Source of the DNA: Plumapathes pennacea
Lineage: Eukaryota > Cnidaria > Anthozoa > Antipatharia > Myriopathidae
NCBI GenBank assembly: GCA_964036295.1
Contig: OZ038463.1
Location: 14,468,069 to 14,532,068, forward strand
Length of the DNA stretch: 64,000 nt
Direction of reading: 5' to 3'
Part shown: in pieces, positions 1 to 64,000 of the stretch
How positions within the stretch are numbered: the stretch's first letter is position 1
How the letters are laid out: each line of letters starts with the position of its first letter
Notes under the pieces: generated by a model
The model's input: the letters and a program-made list of their open reading frames with translations, nothing else
Told to the model about the DNA's origin: nothing
The model's database searches: none
Translations under genes and position numbers: made by a program

Positions 1-457
1 GTTCTGAGTTCACTTTCGTAACAGTCTTTGTTTAGTTTAAGGTATCTCAGAAACAAACGCGTTAATGTGTCATCGGTTGGGCATAACTTCAAGAGACATT
101 GTTTACGCTCTCCAAATAACTTTTCCGCTCTTTGCGACGATGCATCCAAGGCATTGTTGTTTTCTATTGTCAGCTTTCCTACTCGGTCCCTGTACTTCGA
201 CATATCGTTCCAATATCGATATTCCGCCAAATAGAGGAGATGGATGACTTTCTCAATGTACATAGATTGGTAGCGATTGAAAGAAATACCATTAGTTACC
301 GCTGCCTTTAAGTCTTCAATGAAATCCTTCGTGTACCCACTGTGGTGTGTCAATTCAAAAGGAACTTCATCAGACCAACGTGATAGAAAATCGGGATCGG
401 TGTTTCTAACGTTGTGCTCTCCTGCGGAACAATAGTAGTCCCTTCCAACAAGGAATA
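1..457 (-). CDS. Unknown protein, internal exon running off the left edge
   Basis: The complementary strand is open without a stop from about position 476 to the window edge (about 158 codons). It has ordinary amino-acid composition, including FLVGRDYYCSAGEHN and YLAEYRYWNDMSKYRDR, and no low complexity. An acceptor-like CCAG at 458-461 would start the exon at 457, with two bases before the first full codon. This matches the phase-1 donor of the small exon at 1183-1294. I do not recognise the family. The sequence is helical and charged, with no signal peptide or membrane segment in view. The rest of the gene lies left of the window. It could be a host gene or a transposon-encoded protein; codon use does not decide. 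That it is coding is fairly likely, its function is unknown. Confidence 0.5.
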
Positions 458-510
458 CTGGACCACGTGTCCAAAATCACCACCGAAATCATCCCTCTAA
501 TAAAATGTAG

Positions 511-1103
511 GTTCTATAGGTTCTATAGGCTCTATAGGCTCTATAGGCTCTATAGGTTCTATAGGCTGTATAGGCTGTATAGGCTCTATAGGCTCTATAG
601 GCTCTATAGGCTCTATAGGTTCCATAGGCTCTATAGGCTCTATAGGCTCTATAGGCTCAATAGGCTCTATAGGCTCTATAGGCTCTATAGGTTCTATAGG
701 CTCTATAGGCTCTATAGGCTCTATAGGCTCTATAGGCTCTATAGGCTCTATAGGCTCTATAGGCTCTATAGGTTCTATAGGCTCTATAGGCTCTATAGGC
801 TCTATAGGCTCTATAGGCTCTATAGGCTCTATAGGCTCTATAGGTTCTATAGGCTCTATAGGCTCTATAGGCTCTATAGGCTCTATAGGTTCTATAGGCT
901 CTATAGGCTCTATAGGCTCTATAGGCTCTATAGGTTCTATAGGCTCTATAGGCTCTATAGGCTCTATAGGCTCTATAGGCTCTATAGGCTCTATAGGCTC
1001 TATAGGCTCTATAGGCTCTATAGGTTCTATAGGTTCTATAGGCTCTATAGGCTCTATAGGCTCTATAGGTTCTATAGGTTCTATATGTTCTATAGGTTCT
1101 ATA
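511..1103. repeat. 9-bp minisatellite (GGCTCTATA)n, about 66 copies
   Basis: Nearly perfect tandem array of a 9-bp unit, with occasional C-to-T (ggttctata) and rarer variants. Because the unit is a multiple of three, it stays open in several frames, giving artificial Leu-Tyr-Arg, Ile-Glu-Pro and Ala-Tyr-Arg repeats. It lies in the presumed intron of the minus-strand gene at the left edge. Confidence 0.97.
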
Positions 1104-1182
1104 TGGACACACAGGGACTCTGTAGTTACATATAGATACATAGGGACACACAGGGACACACCCAATATTCAGGACTGCTTAC

Positions 1183-1294
1183 ACTTAGAAAGAGCCGCAT
1201 CTTCAAAAGGACGCCGAGGAATCAAATTTCGTGTATTACAAAACGAGCAATCGTATCCCAAATATCCGGGCGATTTAGCCTTACACAATTTCAT
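1183..1294 (-). CDS. Putative upstream exon with a CxxC/zinc-finger-like motif
   Basis: On the minus strand a short open stretch contains HHMKLC followed by YDCSFCNTRNLIPRRPF, a His/Cys arrangement reminiscent of a small zinc-binding motif. It ends at a good donor (AGT|gtaagc, donor GT at 1181-1182). It splices in phase (1 to 2+1) to the exon at 1-457. The first Met codon is at 1294-1292, but the frame could extend a little upstream and the true 5' limit is not visible. The inferred intron (458-1182) contains the 9-bp minisatellite. Assignment to the same gene rests only on phase and proximity. Confidence 0.35.
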
Positions 1295-1499
1295 ATGGTG
1301 CTTAGATATGTTCTTGAGATATCAATAAGCGAGGTTTCGACTACAAAGATCTGCAAATACATTTACAAGAATCGAACAGACGACACGACGTCGATATACA
1401 AACATTCCTCACCTAAAATCGTCGATTCGTCAGTTCCCAGTCGACTTTTTGATCAATCGGCATGTCTCCTGGAACACTACCCTCGTTTGACTGCATTAT

Positions 1500-2997
1500 G
1501 TATGTAGGCCATCACCGACCCTTTCAATCTCTCTAACATTTTACGCGCAGCCGGCCTTCTCCTTGCCCGGCTCCTCGCACGATGCCGCCACGTGACTGAA
1601 AAGCAGACCATCTGACGTCATCACAGGCGACCCACAAGCCACAAGGCGCCCCGAGGGGAGGACTCCCATAACTAGAAATAGGATAATCGCAGATATCCCC
1701 TCGCTCTGTGAGTGGATCTTTGGGATGCGGAATTCTTTTCTATTTTCCCTTTGGTGATTATCAATCGTTTACAAACCAGGGTTGTGTCGCAACGTCACCG
1801 GCCGCTAAAATAAAAACGTTTGTCGCACGGAGTCTGGTATAGTTCGGACTACGTGTAATGCAGAGTGATGCATTTTGGTGTTTTCGTGGAAGCTCCAAAA
1901 TTCGCTGAGACAACTTTCCAGACAAACTACAGCAAGCTAAGGAAAGCGCAGTTAGAATCGTGACTCAGATGCCGTGTTTACACTAGAGACATTTACAGCA
2001 GTAAAAATATTACCGCGGTATAAAACTTGTAATCTGCAATATGGTAAATTGGCATTTATTGCAGTAAATTTCTTCATGAACTACATTTACCAAGGTTTTG
2101 TAAATTGTCTACACGCGTGGTACGTCATTTTTATTTGGGAGCTCCCCCCATGGCAAGGCGCGCCTCCGCCAATAAATATGTGTGTAGAGAATGAACCTCC
2201 ATTACTTTATGGAATTTAAGGGAGGTAATCCTCGTTGCTGGCTCATTCTCAGCTAAAGTGGCCAATTGGCGCTCCAAAATTGAAAATCGGCCATCACAGA
2301 TCTTGCCAAAATTCGTTCAGAATCCTGTTTTTGTAGATCAGCTCAATTCTTACTGCTTTTTGCCGTTGATAACAAATTGTTTAACAAAATTTTACTAAAA
2401 AAATGCAGACAATATATGAAATTTCAGTGCACTGTGAGAGCAGTATTTTTACAATTTGCCGATTCCAAAGCAAATATAATATTTAATTATATTCACTGAA
2501 TAACGTTTAGTGACACCGATGAAACATTTAACAGGTCTCGGGAACTTATTTTCATCGAAATAGAGCTCCTGATTCTCACTCAACAAAACAGCTTGTATAA
2601 GCCACGTTTACAGTGATAGCAGCGAATTAAACACCGGAGAGGTATTGCAACATCAAAATCACTCAGGCTGTAGGGAACTTTCACGTGCAGTCAACGCCTT
2701 AAATACGACTTTCATTTTCGCGGATAACGTATGTTACAGGTAACGTAGGTTACATTTAACACCTTGTTCGCGCTATCTGTCGAATAAAAACCTTTCAATT
2801 TTCAGAGAAATACACATTCTGGTGTCCCTCTTGTGTCCCTTTGTCAAGGCAAGTTCCTTCAATAATTTTGGCCAAAGCATCTGGGAGAAACATGGTAATG
2901 TATGTTACACGAAAAAATTGTTACGTTTGAGTACCTCTTATAAAATCGAGTGGAACAAGTCGTGGTATTTAATAAACCTAAGTGAACATTAAACCAT
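1500..2997. other. Intergenic, no gene seen
   Basis: No convincing exon on either strand. It contains a short copy of a box that recurs downstream (tagaaat-a-ggataatcgcagat at about 1672-1696; also near 3000 and 43750). It also holds several near-palindromic gtaacgtatgttac-type motifs (about 2726, 2742 and 2894, again near 3762). Confidence 0.5.
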
Positions 2998-3695
2998 ACT
3001 AGAAATACGATAATCGCAGATACCCCCTCACTCTGCCATTGATGGGACTTTTACTTTGGTAACTCCCAACAAGAGTAGCCTTTGTTTTACCGAAATGTTG
3101 ACTCAATCTTTTCTTAGAACTCAAGTGCTACACGCAAAGGAAGGAGAAAAGGAATGGTGTGTGTTATACTTTTGCGTTGAAAAAAGAATCGATTGCGTGA
3201 CGAAGTACGTATTTCCCACGGTCGGCACGTCAAATTAATTCATACAGTTCTCAAAATTTATTATTCAAAGTTTGAAGTTGGTCGGCCGTCTTAGTACGGG
3301 AAAAAAGGAACACTGATTTTCCAATTTTTAATTCATAGGCAGTACAATTAATAAATAGGATTCCTGTGCGATTTCTTTTTACTCTGGTTTGCATGCACCA
3401 GAATCAGGCATGCATATTTAATAGACTCGAATTGTTTTGTATGTGAACCCACTCAAAACAGCAAGATTTCTCCCAGAATCAAAGCAAAACTTGAACAGTT
3501 TACTTCAAATTATACACGGGCTTCAGACCCAGTAATACTTCTAAGGGCTTGTGAACGATTCGCCCTAAGTCGCCCTATGACAGAATGACAGACTGACGAA
3601 CAAACTAATATCGAGATGGCGACCCGCTTGGAGTCTTCATATAGTGCGATTTTGCTGCATTAGTGTCGTGATTATTTCCCTCACTTCGTTCGGGG
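2998..3695. repeat. Dispersed repeat, copy A (second copy at about 43747-44110)
   Basis: The block starting tagaaatacgataatcgcag and ending around 3250 is nearly identical to 43747-43990. The following stretch, with the CCTCACTTCGTTCGGGG-type motif near 3676 and the gcgacccgcttggagtc box, is related in inverted order to 44020-44110. Both copies carry the same interrupted reading frames, so I treat it as a non-coding interspersed repeat. Confidence 0.75.
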
Positions 3696-4323
3696 ATAAT
3701 ACTTGAAGGATAAAGGAAACAGTAAAAACATCGAAATTATTGACGTCTTAATTCGATGGTAACGTATGTTACAAAATTGTGAGACACGTTACTACCAGTC
3801 TGTGCGCGATTCAGCAAATATAATGTTTAGCTATGATTTTCAAGCTTGAACCAAACTCTTGACGGTAGCTAATGATAAGATCACCAGCATCGCCCAAGAA
3901 GCATATGATGAATTTGAAATGAGCATGAGGCATAAACTAAACAGAGATAAAGACATAAAATGAAATCCCTCGTTCCTCTTATTGATTTTTCATTGTAGAA
4001 CAACGTTCCAGTTTTGCCGTTTGGACGAAACTCAATCAGAATGTCTGTCGTTCACATGGCGTTTTTCAGCAGGCCGGTATTTCAAGAACGAGTTTTTTGC
4101 GTGGCCACCTACAAACCCTGCAGCCCGAGACTGTTCTTTGAAAATACAGCTCGATGTCAGTTGGAAACAACAGTACAACGTGCTCAAGGTGACCTTTTGA
4201 CCACACATGAGATAATTTCAGAACCTTACTCTGATTGCTAGTTGGTGGAGAACCCAAACGACAACAAAAACATTACATATAAGTATTACGTAATTCCATA
4301 TTGATAAATTAGCACCGCTAAAT
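3696..4323. other. Intergenic, no gene recognised
   Basis: Overlapping frames around 3982-4250 are open for about 70 codons on both strands but show no recognisable domain or flanking splice sites. I see no supportable gene. Confidence 0.4.
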
Positions 4324-4327
4324 ACAG

Positions 4328-4380
4328 TAATAATAATAATAATAATAATAATAATATTTAAAAAATAATAATAATAATAG
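4328..4380. repeat. (ATA)n microsatellite
   Basis: Two runs of ata/taa triplets separated by a short A-rich spacer. Confidence 0.95.
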
Positions 4381-4454
4381 CAGTGACAAAATCAGTTAAA
4401 TAATTTAATAATACGAGTAACGATCCTATTCGTTACTCCTATCCGTTTCGAGTG

Positions 4455-4636
4455 TTAGCCCTTTGAGAGCAAAGATGGATAGGTATAGACAGTTAGATTA
4501 TTATAAACACAGACAAAGAGATGTGGTAGCATTTCACCAAGAAAATTAGCCCTTTGTCAGAGCAAAGATGGATAGGTGGACAAGTAGATTATTATGAACA
4601 CAGACAAAGAGATGTGGTAACATTTCACCAAGAAAG
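4455..4636. repeat. Tandem duplication of about 90 bp
   Basis: Two adjacent, nearly identical units each begin ttagccctttg and contain agcaaagatggatagg and atgtggta-catttcaccaag. The second starts at about 4545. No coding content. Confidence 0.9.
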
Positions 4637-4639
4637 TAA

Positions 4640-5785
4640 GATAACGCATAAATCGCTCAATTCTTTCCAGTGTACATATTTTCAAATACTGGAAAAAGAG
4701 GAAGGGGCCTAAGATACCAGAATAAACAAGGTTGGTAAAATGTACCTTACGGTCTGATATTTTACTATAATTTTTACTTCATTTTGGTAAAAATCGCACA
4801 AAAGAGATAGTTTTCACCAAAAATCAACATTCTGTGATATTCCCGTTACATTTGTAAAACATCTAGGCATGTTAAAAACATTCAGTTTTTTTTATGAAGA
4901 ATCTGATTTTTCAAAGCTAAATATTTCAGCCACGTTCCTGTACAAGGGTAACCCTAGCTCTCAGCTAGCATAACACTCTCACTAGTTTTGTTATAGAGCT
5001 GGGGTAGCCCTAATATCAGGGTAACCCTACTTAGATTACTGAACTTCAAATGAATTGACTGCAACCAATATTTTGACCTTCTGCTTGACATACCGTACAG
5101 GAATTTGCCGGAGATCTGCGACAATTTGTTCCCAGCATTAAAGTCTGAAATCCAAATTGCCTAGATTTTATTCACGCAAAACGCAAAAAAACGGCCATCC
5201 ACGAAATTAAACTTGCGCGAAAATTTCGTGCCACAAAGTATTGCCGTTTTACACTAGTGAAAACAAAACCAAAAAAATGGACAGCGTAATTGAAAAAGTC
5301 TGAGTTCATTGAAAGAGAGTAATTTTGCTTACGCGTGGACACTTGTTTGCAATTTGAAAACACAAATACTTCGTGCTCAGATTTTCATTGTCAACAACGT
5401 GATAGACCTGAATATCTGAGTAAATAAAAAGACTGATGTGTGCGTATGAAAGTTTGCTTCCATGACGCACTTGACGTGAAACTAGTTGCACCTGATTGGT
5501 CAAATTGACCATTTGAATTGGTTTTTACCATTAAAAAATGGGTCATATTTTTAACTAAAAATAAATAGGTAGATATGACCAATAACAGATAGGTTAATCT
5601 AACCTGCGCATATGGGTTATAGAATTTTTAAACCTTTTAAATACAGGTTATAATTTTTACCATTATGTTCCTTGAAAAAGTGTAAAGGAAAACACCCATC
5701 TTGCGGGTTCATGTGTTTAGTGAATACCGGCTTATAACTTTCTAAGCAATTTACTATTGCCATCGGATTCCCTCTTTTCAGCTCC
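4640..5785. other. Intergenic, no gene seen
   Basis: AT-rich sequence. Short minus-strand frames (5172-5582) overlap each other in different frames and resemble no protein. A region near 4945-5030 has repeated ggtaaccct/agctctagc words like those near 35085, probably remnants of an inverted-repeat element. Confidence 0.4.
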
Positions 5786-5787
5786 AT

Positions 5788-6700
5788 GAAATATTGAAGA
5801 TCTATTCTAACGGACACTCGATAGGAGATTTTCTGGCGGAAAGAAGACAGCGGGTCGTAGTCAATGGCCACTCGTCTGGCTGGTTAGGAGTGACATCCGG
5901 GGTACCACATGGCAGTATTTTGGGTCCTCTCCTATTCCTGGTCTACATCAATGACCTACCAGCAAGTGTGACCTGTGATTGCGATCTCTTTGCTGACGAC
6001 AGTGTCCTGCATAAAATTATCTTGGGTGAATCTGATGCCGACCGGCTACAAAGCGACTTATCCAGTGTCCGTGAATGGTGTGAAGACTGGTTACACTTAA
6101 GAAATAAAAATGCAGAGTTCTCCACATTTCGAAAAAGAAGGAACAAGTGTCTCGTCAGTATCATCTTGACAACCAAGCCCTATCAATAGTTCAAAAGCAC
6201 AAACATCTTGGTCTTTGGCTACAGTTATTTTTATCCAGGGGCTACCATATCAGCACCATTTGTGCTAAGGCTAATCGGATACTTGCATTAATCCGGAGGA
6301 GCTTCGGTCACAAGAACCCGTCTGCTGTTAAGACTGCGCCCTGGTTAGACCGTTTGTGGAGTATGCCTGCCAAGTTTGGAACCCTTACCTGGCTAAAAAC
6401 ATTCATGCGATTGAATCAGTTCAGCGGCGTGCGACAAGAATTATTTGCGGTTCCGAAAAGCCTCATACAGACCGGCTCAAAGAACTTAACTGGATAACGT
6501 TGGAGCTGCGAAGGAGATACCTGTGCCTTGTTCAACTGTATGAAATTATTTTCAACTATTGCGACATTGAATATGCCAATTATCTTGATCTTATTGGATC
6601 GACAAGAAGTTTGAAGGTTGTGATCGCATGTTATATATAAAAGCTTGGAGTAAATAAAATTCTGCTAGTTTTGTGTTGGAAATTGCTTATCAGAAGAAGA
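5788..6700 (+). mobile_element. Decayed non-LTR retrotransposon (CR1/Jockey-like LINE), 3' end
   Basis: Successive plus-strand frames read as the C-terminal half of a LINE reverse transcriptase. The first (about 5794-6130) has the GVPHGSILGPLLFLVYINDLP block (usually GVPQGS) and the catalytic FADDS motif. The next (about 6147-6340) has the region after the palm. The last (about 6345-6560) has the thumb/C-terminal stretch FVEYACQVWNP followed by SVQRRATRIICG. At least two frameshifts and a Q-to-H change show that it is inactive. A 3' segment (gatcgcatgttatatataa and following), ending in AAG-rich sequence near 6695-6710, recurs at 57753-57860 before a longer (AAG)n tail. This suggests a shared LINE 3' end. 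The 5' part is missing. Confidence 0.88.
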
Positions 6701-6984
6701 AGGAAAACTATAAGTTTGCCACGCTCGTGATGGGTTTTATACCGAGTGACGTTTTCGCTGAACCAAAACAGGCACATTTTGGGCTTGTACTTCAAAAATT
6801 CAAGCTCAACTCAATTCATCCGGTGAGTCAAGTGTTTATTTCTCTCAAGTATTGTATAAGTTTGAAAATTGAGAAGCTGTCATTCACTAATTAGTGTAAA
6901 CGCTGAGTCAGTGCATGCGTACGCGCGTAAATTGGTGGAGACAAAGTGCTGTTCCATGTTTGTTTTGATATAAAACTTTGAAGC

Positions 6985-7040
6985 AATATAATAAACTACT
7001 TATTGACCTCGCTTGCTCGGTCAATGAGAGGTTTATTGAC
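6985..7040. repeat. Small palindrome with a CTCGCTTGCTCG centre
   Basis: aataaact..ttattgac and gtcaatgagaggtttatt flank ctcgcttgctcg. It resembles the centres of the larger palindromes near 15850, 39750, 40920, 42240 and 42410. Confidence 0.6.
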
Positions 7041-7685
7041 GGCGATTAGTGCCAAGCTTTTATTTGGAGAAGTTTAGACTCATTTAATTTGTATTAGACT
7101 TTTCTTTGTAGAATTTATTGTAGTCTTACGTTAGGAGAGTAGTTTTTAAATGGGAATTGAGTTTCCCCCTACTACTATCCTTCCTTTCAATTAGTTATAT
7201 CCTTTATATTAAGTTTTTTATTTGTTACTTTGTATTTGATTGGAGAAGTGATATTAAACATTAAACACTCCCACGAGTGAATAAAATCGCAGTTGAGCGC
7301 AAACGGAAACACACAGGAGAGTGATTTGTTTTACAAAGCGTTGCGGCGACTATTGGTCAATAACAGTTAATTGGGCTGTACTGAAGCCTTTGTTTCCACA
7401 AAAGAGTATCGTTGTTGGCAGTTTCAACACCCCCAAATGCGCATAAACATTCCAATTTGATTTCAAATTAACAAATTGACATCAGTTTGTTTTTTACAAT
7501 AACAAAACTCAAGCGACGACGCGGGGAAAACACACAAGAAAACTGGATTACCTTCTTCGTCCAAATCAATGTCGTCAGCACTCGATTTTATGTGTCTGTC
7601 CTCTTATTGATAATGAAAATTAGCCAATCACAAAGCGAGAAACTGACGTGTTATTGTAAAATTTTATTTTGAGTCAATTGATTTC
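7041..7685. other. Intergenic, no gene seen
   Basis: AT-rich sequence with only short overlapping frames. It lies upstream of the RING/TRAF gene and may hold distal regulatory DNA, which I cannot show. Confidence 0.4.
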
Positions 7686-7689
7686 TATT

Positions 7690-7751
7690 ATGACGTCACA
7701 TAGCATGTTTGGGTGACAGACAAAAAGACTACCCGGGAGACTACTATATAG
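7690..7751 (+). promoter_or_regulatory. Candidate promoter: CRE-like TGACGTCA and TATA-like box
   Basis: A perfect TGACGTCA palindrome lies at about 7691, and a TATA-like ctatatag at about 7743-7750. This is roughly 85 bp upstream of the ATG of the RING/TRAF exon 1 (7832), which is sensible core-promoter spacing. Inference from position only. Confidence 0.4.
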
Positions 7752-7831
7752 TGGGAGGTGCGAACTCACACGCAAGATCATATCCGCTTTTACTTTGGAC
7801 TTGTTGACTTGTTTGCGTATAACCAGTGATC

Positions 7832-9078
7832 ATGACTATGCCAATGGACGCTGTATTTGGCTGTGAATTTTCTGACGAGGTGGATGTAAACCTCCAATGC
7901 CAGATTTGGTAAGATGAGTGGAAATCAAACACTTTTAGAGCTGTGCTTCATTCGCAATTGTGCCGCACCGCTATAAAACAATGCTATTTGTCAGGAACGG
8001 TTTCAGCTTACGATTGCTTTAAAATCCGTGAGTTTGCGTCTTTATTAACACTGTCAAATCTCTAACGTTGCAGTTTGAGCGTCATGTTAAAGCCAGTGAG
8101 TTTAACGTGTGGTCATTCTGGATGCAAAACCTGCCTGGAACAGCTGGCGGTAGGAGTTGGAGAAGGCGCAAGGGTTAAGAAATGTCCAGTGTGCCGAGTT
8201 GAAATACTTCGCCAGCCATCCGTCAATGTTTCCTTGAACCATATGACCAGAAAACTACGCATGCAATGTGCTAGTGTTGGCTGCGAGTGGAGAGGGGCAT
8301 TGGAAGGAGCGGAAGGGCACCAAAGCGAATGCGGGAAGCGTGTGGTCAATTGCAAGAACGACGGGTGTCGACATACCACGCAACGAGAGGAAATGGCCCA
8401 ACATGAACGCACCTGTCCCAAATCAAGGACGACTTGCCAAAAGTGCGGGAAGACCATCACACTGGAAGAAATGCAGCTTCATGAGTCAGACATGTGTGCC
8501 TTCGTAGTGAAAGAGTGCCCGCTTGGATGTGGTGAGCGCTTTCCCCGGTACGTATACATATAATATAATTGTATAGTTATCTCTTTTCTTGTCAATCCTC
8601 TAACTGTGCCAAACCAGTTATATTGATGATCAGACTGATGAGCAAAAAAACTTGATGAAAGTATATAATTTACTACTCAAACACGTTACTATGATTCAAA
8701 TGATACTGTGCATTGGTAGGCCGTGAAAGAAGTGGGCTTGTGATAAAAGTACTATGACACAATCAAGTCATTCTTTTGCACAAAACGCTAACGCCTGTTA
8801 AATTATTCTTATTTTTATATACTCCTAGCCGCGAGCGCTGGCGTTTTACCTCGATCTTTTACTCAAAGCTTGTATTGCATATTGTGTTTCCCCACAGTTG
8901 CAATCTTCACCTACACCAACACTGCTGCCAGTTAAAGGCTGTAGCTTGTGGAGTAAAAGGGTGCAAGGCTATAATGCGACGGGGACAGCGTTCATCGCAC
9001 GCACTTGAAGCTGCCCTAAGCCATCAGCAGATGCAAGCGTGTGAAATTCAGAGACTACGTCGACTAATCAAAGAAAAG
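7832..9078 (+). CDS. RING-finger/TRAF-type zinc-finger protein (three exons seen, 3' end missing)
   Basis: Three exons join in phase: 7832-7908, 8074-8547 and 8898-9078, all with GT-AG introns. Exon 1 ends within a Cys codon that exon 2 completes. This gives a RING finger starting CQIC at the junction and continuing through TCGHSGCKTC and CPVC. Two TRAF-type zinc fingers follow (ASVGCEWRGALEGAEGH, then CPLGCGERFPR into exon 3 with ACGVKGCKAIMRR). Exon 3 ends as a likely coiled coil begins (QQMQACEIQRLRRLIKEK). The family acts as E3 ubiquitin ligases/adaptors in receptor and innate-immune signalling. A MATH/TRAF-C domain is absent. After the last donor (9079) I find no clear further exon before the Merlin transposon. 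The gene is therefore truncated, continues in an exon I missed, or splices into the gene starting near 12.4 kb. Three Met codons (7832, 7838, 7844) could serve as start. Confidence 0.87.
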
Positions 9079-9079
9079 G

Positions 9080-9944
9080 TAAAGTGGGCGGGGTTATGCT
9101 ATGGTTATACTATTTTCAATTGTCTGGTTCTAAAATCAGTTAAAAAAACTCTGGTCGATGTAAAAGGCGAAATTTAATCATCGCTTCAGAAGACTTGTTG
9201 TAAAGTTCATTATTACAATTTTTAATCTTGATTAATTTTTTCGTACTTCCAAGAAACGGCCCCGCTGGCTCCCACTTGAAAGCAGATATTGCGGTCTCTG
9301 TTCTTTATACAGTCTCTTGGTGCGATTTCTGCAAAATATAGTAATATAAGTTATGGGTTTTTGGTTTTTAAGTTTACACAACAACAACGTTCGGATTTGT
9401 AGTATACGGGGCAATGATGGAACAGTCGCATTCGAGAAAATTGCATTATCGTCATCAACACCAATATTTCGCCGTTTTGTAAATTAATAGTTATTCTGTC
9501 TTTTTTACCTATTGAGGGCTGACTAAACAGAGGGAGGTAATTGATGTTTCTTTAAATGTTATGTACGAATATATACTAAAAATAGGAAAAATGGCCGAAT
9601 CAGTAGCTTTTGTGGTTTGTCAATTCAGAATTTAAAAACTTAAGTATTCAAAATGTATATGACGAAGTGATTATAAGAGGCCATCGATTGTTATGATTTT
9701 GTGCTTATCCAATGCTTTTGCTTTATTAAAACACAGATGAAATAAATACTATTGTTTTTTGCAACTGTTTTACATGGTTTTGACTTTCAGGTTGTTAATA
9801 TTTATTTATTTGTTCCTTGTTTAATGTAGAAATGCATGATTGACGAAGACTTCATTTGTCGAACTGAACGTAGTGCTTGACAGCCGTTCACTTAAAATAA
9901 ATGCGTAGTGAAGAGTCGTCCATCAGCAGATGCCGTTCCACGCG
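9080..9944. other. Presumed intron or 3' flank, no gene seen
   Basis: AT-rich sequence without recognisable exons or domains on either strand. It follows a valid donor (gtaaag at 9079), so it is either intron or the remains of the 3' end of the RING/TRAF gene. Confidence 0.4.
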
Positions 9945-9971
9945 TTTTTTTTTTTTTTTTTTTTTTTTTTT
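9945..9971. repeat. Poly-T run (27 T)
   Basis: Homopolymer of 27 T just downstream (in minus-strand terms) of the Merlin transposase. It may be a minus-strand poly-A tail of a retrotransposed sequence or a simple repeat. Confidence 0.9.
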
Positions 9972-10084
9972 GCAATTTACGTGGCTACCCTATCAGACAA
10001 ACCTATAATAGGCAGCGCTTATAGCAATTGAAACCTGACAAATCTAACTCGGCAAAATTTGGATTTCAGCAGCTCTATATACTG

Positions 10085-11154
10085 CTAGGCCAAAGGGTAA
10101 TAATGTGACAGAAGTCGAATGATATTGTCAAAGTCATTTCCAAGTCCCCTCCAATCTCTCCACATCTGTTCATTCAGGAATGCTTGAAGGCCGTATCTTC
10201 TTATTCCTTTCTCCCTCTTGATGTAGTATTTCAGTCTGTTCCATGCTGCTTCGGCTTCTTGAGTGTGAACTCCTCGTAACGGATCCACGAAATTATCCCT
10301 ATGCACCACGACCTGGTGCAGTATTAAATTGGGAACGTGTGCTACGATGTTTCTATAACCAGGCCAGTCGTCAGAATGCAACTCCGATCCTGGCAGGAGA
10401 ACTCGCTGTAGTATCGGTGCTAGTGTTGCCCTGTCCCTGCGCTGCACAACCTGAAAGTATCCTCGGCATGGAGTGTTCTCAGTGCTTAGGACCCCAAACA
10501 CCCACTGGTCATGTCTTGGCCGCCGTCCTCTCTGGTACTGAAAAGGAATGGATAAAGCGGGTTTTTGATTGTTAAAAAAAAAAAATTAGAAGCAATTGTT
10601 GCCATATTTCCATACAACAGTAACCTTTCCTTGACGAGGTCCACTTAGCGCAGATTAGGTGTTCGCTTCCGTGTTTGAGTTTTACCAGAAAATAATAATC
10701 CCTACAGAGTAATACCAAGCTACCACATTACACTGGAACGTAGAATGCCTTAAAACTGGAATTTAACGGTATTAGTCCCGTTGATTGAAGCCGAAGCTGA
10801 AAAAAAGCTAAAAAATAGTTATACCTTTGCTTTGTGGTTGAACTGGCTTTCGTCGCATTTAACGACGCATAAAGGTCCCCCAAACGGCACGATTGGCCGT
10901 TCTTCGAGATCCATCCCGCAGTAGTGTCTCAGCAACGCATAGACGTTGCCAACGCTGTTCTTCGATATGCCCACCATACGTGCGGCCGTTGTGCGCAATT
11001 CACGTTCGCTCCAGAGGTATAATAAAGTGAGAAGCTTCCCTAAGGGGGTTTTAGGGAACTCCTCAAAAAAACTGCCGGCCCGTAGTGACTTTTTGCTACG
11101 ACATCCCGGACATCTCCTGTATTTAATTAAATAGACAAATAACATGTACGGCAC
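10085..11154 (-). mobile_element. Merlin/ISXO2-like DDE transposase (two exons)
   Basis: On the minus strand, exon 1 (about 11154-10825) and exon 2 (10537-10085) join in phase 0 across a GT-AG intron (donor AAAG|gtat, acceptor ttttcag). Exon 1 has CPGCRSKKSLRAGSFFE, a helix-turn-helix-like stretch (ARMVGISKNSVGNVYALLR) and the first catalytic Asp in VVKCDESQFNHKAK. Exon 2 continues YQRGRRPRHDQW. It supplies the second Asp (SDDWPGYRNI) and the catalytic Glu (GVHTQEAEAAWNRLK), then ends IIRLLSHYYPLA and stop. This is the IS1595/ISXO2 fold of eukaryotic Merlin cut-and-paste transposons. All three catalytic residues appear intact. The N-terminal zinc ribbon looks incomplete and no convincing terminal inverted repeats were found, so the copy may not be autonomous. 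Confidence 0.85.
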
Positions 11155-11232
11155 ATTGCGAGGGGCAGGTACAAAACCTGGACCCCCCTATTTGGACCCC
11201 TATTTGGACCCCCATTTGGACCCCCATTTGGA
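11155..11232. repeat. GGACCCC-rich tandem with a 39-bp segment inverted at 14199-14237
   Basis: Positions 11162-11200 are the exact reverse complement of 14199-14237. Beyond that, a tandem of about 15 bp (tttggaccccca type) continues to 11232. It lies immediately upstream of the Merlin transposase frame, so it may be a Merlin-associated terminal or 5' sequence. Confidence 0.85.
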
Positions 11233-12283
11233 AAATAAAATATATATTAATAATTAATGATGATAATATTGATGTAATAATAATACAATTTCTCATATAT
11301 AATTAAATGCAAAGCCAATAAAACTGCGAGCTGTGGGCTGCGAGCTGAAAAGTCACTTTAAAAAATTAAAAAGAAAATAGAAAAAAGTCCGTCTTTTTGT
11401 GTTTGCTTCGCTTTGTTTGTCAGCGATTTTTTTCTTAATAGCACTTTTTTTTGTAGCAACAATTTACAACAAAATATAAAGGGGTCAGTTTATTTCTTCA
11501 CACTGGTTGTTTGCTTTATGTCTTTCCTGCAAGGTAAACGTCACTTATTTATTTAATTTTAACCGTCTTTACTTGTGGTTTACTTCGCTGTACAGTCAAC
11601 TCACTGTAATCAAGACGCGAAAAAGCGAAAGAAGAATGCAAGTGATTCAAGTAAAAGGCTGTGCAAGTGTGTGTTTTCGCCTGTTAAGTGTATATACCTG
11701 ACGGGAAAAGTGACGATATGCATTGATTACTCCCTACTGTCAGGTCTGGTATATTTTATTATTTCCAGGGACGTACCTGTCATCAGGTCTATTTTCAGGT
11801 CTGTTATAAAACTTCGTAAACATCCGGTGTCCGCTTTGAAAGGATTTTTTTTATTGAAATGTTTAATAAAAATGTGTCCGCTGTCCGCCTTAGAGAGAGT
11901 TCAGTTACAGCGGAGAAACAAGTGAAATTCAGCAGGGACCAAATTTGCTGTCCGCCTTTTTAGAGAGTGTCCGCTTAGAGAGAGTTGACTGCATTCAAAC
12001 CAGAAATGCCAGTAAAGGCTGGTTCACACGAGCAAGCAAGCGCAAATGCAAACGCAAGCGCAAGCGGTAAAATTTGTGAAGCGAGTCTCCCGTGTGCCAG
12101 GGCCGGAAAGATCCGCTCTACAGGAGTCGTGCAGCGTTTCCGGTTTCACAATAGCAGTCACATGTCGCTTTCCTTGGTTACCTTTTAGGGTCAAAATATG
12201 CTCGAGCCAGGCCCATTTAGTATCTTTTAGGGGTCAAAACGAAAATTCCCGACGAGCATCCCCGTCATTTTTATATGAGAGTA
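11233..12283. other. Repeat remnants, no gene
   Basis: AT-rich DNA, then several copies of a tgtccgc..tagagagagtt word (about 11825-11990). The same word recurs next to the fold-back element near 22190, so this is a degraded interspersed repeat. The arrays of gcaagcgcaa near 12035-12065 are low complexity. Confidence 0.45.
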
Positions 12284-12311
12284 CCCCCCCCCCCCCCCCC
12301 CCCCCCCCCCC
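12284..12311. repeat. Poly-C run (28 C)
   Basis: Uninterrupted run of 28 C upstream of the UIM exon. It is capable of i-motif/G-quadruplex formation; a 19-G run lies at 13144-13162. Confidence 0.95.
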
Positions 12312-12503
12312 AACCCCGGGCATGCAGTACATCATGTTTTCATACGGAATTGAGACACGCCGGGTGTGGTCCTTGTCTGGCTATTGTTTTTCCTGGTTGT
12401 TCTGGTTCTGACATGCAGACAGTTACCTCGTTTATATGCGCGATTCCTCCTGTATTGCATCACAGACGAAACTTGTATAGTTACGAGAGATCTGAATTTG
12501 AAC

Positions 12504-14221
12504 ATGGATTCGTTTTTAAAGCCAGGCACCAGCTATGCGCAGGCTGTTTCTCCCTCTAGTCCCACAATGAGGGAGTTTCAACGACAGGACGAAGAGGAGG
12601 CAATGGAGATGGCTCTCGCCATGTCACTGAAGGTAAGGGTTGACCAATGGCCAGTGTACATCATCTTTGGTCGCCATAGTTACATCGACCTTTATTTGGT
12701 TGGTGCTTTAGGTTGCGGAATATTCTGACATATCAGAAGAGGAAAAATCTGATGAGGAAACATTTAAGCCTGGATACCTCTCGGTATGTTGTTAATGATC
12801 GACTCTATTTAATTATACTTGATGCAAAACGTCTCCAAATGACTCGCTAATGCTTCTACCCCATAATATGAAGGCTACTCGAACAGTTGTCGGTTCACTA
12901 AAATGTTTTTTTCTCATTACTGTATTTCATTCCTAGAATATTACGTCCGCTCCTCAAAGACCAATTTACGTTGATCTTACAACGGAGTCACCAAAACGGA
13001 AGGTACGTTCGAGCAAGTTATCAATATGTTGTACTTGTGATGTTATAAGCTAATGTTAATACCGAAAAGCAAGCCGGGCGCTTATTTCACAATTAGGGAA
13101 GGGGAGGGGGAGGTGTAGATATGTTGTGTGGCACTATGTGGGTGGGGGGGGGGGGGGGGGGGTAAGTGACAGTATGCTGGGGTGTGGGGTGTGGCTGGGT
13201 CATGCCTATTGAATAGGAATTGTGCATTTTTATCTTTAAACAGAGGGAAACACTGAAACAAAAGGCATCTCCACAGTATGAATCCTGGGATGAAGAGGAG
13301 TTTTCACCAGGGGACCCGCAGCTTCCTATTGGTAGTTTCCCGTACATTGTAAGTTAAATAAAATAATTTTTTTTGAAGGCGGTAGCCCGTGTATAGGTTT
13401 TGGCTTTATTCTTAAACCCCGCTGACCATATGCACCAAGTGAACTTTTTTGGGAATTTGATACTTGGTCAATATTGCTAAACCACAAGGTACTATGGGCG
13501 ATTTTAACACTACACGATAAGTTACAAGCGACATGCTGGAGGAAAGGGTGGTGGTAGTGACTTTCTAAGCAGCCCACACATATATCATTTGTCTTTTTTC
13601 TTCCTGTAGACCCAAAGTGAGCGGGATCGGGCCACGGTTTCCAGCGAATTTCAAGAGATGGTGAAGAGAAAGAACAAGGGCAAGAGGTAGTAAATGATTG
13701 ACAGTACAATGATGATTTTTAGATGCTTTGCATCTCACATTCTTAAATAGTTCTTTTCGACCAATTCTTCTTTTCCCAGCAGGCCCCATTCATAATTTTG
13801 TGGTTGGTTGTTTGTTTTGTGGTTGTGATACCGCGTACCCCTTCTTCTTTTATTTAGCTCAACGAAAGGCTGCAAAGGAAAGAAGCTGTTTTTCGTTAAC
13901 AATGATAGCAACTCGGTAAGTTACAGTTGGAAACTCTAACGTTATATGATGCACATTAATAATAATGATACTAATGACAATGCTATCTCCTTTCGTCAGA
14001 GTGATTGTGACATCGATTTGACCTTGGAACCGTCACCCAAGAAAAATAAAAGGTACTTTTCCTAAATTTAATAGCGAAAGGGAGTGACACTGAGACTGAT
14101 TCCCTTGGATATATTACTAGAAAAACTAAATGTTTGTCATTTTTTTTTCAGACGGCAAGCCTTCATTGATCTGTGTGGTAGTGACCAGGAATGCCATAGG
14201 GGTCCAAATAGGGGGGTCCAG
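12504..14221 (+). other. N-terminal block: one UIM and three SUMO-interaction-like motifs
   Basis: Exon 1 contains DEEEAMEMALAMSLK, matching the UIM pattern of acidic residues, a central Ala and a Ser four residues later. Exon 3 has PIYVDLTTESP, exon 7 has CDIDLTLEPSP, and exon 8 has FIDLCGSDQE. Each is a hydrophobic V/I-D-L core followed by acidic or phosphorylatable residues, as in SUMO-interacting motifs of RNF4/RNF111-type proteins. The spacers are acidic and Ser/Pro rich, then basic (KRKNKGKR, KKNKRR), probably disordered and nuclear. The start ATG at 12504 is the first in frame after a possible acceptor at 12417. Confidence 0.7.
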
Positions 14222-17200
14222 GTTTTGTACCTGCCCCATTGCGAGTGTGGCGCATTGCGCAAGCGGAAACACTGATGAGTACCACACTAACAAGGTTGAG
14301 CGGCACTAAGCACGTTTGAGCTGATCACTTATTTGGTGTCTGAAATAGGGAGCACATTTTGAATCTAGGGTATGAAAATGGTATATTTTTGGTCTGAAAT
14401 GGTGTAAGGGGTTTTGAGAACCGGGCGGAACACCCGCAGAGCAAAAGCTTCTTTCTCATAGTTATGCAAGACAGTATAGTAAGGCAGTGGTAACCGCCTT
14501 CCTTATGAGTAGCTTATTGTCTTTCGAACAGGATTCAGATTATCAGGTTTTCAACTACCGAGAATTAAAGGAACTGTTTAGCGTAGTCACGGCGCCTAGT
14601 AACTCACCACAGGTATCCATCTACATGTTCCACGTTTCTCAATGTTAAAGTCATGTCTCTTTGACAGGGTAAGCATCGCAATGGATTAGGTAGGGCGTTG
14701 TTGGCCTGCAACCATTCGACCAGTTGCAAAAACGGGCCGTTCGCTAAATCGGAGACTTGAAGAAGATTCATTTCATTTAGCCGTAAAACACCTCAGTTTT
14801 TGCTGCTGAGCGCCGGATGTCTCATGTTGTTTGTCAGAGTTGAAGTAACAAAAGGAATTAATTAATTTGCACCAGTTTGGGAGTTTAATTTGGGTGTCAC
14901 CCTTGATTGTTTTCCAAAAAGTGTCATCCTATTATGCCGGTTGCCTTTGATGCGGCACATTAGCCGAACAATATACCACAAACACTACCGACAAAAGTGT
15001 GCGAGATAGGAAGATTGGGATTGTTTCATCTCATAGTCGTTGCTAGCAGTATGGATAGGAGGCAAAACGTTAGAATGCGTATGGTGGAGAGAACTTTCGT
15101 TATTCTCAGAAGAGAGGATGCCTTAAGAGTTCCTACAGCAGCAGTAAGAAGAACTCTGGAAGACAGTGGAAGGGTGAGAGAGGTGCAGTTTGCCAACAAC
15201 TGCACCAGTGGACACCTTCAGGAGTTGTTGGCAAACCACTTCCAACAGCTGAGGGAAACGAACATTGCAAAGTAAGGCAAACGGTTATTCACGTTTTAAT
15301 ACCTTGTACCACGCTTATTTATTGTGATATCGTCCGTTTAGCATCAATTTCTACAAAACCGTGAGGAACACCAGTGTTCTAACTTTGGCAGTACCGGGAG
15401 AAACGGCATGCGGATACACTCTAAAGGCTGCAACCACGCACAGAGGAAAAGTTTACCTAAAAGTGACAGAACGTGCAGGTACGAACGTCTTTACAGCGTT
15501 TTGAGTGTTGAAAGGCAGTGATGATTGCGCTCACATTTTAGAAACCCAACTCAGCCGGTCAGGCGTTTAATACTCTTTTATTTATACACGACTTCACATT
15601 TTCGAGTGCAAATAAAGACCAAAACGAGTACAAAGATGCGATCGTATTGCACTCGTCAGGAACCAGATTATCTGGTTTATTAGCTTATGTTATCAAGTTT
15701 TGCAAGCAAAGCTTACGAACGCGTCATTTGTTGTTCCATTTAACATTTGCCCTGCTTCGTTTGTCGTATAATAAACAATTTATAACACGGAAAGTCGTGC
15801 AATACGGCTGTATTTTCACTCGTCAGTCTTTTTTTTCTCTCTCTCGCCTGAAGCAGGCTCGAAAAATAAAACCGACTCGTCAAAATACTCCGCCGTATTG
15901 CACTCCTTCCTGTGTAATAACCTCTTTGTATTTTGTGTTACGAATAGCTAATGCAGATGGAGCTAATGCAGATGGAGCTAATGCTGGGACCCAAGCAGAA
16001 AACATGGAAAATGATGAGCAGAACGAAGACAACTCTGCAGGTATGACACTGTAATTATACATGGGAAAGTTTGTCTTTCCAATCGAGTTTTACCGACTCC
16101 CGCCTCAACCCCCCACCCCCCCACCCCCCACCCACCCCCACTCCTCTCCCTGCTCGTGCATTTGTCGCTAACCCTCAGTCTCCTCTCTTTCAAAATGGCG
16201 GTCGAACGACTGTTCAGCCCCTTGCACAATATAAGTCAACATACAGTAGATGGGCTCCAGTTAAGGAATTGGAGGCCGTTCTCTCTTAATTGCGAAAACA
16301 AAGTGTTAGAGGATATGCATAACATAGCATAAAAACGATGGACGACTGGTTAATGGTTTTCAAATGTCAATAATAACACGAAATGACAACTGGAAATGAA
16401 CAACAAAGCGGATGAGAAATTCAAGCTAGCTTATGCATTGATATATACCTGGTTCTATTAAGTTCTATAATTTTAAGTTCTATAATGTTTAAGTCTTAAT
16501 GTAATTTATACTCCATTCTGGTTCAGCGTTTATTTTTTCAAGTGATTTACACTGTTTCTTTGTAAAACAGGGTTAAAAATATTGACTTCCCTTCTGTGCT
16601 AAAGTTGTCCGTAGGAGTCAACCAAAACAATAGTGAACAAATTTTCCTCACTATAAATTGCATCATTTTTCTCAGCCACTGAAGAAGCAGCTGGAAATGC
16701 AACAGGCAACGACCTGAATACAGCTTTTGGTAAGTTACATACTTTTCCCTACACACATGCTGATACATGTATATTGCTGCACACGCATCAAATTGGAATG
16801 TCCCAATAAAATTATTTACAAAAATACTGATTGTAATAGTTCGCCTTACTGACATTCTCTGTTTTCATATATGGTAATTGCTCGTGGCGAAGCCGACGAG
16901 CTTAGGATTGGAAAGCGTGTCTTTATCATCGTCATATTTTTATTTTTATTATTTTTTTTTTTTTTCTGGGTTACGAATCAGCACACGGTGATTGGTTCAT
17001 ATTTTCACGTGATTTATGATGACGTTTTGTCATCACATGACTTGCCGGGCGAGCAGTTTCGCCATTTTGAAGGAGATATGTGGGCGATAGAATTGTGCTT
17101 TGAGAATAGCCGTAAACAAATATTTGATGGTACCGCTGTCGCCGATAAATATTTAGTCCCGACGAAACTTTCTGTGGCGACACGAAATACTTTTGGGAAG

Positions 17201-20200
17201 ATAACAGGGCGAAAGCAGAAACCAAAGCTACGGTGAGCTTTAGCCGTAAAACAATGACGCTTTATGCTTTACTCTGTACATGACATCTGTTGCCTCATAA
17301 AATTCTTCTGCGTATCGTACATTGCCTGTTGAAGTGTTTCTTTCATTCGATCATGTAGCCTTTGTTTCGCAATGGTCAGTGAATACCAGAAATGAAAAAT
17401 ACACCTAAATAATTCTGAGGATTGAGTTTGCAGTCACAAATGGACTGAACACACTGTGAACAAAAGCGCAATAATATTGTAAACATCTCTCGTGTGACAT
17501 TCCTCGCTGTCAATTTTATATTTGTTACAGAGCACGAATACTTGAAAGCCTGATAGAAAAAACGTATTGAGTTAATAAAAGAAAACACATAAGTAGTGAA
17601 GCGAAAAAGTAAACTGAATCCCATTCAAATTCAACGCCATTTGGCTCTGTGGAATGCGCACGGATAAACTGGATTTTAGGAAAAGATTTTGGCTCGCGTT
17701 CACCGCACAAGCTTTGAGAATAGCCGTAAACAAATGTTTGATGGTACTTCTGGGGTATTGCAAATATCTCTGTCGCCGATAAGTATTTAGTCCCGACGAA
17801 ACTTTCTGTGGCGACACGAAATACTTTTGGGAAGATAACAGGGCGAAAACAGAAACCAAAGCTACGGTGAGCTTTAGCCGTAAAACAATGACGCTTTATG
17901 CTTTACTCTGTACATGACATCTGTTGCCTCATAAAATTCTTCTGCGTATCGTACATTGCCTGTTGAAGTGTTTCTTTCATTCGATCATGTAGTCTTTGTT
18001 TCGCAATGTTCATTAAATACCAGAAATGAAAAATACACCTAAATAATTCTGAGGATTGAGTTTGCAGTCACAAATTGACTGAACACACTGTGAACAAAAG
18101 CGCAATAATATTGTAAACATCTCTCGTGTAACATTCCTCGCTTTCAATTTTATATTTGTTACAGGGCACGAATACTCGAAAGCCTGATAGAAGAAACGTA
18201 TTGAGTTAACAAAAGAAAACACATAAGTAGTGAAGCGAAGGCTGGATTAATCGTGGCCTCTGATTAGAAATATGAGTCAAGGTCAAACTGTCATAATCGA
18301 TTGTGCATAAAAAGATATGTCACGCATTCTCAAGATGCAGGGTCGCTCAACCTTTAAGAAGCAAGTGTACGAGTGTTGTAATAATAATTTTTAGTTTAAT
18401 CAAGGTGTCAAAAGAGCAAGGTGTCAAAAGCCAAGTTCTCTATACTGTGTGATATTTTTATGGTGAGAAATTGGAAGTCTCTCTTGGGAGTTCCGCTCTT
18501 GTCCCCTACTTTCCATTTTATATTCTGGTCTCGACCCAACTCACGCCACGAGCTCACTGGCAAGGCCAGTCTAGTTAAATATAAAGAGGAGAACCATTAT
18601 CAAGAACTGGACACTGCCATCAACCGTCTTCAGGCAATGGCCAGTGAAGATACCATGGACATTGACAACGAAGAAGAAGGTGCTGACAGGAATTCCATAC
18701 AAGTACAAACATGCAATAATTATTGTACCAATTAGTCCATTTTCTTGCATTTTGGGTGATATTGGTAGGCATACATACTCTGAAATGTTTCTCTTACTTA
18801 ATTAAGGGTGCATTCATTGATGACTATTCCCGAATGGACCTGAGTCACCCTCCTTTCTCATTCGCTCTATTAGTGCTGACCAAGCTATAGGAACAAGGAT
18901 TGTTTGGGTAGACATATAAAACACAGAGGAGTTGATTGCATTCAATGACCTTTGAAAACTGGTTACCGTATCCACTTTAATTCAACTGTTCAAGACCTCT
19001 CAATTAATGCAAATATATTTATTCATCTAATTTTAAGGCACTATCAGAGATCCTGAAGTTGAAATCACTGCCGTCGTCCGGCAGACGGATCCAGAATTGG
19101 CTCCAGGTAAAAATAACTTAGTCACAAATATATAAACTGCTTGCGGTCATAAGTGATTGATAGCTGTGCTTGAGGAATGCCGTGGTACTTCAAAGTCCAA
19201 ACATAATGCTGTCTTGATTATTTTACCCAGGCACATTCGATATACACTGTACTCATTTTATGAATAAACACAAAGTATATTCATGATCTCTGTGGAAGAT
19301 ATCTTCAACAAGTATTGCAAACAAAACAAACTGGCAGTTCATACTATTTCCTGAATCATGTCCACAAATGGTACACAACTGGCATGCATATGTCAAAATA
19401 TTAATGACTGTTTAACTTTCAGGTCACTTTGGTGCTGCATTTCTGGGGGAAGGAATTATTGGTACAGTGTAATATAATGTTATCCTATCATTATTCTCTC
19501 ATTGGGATTATTAGTAGTGTTTGTATTTTAGAGGTTTACAGGATAAAATGTTACATTCCTCACTGCATAATTATGTGGCACATTACTCTCACTGAATGTT
19601 GGAGGTCGATCATTGTTGTTCATGATATTGCGTTCACTATTTTGAAATCTTTGCAGCTGGAGAGGTAACAGAGGACATGACCCCTCATGGCCTTGGAGGT
19701 TAGAAAAATGTAGTTTTTGTGTATAGAAAGAGGTTTTTGTAAGTTTTTGTTGCTGTATATTGCATACACAGACCAATATTGCTTCACCTGCAGTAAAATT
19801 AATTTTCACAATCCCTTTAGCCCAGTGAATAGGGATTATTCGTATGTTACTTACAATATCAATACACTGTAACACTTTTCTCACAAAACAAACATTCTTC
19901 TGGTAGGAGATTGTACGGGCAGGACGGATGAAGTAATTTGGTGCGAGGAACTCCTATCTGATGCCTGCAATGGTGACTATAGCCAGTTGCCCTTATTCTT
20001 GAATCATTCATTCGATGAGGTAAGCATTCTAAAAAAGTTCACATTTAAAAAACATGAACAATGATGAACTCTCTCTAACATGGACACCTTTGGAACCAAA
20101 ATTGCTGTCTGTCAGAGAGATGCCTAGAGAGACACCCAAATATTAAAACCAGTGTTTCATTCCAGTGTATAATGTAGTTACTTTTAGGGTGTCTCGAAAA

Positions 20201-23200
20201 CAAAGACCTAAGACCTAAGACCTAAGACCTCGAAAACGAAGACCTCGAAAACGAAGACCTCGAAAACAAAGACCTAAGACCTAAGACCTAAGACCTAAGA
20301 CCTAAGACCTAAGACCTCGAAAACGAAGACCTCGAAAACGAAGACCTCGAAAACGAAGACCTCGAAAACAAAGACCTCGAAAACAAAGACCTCGAAAACG
20401 AAGACCCCCGAAAATATGCTCAGCGAAACGCTTGATTCGCCTCGGAATTGCTTTTATCGGAAGCTGTTGTGTGACAACAAAATGGGAGGGGGGGAGGGGG
20501 GGCCGGGTATTTCCCGCCACAATGTGCGTCCGCGGCAGCTTTTCCCGCCCAAAATCGCGGGCAGCAGTTTGTTTACCAAACGTTCAATTAGCTGAAGTAT
20601 GCCGGATTGCGATCAATCACTGCGATCGCTCAGAAAAGTGTTCAGAGACCGCTGGATTGCTACGATCACTGTGATTGCTGAAAAACTGTTCCGAGATCGT
20701 AGTGATTATTGGAAACAGCATGCCGCGAATGGAAAAGCTGAAATGTTTTAAAAATGGCGACTGGTGACACGCACGGTCAGTTTTGTAAAACTTGGTGCTG
20801 TAGTTTAATTGCAAATTCTATGCTGAAGTTAGAAGAAAGGATGAACAAGTCTTGCAATTGAGTGGTATTAAAACAGTTCCTGCTTTGCTGGACAGAGTTT
20901 TCTTGTCCGTTCTTGAACAACCGTATTTATGCGCCACGATTCGCGACATCTCTTTCAAAGCTCCATTAAATTCCCAAAACAAATCCTGAACTCACTTTGC
21001 AGGATGGTTTACTCACAAGGCTACACAGTTTGTTTTGAACAACTTGGTCGATTGCCGGGGCTGATCAGAGGGAGCTAGAACCGATCGCAAGTAGCATCGA
21101 ACCTTGCTTCACTAAGCGTGCGTATCGAGTGATTGTGCGGCTAAATTCAACAAAACACATCTTTATAATCCAAAAACGCAAGAGGTACAAAGTGCCGAGG
21201 GTTACCAATAAGTTTGTTCAGAAGAATGACCTTTCTCGAAGTAAGAACCGATTGAACAGCTTCGATATTTCAACAACTTCGAGGCAAAACGGTCAGCTAC
21301 TCTCATCCAGTATGCCGTTTTCAGCTTGTCTGCCATACTGTTGTCTTTTAGACGTGGCTTGCATCGTTACATTGGAAAAACGCAAGAAGTACATATGGAC
21401 AGCTACTGATTTTGTGTCAATATTTTCGGTATCCTTGTATTATAAGAGAATCCGGTTGAACAGCTTGCTATTTAGTCTCTAGTTCAAAGGTATGATTGTT
21501 TAGTTTACACTGAAAGCCAAATAAATTGCAGCCCCTAATGCGCATGCATGTCCGCTATTTCTGGCCATGATAAGCAAGACGCAGTGTGTTGTCTGCGTTA
21601 CATTAATGGAAAATAATTCTATTATCTGTATTTGAAGATATTGTACATTTTGAAGAACAAATAGAGGTCCGTAATTATCCGTAATCGCTGAGCATATTTT
21701 CGAGCTCGAAAACTAAGACCCTTTGGAATCATTGCCAAACGTCTAAAAATACTGCATTGTTTGAAGTGTCACACCGTCTAAAAATACCGCATTGTTTGAA
21801 GTGTCACACAACCAGCTTCCGGTAAAAACAATTCCGAGGCGAATCGAGTGTTTCGCTGAGCATAATTTTTCGAGGTCTTTGTTTTCGAGGTCTTCGTTTT
21901 CGAGGTCTTCGTTTTCGAGGTCTTAGGTCTTAGGTCTTAGGTCTTTGTTTTCGAGACACCCTCGCCAAACGTCTAAAAATACCGCATTGTTTGAAGTGTC
22001 ACACAACCAGCTTCCGGTAAAAACAATTCCGAGGCGAATCGAGCGTTTCGCTGAGCATATTTTTGGGGGTCTTCGTTTTCGAGGTCTTCGTTTTCGAGGT
22101 CTTAGGTCTTAGGTCTTAGGTCTTAGGTCTTAGGTCTTAGGTCTTAGGTCTTAGGTCTTTGTTTTCGAGACACCCTGGTAAGTTAGGTGTCTGCTTAGAG
22201 AGAGTTGACTGTTTTTCCAATTACTGCTACATGTACCTTACAGTTAGAAGAAACACATTATAACATGGTGATCACAGCCATAACTTACATAACATTATGG
22301 TGTCACTTCACATTAGTTCAATGCATTGTCCAGATCTAGAATTTAGGCAATGCACAATTAAATAATTCAATATGATTACCACGAAAGCTTGTGAATGATG
22401 TGAATGATGCTATGTGCACTTTCTTAGTTATGTTGGCAAGCGAGGGAGGATGGGGCTGCTATGGTACTGGTGGTCATAGGATCAGCTACCAATATCGAAC
22501 AGAGGCACCACATCTTAAGGTACAGTACAGAACTGCACCTGTCATTGAACAGTCACATACATTATTAATGACATGAAACTTTTATAGTGTAGTATAGATC
22601 TGATTTGTCTACATATATAAAGTGAAATACACATACATGTAAATGCTGTATATCATTGTCTTAATTAACCATCAAACTAGTGGTTGTGTCTGTTATTTGG
22701 TAGTGGTACTACCACAAAAACAAACAAATTCTCTTTTTATTCTGCAGGATATTAAGAGGAATATTATGTAAAATACAATTGACCACATGCAAGTGGTATT
22801 TCTGGCTCTCCTGGGGAAGTTCAAGAAATGGCCAGCAAGGTAAAGTTCTAAAGTATGAATGTATCATATTGAATGAATGCAAGAGTATTGTGAGGTTATG
22901 TGTGCACTTGTATACTGTGTATGATCTCTCACTATAAACTTTTAATTTTGACAGTGATTGAACGTTATGGAGGGAACAGCCAAGAGGGGCAAGTGCTCCT
23001 ACTGGCACCATCTTTTGGTGGACAACCAGTATTTATAGACAGGATATCAGGTAAAGGATAAAGTGCTACTTGCCCTAAATTTTCATCCATTGCTACATGT
23101 CACACTGCTAAGTGTGACACCATCACATACTGTTAAAGATTCTGTACTGTAGCTGTCTTGGATTTAATCCTGAGTATGTGCCTTTCATTGACCAGGCCAA

Positions 23201-25029
23201 CAAGATGAATCAGCAGTTGGGAGAGTGGTCGGAAGAACGAATTCCATGATGGCAAAAAAAGTGTGACCAGGGAAAGGTAAAGTTAAGCAATTTATAATGA
23301 TAATGATAGTAACAATTAAATAAACATTGCCTTTTCTTTTCTTTGAAGACCATTTTTAGCACCTTAAGTACAGCTTACTGTGTGAAACATAAAGGTGCAA
23401 ACTACATTGGTACTGTAGAGTCAATATAGAGCTTGAAGATAATTCCTAATGTTTGATTCATTAAATCTGATGTATCACAGTCTGAGAGAGATGCAATAAA
23501 GCAAAACGTTTCCAACTGTAAAGTGCATTTTTACAGGGAAGATCTGAACAATTGGAGGGATGAGAGAGCACGCCAGGAGAAAGAGCTGCACGAGGAAATA
23601 GAAAGAAGAAAGCTGTTAGAAAACAAGGAGAGAGAGAGAAAGAGGCATGAGGAGGATGAAGAAAAAGATGGTCAAGGCAGTTATGATGGTGAAAGAGAAC
23701 ATGCCAAATCAAAGGTAGAACATAATGTACATACATACATGAAAGGCATGAGGGCACTTCATCTGTTTCTCTCTGCTTGGAATCCCTCATCAAACACTTG
23801 CACACATGTATTAGAAATATAGCTAACTGCATTGCATATCTGGCTTTATCCACTCATGCCAATAGTAAGAAACTGTTTCAATTTAATTTTTCCACAGATT
23901 AGGGAGGCTAGGAAGAATAGAATACAGACATGTGAAGAGGGTTTGGTCATACGGGTAAGGACGACAGGGGGAATGAAGAAGAGGAGGTTTCCTAGAGGAT
24001 CGTGCTTTCAGGTTTGTGCTATACATGTTTACACTATAAGTCTTATAGTTTTGTGCATGTGCATAAAAATATACTTATGACAAGGGAACTTAACAGTGTA
24101 TGCATTTGTTAATGCACAGGAGGTTTATGATTGGGCAGGTGCCAGTGAAGATTTACCCTTATACTTCACACTAAACAGAGGGCCAAATGAGGTCATCAAA
24201 CATGGTGACCTCATTACAACAGAGGAAACAGTGAATGTTATGGAAAGGGTAAGTTATTTAAAGTTAAGTAATAACTCAATGTGTCATATAACATTCAGCA
24301 ATCCAATCATAGTTGGATATACACAACAAAAGTGTAATAACGTTTTATGTGGAGATCATGATTACATTATGTATAACTCAGCAAGGATAACAAACCTATG
24401 CAGTCAGCTAGCACGACCATTAGTTATATAGATCGTTTCGCAAAATACAAATTTAATTCGCCATTAAAATTCGAAGCACAAGTATATACTCTTTATATGT
24501 CTCTTAATGATTGCCGAAGCCATCAGCATTTGTTTATCTGTCGGCTGCACACTCTTTCATTTATACTAGGTAGTCATTCTGCTCATTTCGTTCTATTTCG
24601 TTTCATTTCGTTTCGTTTCGCAAAATACAGTAAGCCATTCACAGGCATTCATTAACGCAGGCATGTTTTTTTTAGGATGAAAACGAAGCACGTGCTCTTC
24701 TGCATACTCCAGTGAGTACAAACATAGATGTATAGTTGTAGGTAACTACATTGTAGCCATGGATACACTGAACACTGAGATACATTGTAGATATTGTAGT
24801 GTCAATCATCTGACTTGAGACCCAACTGGAATCTGTCTTTGCATGTAGGCTGTGTATTCACCTTACCTTTTCTTATATTTTGCAGGTTTCACTGATGGGG
24901 AATTTTCCTTTGGCAAGGAGCCAAAGCCCAGCAGCCTCAGCCTCAGCCTCAGACGATGTGTCTAATGATGGTAACAGTCCTTTAAGTGTACATTTTACAT
25001 ACAATACTACTACTACTTACTACTACTAT

Positions 25030-25061
<32 letters not shown>

Positions 25062-25537
25062 ACTACTACTACTATTACTACTACTACTACTATTACTACT
25101 ACTTACTACTACTATTACTACTACTATTACTACTACTACTACTAATATTTATATTAACAATAACGGTGATGATTTTCACATTTCTATATTTTAGTAGTTT
25201 ACTAAAAATAACATATATTTAAAAATCATCAATGTATTAGTAAAACTGTGTTTGAATGCTTATTTGATTGATGTTCATTTGAATCATATTTCAAGGAGAG
25301 AAGGACAAGAAGGAAGAGGAGGACGAGAAGGAAGAGAAGGACAAGAAGGAAGAGGAGGACGAGAAGGAAGAGAAAGACAAGAAGGAAGAGGAGGACGAGA
25401 AGGAAGAGAAGGACAAGAAGGAAGAGGAGGACGAGACGAAAGCCGGGAGTGACAACAGCCGCGGCAATAAAAGGAGAAGAAAAGACAACAGAACACCATC
25501 AGCGAGGAGAAAAAATAAAGACAAAAAGGAAAAATGA
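12504..25537 (+). CDS. UIM-SIM-UAS-coiled coil-UBX protein (about 29 exons, about 920 residues)
   Basis: Exons assembled by splice sites and phase: 12504-12632, 12712-12783, 12937-13002, 13244-13348, 13610-13686, 13858-13915, 14000-14052, 14152-14221, 14532-14612, (14660-14681), 15037-15271, 15342-15478, 15948-16040, 16676-16729, 18575-18679, 19038-19106, 19423-19461, 19657-19698, 19907-20019, 22428-22519, 22748-22839, 22955-23050, 23196-23276, 23537-23714, 23898-24011, 24120-24248, 24676-24711, 24886-24970, 25296-25537. Domain order is UIM, three SIM-like motifs, a middle domain, acidic linkers, UAS, coiled coil, UBX-like, basic tail. UAS-UBX proteins (FAF1, UBXN7 families) are adaptors linking ubiquitylated clients to the p97/VCP segregase. 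The UIM and SIMs suggest dual ubiquitin/SUMO recognition, and the tail suggests nuclear location (inference). Weak points: the 22-nt exon in parentheses, the exon ending 14221, and a -1 frameshift in the A7 run near 23255. It may be a young pseudogene, an assembly error or an intact gene. Confidence 0.75.
13144..13162. repeat. Poly-G run (19 G) in an intron
   Basis: Homopolymer inside the intron between exons 3 and 4, preceded by GGGAGG-rich sequence from about 13095. Confidence 0.95.
14199..14275 (+). other. 39-bp inverted copy of Merlin-flanking sequence inside an exon
   Basis: The UAS-UBX gene exon with FIDLCGSDQE runs directly into sequence (14199-14237) that is the reverse complement of 11162-11200. 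Read through, the frame ends at a stop at 14273-14275. A donor-like CAG|gttttg at 14221/14222 inside the repeat would restore phase 0 to the exon at 14532. The repeat therefore supplies either a splice donor or an alternative C-terminus. Confidence 0.55.
15037..16729 (+). other. Middle domain and Asn/Ala-Gly linker exons of the UAS-UBX gene
   Basis: Exons 15037-15271 and 15342-15478 encode a compact segment (VERTFVILRREDALRVP, then NINFYKTVRNTSVL and GKVYLKVTERA). I recall similar segments in multi-copy HECT/G2E3-like proteins of fish and cnidarians, but that memory is not verified. Exons 15948-16040 and 16676-16729 are linkers, the first with three ADGAN-type repeats followed by acidic residues. 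The exon phases (2, 1, 1, 1) are compatible throughout. Confidence 0.6.
15585..15940. mobile_element. Palindromic non-autonomous element, intron copy
   Basis: Contains a long imperfect palindrome (about 15770-15930) with the centre ctcgcctgaagcaggctcg. It is nearly identical to 42336-42476. The left part (cgagtgcaaataaagacc to tatctggtttattagc) matches 41005-41100. Two of its sub-blocks are thus separated elsewhere in the window. Confidence 0.8.
16865..18574. mobile_element. Interspersed element with internal tandem duplication of about 600 bp
   Basis: Two tandem segments (about 17090-17620 and 17710-18235) share gataacagggcgaaa, gtgagctttagccgtaaaac and tgacatctgttgcctcataa. The whole unit recurs in inverted orientation at about 27340-29620, with the same outer end (gtgtctttatc..ctgggttacgaat). 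Its frames are shared but interrupted and it encodes no recognisable protein. It sits in an intron, and its right edge (gccagtctag) directly abuts the next exon. Confidence 0.8.
18575..20019 (+). other. Run of five small exons, mostly phase-1, in the UAS-UBX gene
   Basis: Exons 18575-18679, 19038-19106, 19423-19461, 19657-19698 and 19907-20019 have class 1-1 boundaries except the last, which ends in phase 0. They encode a helix plus acidic stretch (AINRLQAMASEDTMDIDNEE), small Gly-rich segments, and QLPLFLNHSFDE leading into the UAS domain. Small symmetric exons of this kind tolerate skipping, so isoforms are likely (inference). Confidence 0.65.
20187..22177. mobile_element. Fold-back transposon (about 2 kb) with long tandem-rich inverted repeats
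   Basis: The left end starts gggtgtctcgaaaacaaagac, followed by tandem CCTAAGA (7 bp) and cctcgaaaacgaaga (15 bp) units, then gctcagcgaaacgcttgattc. The right side carries the reverse complement and ends gtctttgttttcgagacaccct. The right arm is present twice in tandem (ending about 21961 and 22177). The interior (20540-21690) has no recognisable transposase. No clear target duplication is visible. It lies in a UAS-UBX intron. Confidence 0.88.
22428..23276 (+). other. UAS (thioredoxin-like) domain exons of the UAS-UBX gene
   Basis: Read in the phase set by neighbouring exons, this part gives AREDGAAMVLVVIGSATN, TTCKWYFWLSWG and LLLAPSFGGQPVFIDRIS. It follows the UAS pattern: a hydrophobic strand after an A-x-E segment, an aromatic W-containing strand, then LAP..G..VF.DR. 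In the family this domain is a thioredoxin fold. The exon at 23196-23276 carries GRTNSMMAKK and then an in-frame TGA. One extra A in its A7 run would join it to the next exon in the right phase. Confidence 0.68.
23537..24711 (+). other. Coiled coil and UBX-like domain exons
   Basis: Exon 23537-23714 encodes a highly charged helix (LNNWRDERARQEKELHEEIE to RKRHEEDEEKDG), as usually precedes UBX domains. Exons 23898-24011 and 24120-24248 encode a beta-grasp pattern: LVIRVRTTGGMKKRRF, then FQEVYDWAGASEDLPLYF. The loop that normally carries the p97-contacting FPR is NRGPNEV here. The FPR present (RRFPRGSCF) lies before the helix, not in that loop, so p97 binding is doubtful. Confidence 0.75.
24996..25145. 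repeat. (TAC)n microsatellite
   Basis: About 150 bp of tac/tta triplets in the last intron of the UAS-UBX gene. It yields artificial poly-Tyr, poly-Leu and poly-Thr frames. Confidence 0.95.
25296..25537 (+). other. Last exon: in-frame 36-bp coding minisatellite and basic tail
   Basis: Four tandem copies of a 36-bp unit (25298-25440) encode a 12-residue repeat, EKDKKEEEDEKE. A basic bipartite stretch (KRRRKDNR and ARRKNKDKKEK) follows, then stop TGA at 25535-25537. The tail resembles a nuclear localisation signal. Other frames over this array are artefacts. Confidence 0.75.
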
Positions 25538-26071
25538 AGGCTCAAATGTACCGCAGGTTTTACTTTTCAGTTTATGTATTGATTTATTTACCTATTACAA
25601 AAGAGCCTGTGTACTACTCGTGAACATAGGTGCCACAGATGCTCAGAAAGAAGAGAGAGGAAGGCTTTCGTATACTTAGCCACTTCATTTTTGTATACAT
25701 TTAATTTCTTCTTATTGCATGTACAATTGATTTGCTACCCATACGAGAATTATAATGCCAAGTTATTTATGTTCGTTTCAGACTCGGTACTTTTTTGTCA
25801 AGTTACGTTGACAAACATCCGGGATATTTTTCCCACCGTCTCTCCCTGCGTCTTCTAGTGAACGTCTGTTTTCTGCAACAGAAACAAACAACCAACCAAA
25901 CAACAACAACAAAACTCAAAACTCGAATCACAAACTGCTCGATCTCATACACCTCAATAATCGTGATTTAGTGCCAATTTCAGTATCAAACATTTTCAGA
26001 CTACATTTCACCCACTGCCATTATAAACCCTTATTTTATTCTGCTTTATTCAGAGCTGTTGATTGTTGAAA

Positions 26072-26077
26072 AATAAA
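26072..26077 (+). terminator. Candidate poly-A signal AATAAA
   Basis: AATAAA about 535 bp downstream of the UAS-UBX stop, followed by GT/T-rich sequence (ttggtggttt, tttgttgtttc). Inferred 3' end of that gene. Confidence 0.4.
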
Positions 26078-26261
26078 AACAGTTGGTGGTTTAAATGGAC
26101 TTTGTTGTTTCTTCTTCTCGTTTGACAAACCATGCATAAAAACGATAGTCAAACACCAAATGGGGCGCATTAGTACGATGGGTATGATCATTTTCCAACA
26201 TTTTCTCCACCCCTCCCCCCAAATTTGGATTTGTTATATAACTTGAAACGAGGTCTTAAAG

Positions 26262-26505
26262 CGGTTCTGTAAGAATTGATAGAGTGGCTTTGTAAGAATC
26301 CTTAGAACGGCTCTGTGAGAATCCTTAGAACGGCTCTGTAAGAATCATTAGAACGGCTCTGTAAGAATCCTTAGAGTGGCTCTGTAAGAATCCTTAGAAC
26401 GGCTCTGTAAGAATCCTTAGAGTGGCTCTGTAAGAATCCTTAGAACGGCTCTGTAAGAATCCTTAGAGCGGCTCTGTAAGAATCCTTAGAACGGCTATGT
26501 AAAAC
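26262..26505. repeat. 23-bp tandem repeat, about 10 copies
   Basis: Units of the form aacggctctgtaagaatcctt with alternating aacgg/agtgg/agcgg variants. Confidence 0.95.
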
Positions 26506-26509
26506 AGTA

Positions 26510-27335
26510 CACTTACATAGAGGGTCTTTTTCTTATGTTATTCTTTGTTTTTATATAAGGCTCCGTGCCCAGAAAGCGATAATGATCCAATTACTTCGTA
26601 TAAAAAAGCCATCTCAGACGTTACGCATCCTACATGTACAAGTCTGATCACTAATATGTTCAAGACTGCTATGCATTAAGCTTTAACGCAAAATTCTGGG
26701 TCGATACGAAATTAATCTCTATCGGAAGCTACAGACGTTTGAATACCGTGACAACAAAGGCGTGCATCACGCTTGTGGAGCGAACATTACGGCTCGGACA
26801 GTCGGATATCAACCTTGAGCCTTTGAAGACTTCGAGGTACTCAGTGACAAATATTCTCGATGTAATCGCCTGCCGGTCTTTCCTGCTTTTGTTAAAGCGA
26901 CGTAAGTGAAAGCTAAGTAGCTGATGATTCGGGATTCCCCGTTCTATGATACTATGCTCGTGACATTTCATTGACAGATCTTGTATCTTAATCTCGCGTG
27001 ATATTTGCCTCAAACTATTAGCAATTCAGTATCCTCAGACAATAAACAAAGAACCTTTACGGCTTCGTTCAGCTTGTTCCTTCAAGTTCTCAAGGTTCTG
27101 GATGTCAAATTCTTCGTACATTTCTGTACATTTGTGCATAGTTATGCAGTTCATTGATAAGTTCATTGCATTTGCTTTCGTGGCTTTCAATATGGCTTTT
27201 GAGGCTGAACGGACCGACCCAAGCCAAAACCGCTCAATGAAATTTAGTGTGGGTCTACCGCAGCCGGCGTATGCGTTTGTAAGTAAGATGAGCGGTCCAT
27301 AAAATAATCCACAGAGCCAACTAAGGCAAGCAACT
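26510..27335. other. Intergenic, no gene recognised
   Basis: A minus-strand frame at 27013-26729 (94 codons) has no recognisable domain or splice signals. I see nothing that can be supported. Confidence 0.4.
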
Positions 27336-27339
27336 TGCT

Positions 27340-29620
27340 GTCTTCAAAATGGCGAAACTGCTCGCCCGCCAAGTCACTTGATCACAATGTCATCACAAAT
27401 CACATGATAATATGAACCAATCACCGCATGCAGATTTGTAACCCAGAAAAAACTAGACTGGCGTTGCCAGTGAGCTCCGCGGCGTTAGTTGGGTCAAGAG
27501 CAGAATAAACTAAAATGGAAAGCAAGGACAACAGCGGAACTTCCGGGAGACTTCCAGTTTCTCACCAGAAATATATCACACAGTATAGAGAACTTGGCTT
27601 TTGACGCCTTGCTTAAATGAAACCTGATTAAACTATAAATTTATCATTACAACACTCATACACTTGGTTCTTAAAAGTTGAGCGACTCTGCATTTTTAGC
27701 TTAGAAGCGAAACGGTTAGCCACGGAGTAAATCTGAGTAATGCGTGACTTGTCTTTTTATGAATCGATTTTGACAGTTTGACTTTGAACACTTAATTCTA
27801 ATCAGAGGCCACGATTAATCCAGCCTTCGCTTCAATACTAGTCTGTCTTGTTTTTTAACTGAATGCGTTTCACTTCTATCAGGGTGAGGCTTTCGAGTAT
27901 TCGTGCTTGGTAACAAATATAAAATTGAAAGCGAGGAATGTAACACGAGCCCAACATGAGACTTCTTTACAATATTATTGCGGTTTTGTTCACAGCGTGT
28001 TCAGTCCATTTGTGACTGCAAACTCAATGCTCAGGACTATTTCGGTGTATTTTTCATTTCTGGTATACAATGACCGTTGCGAAACAAAGGCTACAGATCG
28101 AATGAAAGAAACATTTCAACAGGCAATGTACGATAAGCAGAAGCATTTATGTCATGTACAGTGTAAAGCATAGATTAGTTTTGTTTTACGGCAAAAGCTC
28201 ATTTCAGCTTTGGTTTTCGGCCTGTTATCTTCCCAGAAGTATTTGTGTCGCCACAGAAAGTTTCGTCGGGACTAAATAATTAGCGGCGACAGAGTTATTT
28301 GCAATCCCGTAGCGGTATCCATCAAATAATCGAATCCCATCAATTTCCGCGGTGAACTTAGCAACGCAACCAAAATTATTCCCTAAAATCCAGTTTATCC
28401 GTACATCTTCCACAGAGCTAAACGGTGTTGAGTTTGGATGGGATGCTGTTACAGTTTGACATTTAGCAGTTCAATTACAACAACCGTTTAGATGATCGTA
28501 TCGTATTCGCAACATAATCCTATCGTGATATTTAGAATAATCAGCATGCCATGAACAGACTACGATAAGCAGAAGCATTTATGTCATGTACAGTGTAAAG
28601 CATAGATCGCTTTTGTTTTACGGCAAAAGCTCACTGTAAGCTTTGGTTTTCGTTTTCGGCCTGTTTTCTTCTCTGCATTTTGAGAATGCGTGACATTTCT
28701 TCTTATGCACAATCGACTTTGACTCTTATTTCTAATCAGAGGCCACGATTAATCCAGCCTTCGCTTCAATACTTATGTGTTTTCTTTTGTTAACTGAATA
28801 CGTTTCTTCTATCAGGCTTTCGAGTATTCGTGCTTTGTAACAATTATAAAATTGAAAGCGAGGAATGTAACAAGAGACATGTTTAAAATATTATTGCGGT
28901 TTTGTTCACAGTGTGTTCAGTCCATTTGCGACTGCAAACTTAATACTCAGGACTATTTCGGTGTATTTTTCATTTCTGGTATACAATGACCATTGCGAAA
29001 CAAAGGCTACATGATCGAATGAAAGAAACGTTTCAACAGGCCATGTACGATAAGCAGAAGAATTGTATGAGGCAACAGATGTCAGGCACAGAGTAAAGCA
29101 TAAATCGCCATTGTTTTGCGGCTAAAGCTCATCGTAGCTTTGGTTTCCGTTTTCGGCCTGTTTTCTTCCCAGAAGTATTTCGTGTCGCCACAGAAAGTTT
29201 CGTCGGGACTAAATATTTAGCGGCGACAGAGATATTTGCAATCCCCCAGCGGTATCTGATCAAACATTTGTTTACGGCAATTCTCAAAGCTTCCGCGGTC
29301 AACAAAAGAACGCAAGCCAAAATCGTTCCCTAACATCCAGTTTATCAGTGCGTGTTCCACAAACCCAAACGGTGGAGTTTGGATTAAATGCAGTTAACTT
29401 TTACACACAAGTACCGAGCAATTCACTGGCCACACTCGAGTTGTTTAACGAAGTGCATATCACGTGATAATCTGAACCAATCATCGTGCGCAGATTCGTA
29501 ACCCAGAAAAAAACTAACATGACGATAAAGACACGCCGTGTGATTTTAAGCTCGACGGGCCACGCCCGCGAGCAAAAAAAAAAAAGAAAATCGCTCCATT
29601 TTAAAGCTTGTGTCGTCACA
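27340..29620. mobile_element. Inverted second copy of the 16.9-18.6 kb element
   Basis: Reverse-complement matches to 16865-18574 include actagactggc near 27450, ccaatcaccgc..aacccagaaaaaa, several internal blocks repeated two to three times (about 27890-28200, 28560-28680, 28800-29290), and the outer end at about 29490-29580. The copies flank the 3' half of the UAS-UBX gene as a large inverted pair. Confidence 0.75.
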
Positions 29621-29629
29621 AGCAATTAT

Positions 29630-30070
29630 TTGCTTGATTCAGCCTCTACAGCATTATATGATCCGCGCCGGCGCACTAGAGCCTAATTGTACACCGCGGG
29701 CTCACTTTCGGTCCCAGAATCCTTATCGTCTACAGTGTTTTAAAAACTATATTGGACTCGTTTGGCCATCCCGTAAAACATCGTCCAACATTGTTTTATC
29801 CAACATGTTGGAGTCGTTTGGTCCGCCTTTAGCCCTTCCTCAGTAGTCGATTAGTCTGTCACCAATACCTTTTCTTTATTGTAACGAGAAAATCACTGTG
29901 TTAGGATTTTGTCTGGTTTGCAATTTTACTTTATTGTCTCCACATTGTGCAATTACTTATGTGTCTAAATGTCTAAAGTTTGCTTTTTGGGCAAGTCATG
30001 AATGTGCAACAAAAAGATACATGGATTTGCTGGGGGGAGGCAGACTTTATATGACGTCACCGAATCTCTA
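29630..30070. repeat. Dispersed repeat (copy at about 48768-49190)
   Basis: Begins ttgattcagcctctaca and contains cgcgccggcgcactagagc, followed by tttggccatcccgtaaaaca. It is collinear with 48768-49190 with scattered mismatches. Non-coding. Confidence 0.85.
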
Positions 30071-30087
30071 TGCCATTACAATATACA

Positions 30088-30773
30088 GTACAGTGGAACC
30101 TCCCTGAGGGACCATGGTCGCTTACTGGAATTTCTCAACATAGGAGGCCTAAGTGAGATCCTGCTTTGAGCCACAATCATTGCCAAATAATGCAGGTTTT
30201 GTGGGTGAATAACACCTTGAGGCTTGAAGAGACCCTCTCACCGTAGATGCTTTGCGTGCCCAGTGACTGACGGCGGCAATATTCGTATCATACGAAAATG
30301 GCGGATTCTCATGTTTTTCTACGTTTTATCGTGAAATAAATCAGCACAAACTCAGAAAATGTTTTGAATACGACAAGCAGCGACAATCAGATCAATCAGT
30401 CATAACGTGAGCGCCTCAGGAAAGTCGAGTTGCTGATGTAAATGTAAACATGGGCGCGCAAAGCATCTACGGTGAGAGTGTCTCTTTAAGAAATCAACCT
30501 TGTGTCCTGTTGCACTGTACATTACATGTGTTAGTGTTTTGACCGGTCCGGTTTCTGCAAGGAAGTTAGTCTCTTTGGGAGCATAGGGTGGTCGCTTACC
30601 GGAGATCAAAAACAATAGAAAACGGTGAGCTCCAAAGGTGGTCTTGGTCGCTTACGAGAGATTTCACTAAGAGTAATTTGACTGAGAAACCAGTCGGTAC
30701 TTTGGTACTTCCCGTAGGCGACCACTTAAAGCCAAACGAAGGTTAGTCGCTTGCAGGAGGTTCTACTGTACGT
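30088..30773. mobile_element. MITE with gtacagt-gaacctcc terminal inverted repeats
   Basis: Left end gtacagtggaacctcc (about 30088) and right end ggaggttctactgtac (about 30757-30773) are inverted with one mismatch. Repeated ggtcgctta-gg words lie inside. A second, shorter copy lies at about 49206-49618. Confidence 0.82.
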
Positions 30774-30784
30774 CAAAATATTGT

Positions 30785-31086
30785 TCGTCCAAGAAGTGCA
30801 ACAGGTGTGGTACTATGACGTCACAAGTGTGGTACTATGACTTCCATGACGTCACAGTACAAAAATGAAATTCTTTTGACCTGATTGGTTCTCCTGTGTA
30901 ATTTTAAGAAGGAAAGCTACAAATTGAATATGGTAAAAACATGCATATGTATACAGTTTCTTAAGCCAATCACCGTTTATAAGGTACGAGACCAGGAATA
31001 AAAGCCCATAGGTTTTTGCGTGCCTCATACCTTGGTAAAACGTGTCGGCCATGAATAGCACTGTATACAATTGCCAGCAGTTTTCG
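30785..31086. repeat. Segment duplicated at about 55198-55485
   Basis: Collinear over about 290 bp, sharing gacgtcacagtacaaaaatg, gccaatcaccgtttataagg and aatagcactgta. At the second locus it joins directly to sequence matching 33524-33680. Confidence 0.85.
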
Positions 31087-31663
31087 TTTTAAACGACGTG
31101 AAAGTGAGGCGTTTGGATTACAGTATTGGAGGAGCAGTGCTTATGCTCTGAAAAACGACATAATTGTGTGGGTTCAGGCCAATGTTTTACGCAGATGGGG
31201 GAGGGGGGTGTGGGGGAAGGGCACCGTTTTGCATATCTGTGTTCAAATCAAAATTACAACAAAGTAGGTGCCAAGATGATTCCTGCATCGTTGTTTTAAG
31301 TAAAGTAATTTGATTTGAACACGGAGGCTGTAGAAGTAGTCGACTTTGAATTTGCCAAAACACGTGAAACTAAGTTTGTCACGGCAAGAGCACTATTAGT
31401 TTGATCCAGTGAACCAACGTGCTATTAGGATGAAATCCGTTCGTCGAATCAATCTTAATGCGGAAAAACACCTCAAGAAATGGACTCGAAAGGAAATTGT
31501 TTGTCATTTGGTTATTCTTTCGCTGAAACTACTGCGAGACGATCAACACTTACGATCACAGCTCATTATCGAAACTCGTTTACACACGGATCGCTGTTTA
31601 ACTGTAAGATATGAGTGCAGACGCAAAAGATCATGGGCTTTTTACCTTAGTTAAGCACAAGCC
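31087..31663. other. No gene recognised
   Basis: A plus-strand frame at 31409-31654 (81 codons, Arg/Leu rich) matches no family I know. I see no flanking splice sites that would support it. Confidence 0.35.
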
Positions 31664-31764
31664 AACAGGATCCGTATCCGCTTTGTAAAATGTATCTACT
31701 TATTGAGACAATAAACATTATTGAAATACAAAAAAAAAAAAAAAAAAAAAAACAGGATCCGTAT
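31664..31764 (+). mobile_element. Tiny poly-A retrotransposed insert with 14-bp target duplication
   Basis: The 14-mer aacaggatccgtat occurs at 31664-31677 and again at 31751-31764. Between them is a 73-bp insert ending in AATAAA (31710-31715), a short spacer and about 20 A. This is the signature of target-primed reverse transcription of a 3' mRNA/LINE end. Confidence 0.88.
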
Positions 31765-31783
31765 TGCTGGTCAGCGGCTTGTG

Positions 31784-32425
31784 ACTACAGTCTAAACTTG
31801 CGCACAGCCGTACAACTCAGCGCGCATGGCGATGTAGCCGTAAAACGTTTGGGCGACGATTCTGACGTATCGTGCTCTTGGATGTGGGTACAGCACGTGT
31901 GCAACGACTGTGTTCCGATCACTGTTGGCAAGAAAAACCTGAAACAGATATTTTACAGCTTAAAATATTGCAAGTACTCAAGCGACACCGTGGAACTACG
32001 TTCTGGACATCACTTCCGTTAACCAATGTTTGTCATCAAAGTAAATCGTTCTAACTCTAGGTAAAATTTCACCTCCTGTATAAGCCCCGTTTTTGTCTTT
32101 TTTTATGTGCCGGGTACTGTTGCTTGACTACAGTCTAAACTTGCGCACAGCCGTACAACTCAGCGCGTACAGAGAGGTGGTTGTAAAACGTTTGGGCGAC
32201 GATTCTGACGTATCGTGCTCTTGGATGTGGGTACAGCACGTGTGTAACGACTGTGTTCCGATCACTGTTGGCAGGAAATACCTGAAACAGATATTTTACA
32301 GCTGAAAATATTTCGACATCGTGGAACTACGTTCTGGACGTCACTTCCGTTGGTCAGCGTTTGTCGTCATTAGGGAAGTAAATCGTTCTAACTCGAGTTA
32401 AAATTTCACCTCCTGTGTAAGCCCC
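31784..32425. repeat. Tandem duplication, about 330-bp units
   Basis: Two units (about 31784-32090 and 32124-32425) share gactacagtctaaacttgcg, gacgattctgacgtatcgtg and gttccgatcactgttggca. The plus frame (RTAVQLSA, then SWMWVQHVCNDCVPITVG) is conserved between copies apart from a few changes. Both copies are stop-terminated soon after and no domain is recognised. Confidence 0.85.
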
Positions 32426-32443
32426 GTTTTTTATGTGTGTACT

Positions 32444-32882
32444 GTCGCATTTTGTAATACCTGTCGCACTTTGTAATAATACCTGTCGTACTTTGTAATA
32501 ATACTTGTCGTACTTTGTAATAATACTTATCGTACTTTGTAATAATACTTGTCGTACTTTGTAATAATACTTGTCGCACTTTGTAATAATACTTGTCGTA
32601 CTTTGTAATAATACTTGTCGTACTTTGTAATAATACTTGTCGCACTTTGTAATAATACTTGTCGTACTTTGTAATAATACTTGTCGCACTTTGTAATAAT
32701 ACTTGTCGTACTTTGTAATAATACTTGTCGTACTTTGTAATAATACTTGTCGCACTTTGTAATAATACTTGTCGTACTTTGTAATAATACTTGTCGCACT
32801 TTGTAATAATACTTGTCGTACTTTGTAATAATACTTGTCGTACTTTGTAATAATACTTGTCGCACTTTGTAATAACGCTTGT
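32444..32882. repeat. 22-bp tandem repeat, about 20 copies
   Basis: Unit gtcgtactttgtaataatactt with a gtcgcac variant alternating. As 22 is not a multiple of three, the minus strand stays open in three frames with the same 22-residue period. These frames are artefacts. Confidence 0.96.
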
Positions 32883-33250
32883 CGCAATAACCGCCAATGT
32901 CTGGTCACTGGCACAAACAAGGTTCTGTTCGTAGAGGTTCGTCTTATTTGCCTTTAGCAGCAGAAAAAGTAATATATGGAAACTGATCTGGGTAAAAATC
33001 TGATCAGTATCTAAATAGTAAAGCGCCGAAGGTGCGTCCAGGAGCATGTCCCCCGTAAAAATGAGATTTTGCTGTCCAAAACGCCATTTCCTACCATTTC
33101 TGGGAGCTTGAAACGAAATTTCAAAAAAAATCTGACCGGTTTCCGTAAACCGGTGTGAACCGGTGGCTGCGGCCACAGTACTGTCTGAAAGTCACTTTTG
33201 TGAGGAAGCCTTCCCGGTTGAAAATGTTTTTATTACATTATTACACTCAC

Positions 33251-34976
33251 CTTGTCCTCGTCGTGTTCTTTAAAAGTTTTCCAGTTGGAATCGTTGTTGC
33301 TGAACTTGATCTTGTAAGATGTTAGCCACTGGTCCTTATTATAGCGCCCTTGTGTGGCTACTTTTGTCACGATCTTTGTCTCTCCCAAGTCGACCTGCAG
33401 CCATTCTCCTGCGACACTTGGCCTAGCAGCCCAACATCCTTGTCTGGCCGGGTTATTTAAGCGTCCATGGAACGCCTCGTGGCCAAAGCTATATTCGGAT
33501 GAAGCGGTTAAGGCTGCATCCAATAACAGTCCGTTCTCCATCCCAAAAGCTGTGCTACACGCTGTGACGAGAAAAGAAGAATATGTCATACTTTGTGATG
33601 ATTCGAGGGCAATGAGATCAGTGTTGCAGTGCCATTTTGCTATTGCCTTGTGATATCGTTGAAGTCCTTATCTGTGATGATCTAGAGGAACAGTCATACT
33701 TGATAATCCATTTCATTGGTCTAAACAAATTCTCTTCTTAACTAAGACCTAAAATCCTAAGCATTGATTAGTAACATGTTTTCTTCTGTAACAACGAGTA
33801 GTCAGCGCTAACTAAGAAAAAAACTGTACCAATGAACAAGAACCACTGCTTCTGTTAATTATTTCAATCTGAATGTTTGACTGTGTCCTGTTTTAATAAT
33901 TGTTTCCGTTTAGTCACTAATCAATACTTGAAACTGTGATACTACTAGTCAAATAACTGAATAACAAGCCGGCTGAAGTAGCTGTTGCGCTACAATCAAA
34001 TTACACTAACTTTCGCTTCTTACCTGAGCTTCTCTTAATTATTTCAATCTGAATGTTTGACTGTGTCCTGTGCGAGAAGTGGACCCCGCGAGAACAGTCG
34101 AGTGGCGCAAGGGAATATTTCAGGTTTTTGCTCGTATTTCTCGAGATCTTCACAGAAGTGGTAAGTACTGTTAAGTAAGTCATCCTGTTTTAATAATTGT
34201 TTCCGCTTAGTCACTAATCAATACTTTAAACTGCTAGAGTAACGGCCATACTTGATAATCCATTTCATTGGTCTAAACAAACTCTCTCCTTAAGGGGGCA
34301 GTCCTGTAAAACTAAGACCGAAAGTCCTAAACATTGAACAAGAACTATTGCTTCTGTTGATATTCTAATCTGAATGTTTGACTGTGTCCTGTGCGAGAAG
34401 TGGACCCCGCGAGAACAGCCGAGTGGCGCAAGGGAATATTTCAGGTTTTTGCTCGTATTTCTCGAGATCTTTACAGAAGTGGTAAGTGCTGTAAGCTTAG
34501 TCATCCTGTTATGATAAAACGAAGTAACAAGCCTGAAGTTCATATGCCGTTGCGCTATAATCAAATTCCACTAACTTGCGGTTACCTGAGCAGATGGGCC
34601 GTCCTTTAGTCACGTGACACACCTTCATCTTGTTGCACAACACGTCACTGCACGCCACGTAGTCACGTGTCGGGTTATCTTCGTAAATCACGTGATTAAC
34701 CAACTTGAGGTGAAGAGGATGAGAGAGCCTCGTTCGTGCGTTGAGTTCACAACGCTTTTGGTTGAGATGGTAGTTGATGCTGTAGCAGTGCAAGTTTTTG
34801 ACGCACTGATCCATGCAGTCGTCAGCGTCGTAGCATTGCTCAGATGAAATCACGTGACCGACAAGTTGACGATTGAAAAAGCGATTGGTTCTGCTTCTGC
34901 ACTGGGACGAGGCGGAATATAATACGTTATCGGCGACTAACAGGAATACGATAATGATGCCAGCTGAGTCCTTCAT
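33251..34976 (-). CDS. Secreted PAN/Apple plus discoidin (F5/8 type C) protein, 3' end not found
   Basis: Exon 1 (34976-34586) starts MKDSAGIIIVFLLVADNVL, a signal peptide, followed by a PAN/Apple-like domain with paired cysteines (SSEQCYDADDCMDQCVKNLH). It ends PIC-S at donor TCAG|gtaacc, phase 1. Exon 2 (33561-33251) starts after ctcgtcacag, restores phase, and encodes the first two thirds of an F5/8C domain (GCWAARPSVAGEWLQVDLGE and TKVATQGRYNKDQWLTSYKI). It ends at donor AAG|gtgagt. Such cnidarian proteins are extracellular adhesion or carbohydrate-binding molecules. The terminal exon with the last discoidin strands and Cys is not visible downstream, where a 22-bp array and tandem duplications lie. 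The gene may be truncated by these or have a distant exon. The intron holds duplicated sequence (33700-34510). Confidence 0.83.
33690..34510. repeat. Duplicated segments in the PAN/discoidin intron
   Basis: Two copies of gcgagaagtggaccccgcga to cagaagtggtaagt (about 34070-34165 and 34392-34490), and two copies of acttgataatccatttcatt (about 33697 and 34252). Open frames on both strands through the unit do not continue beyond it. Confidence 0.8.
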
Positions 34977-34984
34977 ATTGCTGT

Positions 34985-36250
34985 GACCTGTGACAAAAGT
35001 CCGATGAGAAGGTCTAAATTTACATGCTATCTACCATTTACACATTGTGTAAGGGCCTGTTTACAAAGAGATAGGGTTACCTTAGCGCTAGGGTTACTCT
35101 GGTATCAAGTTTATCCTAGCGCTTTAAACAAGGACCCTCGCTATAAAAGGGATAGCTCCTCCCCCTTTCCCGTGACGTCAGCACAATTTTGAAAAATAAA
35201 ATGGCGGATATGAGTGAGCAGCAAACCAAATATACATATTTCGGTAAAACTCTCCCTTTATCAAGAGAATATTTAAGATAATATTCAATGGTGGACAATT
35301 GTTGTGAATAAAGTAGTCTGTTGCGTTTATTTACTTGCTTTTGGACGATTTTGGCTGTTTTTTGACGAACGTTTGAATTTCGCGCTTGTAAACCGTCACT
35401 GTCAACCTCGGCCCACCATTACTTTGCCACAGTCTCTCCTCTCCTTGTCTTTTGAGCCTGCAGAGCAGCTGAACGCGATCTTTCTCATCCTAGCATGCTC
35501 TGTGAGGGTTATTATTATACACTGCTCCATTGATGGCGGAAGTTGAACAATTGTCGTTGTTGTCTTCCACCTTCAATTGAGCGGTTTCTCGCGCGCACGC
35601 GATCGCTTAGCTTTCCAATTTTTGCGTAGCTGGTTATCATGGATCATTCGTGTACCAAAAAGCCAAAATTAACGACCTCCCGAGCTCCTCGACTGCGATT
35701 TTACCATCCAATTAGAAGTGGAATCCCGTATGGAGGATCGCCTCAAAGGATTGAAGACGCGTATTCAACATGCGAAGAATGCGCTTTCGATAACTGGCCG
35801 AACGCCACTGGGAAACGTTAGGATGTTGGAACGGCTTTTAGATTCTTTTGAGCAGCAAGAGCGGGGACATTTGTCTAGTCGTCGTGTTCCTTCCTTCGGC
35901 CAACGGAAGAGTTGATGCGTTCACACTAACCGAGATTTGCCCTCCTTAGCGGCAGGTAACGAGAAACACTTTCTTTATTCTGTGTAAATGTTGTGTCTAT
36001 CGCTGTAATCAAAAACCGTGCAAGGACCTTTGATCCTGCGGATATCTGGTTGAGCCAAAGACCCGTTGGTCTAGGCGGGAAATTCGCATTGCGCTCGTAC
36101 TCATATTGTCGATTTCATTTCTTTACGTGTTATCCTAAACCTAAATTAAAATAGTAGTACAATTGACATTCCTAATAAATACTCTCGAGCTCAAAGTAAT
36201 AAAATAAAATTTCAGAAAGTATTGTGTATAATGTGTTTAGTTATACGCTT
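34985..36250. other. Upstream flank of the PAN/discoidin gene; doubtful short frames
   Basis: Near 35639-35915, two overlapping plus frames look partly protein-like (MEDRLKGLKTRIQHAKNALS, then RMLERLLDSFEQQERGH), perhaps a gag-like fragment with a frameshift. I cannot name the family. The remainder (including tagcgctagggtta words at about 35070-35130) looks like repeat remnants. A (TC)n run is at 36257-36278. Confidence 0.3.
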
Positions 36251-36279
36251 TAGTTATCTCTCTCTCTCTCTCTCTCTTC

Positions 36280-37255
36280 GGCTGTTATCAATGAAATGTA
36301 AGAGCGCCTTGGTGGTGATGTTCACGGCTCGAGGTCTGGAGCGAAATGAGTGACAGCTTGGCCTGTCCAACGGTCCTTTTATAGTCAGGGTCCGTGTTTA
36401 AGATTGCCTCTTTTTTTTAATCAACGTGTTTACAAAGTTATTTATAGGCGGATTTAGAAAAAAATAATTATACTGAGTTCAATGATGAATTGTTTACTTT
36501 TATATCAAGATAACTTTGTAGCGCAAAATCTTGCTGAAACTGACAACCAGAATTAAGCCGAGAAAGGGCAAAGACGGAATACAAAAGTTTTAAATCTCGA
36601 AACGATGTAAACGAAAGTTTACCAGGGTACCCCGGTTACACTAGCTGTTTTAATTTGCTTGTAGATCCGGGCCTGCTTTGTCCCGGGTACCCGGATTACG
36701 ACCTGAAATACATGGGTATAGAGTGTGTAAAAAAATGTACACAATTTGTACTAAACCATGTGTCTAGATTATATGTAGATTACGTGTAAAATGTATACTA
36801 GCAAGAGAGTATGATACTAACCATACTGACATACCGTGTAAAAGGTAGAATATTTTCAGTGCATGTCCAAGGGAAATTCTCTAGAGTCCTTTAAGAAATG
36901 TTTTTGAACTTTTTATTTTTATTTTGTTTTTACTTCTATTTTTGCACTCCGGCTCTGTAAACACGGCAAGGGTTTTATAATTCTTTTATAAAGTAAACGA
37001 CAGTAATACTACCGCAAAAACGACCGTTTTACGGATTATCAAAGTCGAGATTCTCAACACACAAACTGAAACCAATCACAGATCGAGGTGCTGAGCGGAC
37101 GAAACAAAGTTTTCAAATCTTCAAACTATGAACTTACGAATGCTGGAGAAATGAATAATCAAAGGTCATTCCATCAATGAATCTCAAATTGAACTTCCCT
37201 CGGCTCGGTTGGCGCTTCCGTTGTATCCAGAGCACGAGAGGACCAGGCAGAGGCG
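36280..37255. other. Intergenic, nothing recognised
   Basis: AT-rich DNA with no supportable exon or element ends. Confidence 0.4.
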
Positions 37256-37258
37256 ACA

Positions 37259-37730
37259 CATGCCATCTCACCGATTTCCATGAAACTTGGCCAGTTGAAA
37301 GGGTTCAATGCCAAACTCAAAAACGTCAAGTGGTTCAAATTTTGAAAAAATTCTGGCATTGGAGATATTTAGCTTTAAGTATGGCTAGTTTCAACAGTTC
37401 AGGAAATATCACGTGACATGGTCAATCATTAACCACGATTGATTGAAAACCAATTGTTAATATGACTTACAAACTTTGTCGTAAACTTGGGAAGGATGCA
37501 GCAATAAACAAGCCAAAGGAAAACCAACTCCAATAAATATCCTGCACAGGAGAGCTGTTTACTTTTTTTCTATATTTTATCAGTATTTTTGCATTTTTTC
37601 CTGAAAAAGCAGGGGGGGTGGTTTAACTCCCCCGGATTTTTTTCAAAATTTGAACCACTTGACGTTTTTGAGTTTAGCATTGAACCCTTTCAACTGGCCA
37701 AGTTTCATGGAAATCGGTGAGATGGCATAT
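37259..37730. repeat. Inverted repeat, about 95-bp arms, 280-bp spacer
   Basis: ctcaccgatttccatgaaac onwards (37267-37352) is inverted at about 37635-37727 with few mismatches. Probable remnant of a hairpin or TIR element. Confidence 0.88.
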
Positions 37731-37734
37731 CTCG

Positions 37735-38733
<999 letters not shown>

Positions 38734-38736
38734 TTA

Positions 38737-39855
38737 TTTATAAAATAACTATGATACTACGCGCGCTCTGATTGGTTAAAAAACCATTTTACATTTTATG
38801 AATAAGTACAAAGACATGGAAATGACGAATCCTGAAATGAAAAGACTGCGTGTCGTCCCCTACTTCAAAGATTCATGTGTTACAGAAACTGCAGTGGGCT
38901 ATTAGAGCAAATAGTGAAGCCGTGTGCAAATCATGTGCAATTAGTGAAGCAGCGTGAAGAAAAGTTGTTCGAATATTGCATGAAATTTAATTCGGAAACC
39001 GTGAGACAGAAAGCCAACAATTACACAGTCAAAGAACATTCTCTAAAGTTTCTAACCTTTATACCTTCGTCTCCTGTGGCTCGTAGCTAGTAACTAGATG
39101 GCTTAGATCACCGGAGTTTCACACGAATAATTGTAGGTTTATGGTGATGAAGGCACAAACAGTCTTCGTTAACTATGAGTCTTTCTCGGCTGTCGGCTCG
39201 GCGGCACAAAAGCTGTTGAGTCAATTCAATGGAGTTGACTGTCGTCCGGCAGAGTTCAAGTAATGCTCAAGTAAAGCAAACAAATGTACAAACTACCTTC
39301 TTCAGCAGAATAGTGTTGTTGTGCAGACATGTTTACGTCGAGTGACACCGTTGTTCTGAAAGTTGAAACCTGACGGCTCAAAACATTCTCGCCGGTTCTT
39401 TTGAATTCTTGACAAACAGTGGTACTAATATCCGACACATTTCTTGCGAAATTCATCTTCATTTAGCAGCCTGTCAAGTTTTTCAAGTGAACGGGAGTGG
39501 TGTTCCGTTTTCATTCATGGACTGACTTGAGCGAAGTGCCGTGAAACAGACTTTCCGATTGGACAAGCGTGCGTTTTGACGGTTTTCGGGAGAATCTTGA
39601 ACTTGATCATTTTCAATATAAAGTTCTTTCAGGTAATAAAAGCTTCGTTATTTTATAAAAGCAATATGACACTCGTTTCCATGTCTATGTACTCTTATAT
39701 AAACACTTGGGATGTTGGGAGAACACGAGAAAAAGTTCAAAATCACTCGCCGAAGCGGCTCGTGATTTTGAACTTTTTCTCGTATTCTCCCAACATCCCG
39801 CGTGTTTATATAAGAGTACATAGACATGGAAACTCGTGTTATATTGCTTAAATAT
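38737..39855. mobile_element. 1.1-kb repeat family, copy 1
   Basis: Starts ataaaataactatgatacta with cgcgcgctctgattgg and ends in a hairpin (about 39669-39839) with arms of about 75 bp around cactcgccgaagcggctcgtg. Copies 2 (about 42489-43597) and 3 (about 52523-53623) are over 95% alike by eye. A 71-codon plus frame (CYRNCSGLLEQIVKPCANH onward) is preserved in all three. No transposase and no clear target duplication. Confidence 0.9.
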
Positions 39856-39871
39856 ATATATATATATATAT

Positions 39872-40846
39872 ATTTATTATATGACTGTGACGTAGTTTTA
39901 CCATATAAGGTCGCAACAGAGTGCCGGTACGGGAGCGTATTACACACTTCAAGTCCGTATTACACTGTAGAAAACCGGTTTGACCGGCTTAGACGCGCGC
40001 GTATCACAAATGAATCAAAGATTTTTCTGAGTGTAAGGTAAAACAGTGCAACGAAAGTCTATGACTTTTCAGATACAAGACCCTTCCATCGAAAGAAACT
40101 GTTACTGCATAATTTGTCAAGGAAGAGAAAGCACAGTTCAGTTGGTGGAAAGCGAACAATCGCCATGGACAAACGGCAGCTCTGACTCCGTTTTCCGCAC
40201 GATGCCGTCACTGTAAACACTGCAAAATGATTTTCGCCGTGTACGAACACTGTTTTGAGTGGTTCCTTTGCTGGAAGGGGTCTTAAACTTTCTACAACCA
40301 GGCAGGAAATCGGTGAGTTGTTAATAATTTATAACTTGACAACGTGTCGGCGGTAAAAATCCTAGTTGTGTTATGAAAGTTTCAGATTCTTCAACGTACA
40401 CATTCGCTGGCTCTGTTCTTGTGTTTATTCCTTAGCTACTCCGAGAAAATAAAAACCCTGTTTTGAGTACAAAGCTGCTTGCTATTGAAGAACAAAAATG
40501 GTTAAAAGTTTAAGCGAAGTGATCGATTTCAACCGCTCGAAGCACGTTTGTTCGCTGAATATTTATTCTGTCGAAGCAAGCATTTTCGTCTCTAGCGCAT
40601 TTATCTTGGCACATTTAATCTGAATTGAACTTCGATCATTTGGTGGCATAACTTCTTTAATTTTCTCTGTCAAGATTTTTAAATCGATGACCGGATTGGA
40701 AGCTGTAAGTGAATCTTTGTGTAAATGAGTGTGCGCACATTTTGCCTGGGATTGAATGAAAACAGTTTTGCTCGAAGTCTCTGTTTTATGTTTGCTGAAA
40801 TATATTTTATATAAAGGTAAAACTACGTCACAGTCATATAATAAAT
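39872..40846. mobile_element. Non-autonomous DNA transposon with perfect 31-bp TIRs
   Basis: atttattatatgactgtgac and on to ..gttttacc (39872-39902) is repeated as an exact reverse complement at 40816-40846. The 975-bp element has no recognisable coding capacity. TIR start and A/T flanks suggest a TA-targeting family (inference). Confidence 0.92.
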
Positions 40847-40856
40847 CCCTCATTCG

Positions 40857-40979
40857 ATAGTTTAGCGCGTAATACGGGCCGGCATTTCACTCGTTACTCG
40901 CATTTTTCCTCGCCCCGCAGCGGGGCTCGGAAAAATACGAGCAACTCGTAAAATACCGGCCCGTATTACGCGCTAAACC
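40857..40979. repeat. Long palindrome with cctcgccccgcagcggggctcgg centre
   Basis: Arms tagtttagcgcgtaatacgg and ccgtattacgcgctaaacca enclose a CG-rich centre. Member of the CTCG-centred palindrome group. Confidence 0.9.
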
Positions 40980-40999
40980 ATGGAATAAGATATATTTAT

Positions 41000-41215
41000 T
41001 ACACGACTTCACATTTTCGAGTACAAATACGGGCCAAAACGAGTGCAAAGATGGGAGCGTATTGCACTCGTCAGGAACCAGATCAACTGGTTTATTAGAT
41101 TACGTGATCAATTTTCGCAAGCAAAGTTTACGAACGCGTCATTTTTTGTTCCATTTTGCGCGCGGCGAGAACGTTTGCCCTGCTTCGTTTATCGTATATT
41201 ATAACATAGTCACGA
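41000..41215. repeat. Repeat matching the left part of 15585-15770
   Basis: Shares cacgacttcacattttcgag, attgcactcgtcaggaacca and gtttacgaacgcgtcattt with the intronic element at 15.6 kb, but adds a gcgcgcggcgagaacg segment. Confidence 0.8.
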
Positions 41216-42155
41216 TACAAGCCGCGCGCTGATTGGTCGAAAACCGAGGTTTGCCAGAGTATAAACCACACTTACCCGTGGTTTATAAGTTATAAACCAC
41301 GCTTACGTCATCCTCTGGCAAAAAAGAGAAAATAATGCGATAATGGAGTCACCAATGCCCAACTTCGAGATAAAATTTGGCTTTAAGTGAAGGCACCGGC
41401 TAGTACGGTTCACCGTGAATCGGTAAAGAACGTGACCTCATCAAAAAGCACTTCAACAGTTTGGAGAGGGAAAATCTATGTCGAAGAACGGCAAGTTTCT
41501 TGTCAGCGTCGTGGAAAGCGACTCGGTTTAAGCACTGTCCCTAAGTACAGCATATTTGGGAGTCACAATTACTTCAGTGGTTTGTTTGAATGGAGTTGAA
41601 TGCTTCAACAAGGAAGGAGAGAGCAAATCATTCAGTTGAAGAAGATCAGCCGTGAGCAATCACTGAATATGAACGGCGAAGACAGACGAACAGACGTGTT
41701 TGTAGTGATGCAAGAGAAAGAATTTCCGACGATGTGCCTGAAAAAAATGATTGAAGAATTTTCGGACGGAGTTCAAATGATTGTACTACGAGGTAGTGTC
41801 AAGAAATCGGTAAGTTTTCATTCACACAATTTTCGAGTCGGCCGTTGGAGCATTTGTTGATTCCCTTCAAATTTGCATTTTATGCACTAGCCGACTGTAT
41901 GATTTCATGTACTTGTAGTCCAAAGTTCTACGGGAAATATATAGTCCTTTACTGTGAGATGTTGTCTAATTTTATATAACAGAAAAGCTGAAAAGTTGAA
42001 GCGAAACTGTACTGACTTGGCAATTCGGACCGCCGAGCCGTTTAGGAGAATCTATTTTTTCATCGCTGTCAGCATTCCAACATTTTTGATGAATAAAGAC
42101 AGTTTTATTGTGAAAGTTTTGAAGTTCTATGTTATAAAACAAATAAACCAGCTTT
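41216..42155. other. No confident gene; short open frames
   Basis: Plus frames at 41387-41599 and 41600-41860 are open (the second with NGEDRRTDVFVVMQEKEFPT, then a possible donor aatcg|gtaag). They have no recognised domain, and the two frames do not join convincingly. Possibly a fragment of a transposon protein. Confidence 0.3.
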
Positions 42156-42159
42156 AAGC

Positions 42160-42312
42160 GTGCTCCGTTCAGAAATAAAGCACTTAGCAAGTGCCGAGAG
42201 CACTCAAGAAGTGGGGAAAAACGCTCGCCTTCGACTCGCGTTTCTCCCTACACTTCTTTCGTGCTCTCGTCACTTGCTGCGTGCTTTATTTCTGAACGGA
42301 GCACGCTTGAAG
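42160..42312. repeat. Long palindrome, exp. arms of about 70 bp
   Basis: gcgtgctccgttcagaaata and its inverse tatttctgaacggagcacgc flank the centre cgctcgccttcgactcgcg. Confidence 0.9.
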
Positions 42313-42329
42313 CTGGTTTATTTGTTAAA

Positions 42330-42480
42330 TAAACAATTTATTACACAAAAAGTCGTGCAATACGGCTGTATTTTTACTCGTCAGTTTTATTTTTTCTCGC
42401 CTGAAGCAGGCTCGAAAAAATAAAACCGACTCGTAAAAATACTTCGCCGTATTGCACTCCTTCCCGTGTAATAACCTCTT
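42330..42480. repeat. Long palindrome, copy of 15770-15930
   Basis: gtcgtgcaatacggctgtat..ctcgcctgaagcaggctcg..cgtattgcactcc, immediately 5' of copy 2 of the 1.1-kb family. Confidence 0.9.
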
Positions 42481-42488
42481 TATATATA

Positions 42489-43597
42489 TTTATAAAATAA
42501 CTATGATACTACGCGCGCTCTGATTGGTTAAAAAACCATTTTATAAATAAGTACAAAGACATGGAAATGACGAATCCTGAAATGAAAAGACTGCGTGTCG
42601 TCCCGTACTTCAAAGATTCATGTGTTACAGAAACTGCAGTGGGCTATTAGAGCAAATAGTGAAGCCGTGTGCAAATCATGTGCAATTAGTGAAGCAGCGT
42701 GAAGAAAAGTTGTCCGAATATTGCATGAAATTTAATTCGGAAACCGTGAGACAGAAAGCCAACAATTACACAGTCAAAGAACATTCTCTAAAGTTTCTAA
42801 CCTTTATACCTTCGTCTCCTGTGGCTCGTAGCTAGTAACTAGATGGCTTAGATCACCGGAGTTTCACACGAATAATTGTAGGTTTATGGTGATGAAGACA
42901 CAAACAGTCTTCGCTAATGAGTCTGTCTAGGCTGTCGGCTCGGTGGCACAAAAGCTGTTGAGTCAATTCAATGGAGTTGACTGTCGTCCGGCAGAGTTCA
43001 AGTAATGCTCAAGTAAAGCAAACAAATGTACAAACTACCTTCTTCAGCAGAATAGTGTTGTTGTGCAGACATGTTTACGTCGAGTGACACCGTTGTCCTG
43101 AAAGTTGAAACCTGACGGCTCAAAACATTCTCGCCGGTTCTTTTGAATTCTTGACAAACAGTGGTACTAATATCCGACACATTTCTTGCGAAATTCATCT
43201 TCATTTAGCAGCCTGTCAAGTTTTTCAAGTGAACGGGAGTGGTGTTCCGTTTTCATTCATGGACTGACTTGAGCGAAGTGCCGTGAAACAGACTTTCCGA
43301 TTGGACGAGCGTGCGTTTTGACGGTTTTCGGGAGAATCTTGAACTTGATCATTTTCAATATAAAGTTCTTTCAGGTAATAAAAGCTTCGTTATTTTATAA
43401 AAGCAATATGACACTCGTTTCCATGTCTATGTACTCTTATATAAACACTTGGGATGTTGTGAGAACACTCGAAAAAGTTCAAAATCACTCGCCGAAGCGG
43501 CTCGTGATTTTGAACTTTTTCTCGTGTTCTCCCAACATCCCGCGTGTTTATATAAGAGTACATAGACATGGAAACTCGTGTTATATTGCTTAAATAT
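42489..43597. mobile_element. 1.1-kb repeat family, copy 2
   Basis: Same start, 71-codon frame and terminal hairpin (about 43411-43582) as copy 1. Small differences include a short deletion in the cttcgctaatgag region. Confidence 0.9.
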
Positions 43598-43746
43598 AAG
43601 AAATATATAACGCGTCACCGTGTAATATAGCCTCATCTAAACATGCGGGAAGTTGGGAGAACACGAGAGTAGCGTAAGGAAACCACGAGGCCGCCGAGGA
43701 GACTCTCCCTAGCGGATCGCACCTCCGGTGTTCACTCAAATCTTCT

Positions 43747-44110
43747 ACTAGAAATACGATAATCCCAGATACCCCCTCGCTCTGCCACTGATGGGACTTT
43801 TACTTTGGTACTCCCAACAAGAGTAGTTTTTGTTTTACCGAAATGTTGACTCAATATTTTATTCGAAGTCAAGTGCTACACGCAAAGAAAGAGAAAAAGA
43901 ATGGTGTGTGTTATACTTTTGCGTTGAAAAAGGAGTCGATTGCGTGACGAAGTACGTATTTCCCACGGTCGGCACGTCAAATTAATTCATACAGTCTGCC
44001 AAGCACGTTCTCAAAATTTAATCCCCGAGCGTAAGCGAGGGTAATAATCACAACGCTAATGCAGTAGTATCGCCTTTCTTGGAGACTCCAAGCGGGTCGC
44101 CATCTCGAAA
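43747..44110. repeat. Dispersed repeat, copy B of 2998-3695
   Basis: Shares tagaaatacgataat-ccagatacccc and cacggtcggcacgtcaaatt. The following part contains cccgagcgtaagcgaggg and gactccaagcgggtcgccat, inverted relative to 3600-3690. Confidence 0.8.
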
Positions 44111-44149
44111 TTTAATGTTCGACTATCAGTCTGGCGTACGACCTCGTTC

Positions 44150-44590
44150 CCAGGCTGTTAGGCCAGAACTGTAAACCGCCACTAAACTTCGAAAACGTCA
44201 AAAAAGAGTTGTCTTTGTTTCGCGGCTATATAGGCAAGCACGTACGTATGCATGCTCAGATCAAACCAGAAATAAAATCACGTGCCTGTGTATGAGCATG
44301 CATGTGTTTTCAATAGTTTGAGCATAGAAGTCTTTATATGACGTATCTTTCAGATGCGTTTGCGTATATTTTAGAATCAAAACCTTCCTAAGGTGTACTC
44401 TTTCATTTTTTAGGACTGAGCGAGCAACCGCTCGTGGGGGAGCTCGTTTACTAAATAAAATTCACTGTGCCGTTGTTGGACAAACGCTATAGGCTATTTT
44501 ATTCAGCTCAGAACATTGGGATATATTTAGGCATTTGGTTTGTTGAATGAAAGGAGACGAGTACTTCTTGGGGCCGGACACGAGAAGGAC
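44150..44590. repeat. Segment duplicated at about 56690-57030
   Basis: Shares aaaaagagttgtctttgttt, gagcgagcaacc-ctc and gaacattg-gatatatttagg. On the minus strand a frame (44807-44508) reads through part of it with a basic stretch (LLLRKRRPSRVRPQEV) that could be a Harbinger-like N-terminus; I cannot confirm this. Confidence 0.75.
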
Positions 44591-44954
44591 GACGTTTTCG
44601 TAGCAGCAGCCACGTTTGGAGTATCTGCTGGGCCGCTGAGGTAGCGAGAATTGACTCTTTGTGGTTTCGCTTCTTCTCCCGCCTTTCGAACAAATAATTT
44701 GGCACAAAACGATAAGCTCTGTGAACCTGGACGAGAAATATGTCAACGATGCGAAAGATCAGTCTAACTGGTCGTGGACAACTCCCAAGACTTGTAGAAT
44801 CCTTCAATAATTTTCATTGCAAGGGCCTCTACAGGGAACAGCTCATGCTTTAAAATCCCCGCCGGGCAAATAATGAAGTTGCGCCATCGTTCTGTAGTTA
44901 ATGCATAAACTCAGCCAAAACAAACTTTCTCGGCCTGGTTTTCCTCGCCCACAC

Positions 44955-45345
44955 AAAACTTTTAAGCGGCTCGCCCAAGCTTTTGGAGAGGACACTGTGG
45001 CTTTATTTGTTCCGAAATGTTTTCCGAGTTTCTCGGCCTAATTTTCCTCTCCTTCACAAAGCTTTCAGGCGGCTCGCCTAAGCTTTTGGGGAAGAAATTG
45101 TGGCTTTATTTGTTCCGAAATATTTTCCGAGTTTCTCGGCTTATTCTTCCTTTCTTACACAAAGCTTTCACGCGGCTCGCCCAAGCTTTTGGAGAGGAAA
45201 CTGTGGCTAATTTTTTGCAAAATGTTTTCGAATTTCTCGGCCTGGTTTTCCTCTCCACTCGCCCAAGCTTTTGGAGAGGAGATTGTGGCGTATTTATGCC
45301 AAAATGTGAGCGAAGTGTTTCAGAATTTCTCGGCCTGGTTTTATT
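44955..45345. repeat. Degenerate tandem repeat, about 100-bp units
   Basis: Four to five units with gctcgcccaagcttttggag, tgtggctttatttgttccga and gagtttctcggcc. Open frames here only reflect the repeat. Confidence 0.85.
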
Positions 45346-45834
45346 CACCGCGGAAACACTTGAGAAGCTATGGCCGCGGTTAGGTTAGAGCTAAAAGCGG
45401 ACTATTAGCACGCTTACGGAGTAAAGTATTCAGTAAGAGGGACGCTTTTAATAGTCCCAAACATCCACATCTTGCTGAAGTAAACGCGCTCAAATATCGG
45501 ACCCCTGAGAGTTTTGGCAACTTCAGTGTTCGATACAGTAGGAGGGCGAAAGAGTGAAGCTCGTCATGGAGTGAAATATCTTATTAACCTCGTATTTACA
45601 GTAGACATCTATTTCTCAATTCTGCTACAGCAGAATACACTAACCTGACAAATGCCCGTGAAATTTCGTTTGCGCGTGATCTCTTGTTTCTTTTACTACG
45701 GCTCGTCCTAATGTTCGGTGTCCGCATTAATTGTATCCACCTTATTTAGTCTGAGTGCAGCTGGTAGCTGGCACTAATGCATGCATCGATTATTATAACA
45801 ACGCAGAGGTTTATGTCTTAGGGCCTGGGTTAAA

Positions 45835-46078
45835 CGTCCATCTTAGCATGCGTCGAACACTTCGGGTTGACCGAAATTGTTCGATTGGCAATTGCTGTTT
45901 GCATTTAGTTCGACTCGTTCGACCCAGAGTCGACCTTATGCCGTTCTAATCGATTTCGCCAGTCGATTAGATCGAGTGAGTCGATCAAAACTCAATCAAG
46001 TCGATCTTAATTGGGACAAACGTCGGAACTAATATCACGCGTAATTGTTGAATTTAGTTCGACGCATGCTAAGATTAC
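45835..46078. repeat. Short inverted-repeat element
   Basis: catcttagcatgcgtcgaac (about 45838) is inverted at about 46056-46075. Internal sequence is rich in gtcgat/tcgac words. Confidence 0.7.
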
Positions 46079-46249
46079 TATGATCTAACTACTTTTAGGT
46101 CTAACTCCAATTTTTTCCCTTTTTTCTTTTGCTCAATATGCTATGTATATTCTCACAGAGAACATAGCATTGTTGGTGAGCGACTCGTGTATTTACTTGC
46201 ACCTAAAGTCATCGAAGGCAGGAATAATTGATGACGGCTACATGGTGAT

Positions 46250-46708
46250 TACCGTGCAGCATGAAATATTCACGGGAGTTTAATTTCGCGGATTGCCGAT
46301 TTTTTGCTTTTCGCGGGAAAAACTTTTCGTGAACTTGGATTTAAGACTTTACTGTTGGGAAAAAAATTTTCACAGATCTCAGGCAAGTTTCTGTCCGGTA
46401 TTTCACGTTCGGCACTGGTAAATAGCCACAAGGGGTTTCAATTTTTCTTACATCTTGTTTATTAATCTATAATTTACAAAATGTCACAAATCGTCCACCA
46501 CATCTCAAAGCTACAGTATACAGTAGGTTGGCCTAGAAAACATATAAGATATAGTGCTGGACGAGTTTAATAAATATATGGAGTAAATTTTGGCGGATTT
46601 TTTTCTCGTGGGAATATATTTTCGCGATATATAATTTTGGCGAATCGTCGGAAAATCCGCAAAATTAGCGAAAATAGACACCCGCGAAAATTTCATGCTA
46701 CACAGTAG
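46250..46708. mobile_element. MITE with tgcagcatgaaat-type inverted ends
   Basis: Left end accgtgcagcatgaaatatt and right end aaatttcatgctacacagta are inverted with mismatches. The interior is rich in cgcgaaa/tttcgcg words. Non-coding. Confidence 0.7.
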
Positions 46709-46709
46709 G

Positions 46710-48640
46710 CTTCGAACACACGAGTTTGTCCTGTCTGCCGCGATTGACATTAAACAACGGTGTTCGTAGGGAATACTTCGAACACTACGGCTGTTACAAG
46801 TTCTCAAATGTGCTCGGCTCATAGCTCAACATAGCTCGTGAACAAGTGCCTATTTCTTCCATAGAAAAAGAAGGCAAACATGAATGGCTGTGTTTTCATT
46901 GGGTAAAGTTACAGGAAAATTCCTTGATTTCCACGCAAAGCTGACCCGGTGAAAACACAGCCTATACACAAATAAAGGTAATTACAAAGCAGAATAATGC
47001 ACGCAGCGTGACCATCATTATCTCTCTTGTCTTGCATAAACAAATATTTCATATGAGCTAGCACAATACATCACCAGCTTATACTAAATCAAACTAATCA
47101 AAGCTTAAAAGAAGTGAGCGAAAACTTCACATTTTCAGGCTAAAAAATGACAGCAAAATTTACTTAATTATTAATCGTTTTTTTGGCCAATGGCCCCGAA
47201 AGAATACAAAGACTAAGACTGTGCAGTGCAATAATTCCTTTCGCGAGGATTTTCACGACTCGGCGGCAGTGGCGTGCTTTGCAGTTCTAGTCAGTGCTCG
47301 CTGGCACGGTTTTCCGCGTCGCCCGATCTGATTCGTTCACATCAGTTCATCCAAACAGATGTTCAGTCTTTTTTAAATTTGAGATGTAAGGTGAAAGTCT
47401 TGTGACTCAAGCGTTAAAAATAAAGTTACTCTCTCTGTGGAAGTCATTGAAAACCCGACAGAAAACTGGACGAGAGATATTGTGTTCGCGACCACTTCGC
47501 AAAATTTGGCAGACACTATAGGCCGAATGTTAATTCAAAAATGAATTTTGACCACAGAAACCAATCACAAGAAAGCCATGTCATATAAATAATTCATAGA
47601 GGCGAGTTTTGGAGCTCCAGTCCAAAGAAGAGCGAAGGGGAAACTAGAAAGACGATTCGCTGCTGTTCCTGCACCCAAGTATATTCTTGTTGTTTACAGT
47701 TCTCAGGTGACGTAACCAACATATCCCAAAATACTCTGCGGCGCGAGCAGCCCACGAAAGATAACATATACTGCATGTACCGAAAAATCCGGGAATAGGC
47801 GACAGTTCTTCCAAGGCCTACATCTGTTTCTAATTTTCACAATTTTGTGCCATTTCGCGTTTATTTGACCTGCGACTCTGAAACTGCATGACTAGTTTTC
47901 CTTTCTTGTATTGGCTGCATTTGTTTCTTTGACGAAAACAAGTTTATGCAAATGAACGGCGCCATATTTGCATTGAGTGGTCATGTGACTTTGTCTGAGG
48001 TCTGCATCGTAGCGACTAAATTTGTCTGTCTCAGTCTCAGATGAGGTGTGAATTGAACAATAAAGCTGAAAGCTGTGAAAATTAGAATTTGACAAAAGTG
48101 TTGAAGTTCGTAATGTTTGTTTGATTTTTTTATTTGTTTTCTTCTTCCTTTTTTTGCTGAAATCGCAACTGCGAGATCAAGGTTTGACTATTTTCAGTAT
48201 GCACCGTTCTGAAATCGAATATTTGCTACTTTTCGTAATATTTCACACTTCATTCGCTGTCTGAGAGAAAGCCTTGGAATTGTCGTTTTGGTAGAATTGC
48301 GAGGAATCTCGGGAAATATTATGGGAAATTCCTTATATAGACTCTAATTTTCTATCGGTTATATTTTATTCGGCGGTTGTGTAATATTCCTAAACGTGAA
48401 TTTGTTTATATGTGCGTGTTGAGGGGCAAGAAGGATTATATTTGTTTGATATGGATTACATCATGACTCCTGGGAGTGACCAAACATCGCACACAGCCTA
48501 TTGTGAGAATATGACTGGTTGTAATTATTATTAAATTACTGATGCAGATCTTAAAATAGATTTTGAAAAATTGACGTTTGAACAAGGGTATGTGTGGTGA
48601 ATCGGCTGCCATAGCTATTCTCTCTTGCTGACGTCTTGAA
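46710..48640. other. Intergenic, no gene seen
   Basis: Only short frames on both strands, without domains. I see no element ends. Confidence 0.4.
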
Positions 48641-48767
48641 TATTAAGGCCCGTCCAAACGAACCCAACGTCGCCGTCCAACATCATTCAAGAATGTTGGA
48701 TGAACATGTTGGATGAAGTTTGATATTCTTTTTGTTCTCGGGCACTGATGAATAATGCCTATTAATC

Positions 48768-49190
48768 ACTTGATTCAGCCTCTACAACATTATTTGATTC
48801 GCGCCGGCGCACTAGAGCTTAATTGTACACCGTGGGCTCACTTTCGGTCCCAGAATCCTTATCGTCTACAGTGTTTTATAAAACATATTGGACTCGTTTG
48901 GCCATCCCGTAGAACATCGTTCAACATTGTTTTATCCAGCATGTTGGACTTGTTTGGTCAGCCTTCAGCCCTTTGTCAGTAGTCAATTAGTCTGTTACCA
49001 ATACCTTTTCTTTATTGTAACCGTGAGAATCATTGCGTTAGGACTTTGTCTGGTTTGTAATTTTACCTTATTGAGCCCGCATTGTGCAATTACTTATTTG
49101 TCTAAATATCGCTCATTAGGCAAGTCATGAATATGCAATAAAAGATGAATGGATTTGCTGGGGGGAAGCAGACTTTATATATTTATATAC
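48768..49190. repeat. Second copy of the 29630-30070 repeat
   Basis: Collinear copy with scattered changes, followed at once by the shortened MITE copy. The order therefore matches that at 29.6-30.8 kb. Confidence 0.85.
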
Positions 49191-49205
49191 AGAATATACA
49201 GAATA

Positions 49206-49618
49206 TGCAGTGAAACCTCCTTGAGGGAACGTGGTCGCTTACTGGAATTTCTCGAGTTGCTGATGTTTACAAATGTAAGCATGGGCACGCAAAGCATCTA
49301 CGGTGAGAGTGTCTCTTTAAGAAATCAACCTTGTGTCTTGTTGCACCGTACATTACATGTGTTAGTGTTTTGAGCGGTCCGGTTTCTGCAAGGAAGATAG
49401 TCCTTGCACAGATAATTGCTCCTTGGTAACATAAGAAGGTCACTTACTGGAGATCAAAAACAGTAGAAAACGGTGAGCTTCAAAGTTGGTCGAACTTGTT
49501 TACGAGAAGTTTCACAATAGTAATTTGACTGAGAAAGCAATCGGTACTTTGGTATCTCCCGTAGGCGACCACTTAAAGCCGAACTAAGGTTGGTCGCTTG
49601 CAGGAGGTTCTACTGTAC
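49206..49618. mobile_element. MITE, shortened copy of 30088-30773
   Basis: Same ends (gcagtgaaacctcc, ggaggttctactgtac) with an internal deletion of about 270 bp. Confidence 0.82.
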
Positions 49619-49719
49619 GTCAAAATATTGTTCGCCCAAGAAGTGCAACAGGTGTGGCACTTAATGACGTCACAAATGTAGTACAGCTTCCACGACGTCA
49701 CAGTACAAACATAGGTCCG

Positions 49720-52079
49720 CAAAGCGTACGTGAAGCTATTTGCTAGTTGATGATCGTCTATGATAGTGAAAGGGTTAACACGAACTATCATGCACTCCCA
49801 AGAGTGAGGTACCGCATTCATCAGTGAATTGTATATTTAGTGGGTCGCGAGCAAACGAAATCACAACTGATACAAATGCTCTGTAAATTATCGTTCGGTT
49901 TTCAATGTTCACTGTAAGTTGCCTGTTGCTCAGTTCAACAGTTCAGTGGACTTATCCTTTCCGCTGTTACTTCAAAGAAACTCGAGTGTTAGCTGTTTCT
50001 GCCCAGCGCTAAAATATCCTTTATCAATCACTCCTTCTGCCACAACCGCCGTTGTCGTTTCTTTGCTAGAGGCTTATAATTCCTTGTTTTTCTCGTAGAT
50101 TCAGGTCAAATGAAGAATCGGGAACTTCACTAAAATCGAACAGTCCAAAAATTTGTCCCACTGCGCAACCTCAGAGCAATATAACACACTTTCCGTGTTA
50201 CATAGCCCCATGCAAACACGGTTGGGAACCAATCAGAGCGCTCGTTATATATGTTTTATTGCTGCTCAACTCACGGATGTCGGTCTGGATGATCAGTCAT
50301 GTGACAACTGACGTTGTTGTTTGTGACTCGACTCATGGATGTCGGTCTGGATGATAAGTCATGTGACAACTGATGGCCAATTAAACGCAGGACATAATGC
50401 TCAGGGGACCGTGAGAGTGTTTTTCTCCGACGTCACTCGAAAGTCGAAGCAAGGACTTTTTGAGTGTTCCTTCGTTGTAACGAATCGAGTATTGAAGTGA
50501 AACATCGCCTGATCTTCCTGATGATCTCTGCCAAACAACAACACGTTACATTCGCGATGTACCGGCTACAAACGGTATGTCTTTCGTGTCAATGCATGTG
50601 CCCCTCAATGTTTATCTGTTTCATCATTTGGCTTTACATTTGATGATCCATGTGAGTAAAAAATAAATAAACTGCATTCTGACTTGAAATTTTGTCGTTA
50701 ACGCTCGTTTCTTCGCTGTTGACTCGATACCGCGTTGCGTTACTCACGATTAAATACATGTTGCGAGGGTCAATCACGGGCATTCACTGCTGGCAATCCA
50801 TTTCTTGTGCAAAATTCAAAGCAGTATGGACTGGCGACTTTTGAACAGATTCTGGCAGATTTAAATTCTGAAAGAGCCTTCGAACGATGAAGACGAAAGG
50901 AGAGTTGTCATGTTGTTTGAACTTACAATGGCGGAGGTACGAACGCGGATTCTTGTAAGCTTCTGATCTGTCCAAGACAGTATGTTTCTTCGTTGTGTTT
51001 ACCAGAGATGGATTTGTGGAGTTATTCGTCTTGATAGTGACCGCGAAACGAATCCGTTGGAAAGAAATATTGTTCAATTTCTTCGTGAAACTGACTTTGT
51101 TTATCACCACGTGGCGATGTACTTTGCACAATTATTTCCAGTCCGCTTGCTAATTTTGCTTCTATTTTGTCTTCAGATTTATTAGATTTGCTTTAACGAG
51201 ATCGATCTGTGAATTTAGAATATCATTCTGAAGTTTAGAACCATTTCACTTAAGTTTTGTATAGATAAATTCGCTGTTCGTCTTCGGATGGACGAACGCT
51301 GCGAACAAAATATTTCATTCAGTGATTTATAATTTCAGGTTTTATTGCCTTTTGAATTATCTTTTGTCCTTTTTATTATATGTTTTTGTCACGTATTCAA
51401 GTTTCAAATAAATTTTAATTAGGAATGGTATCTCGCTTCTGTAATTACTGCGCACTTGGTTTATTTTTGCGAGTCGCGTTGCGTTATCGTTCCCGTACAA
51501 CTTCCCATAAAGGAATTTGAAGCTGCGCGCGTTATTTCTCCAGGAGTGAATGGATTAATAGATTTAGTTACAGTTGTAAACTAGAAAGAAACTTTCTTGC
51601 TTCCGTGTCCTGACTTGTTTTAATCAGCTAGGGTAAGCCTCGGCAGCATTCACATGACCTTTGATTACCTCTAGTTTCATAAAATAAAATAATGATTTTC
51701 AGTTAGGGAAACAGTGTACATATTGAAATTAACAGTTTTTCGAGAAATAACTTCAAATGGTAAATAGCTGAAAAATGGAAACACCGGAGAAATGTTTCCT
51801 TGAGAGAGTCGTGAAAAACCTGTCAGTGAAAATATTAAAGGCAAATGAAGGCTGCAGCAGACAAGCGTCAGTTAACAATATCTAAGCATATATCAAGAAT
51901 AAAACAAAGGATTCTTCGTGATAATGTTTGTCAGCGAAAAAGGAAGTCCCGTTTGGACGGATAAATTGTTTTGTCTGCCAAGTGCAGCAACTGAAAGAAT
52001 TCATCTCAGACGAATAATGTGTCCAGCATAAACACGAGTCGAACCGAACTTGGAAAGATCATTTTTATTTTGGAGAAGA
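49720..52079. other. No gene recognised; short tandem duplication
   Basis: A 43-bp segment with ggatgtcggtctggatgat is duplicated at about 50275 and 50337. A minus frame at 51131-50784 (115 codons, VHRHVVINKVSFTKKLNN) has no recognised domain. No supportable gene. Confidence 0.4.
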
Positions 52080-52522
52080 ATGGCTAATGAGTTTTTATCG
52101 GCCATCTTGAAATTCTGGCGCCTACATTGTTATCGGTTCCACCACCATTCATAATACAAGTCAGCACCGCTGCAAGCAAGTTGTTGTCTGATTTTTCTGC
52201 CACAATCAACACTCAGACGACTAATGCGTCCGGAGCAAAGGGTGCCTCATACTCTCTTAGTCCGGCAAAAATAGTCGTCTGTAGCACACTGAAACATTAC
52301 ATGAAAGATCATTTTGAGAAGAATGACTAATGAGTTTTTATCGGCCATCTTGAAATTCTGGCGCCGACATTGTTATCGGTTCCACCACCATTCATAATAC
52401 AAGTCAGAACCGCTGCAAGTAAGTTGTTGTCTGAATTTTTAGTCACAATCAACACTCAGACGACTAATGCGTCCGGAGCAAAGGGTGCCTCATACTCTCT
52501 TAGTCCGGCAACACTGAAACAT
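52080..52522. repeat. Tandem duplication, about 243-bp units
   Basis: Two units with ttttatcggccatcttgaaa and gacgactaatgcgtccggag. The second is cut by copy 3 of the 1.1-kb family. Confidence 0.9.
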
Positions 52523-53623
52523 TTTATAAAATAACTATGATACTACGCGCGCTCTGATTGGTAAAAAACCATTTTATAAATAAGTACAAAGACATGGAAA
52601 TGACGAATCCTGAAATAAAAAGACTGCGTGTCGTCCCCTACTTCAAAGATTCATGTGTTACAGAAACTGCAGTGGGCTATTAGAGCAAATAGTAAAGCCG
52701 TGTGCAAATCATGTGCAATTAGTGAAGCAGCGTGAAGAAAAGTTGTCCGAATATTGCATGAAATTTAATTCGGAAACCGTGAGACAGAAAGCCAACAATT
52801 ACACAGTCAAAGAACATTCTCTAAAGTTTCTAACCTTTATACCTTCGTCTCCTGTGGCTCGTAGCTAGTAACTAGATGGCTTAGATCACCGGAGTTTCAC
52901 ACGAATAATTGTAGGTTTATGGTGATGAAGGCACAAACAGTCTTCGCTAATGAGTCTGTCTCGGCTGTCGGCTCGGTGGCACAAAAGCTGTTGAGTCAAT
53001 TCAATGGAGTTGACTGTCGTCCGGCAGAGTTCAAGTAATGCTCAAGTAAAGCAAACAAATGTACCTTCTTCAGCAGAATAGTGTTGTTGTGCAGACATGT
53101 TTACGTCGAGTGACACCGTTGTCCTGAAAGTTGAAACCTGACGGCTCAAAACATTCTCGCCGGTTCTTTTGAATTCTTGACAAACAGTGGTACTAATATC
53201 CGACACATTTCTTGCGAAATTCATCTTCATTTAGCAGCCTGTCAAGTTTTTCAAGTGAACGGGAGTGGTGTTCCGTTTTCATTCATGGACTGACTTAAGC
53301 GAAGTGCCGTGAAACAGACTTTCCGATTGGACGAGCGTGCGTTTTGACGGTTTTCGGGAGAATCTTGAACTTTATCATTTTCAATATAAAGTTCTTTCAG
53401 GTAATAAAAGCTTCGTTATTTTATAAAAGCAATATGACACTCGTTTCCATGTCTATGTACTCTTATATAAACACTTGGGATGTTGTGAGAACACTCGAAA
53501 AAGTTCAAAATCACTCGCCGAAGCGGCTCGTGATTTTGAACTTTTTCTCGTGTTCTCCCAACATCCCGCGTGTTTATATAAGAGTACATAGACATGGAAA
53601 CTCGTGTTATATTGCTTAAATAT
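52523..53623. mobile_element. 1.1-kb repeat family, copy 3
   Basis: Same 71-codon frame and terminal hairpin (about 53437-53608). Inserted at the end of the second 243-bp unit after acactgaaacat. Confidence 0.9.
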
Positions 53624-53691
53624 GAATTTCGTTAAAATCACAAGAGCGACCGCGGCCGTAAGCACAAGTGACTCATCAGCGTGGTTTGTCC

Positions 53692-55190
53692 TAGAGTCCG
53701 CGTACACTAAGCTATAAAAAACGGCTCAACTTATAATAGGCTTGGGGATACAAATCGGTCCCAAATGTCAGAGTAATAAAGTTCAGTTTTATACCTAAAT
53801 TGTTGCCACTGGTTTTCGGCAGCCCCTTGAGAGAGAATAAGATTATTCTTAGATTTACAATTAAGTTCGCCCTAAACGCAGCGCAAGCGAGTGCCAATTT
53901 AATGTTAAAGTGTTGCAGATCTTTCAATACAAAGCAAGTCTTCAATATTAAAAATGATAATCTCTTCAATATGGTGTTTTCTCGCATTGCTGATTGAGTC
54001 TCTCCTTCAAAGTGAAATCTAACGCAAATTTGTTTGGCTTCTGGTTGTGTTCGGTGCTGTAGTTAATTACACGTTGGTTTTAAAGGGGCCCTCTCACCCA
54101 CAATCTTTTGCGCGCCAAAATCCTTGATGCGCCATTTTTTGGTCCCCCGAAAGTCGAAAGATGAATAGCAATCCACTTCCATCCGACTCGTTTGAGCAGG
54201 ATATTTAGTTTTTTTTTTTACCTAAAAGTGCTACTTGCTTATTTTTCTTTCAATTTAGTACGTTGTTTCGTGTTGGAAACCAAATTTAGCCAGATTTTTA
54301 AAATACATTTCTAGATGTAAACCGAAACATTGAGTTGGCTGAGAGGGCCCCTTAGGGAAGTCACCCTAAAACCACATCAAACTTTGAACAACGAATGGAG
54401 CAAGAATGTGACAGTTTGTTGTCGCATAGAGTCCGCGTCTATATAGCTCTAAAAAACGGTTTAACTTAGCGCTCTTCGGGATACAAATCGGTCCCAAATG
54501 TCAAAGTAAAACTACACAGTTTTATCGGTGTCTTACCTGAATTGTTGCCACTGGTTTTCGGCAGCCCTTCTATAGAATAAGATTATTCTTAGATTTATAA
54601 TTAAGTTCACCCTAAACACAGCACAGGCGGGTGCCAATTTAATATTACAGTGATGCAGATCTTTCAATACAAAGCATGTCTTCAATATTAAAATGATTTT
54701 CTTCTCAACATGGTGTTTTCTCACACTTCTCATTGAATCTTTTCTTCAAAATAAAACCTAACGCAAGTTTGTTTGGCTTCTGGTTGTGACCGGTGCTGTA
54801 GTTAATTACACGTTGGTTTTAATTGGGCCGTATCACCCACTGTCCTTTGCGCGTTGAAGTCCTTGATCCATCTTTTTCAGGGTTCCCGAAAGTCTTCCGC
54901 CATTTCTACCCGACTCGTTTGAGCAGGATATTAGTATTTTTTTCTTACCTAAAAGTGCTACTTGCCTATTTTTCGTTTGATTTATTACATTGTTTTGTAT
55001 TGAAAACCAAAATTAGCCAGATTTTTAAATACATTTCTTGATGTATGCAGAAACATTGAATTGGCTGAGAAGGCCCCTTAGGGATGTCATCCCCAAACCA
55101 CATCGAACTTTGAACAACGAACAAAGCCAGAATGTGACAGTTTGTCGTATAGAGTCCACTTCCACTAGCTATAAAAGCGGTTGAATTTAG
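53692..55190. repeat. Tandem array, about 730-bp units (two plus a start)
   Basis: The junction tagagtccgc..gctataaaa-acgg recurs at about 53692, 54427 and 55150. Units share gatacaaatcggtcccaaat, ttgccactggttttcggcag and a ggcc-ctctcaccca block. No coding capacity recognised. Confidence 0.88.
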
Positions 55191-55197
55191 AAGTGCC

Positions 55198-55650
55198 ACA
55201 AGTGTGGTACTATGACGTCACAAATGTAGTGCAGCTTTCATAACGTCACAGTACAAAAATGCAATCCATTTGACCTGACTGGTTCTCCTGGTTCTCCTGT
55301 ATAATATTAAAAAAGAAAGCTACAAAATGAATAAAACATGCATATGTATACAGTTTCTTAAGCCAATCACCGTTTATAAGGTACGAGACCTGGAATAAAA
55401 AGCCCATAGGTCTTTGCGTGCGTCATACCTTGGTAAAATGCGCTGGCCAGGAATAGCACTGTACACAGTTGTCAGCAGTTTTCGTGACTAACAGTCCGCT
55501 CTCCATCCCAAAAGCTGTGCTAGAAACTGTGACGAGAAAAGAAAAATGTCATACTTTGTGATGATTCGGGTGCGATGAGATCAGTGTTGCAGTGCCATTT
55601 TCTATTGCCTTGTGATGTCGTTGAAGTCCTTATCTGTGATGCTTAAAACC
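55198..55650. pseudogene. Chimeric duplicate including a fragment of discoidin exon 2
   Basis: 55198-55485 matches 30795-31086. 55486-55650 matches 33524-33680, i.e. the first codons of the PAN/discoidin exon 2, its acceptor and some intron. The 2.4 kb between these segments at the first locus is absent here. Only about a dozen codons of exon remain, so this copy cannot encode the domain. Confidence 0.8.
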
Positions 55651-56690
55651 TGAGCCACTTAAACTGTTGCCTCTCGACTCTTTCAAACCGAGGCCTTAAG
55701 TGCACAACCTTTGTTATGTAAGTAAAATGATTTTATTAGCATAAAAATGAAAACGAATTTTCATAAAAGCTTTCGCACTAGACCTTGTTTTGAAATAGAG
55801 GCAACAGGCATCTCGGAAATTTGGCCTACTCAATAAGGCTGTAGTAATAGGAGCCTCTGAAATATTTTTGCCAACCGTTGAACAAAAAGACTCTCACTTT
55901 TAACTACCAAGATCTGTGGTCAGGGTCTTAGCTTGCTTTACACATGCTAACTTTCGACCTTCTCTTTTACCTTGACTTTTTTTTCATCATAAATAATTGA
56001 AGACATTCAGCTAAAAACGAGCAGTGTGACAATTTCATATCTGTCTTTAAAATCTCAATTTGATACTTGTGTGATCTTGTAGTGATCTATGTCATTTTGA
56101 TCAGAAACACACACATAAAATGTCAATAACGACAAAATAGAAGAGCAGAATTTCGCGTTTTACTATTTATGTGTTCATTTATGGAGCCCCCAAATTAAAA
56201 GCTTTTCTTGAGCAACACTTGGTCCCTCGCTGCGCCCCTGCTGGTTTACACATTAAATATAGATAACGCTAAAGTGTCCTCAAAAAGCTAAACAATGAAA
56301 TGTTCTCACAGAGAATATAGCATTGTGGATGAGCGACTCGTGTACTTTGCACCTAAAGTTACGAAACTTTTATCGAAGGCGGAATATTTTAGCTGTGACG
56401 TGTAGAGTCAAATTTCTCCCAGTGCAGCCGAACTATTTTAATTTCTGTGGAGTAGCCAGTGCCCACAGTCACACCGTTACACCGACAAAACTTGAAAAAA
56501 AAATTACACTCACACCGATAACATTTGACAAAATTAAACGTGGGCCGAGATTTCTTTTTCTTTTTACTATTGACTTTCCCTGAAATGACGCTGAAGTGTC
56601 GTCAAGAGAAATTTTGTCCGATGTCTTCCACATTTTGCCTCGATTGCACTTGTGGAAACGGCGTTTTGTCACCCACGAATTTGTCAATGA
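55651..56690. other. No gene seen; one duplicated box
   Basis: 56303-56352 (ctcacagagaatatagcatt, then gagcgactcgtgta) matches 46153-46205. Otherwise AT-rich with no supportable exon. Confidence 0.4.
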
Positions 56691-57030
56691 GTTGCTACTA
56701 AAAAAAAACTTCGAAAATATAAAAAAAGAATTGTCTTCGTTTCGCGGCTATGGGCACGTACGTACACAGAAATAGAACCATGAGCGTGTGTATGAACACT
56801 GGTGTTTTCAATATTTTAAGCATACATGTAGAAGTCTTTATGTGACGTATCTCTTAATTTTTAGGATTGAGCGAGCAACCACTCTTGGGGGAGTTGGTTC
56901 ACTGAATAAAGTTCATTGCGCCGTTGTTTGGCACACGCTATCGGCTATTTCATTCAGCTTAGAACATTGAGATATATTTAGGCATTTGGTTTGTTGAATG
57001 AACGGAGACGAGTACTTCTTGGGGCCTTGT
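56691..57030. repeat. Second copy of 44150-44590 segment
   Basis: Ends at gacgagtacttcttggggcc, where the two copies diverge abruptly. Confidence 0.75.
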
Positions 57031-57750
57031 TTTATGTTTGCTGAAATATCTAATGCGATATAATAAATTTATTATATGGCTGGAGCTACTTCCGGTGAAA
57101 TCGCGCGCTCTGATTGGTGTATTTGCCGGTCATTATTTTCCTGTAACGCCCGTGTGCTCGATTACGGACCGCCAGATTGAACATATGAATCACAAGGTCG
57201 CGCAGTTCTTTGCTTTCAGTGAATATGTCGGCTACGTTTGGCTGAAGGCAAAGCGGAAGAACAAGAATATGTAAGAAAAAACTACCACCGCGGAAACTAA
57301 TTTGCAAGCCGAGAAAACGGTTGGAGATGAAGATTTGTTGACTTGGTTTGTGGCATCACGAACGGCGACTCAAGCACCGTATTCTGAGAATTGGTTCACA
57401 TCTTGCACTACGTGCTAAACACTTAGGCAACGTAGAAGGCACAGCAAACTTCAGTCAAAGAGTGACGTGAACAATTTCAATGAACCGTTTGCGGAGCTAC
57501 GAGCAGACTGATTATTTGTTGTCACGGTGCCGCAAGCGGAGTTCATACAAGCTTACTGAAACTGTAAGTATGGCATTTTAAGAGTGTGAACGCCGTTTCA
57601 TTTCAACATCTTTGAAGACTTGAGTGGAGGAACTTATCTTTCTGTTAAGAAAACGATAAACTTTTGATTCACACAATTTTCTGTGCCGACGGTTGAGATA
57701 CAAGATATTGTAGTTTCTTCAATATTTCCTTTGTTTGAATCCCGGAGTTT
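57031..57750. other. No gene recognised
   Basis: A plus frame at 57038-57274 contains cgcgctctgattggtgtatt, a repeat-edge word seen at the 1.1-kb family start. It has no domain. Confidence 0.35.
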
Positions 57751-57864
57751 GAATGTTGTGATCGCATGTTATATATAAACGCTTGGAGCAAATAACATTT
57801 TGTGTTGGAAATCGCTTATCAGAAGAAAAAGAAGAAGAAGAAGAAGAAGAAGAAGAAGAAGCCA
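57751..57864 (+). mobile_element. LINE 3' end fragment with (AAG)n tail
   Basis: gttgtgatcgcatgttatat to cgcttatcagaag repeats 6617-6700 of the decayed LINE, then about 12 AAG triplets. A severely 5'-truncated insertion. Confidence 0.8.
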
Positions 57865-57869
57865 TTTCC

Positions 57870-58654
57870 ATTTCCAACGGATTTTAATCTTAAGACTCGT
57901 ACAAGTCAAATTGACCCATCGACCCAAAGTCAAATCACTGCAGGGCAGATCGTGTATAGAAATCCGTGCTATCCGTCAGATTCGTGAAACTTAAAAGGAA
58001 AGTCATACTGATATCCAAGTCTTGACGGTAGCTGGGATTTGTGCGTGTTGATGTATTTACTGGAGAAATAAAACGAAAAAAAAAAATCCGTACTATCCGT
58101 GAGATCCGTTATACTTCAAGTGAAAGTAACCTTCATTTCAGATTGTAGCTTGTCCATGTATTCACTCAAGGAAGGATATTATTCTTTTTTCAGCCTTGAC
58201 GGGCAGTACGGGTTTATTTATGTAAATGTCATAACTCAAGGAAAGATGCTCTTGCTCTCACGGATTCTACAGACAAGACGGATTTCTGTATGTAAATGTC
58301 TTAACTCCAGGAAAGATGCTCTTGTTCTGACGGATTCGACGGACAAGACGGATTTCTGTATGTAAATGTCTTAACTCCAGGAAAGATGCTCTTGTTCTGA
58401 CGGATTCGACGGACAAGACGGATTTCTGTATGTAAATGTCTTAACTCCAGGAAAGATGCTCTTGTTCTGACGGATTCGACGGACAAGACGGATTTCTGTA
58501 TGTAAATGTCTTAACTCCAGGAAAGATGCTCTTGCTCTGACGGATTTGACGGAAAGGACGGATTTCTGTATGTTAATGCTCAATTAGTTCAACGATGTAT
58601 TAATTTTAATTAATTCAATTAATTAATTAATTAATTAAATTGACATTCATGTTA

Positions 58655-58689
<35 letters not shown>

Positions 58690-59330
58690 ATTAAGAACAA
58701 AATATAATTAATATAACAATTGATATTACTACATAGAGAAATTAATTATTTAAGTTATTAGCATACAGAAATCCGTCCTTTCCGTCGAATCGGTTTGAGC
58801 GAGAGCATCTTTCCTTGAGTGAAGACATTTACATACCGAAATCCGTCCTTTCCGTCAAATCCGTTTGAGCCAGAGCATCTTTCCTTGAATGAAGACATTT
58901 ACATACAGAAATCCGTCCTTTCCGTCGAATCCGTTTGAGCCAGAGCGTCTTTCCTTGAGTGAAGACATTTACATACAGAAATCCGTCTTGTCCGTCAAAT
59001 CCGTTAGTCTGGGAAAAGTATAAAATCCTTCAAGCTACAATCTGAAATGGGAGGTGACTCTTTTTGAAAGTATAACGGATCTGACGGATATAGCACGATT
59101 CTTTGTTCTCATTTTTTTCAATGAATACATCAACAGCAGCAATCCAAGCTATCCGTCAAGACTTGGAGATTAATGTGACATTCCTTCTAAATTTCACGGA
59201 CCTGACGGATAGCACGGATTTCTATACATGATCTGGCGAATTCGCTTGAAGTGAACAGGTCAATTTGACTTGTACGAGTCTTAAAGTGAAATCCGTTGAG
59301 CTGAAATTGGAAATGGAAGGTGTACTTTAC
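57870..59330. repeat. Giant imperfect palindrome with 70-bp tandem units in both arms
   Basis: Left arm: five 70-bp units (about 58241-58590, each with gaaagatgctcttg, then gacggacaagacggatttct). Right arm: about four inverted units (58755-58990). Outer segments also pair, for example actcgtacaagtcaaattga (57896) with 59265-59285 and cgtgctatccgtcagat (57967) with 59195-59215. The centre is taattaat and (TA)n at about 58610-58690. Confidence 0.88.
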
Positions 59331-59339
59331 TCAAAGTAT

Positions 59340-59965
59340 AACGGATCCCACGGATAACACAGATTTGTTTACACTTCATTTCTTTAGTGAAAACATTAAC
59401 GTGCAGAAATCTCACCTATCCGTCAAGATCAGGGTAACATTTCTTCAGGTTTACGGTTCTGACGGATGGTACGGATTTCTATACACTTAAGGTGGGCACT
59501 TAAGTTTTAGAGTGAAATCCGCCGAACTGCAAGTCATTGCCAGAATTTTTAGACATTCGGTTGCCTCAGGTTAAAATTGATTCAGATTTCAAGCCGAAAG
59601 CGCGTCAAAAATAACAAATTGTAATACGCAGACTTCAGGTGCTGCTATTTTAAGCTAGGAAGCTCCAAATCGCAAGAACATTGCAGCGAACGAAAGCTTC
59701 TTTCAACTGGGTCGTTCTGCTGTACATGTATATAAAAGAAACATTCCTTCCCTCCCCCCCTCCCCCCCACCGTGAGGCTAAGAAAATGTTAGATAAATAA
59801 ACGACGCGTGCTCATACTGTAAGCCGCTGGAAAATACCGAAAACAACGAGGACTCAAAATATCTGAAGTGTCTGAAATGTCACACAACAAAGACTAATGT
59901 AATGATCACAAGAGTCATTAGAGTTCAAAGCAAGAAATGCGTGAACTGCTATTGAATATGCAAAA
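59340..59965. other. Palindrome periphery and upstream flank of the SF3 gene
   Basis: Further gacggat-type words up to about 59520. A C-rich run lies near 59752-59770. No gene. Confidence 0.4.
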
Positions 59966-59971
59966 GGTAAG

Positions 59972-60063
59972 TATAAAAAGCGAAGCACAGGAGCAATTCG
60001 TCCTCATTTGGCTGTGGTAATGGACGCGTTCACTTGAACTTGGGACACGCTGAACAAGAAACT
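59972..60063 (+). promoter_or_regulatory. TATA-box promoter and non-coding first exon of the SF3 gene
   Basis: tataaaaag at 59972-59980 is followed about 30 bp later by a plausible start region (gagcaattcgtcctc). At 60061 comes a strong donor (ACT|gtaagtacc, exon end 60063). An acceptor-like ttacaatcag at 60546-60555 precedes the ATG at 60568, giving a 5'-UTR intron. The first ATG in the leader (60020) stops after five codons. All of this is inferred from consensus signals. Confidence 0.5.
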
Positions 60064-60567
60064 GTAAGTACCTTAAGTTAATTTGCATTCATTACTGCCG
60101 ACGAATTTACTTTAAACAACTGTAAGTGCTTCTCAATATCGGAATCTGCTCGGACCATCGAAATCGGAACGGAACTCCGATTGCGGAGCATCGGAAAATT
60201 TCGCCTTTTCTCTTTTATTATCTGAGTAGTGTTTTTTGCGCCGGCTCTTGCGTGACTCGGCTTTCGTCGGACTGCTTCCGGCGAAAGACGAATTAGTCAC
60301 TACGATCCAAATTAATATGTTCCGATTTTCATGCAAACAATACCAATTGAATTGGACGGACCCGATATACAAATTGCGGTAAATTGGTCGGACCCGATTC
60401 GATTTTAAAAGCGTTTCCTCTTTTTTTTTCTTTTTTGGAAAGACTTGTCGCTTTCGACTCTGTTCGATTTTTTTCTCCATTTTCTAAACGTCTCTCTACA
60501 AGATACACAATGTAAAAGTACCTTACAGCTCTCTTTACAATCAGGTGACATCGATAACAAGAAGAGC

Positions 60568-63430
60568 ATGGCAACGGCCCGACATCCTGCTCGACAGTTA
60601 AATAGCAAGGCCATTAAAGACGTTATACTGTCGTACATGGTCCCCGTCGTCCAGGATACATTCTACGTGGTCCACGCAAAGGTTACTTGGAGAGTAGAGA
60701 AAGATGCTGACGCTCTGAGAAAAGCTTGGAATCTTGTATGCGAAAAGAGAGAGGAGTGCGACGACGCTATTAAAGGACTCGGAAACCTGGCATTTTACTT
60801 TTCCGCCATATCATCGTGCGAAACCGCCTCGAAAGGCAAAGGAACTGGAAAAGGAAAAAGAGCGAGCTCCAACAGCAACTTGGAAGATGAAGAATCGGAG
60901 ATGTTATCACAAAGCCAACAACCAAGCAGCTATGGCTCATCGAGCTCCATCAATCTCGCGGTTGAAAAGGAGCGCTTCCCTGCGATATCATATTGGATGG
61001 CTTTTGCGTCACGAAATGGCGCTCCGATTTCTCTGGCGCCAATTCGCCGAAGACTCATTCATTGCGACGTCGAGGTTGATGTGAAGCCTATTTCCAACGG
61101 TCGTCAAAAGACGGGCATCGAGATGACAAAGTCTCTGTGTCAAGTCATGAAAGACCACAACTCAAGCTTCATGAAAGACGTTGTAGACAGCTCATTTGAA
61201 CATTGTCGTCGAGGAGCCATTATGCAATTGGGAGAAGACGCGCTAGTTTCAGAGGACGAGGAGGACCAACCTGACAGTGTGCTAAGGTTCTCTATGCTAA
61301 AGCCAACCACTTGCAGAAGAATTACGAAAGTACTGCGAGCGTTAACTCACGCTGGTCTAAAGATGGATCTCCACGGTATAGAGTTAACGGATTATGAAGC
61401 ACACGATAACGAGTCCACAAGAGTAAAATCCCTCACAACCGACCAGACAACGCAGCTAATCAACGATATTGAAATACTGATGGCGAAGCTTGGTTACGCA
61501 CTCCACAGAGGTATGATACACAAGAAGGAGGAAAAGGCAATGTACACCTACACGTACAAGTGTGACGTGAACAGCTTCATCGGGACGCTCGAAGGTAACG
61601 AGTCGCTGAAGGCGCGATTGTCAAAATATGGAAAGAGTGTGCGAGAAAAGTTGCAAAATGCGGAGACGCAGTTTATCAGGCAGTTGAAGGTGGGTCACGA
61701 CCTTATTGAGGTGAGCGATGGCTGGTGCCTGTGTTTGTCAAAGCGTCAGTTCGTCCAGCATGCAGTGAGCGAAGAAGAGATCGGGCACGTAAGCCCACGT
61801 GCGTTCTGCGAGTACAACCACGAAAAACAGCCAGATCCGAAATACTTTCGCGAAATCTTGGAGAACAGTCTCAACCGAGATGAAATTACCCAGTTTTGCA
61901 CCGACTACATAGGGCTGTTACAGTTCCAAAGCAAGCAACACAAACAGAAGGTAACAGAAACTTCTCTGTAAACTCGACTCTTTTTAACGCGGTTATTCAG
62001 GTCTACGTTCCGCATCTTTCCAATGTCTAGTAAATTGGCGTTTTGCCCTACTAAACGAACGGTTTTCGTGTTTTCTTTTTTAACAGGTACCATGTATTGT
62101 AGGCGCTGCCGATAGCGGAAAAACTAGCCTATTTGCCCCTATCTTTGGAATCATTCCACCCATTCGCGTCGCGACGGTTACCAAGCAGAGGGCCTTCAAT
62201 AAAGCGCTCATTAACGAGGACACAGAGGTCATCTTTGTGGACGAGGCGTCCACAACTTCAATGGACGTAGACGACTGGAAAATTCTGACGCAAGGAGGGT
62301 GGAACGTTCACACCGCCAAATACAGGAAGGCAAAACCGTTTGTAAACAGATGTCCAATGTTCATCACCTGTCAAAAGAGGCTAGCATTCTCCAACCCCGA
62401 AGACCAGAAGGCCATGGATGCGCGCTTAACCGTGTACCACTTCAAACAGTTGCCCAAAAAAGACCCGAGTGCATTTGAATGGTTGAAAAAGCATCCCCTT
62501 GACTGCATAGTCTGGGCTATGGGAATGGCCAGGGAGTCGGAAACAGCCGTGCATCAAGACAACGGTATGCAAGGCAAGTTGACAGATTCAGAGAAGGAAG
62601 CCCTGCTTCTGTTTAATTTTGACCAAGACGGGAGCGGTGACGAATGCCACGGGCAAGAGGATGCAGAGGGTGCAGAAGAGCAGGAGCTTTACAGCCAGAA
62701 CGAAAGTCTGAGGGACGCCCTGAGGGCGGAGCGCAATCCTTTTCGTAAGGGCGTCTACAGAAGGCTCGTGGAGAGGACGGCGGAGAGAAAGAGGGAAGAG
62801 GAGGAGGCAAATATGCGCATGATTGAAGGGAGGAGGTCCTTCCTACTAGAGATGGGAATTGAAGACGACCTCGCGGATCGCATGCCCGAAGATGCAAACG
62901 AGCCCTATCCGGATACCCTCAGGCGTGCCGTGGACAACTGCGTTGGCCGAAGGAGGAGGGCGGAGGAAGATGAGAAAAGAAGACATGCAGAAGAAGTGTT
63001 CAAGGAGTCCTGGCTGTTGGAGAAAGAGAAAGAGTTGGTACGGTTGTCAAACGAGCTGCAAACGTCCGGCGGTAAAATGGACCGCGACATGAAGGACGGG
63101 AAGGAGTATTGTTTGAAAGTTGTTGTGGCAGCAATAAAATCACACCACAAGTCCGCCAAAACGGACGCAGCCCACGGAATTTCAGTCAGACGAGAAACAT
63201 ACGTTAAGAACGGGTGGGCCACGAGAGCGCAAGCGGAAGCCAGCATTGTCAATTTGTGCGCTCCGCCGTGCCTGGCCGACGAGCGCCTTTCACAGTCCAA
63301 CCCGACGCAGATGACTCCGCCCACCAGCCAGGATGGAGACAAGGGCAGAAAGAGAGGTGCCACCCAGCAGCAGCAGCTGACCCCCAAGAGGCAGCGAAGC
63401 ATTTTCGACTTTGTTTCTAAGAGTCACTAG
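60568..63430 (+). CDS. SF3-type helicase/ATPase protein with C-terminal PIP-like motif
   Basis: Two exons, 60568-61950 and 62087-63430, join in phase 0 across a 136-bp GT-AG intron (about 908 residues). The frame is open 5' to 60445, but the first in-frame ATG is 60568. The N-terminal 460 residues are unknown, with a Gly/Lys and Ser-rich linker. Exon 2 opens with Walker A (GAADSGKTS), then Walker B (EVIFVDEAS), a sensor-like MFITCQK and an Arg-finger-like DARLTVYHF. This is the order in superfamily 3 helicases of the parvovirus NS1/papillomavirus E1 type. Those are replicative helicases; I see no HUH nickase motif. A charged coiled-coil region follows. The C-terminus has QRSIFDFV, close to a PCNA-interacting PIP box. 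The frame is intact, so it is recently active or under selection. It could be a viral-derived or transposon replication gene. Confidence 0.8.
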
Positions 63431-63528
63431 TGTGCAAAGATGGACTGCGTATCAGATTATTGTAAACGCGCAAGCGAGTGACATTTGAAACCATACCTTG
63501 TTTGTGTGCAATCGTCTTAATTTATTGC

Positions 63529-63534
63529 ATTAAA
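63529..63534 (+). terminator. Candidate poly-A signal ATTAAA
   Basis: ATTAAA 99 bp after the SF3 stop, followed by tgtttgtgg. Plausible cleavage region before the convergent Myb frame. Confidence 0.4.
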
Positions 63535-63634
63535 ACATTGTTTGTGGACCCATCACTAATTAGGGTGTTTGACATTTTTTACTCGACATTTACACTTGTC
63601 ACACTCGCGCATCACAACGCTTTCGGTTTAGTTA

Positions 63635-64000
63635 GACTTTACAAATTTTGACAAGGCTATTTTTTTGAGAAAGTCGGCAGTCCTTCCTGGTTGAAAACCA
63701 AAGTGCGGTTCGTCCAAAATACTCCGGCTTCCACATTCCAAAACCGTGTTTCCTTTTAGAACCCCAACATTACATAAGAATTTACTGTTGTTGTCGCATT
63801 ATATACTGGCTGTATGCCTCTGTCGGAAACACACAGACGCGGCTCTCTTTTTAATCGAGTCCGCAGTTCTACCCCTTTGAAAGTTCAACTTCGGATCCTC
63901 TAGAATGCATTTCCATCTTCCGAACCCATGCTTTACGAGACCCTTCTTCAGGCATTTGTCTTCATAACTAGTGAAACGCAAACTTCTCTTGCGGTGACAA
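63635..64000 (-). CDS. Myb/SANT-like repeats, convergent with the SF3 gene (partial, interrupted)
   Basis: On the minus strand from the right edge to about 63799 a frame reads RKRSLRFTSYEDKCLKKGLV, then GFGRWKCILEDP and NFQRGRTADSIKKRA, ending at a stop. It has the Myb/SANT spacing of an aromatic/acidic start, a central W and an RTADSIKKR third helix like telobox-type Myb domains. Downstream (about 63785-63640) a second, related repeat (SILDEPHFGFQPGRTADFLK) lies beyond the stop. That suggests tandem Myb repeats, the second degenerate or separately spliced. The N-terminus is outside the window. Family function is DNA binding. Its position tail-to-tail with the SF3 gene (about 210 bp) suggests a shared element, though this is inference. 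Confidence 0.6.

Follow-up and report, generated by a model that had tools for sequence, protein, structure and literature searches.

The window analysed here is a stretch of 64,000 nucleotides from Plumapathes pennacea (C2:14468069-14532068 of a 290-Mb genome in 24 contigs). It contains an intact SF3 helicase gene on the plus strand, in which 60568-61950 and 62087-63430 are spliced into 908 codons that were translated with zero stops. Exon 1 (60568..61950) encodes a putative N-terminal ferredoxin/Rep-like domain with an invariant KDH and the region preceding the ATPase core. Exon 2 (62087..63430) encodes the Walker A/B, B', sensor and Arg finger motifs, a charged helical tail and a PIP-like C-terminus, QRSIFDFV. 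The two are separated by a 136-bp gt..ag intron (61951..62086). The initial annotation, made from the window's letters, had proposed an intact two-exon gene, and this was borne out by the stop-free splice, by alignment with relatives, whose proteins continue uninterrupted across the exon junction, and by 12 diverged loci of the same genome. At those loci, exon-1-like and exon-2-like matches lie at most 4 bp apart, so the intron is missing from them. P0001, the nearest relative (71%), runs into what appears by eye to be the same intron.

An alignment of 19 members of the family, termed A1, showed G467xxxSGKT as Walker A, VIFVDEA as Walker B and ITCQ in the sensor region to be conserved, together with the B' loop and R574. 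The sensor Asn of SF3 helicases is replaced by Gln in the hexacoral A1 members, including the window protein, and is Asn in P0102 and P0103. The pattern GxxxxGK[TS] was present in 206 of 221 family proteins, some of which are fragments. The protein thus has what defines the SF3 class, namely Walker A, Walker B, the B' loop, a motif C sensor, an Arg finger and a single AAA+ core, and the SF3 motifs named in the initial annotation hold across A1 with the exchange at the sensor. The HUH motif reported missing from the N-terminus is indeed missing, since none of the 19 A1 sequences shares a conserved HxH there. The invariant residues of this half are K195, D196, H197 and S209, and most A1 members have Y or F at residue 210. 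As for the nuclease or origin-binding fold envisaged for the N-terminal domain, the domain is at best weakly HUH-Rep-like. At the other end of the protein, a PIP-like (PCNA-binding-like) motif closes 63 of the 71 long family proteins. Among 12 tails of octocoral-type relatives, a recurrent C-terminal SYWT..K.W(RP)W was seen where the PIP-like motif would be.

The description of the helicase as NS1/E1-type was found to be too narrow. The window protein scored 14.2 bits against Pfam Parvo_NS1 (PF01057), below the gathering cut-off of 20, and at E<=0.1 PPV_E1_C matched 10 and Parvo_NS1 nine of the 19 A1 members. When a model of the relative P0003 was compared by VIA, the best match was the SaPI5 primase-helicase, followed by AAV Rep, B19 NS1, AsfvPrimPol, D5 and E1, while Foldseek placed poxvirus E5/D5 first. 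SF3 helicases occupied the top of these fold lists. Compared with parvovirus NS1 and papillomavirus E1, the window protein falls below the Pfam cut-off and lacks the HUH nickase motif, and its gene has a PIP-like tail, an intron and a recombinase partner. Six PF01057 matches above the Pfam cut-off were found in the genome (L001-L006). These are distinct from the SF3 family; a parvovirus reading was rejected, as the six loci were at best marginally similar to the family in tblastn (six queries, best E 5e-4). L001 (C1) and L003 (C8) look like endogenous parvoviruses, with NS1-like frames and a second frame that is VP-like by eye. L005 had no NS1/VP-like frame pair on the strand viewed.

Among 103 matches to the window protein, 13 carried species names, and all of these were anthozoan (Actinostola, Oculina, Montipora, Nematostella, Desmophyllum and Paramuricea). 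A profile search added a second family branch of 132 proteins, which we call octocoral-type after the species names on it, namely the octocorals Paramuricea and Dendronephthya among the matches listed (120 of 132). Scans of viral and prokaryotic contigs, each with two peptide patterns, returned no relatives. Oculina patagonica has seven different family proteins, which were scattered over several separate branches of a quick tree of the 103 proteins, a pattern that would suit an ancient multi-copy element better than an orthologous gene.

A second gene lies tail to tail with the SF3 gene. Its 3' part, the Myb end, occupies 63799..64000 on the minus strand and continues beyond the window to C2:14533861, giving a 664-aa frame at C2:14531870-14533861 (minus). 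The protein has a C2H2-like finger and a Myb domain; the latter scored 23.6 bits in the whole protein against a Pfam cut-off of 24.4, and 28.3 in the in-window piece. The Myb domain resembles that of TRF, and no telomere repeats are present in the window. R299, K327, H394-P-T-R397, H424 and Y433 were invariant in all 33 aligned second-gene proteins. All four residue patterns, which were derived from this same alignment, were found in 116 of the 120 relatives listed, of 654 found. The invariant residues are those of a tyrosine recombinase, an enzyme class with a further Lys and His beside its tetrad. The tetrad itself is R-H-R-Y in PMC3212892. No profile library searched recognised the core of the 664-aa protein, and Pfam gave no Crypton/DUF3504 or phage integrase match at E<=1. 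At the level of motifs, then, the protein appears to be of the tyrosine-recombinase type, a call that rests on these motifs and on the element ends because the core has no profile match.

The two genes belong to a repeated unit. The DNA at 59500-64000 was found in five near-identical full-length copies (98-100%): A, the window; B, C2:14328181; C, C8:4719753; D, C8:6048770; and E, C2:27937975. Copy B is a segmental duplicate with the flank of A. Sharp limits are common to A, C, D and E, whose flanks are unrelated, and these four represent independent insertions. These limits place the element at 57862..64000 (plus) in the window, with its right end outside at about C2:14535336 and a total length of about 9.4 kb (9.2-9.5 kb among the copies). 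The left terminus of A, C, D and E is AAG followed by CCATTTCC, and the AAG at 57859..57861 (plus) is followed by [CT]CATTTC at every left end read, four of A-type and three of B-type elements. The right terminus is [GA]TAAC followed by AAG, without the last C in copy A, which sits within a GAA tract. AAG flanks copies C, D and E as a 3-bp direct repeat, and a tandem repeat next to copy D shows one AAG in its uninterrupted unit and two at the filled site. No inverted match was found between the element ends. The intron was retained at 99-100% in C, D and E. Both genes are open in A and C; exon 1 of B contains one stop, exon 2 of E contains two, and the second gene of D is split between frames. 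The near identity of the copies suggests that activity may be recent. The (GAA)n tract belongs to a high-copy repeat of about 780 bp (57069..57857; 38 other long matches, 91-98%) that hosts the insertion and lies outside the element. Position 57069 was considered as the left end and rejected, since this boundary belongs to that other repeat. Two of three paralogous sites read (L037 and L039) join window 57068 to C2:14535662.

Genome matches were grouped by hand into 27 SF3 loci and 26 second-gene loci. In 17 of the 27, the second gene lies within 10 kb, and all 17 pairs are convergent, where 0.05 would be expected. Ten SF3 and nine second-gene loci are unpaired, several of them short fragments. 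The count of copies and common ends suggested in the initial annotation thus gave 27 helicase loci and four independent insertions with the same ends. The alternative raised there, a conserved single-copy host gene, does not agree with these 27 loci or the seven proteins of O. patagonica. P0003 and P0225, an SF3 protein and a second-gene protein, are each on a contig of 15,684 bp; the equal length hints at linkage in another species and may be chance. Over exon 1, SF3 identity to the window protein is just 33-50% at 11 of these 17 linked loci. Nine of the 11 have a best recombinase match of 92-99%, and the remaining two have 81% and 78%. Right ends are common to A-type and B-type elements. The B-type left ends (three read) differ from A-type ones except for the terminus described above. 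One B-type element starts exactly at the AAG that closes copy E, as expected of site-specific tandem integration.

Between the left end and the SF3 gene (57858-60567), ACGGAT occurs 34 times on either strand, mostly in 57946..59490. In 200 shuffles, the best 6-mer reached at most 12. The plus arrays precede and the minus arrays follow a core of up to 88% AT per 100 bp (58579..58757), with spacings of 9, 18 and 70 bp, often 9 or 18. This mirrored layout makes 57946..59490 a candidate replication origin. In the B-type element next to copy E, ATGGCG occurs 11 times, frequently at spacings of 9 or 18 bp and mirrored round an (AAT)n core, where shuffles gave at most 10. An element at C2:17.96 Mb carries GTCGGAT 11 times, for the most part mirrored about (TA)n, a number not above shuffles in a blind test. 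The recurrence of one layout with other words is consistent with an initiator that may have co-evolved with its sites. In the part read of an element on C1 (L048), a comparable array was not evident; a short inverted pair of GGTAGACCGT repeats lies far upstream. Polinton-type integrase pieces (rve below the cut-off, and a chromodomain) were also seen just upstream of this C1 SF3 locus at L048:4685-5823 (minus), beside a 245-aa frame, in an arrangement that may be either nested or hybrid.

We consider it probable that the SF3 protein acts as initiator and helicase in the replication of an anthozoan integrative DNA element with two genes, based on the element's defined ends, the near-identical insertions at unrelated sites, the convergent recombinase-type gene and the iteron/AT-rich array. 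A recombinase-type gene and an origin-like array beside a helicase give the locus the look of a plasmid-style replicon in an animal genome. The initial annotation had offered two origins for the gene. The same insertions, ends, linked gene and array support one of them, a replicase belonging to an undescribed mobile element of eukaryotes. A domesticated viral gene found no support, as the gene is multi-copy and mobile with divergent copies in one genome. The best reading is a capsidless, integrative element that would replicate itself, with excision and an episomal phase, much as the bacterial P4 and SaPI satellites do. The recombinase would bind DNA through its zinc finger and Myb domains, excise the element as a circle and return it to purine-rich DNA at an AAG. 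The SF3 protein would bind the mirrored iterons with its N-terminal domain, form a hexamer through its SF3 core to melt the AT-rich core of the array, and recruit PCNA and host polymerases by means of its C-terminal PIP-like motif. Extra copies could then integrate, sometimes in tandem. We also lean, with less assurance, towards an exchange of replication modules, in which an initiator and its matching iterons (ACGGAT, ATGGCG or GTCGGAT) were swapped under a common recombinase and right end. On this view, anthozoans would host a class of capsidless plasmid-like integrative replicons with a tyrosine recombinase and an SF3 initiator that docks on PCNA and recognises the iterons of its own origin.

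Several other explanations were weighed against this two-gene element. A domesticated host gene family that duplicates along with its chromosomal surroundings would agree with a spliced and open gene, with many copies in anthozoans and with the segmental duplication of copy B. The sharp common ends and unrelated flanks of A, C, D and E contradict it, as do the many divergent or disrupted loci and the close recombinase match at nine of the 11 linked loci where the helicase has diverged, and we regard it as scarcely tenable. A Crypton-like recombinase transposon carrying the helicase as mere cargo, with no autonomous replication, is improbable. Cryptons are tyrosine recombinase transposons without inverted repeats that are known in cnidarians (PMC3212892), and the element likewise combines an R-H-R-Y recombinase-type gene with a lack of terminal inverted repeats. 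According to the same paper, fungal Cryptons have short direct repeats of 4-6 bp at their ends, animal Cryptons have neither a C-terminal domain nor terminal repeats, and the word "helicase" is absent from the main text. In contrast to animal Cryptons, the element has iterons and a 3-bp repeat and encodes an SF3 initiator as well as zinc-finger and Myb domains, with no detectable profile match. In its recombination the element resembles Cryptons, and it may belong with them. Cargo also does not readily explain a helicase that is linked in fixed orientation at 17 loci, keeps its motifs despite great divergence and adjoins a mirrored iteron/AT-rich array.

A DNA virus that has become endogenous, or what is left of one (a polinton-like virus, or a virophage-like or adomavirus/cressvirus-like one), with capsid genes lost or elsewhere, is unlikely, if the least so of these alternatives. 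According to PMC4642659 and PMC12220804, some polinton-like viruses and virophages unite an SF3 (S3H) helicase and a tyrosine recombinase in an integrated eukaryotic element, a pairing that the present element resembles. A Polinton-type rve/chromodomain integrase also adjoins the C1 element. A preprint (PMC11071296) describes E1-like Rep genes of RepE1 "cressviruses" in sea-anemone data, some of them repeat-joined; these may be kin of the element, compared here by description only, and they come with capsid genes. Polinton-like viruses and virophages carry capsid and packaging genes in 14-40 kb (PMC12220804), whereas none was seen in the roughly 9.4 kb of copy A. Judged from its frames, copy A has none able to hold a major capsid protein, and the element was, therefore, not filed with the polinton-like viruses. 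The longer A-type frames beyond the two genes are antisense to them or inside 86-bp tandem repeats, four independent insertions have these same limits, and the viral-contig scan with two peptide patterns gave no relative.

We know of no autonomous DNA replicon in animals that is neither a virus nor a retroelement, and no title or abstract describing the element was found among open-licence papers. The integrase and origin layout of SaPIs provides a point of comparison. P4 and SaPI phage satellites are bacterial, hijack helper capsids and have primase activity (PMC7145576), whereas homology of the element to them was seen for the SF3 core alone. If the two-gene reading is correct, the element would parallel, in a eukaryote, the integrating plasmids and the P4/SaPI satellites, with a recombinase, an initiator, an origin and a PCNA-docking tail. 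It would bear on the rise of small DNA virus replicases from plasmids and transposons, and would offer an animal replication origin with defined candidate initiator sites, open to direct testing. Module swaps, if they took place, would give different origin specificities within one genome, as in bacterial satellites.

Differences among the copies were also counted. In exon 1 they are almost all amino-acid changes; A, C and E, which were used for the neutrality test with D left out, show 12 amino-acid changes and zero silent (P 0.057 for neutrality), too few to use. Diversifying selection acting on the DNA-binding part may lie behind this pattern, or it may be chance. Silent versus changed counts, also too few to use, were 0:0 (C), 10:10 (D) and 10:18 plus two stops (E) for exon 2, and 4:1 (C), 5:11 (D) and 7:6 (E) for the second gene.

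Other repeats were observed in and near the window. A 3.2-kb repeat with short inverted ends at L040:3481-6700 (C2:14537049-14540268) has at least 14 further full-length copies at about 100%, which points to a very recently active transposon. A 1.1-kb repeat at 52524-53624 has at least 29 matches at 98-100% and inverted arms (88%) at 53422-53520/53524-53622. The adjoining 53621-57069 is a local segmental repeat with seven further copies at 96-97% in C2:13.86-14.60 Mb. A 15-bp unit, AAGACCTCGAAAACG, forms mirrored arrays at 20203-20406 and 21867-22159, some 1.5 kb from each other, and these resemble the ends of fold-back elements. Elsewhere in the window, Pfam matched a reverse transcriptase piece just below the cut-off (5746-6186, plus), a TRAF/RING finger exon (8066-8560, plus), an IS1595/ISXO2-type transposase (10088-10585, minus), an F5/8C domain (33236-33667, minus) and a PAN domain (34512-35030, minus).
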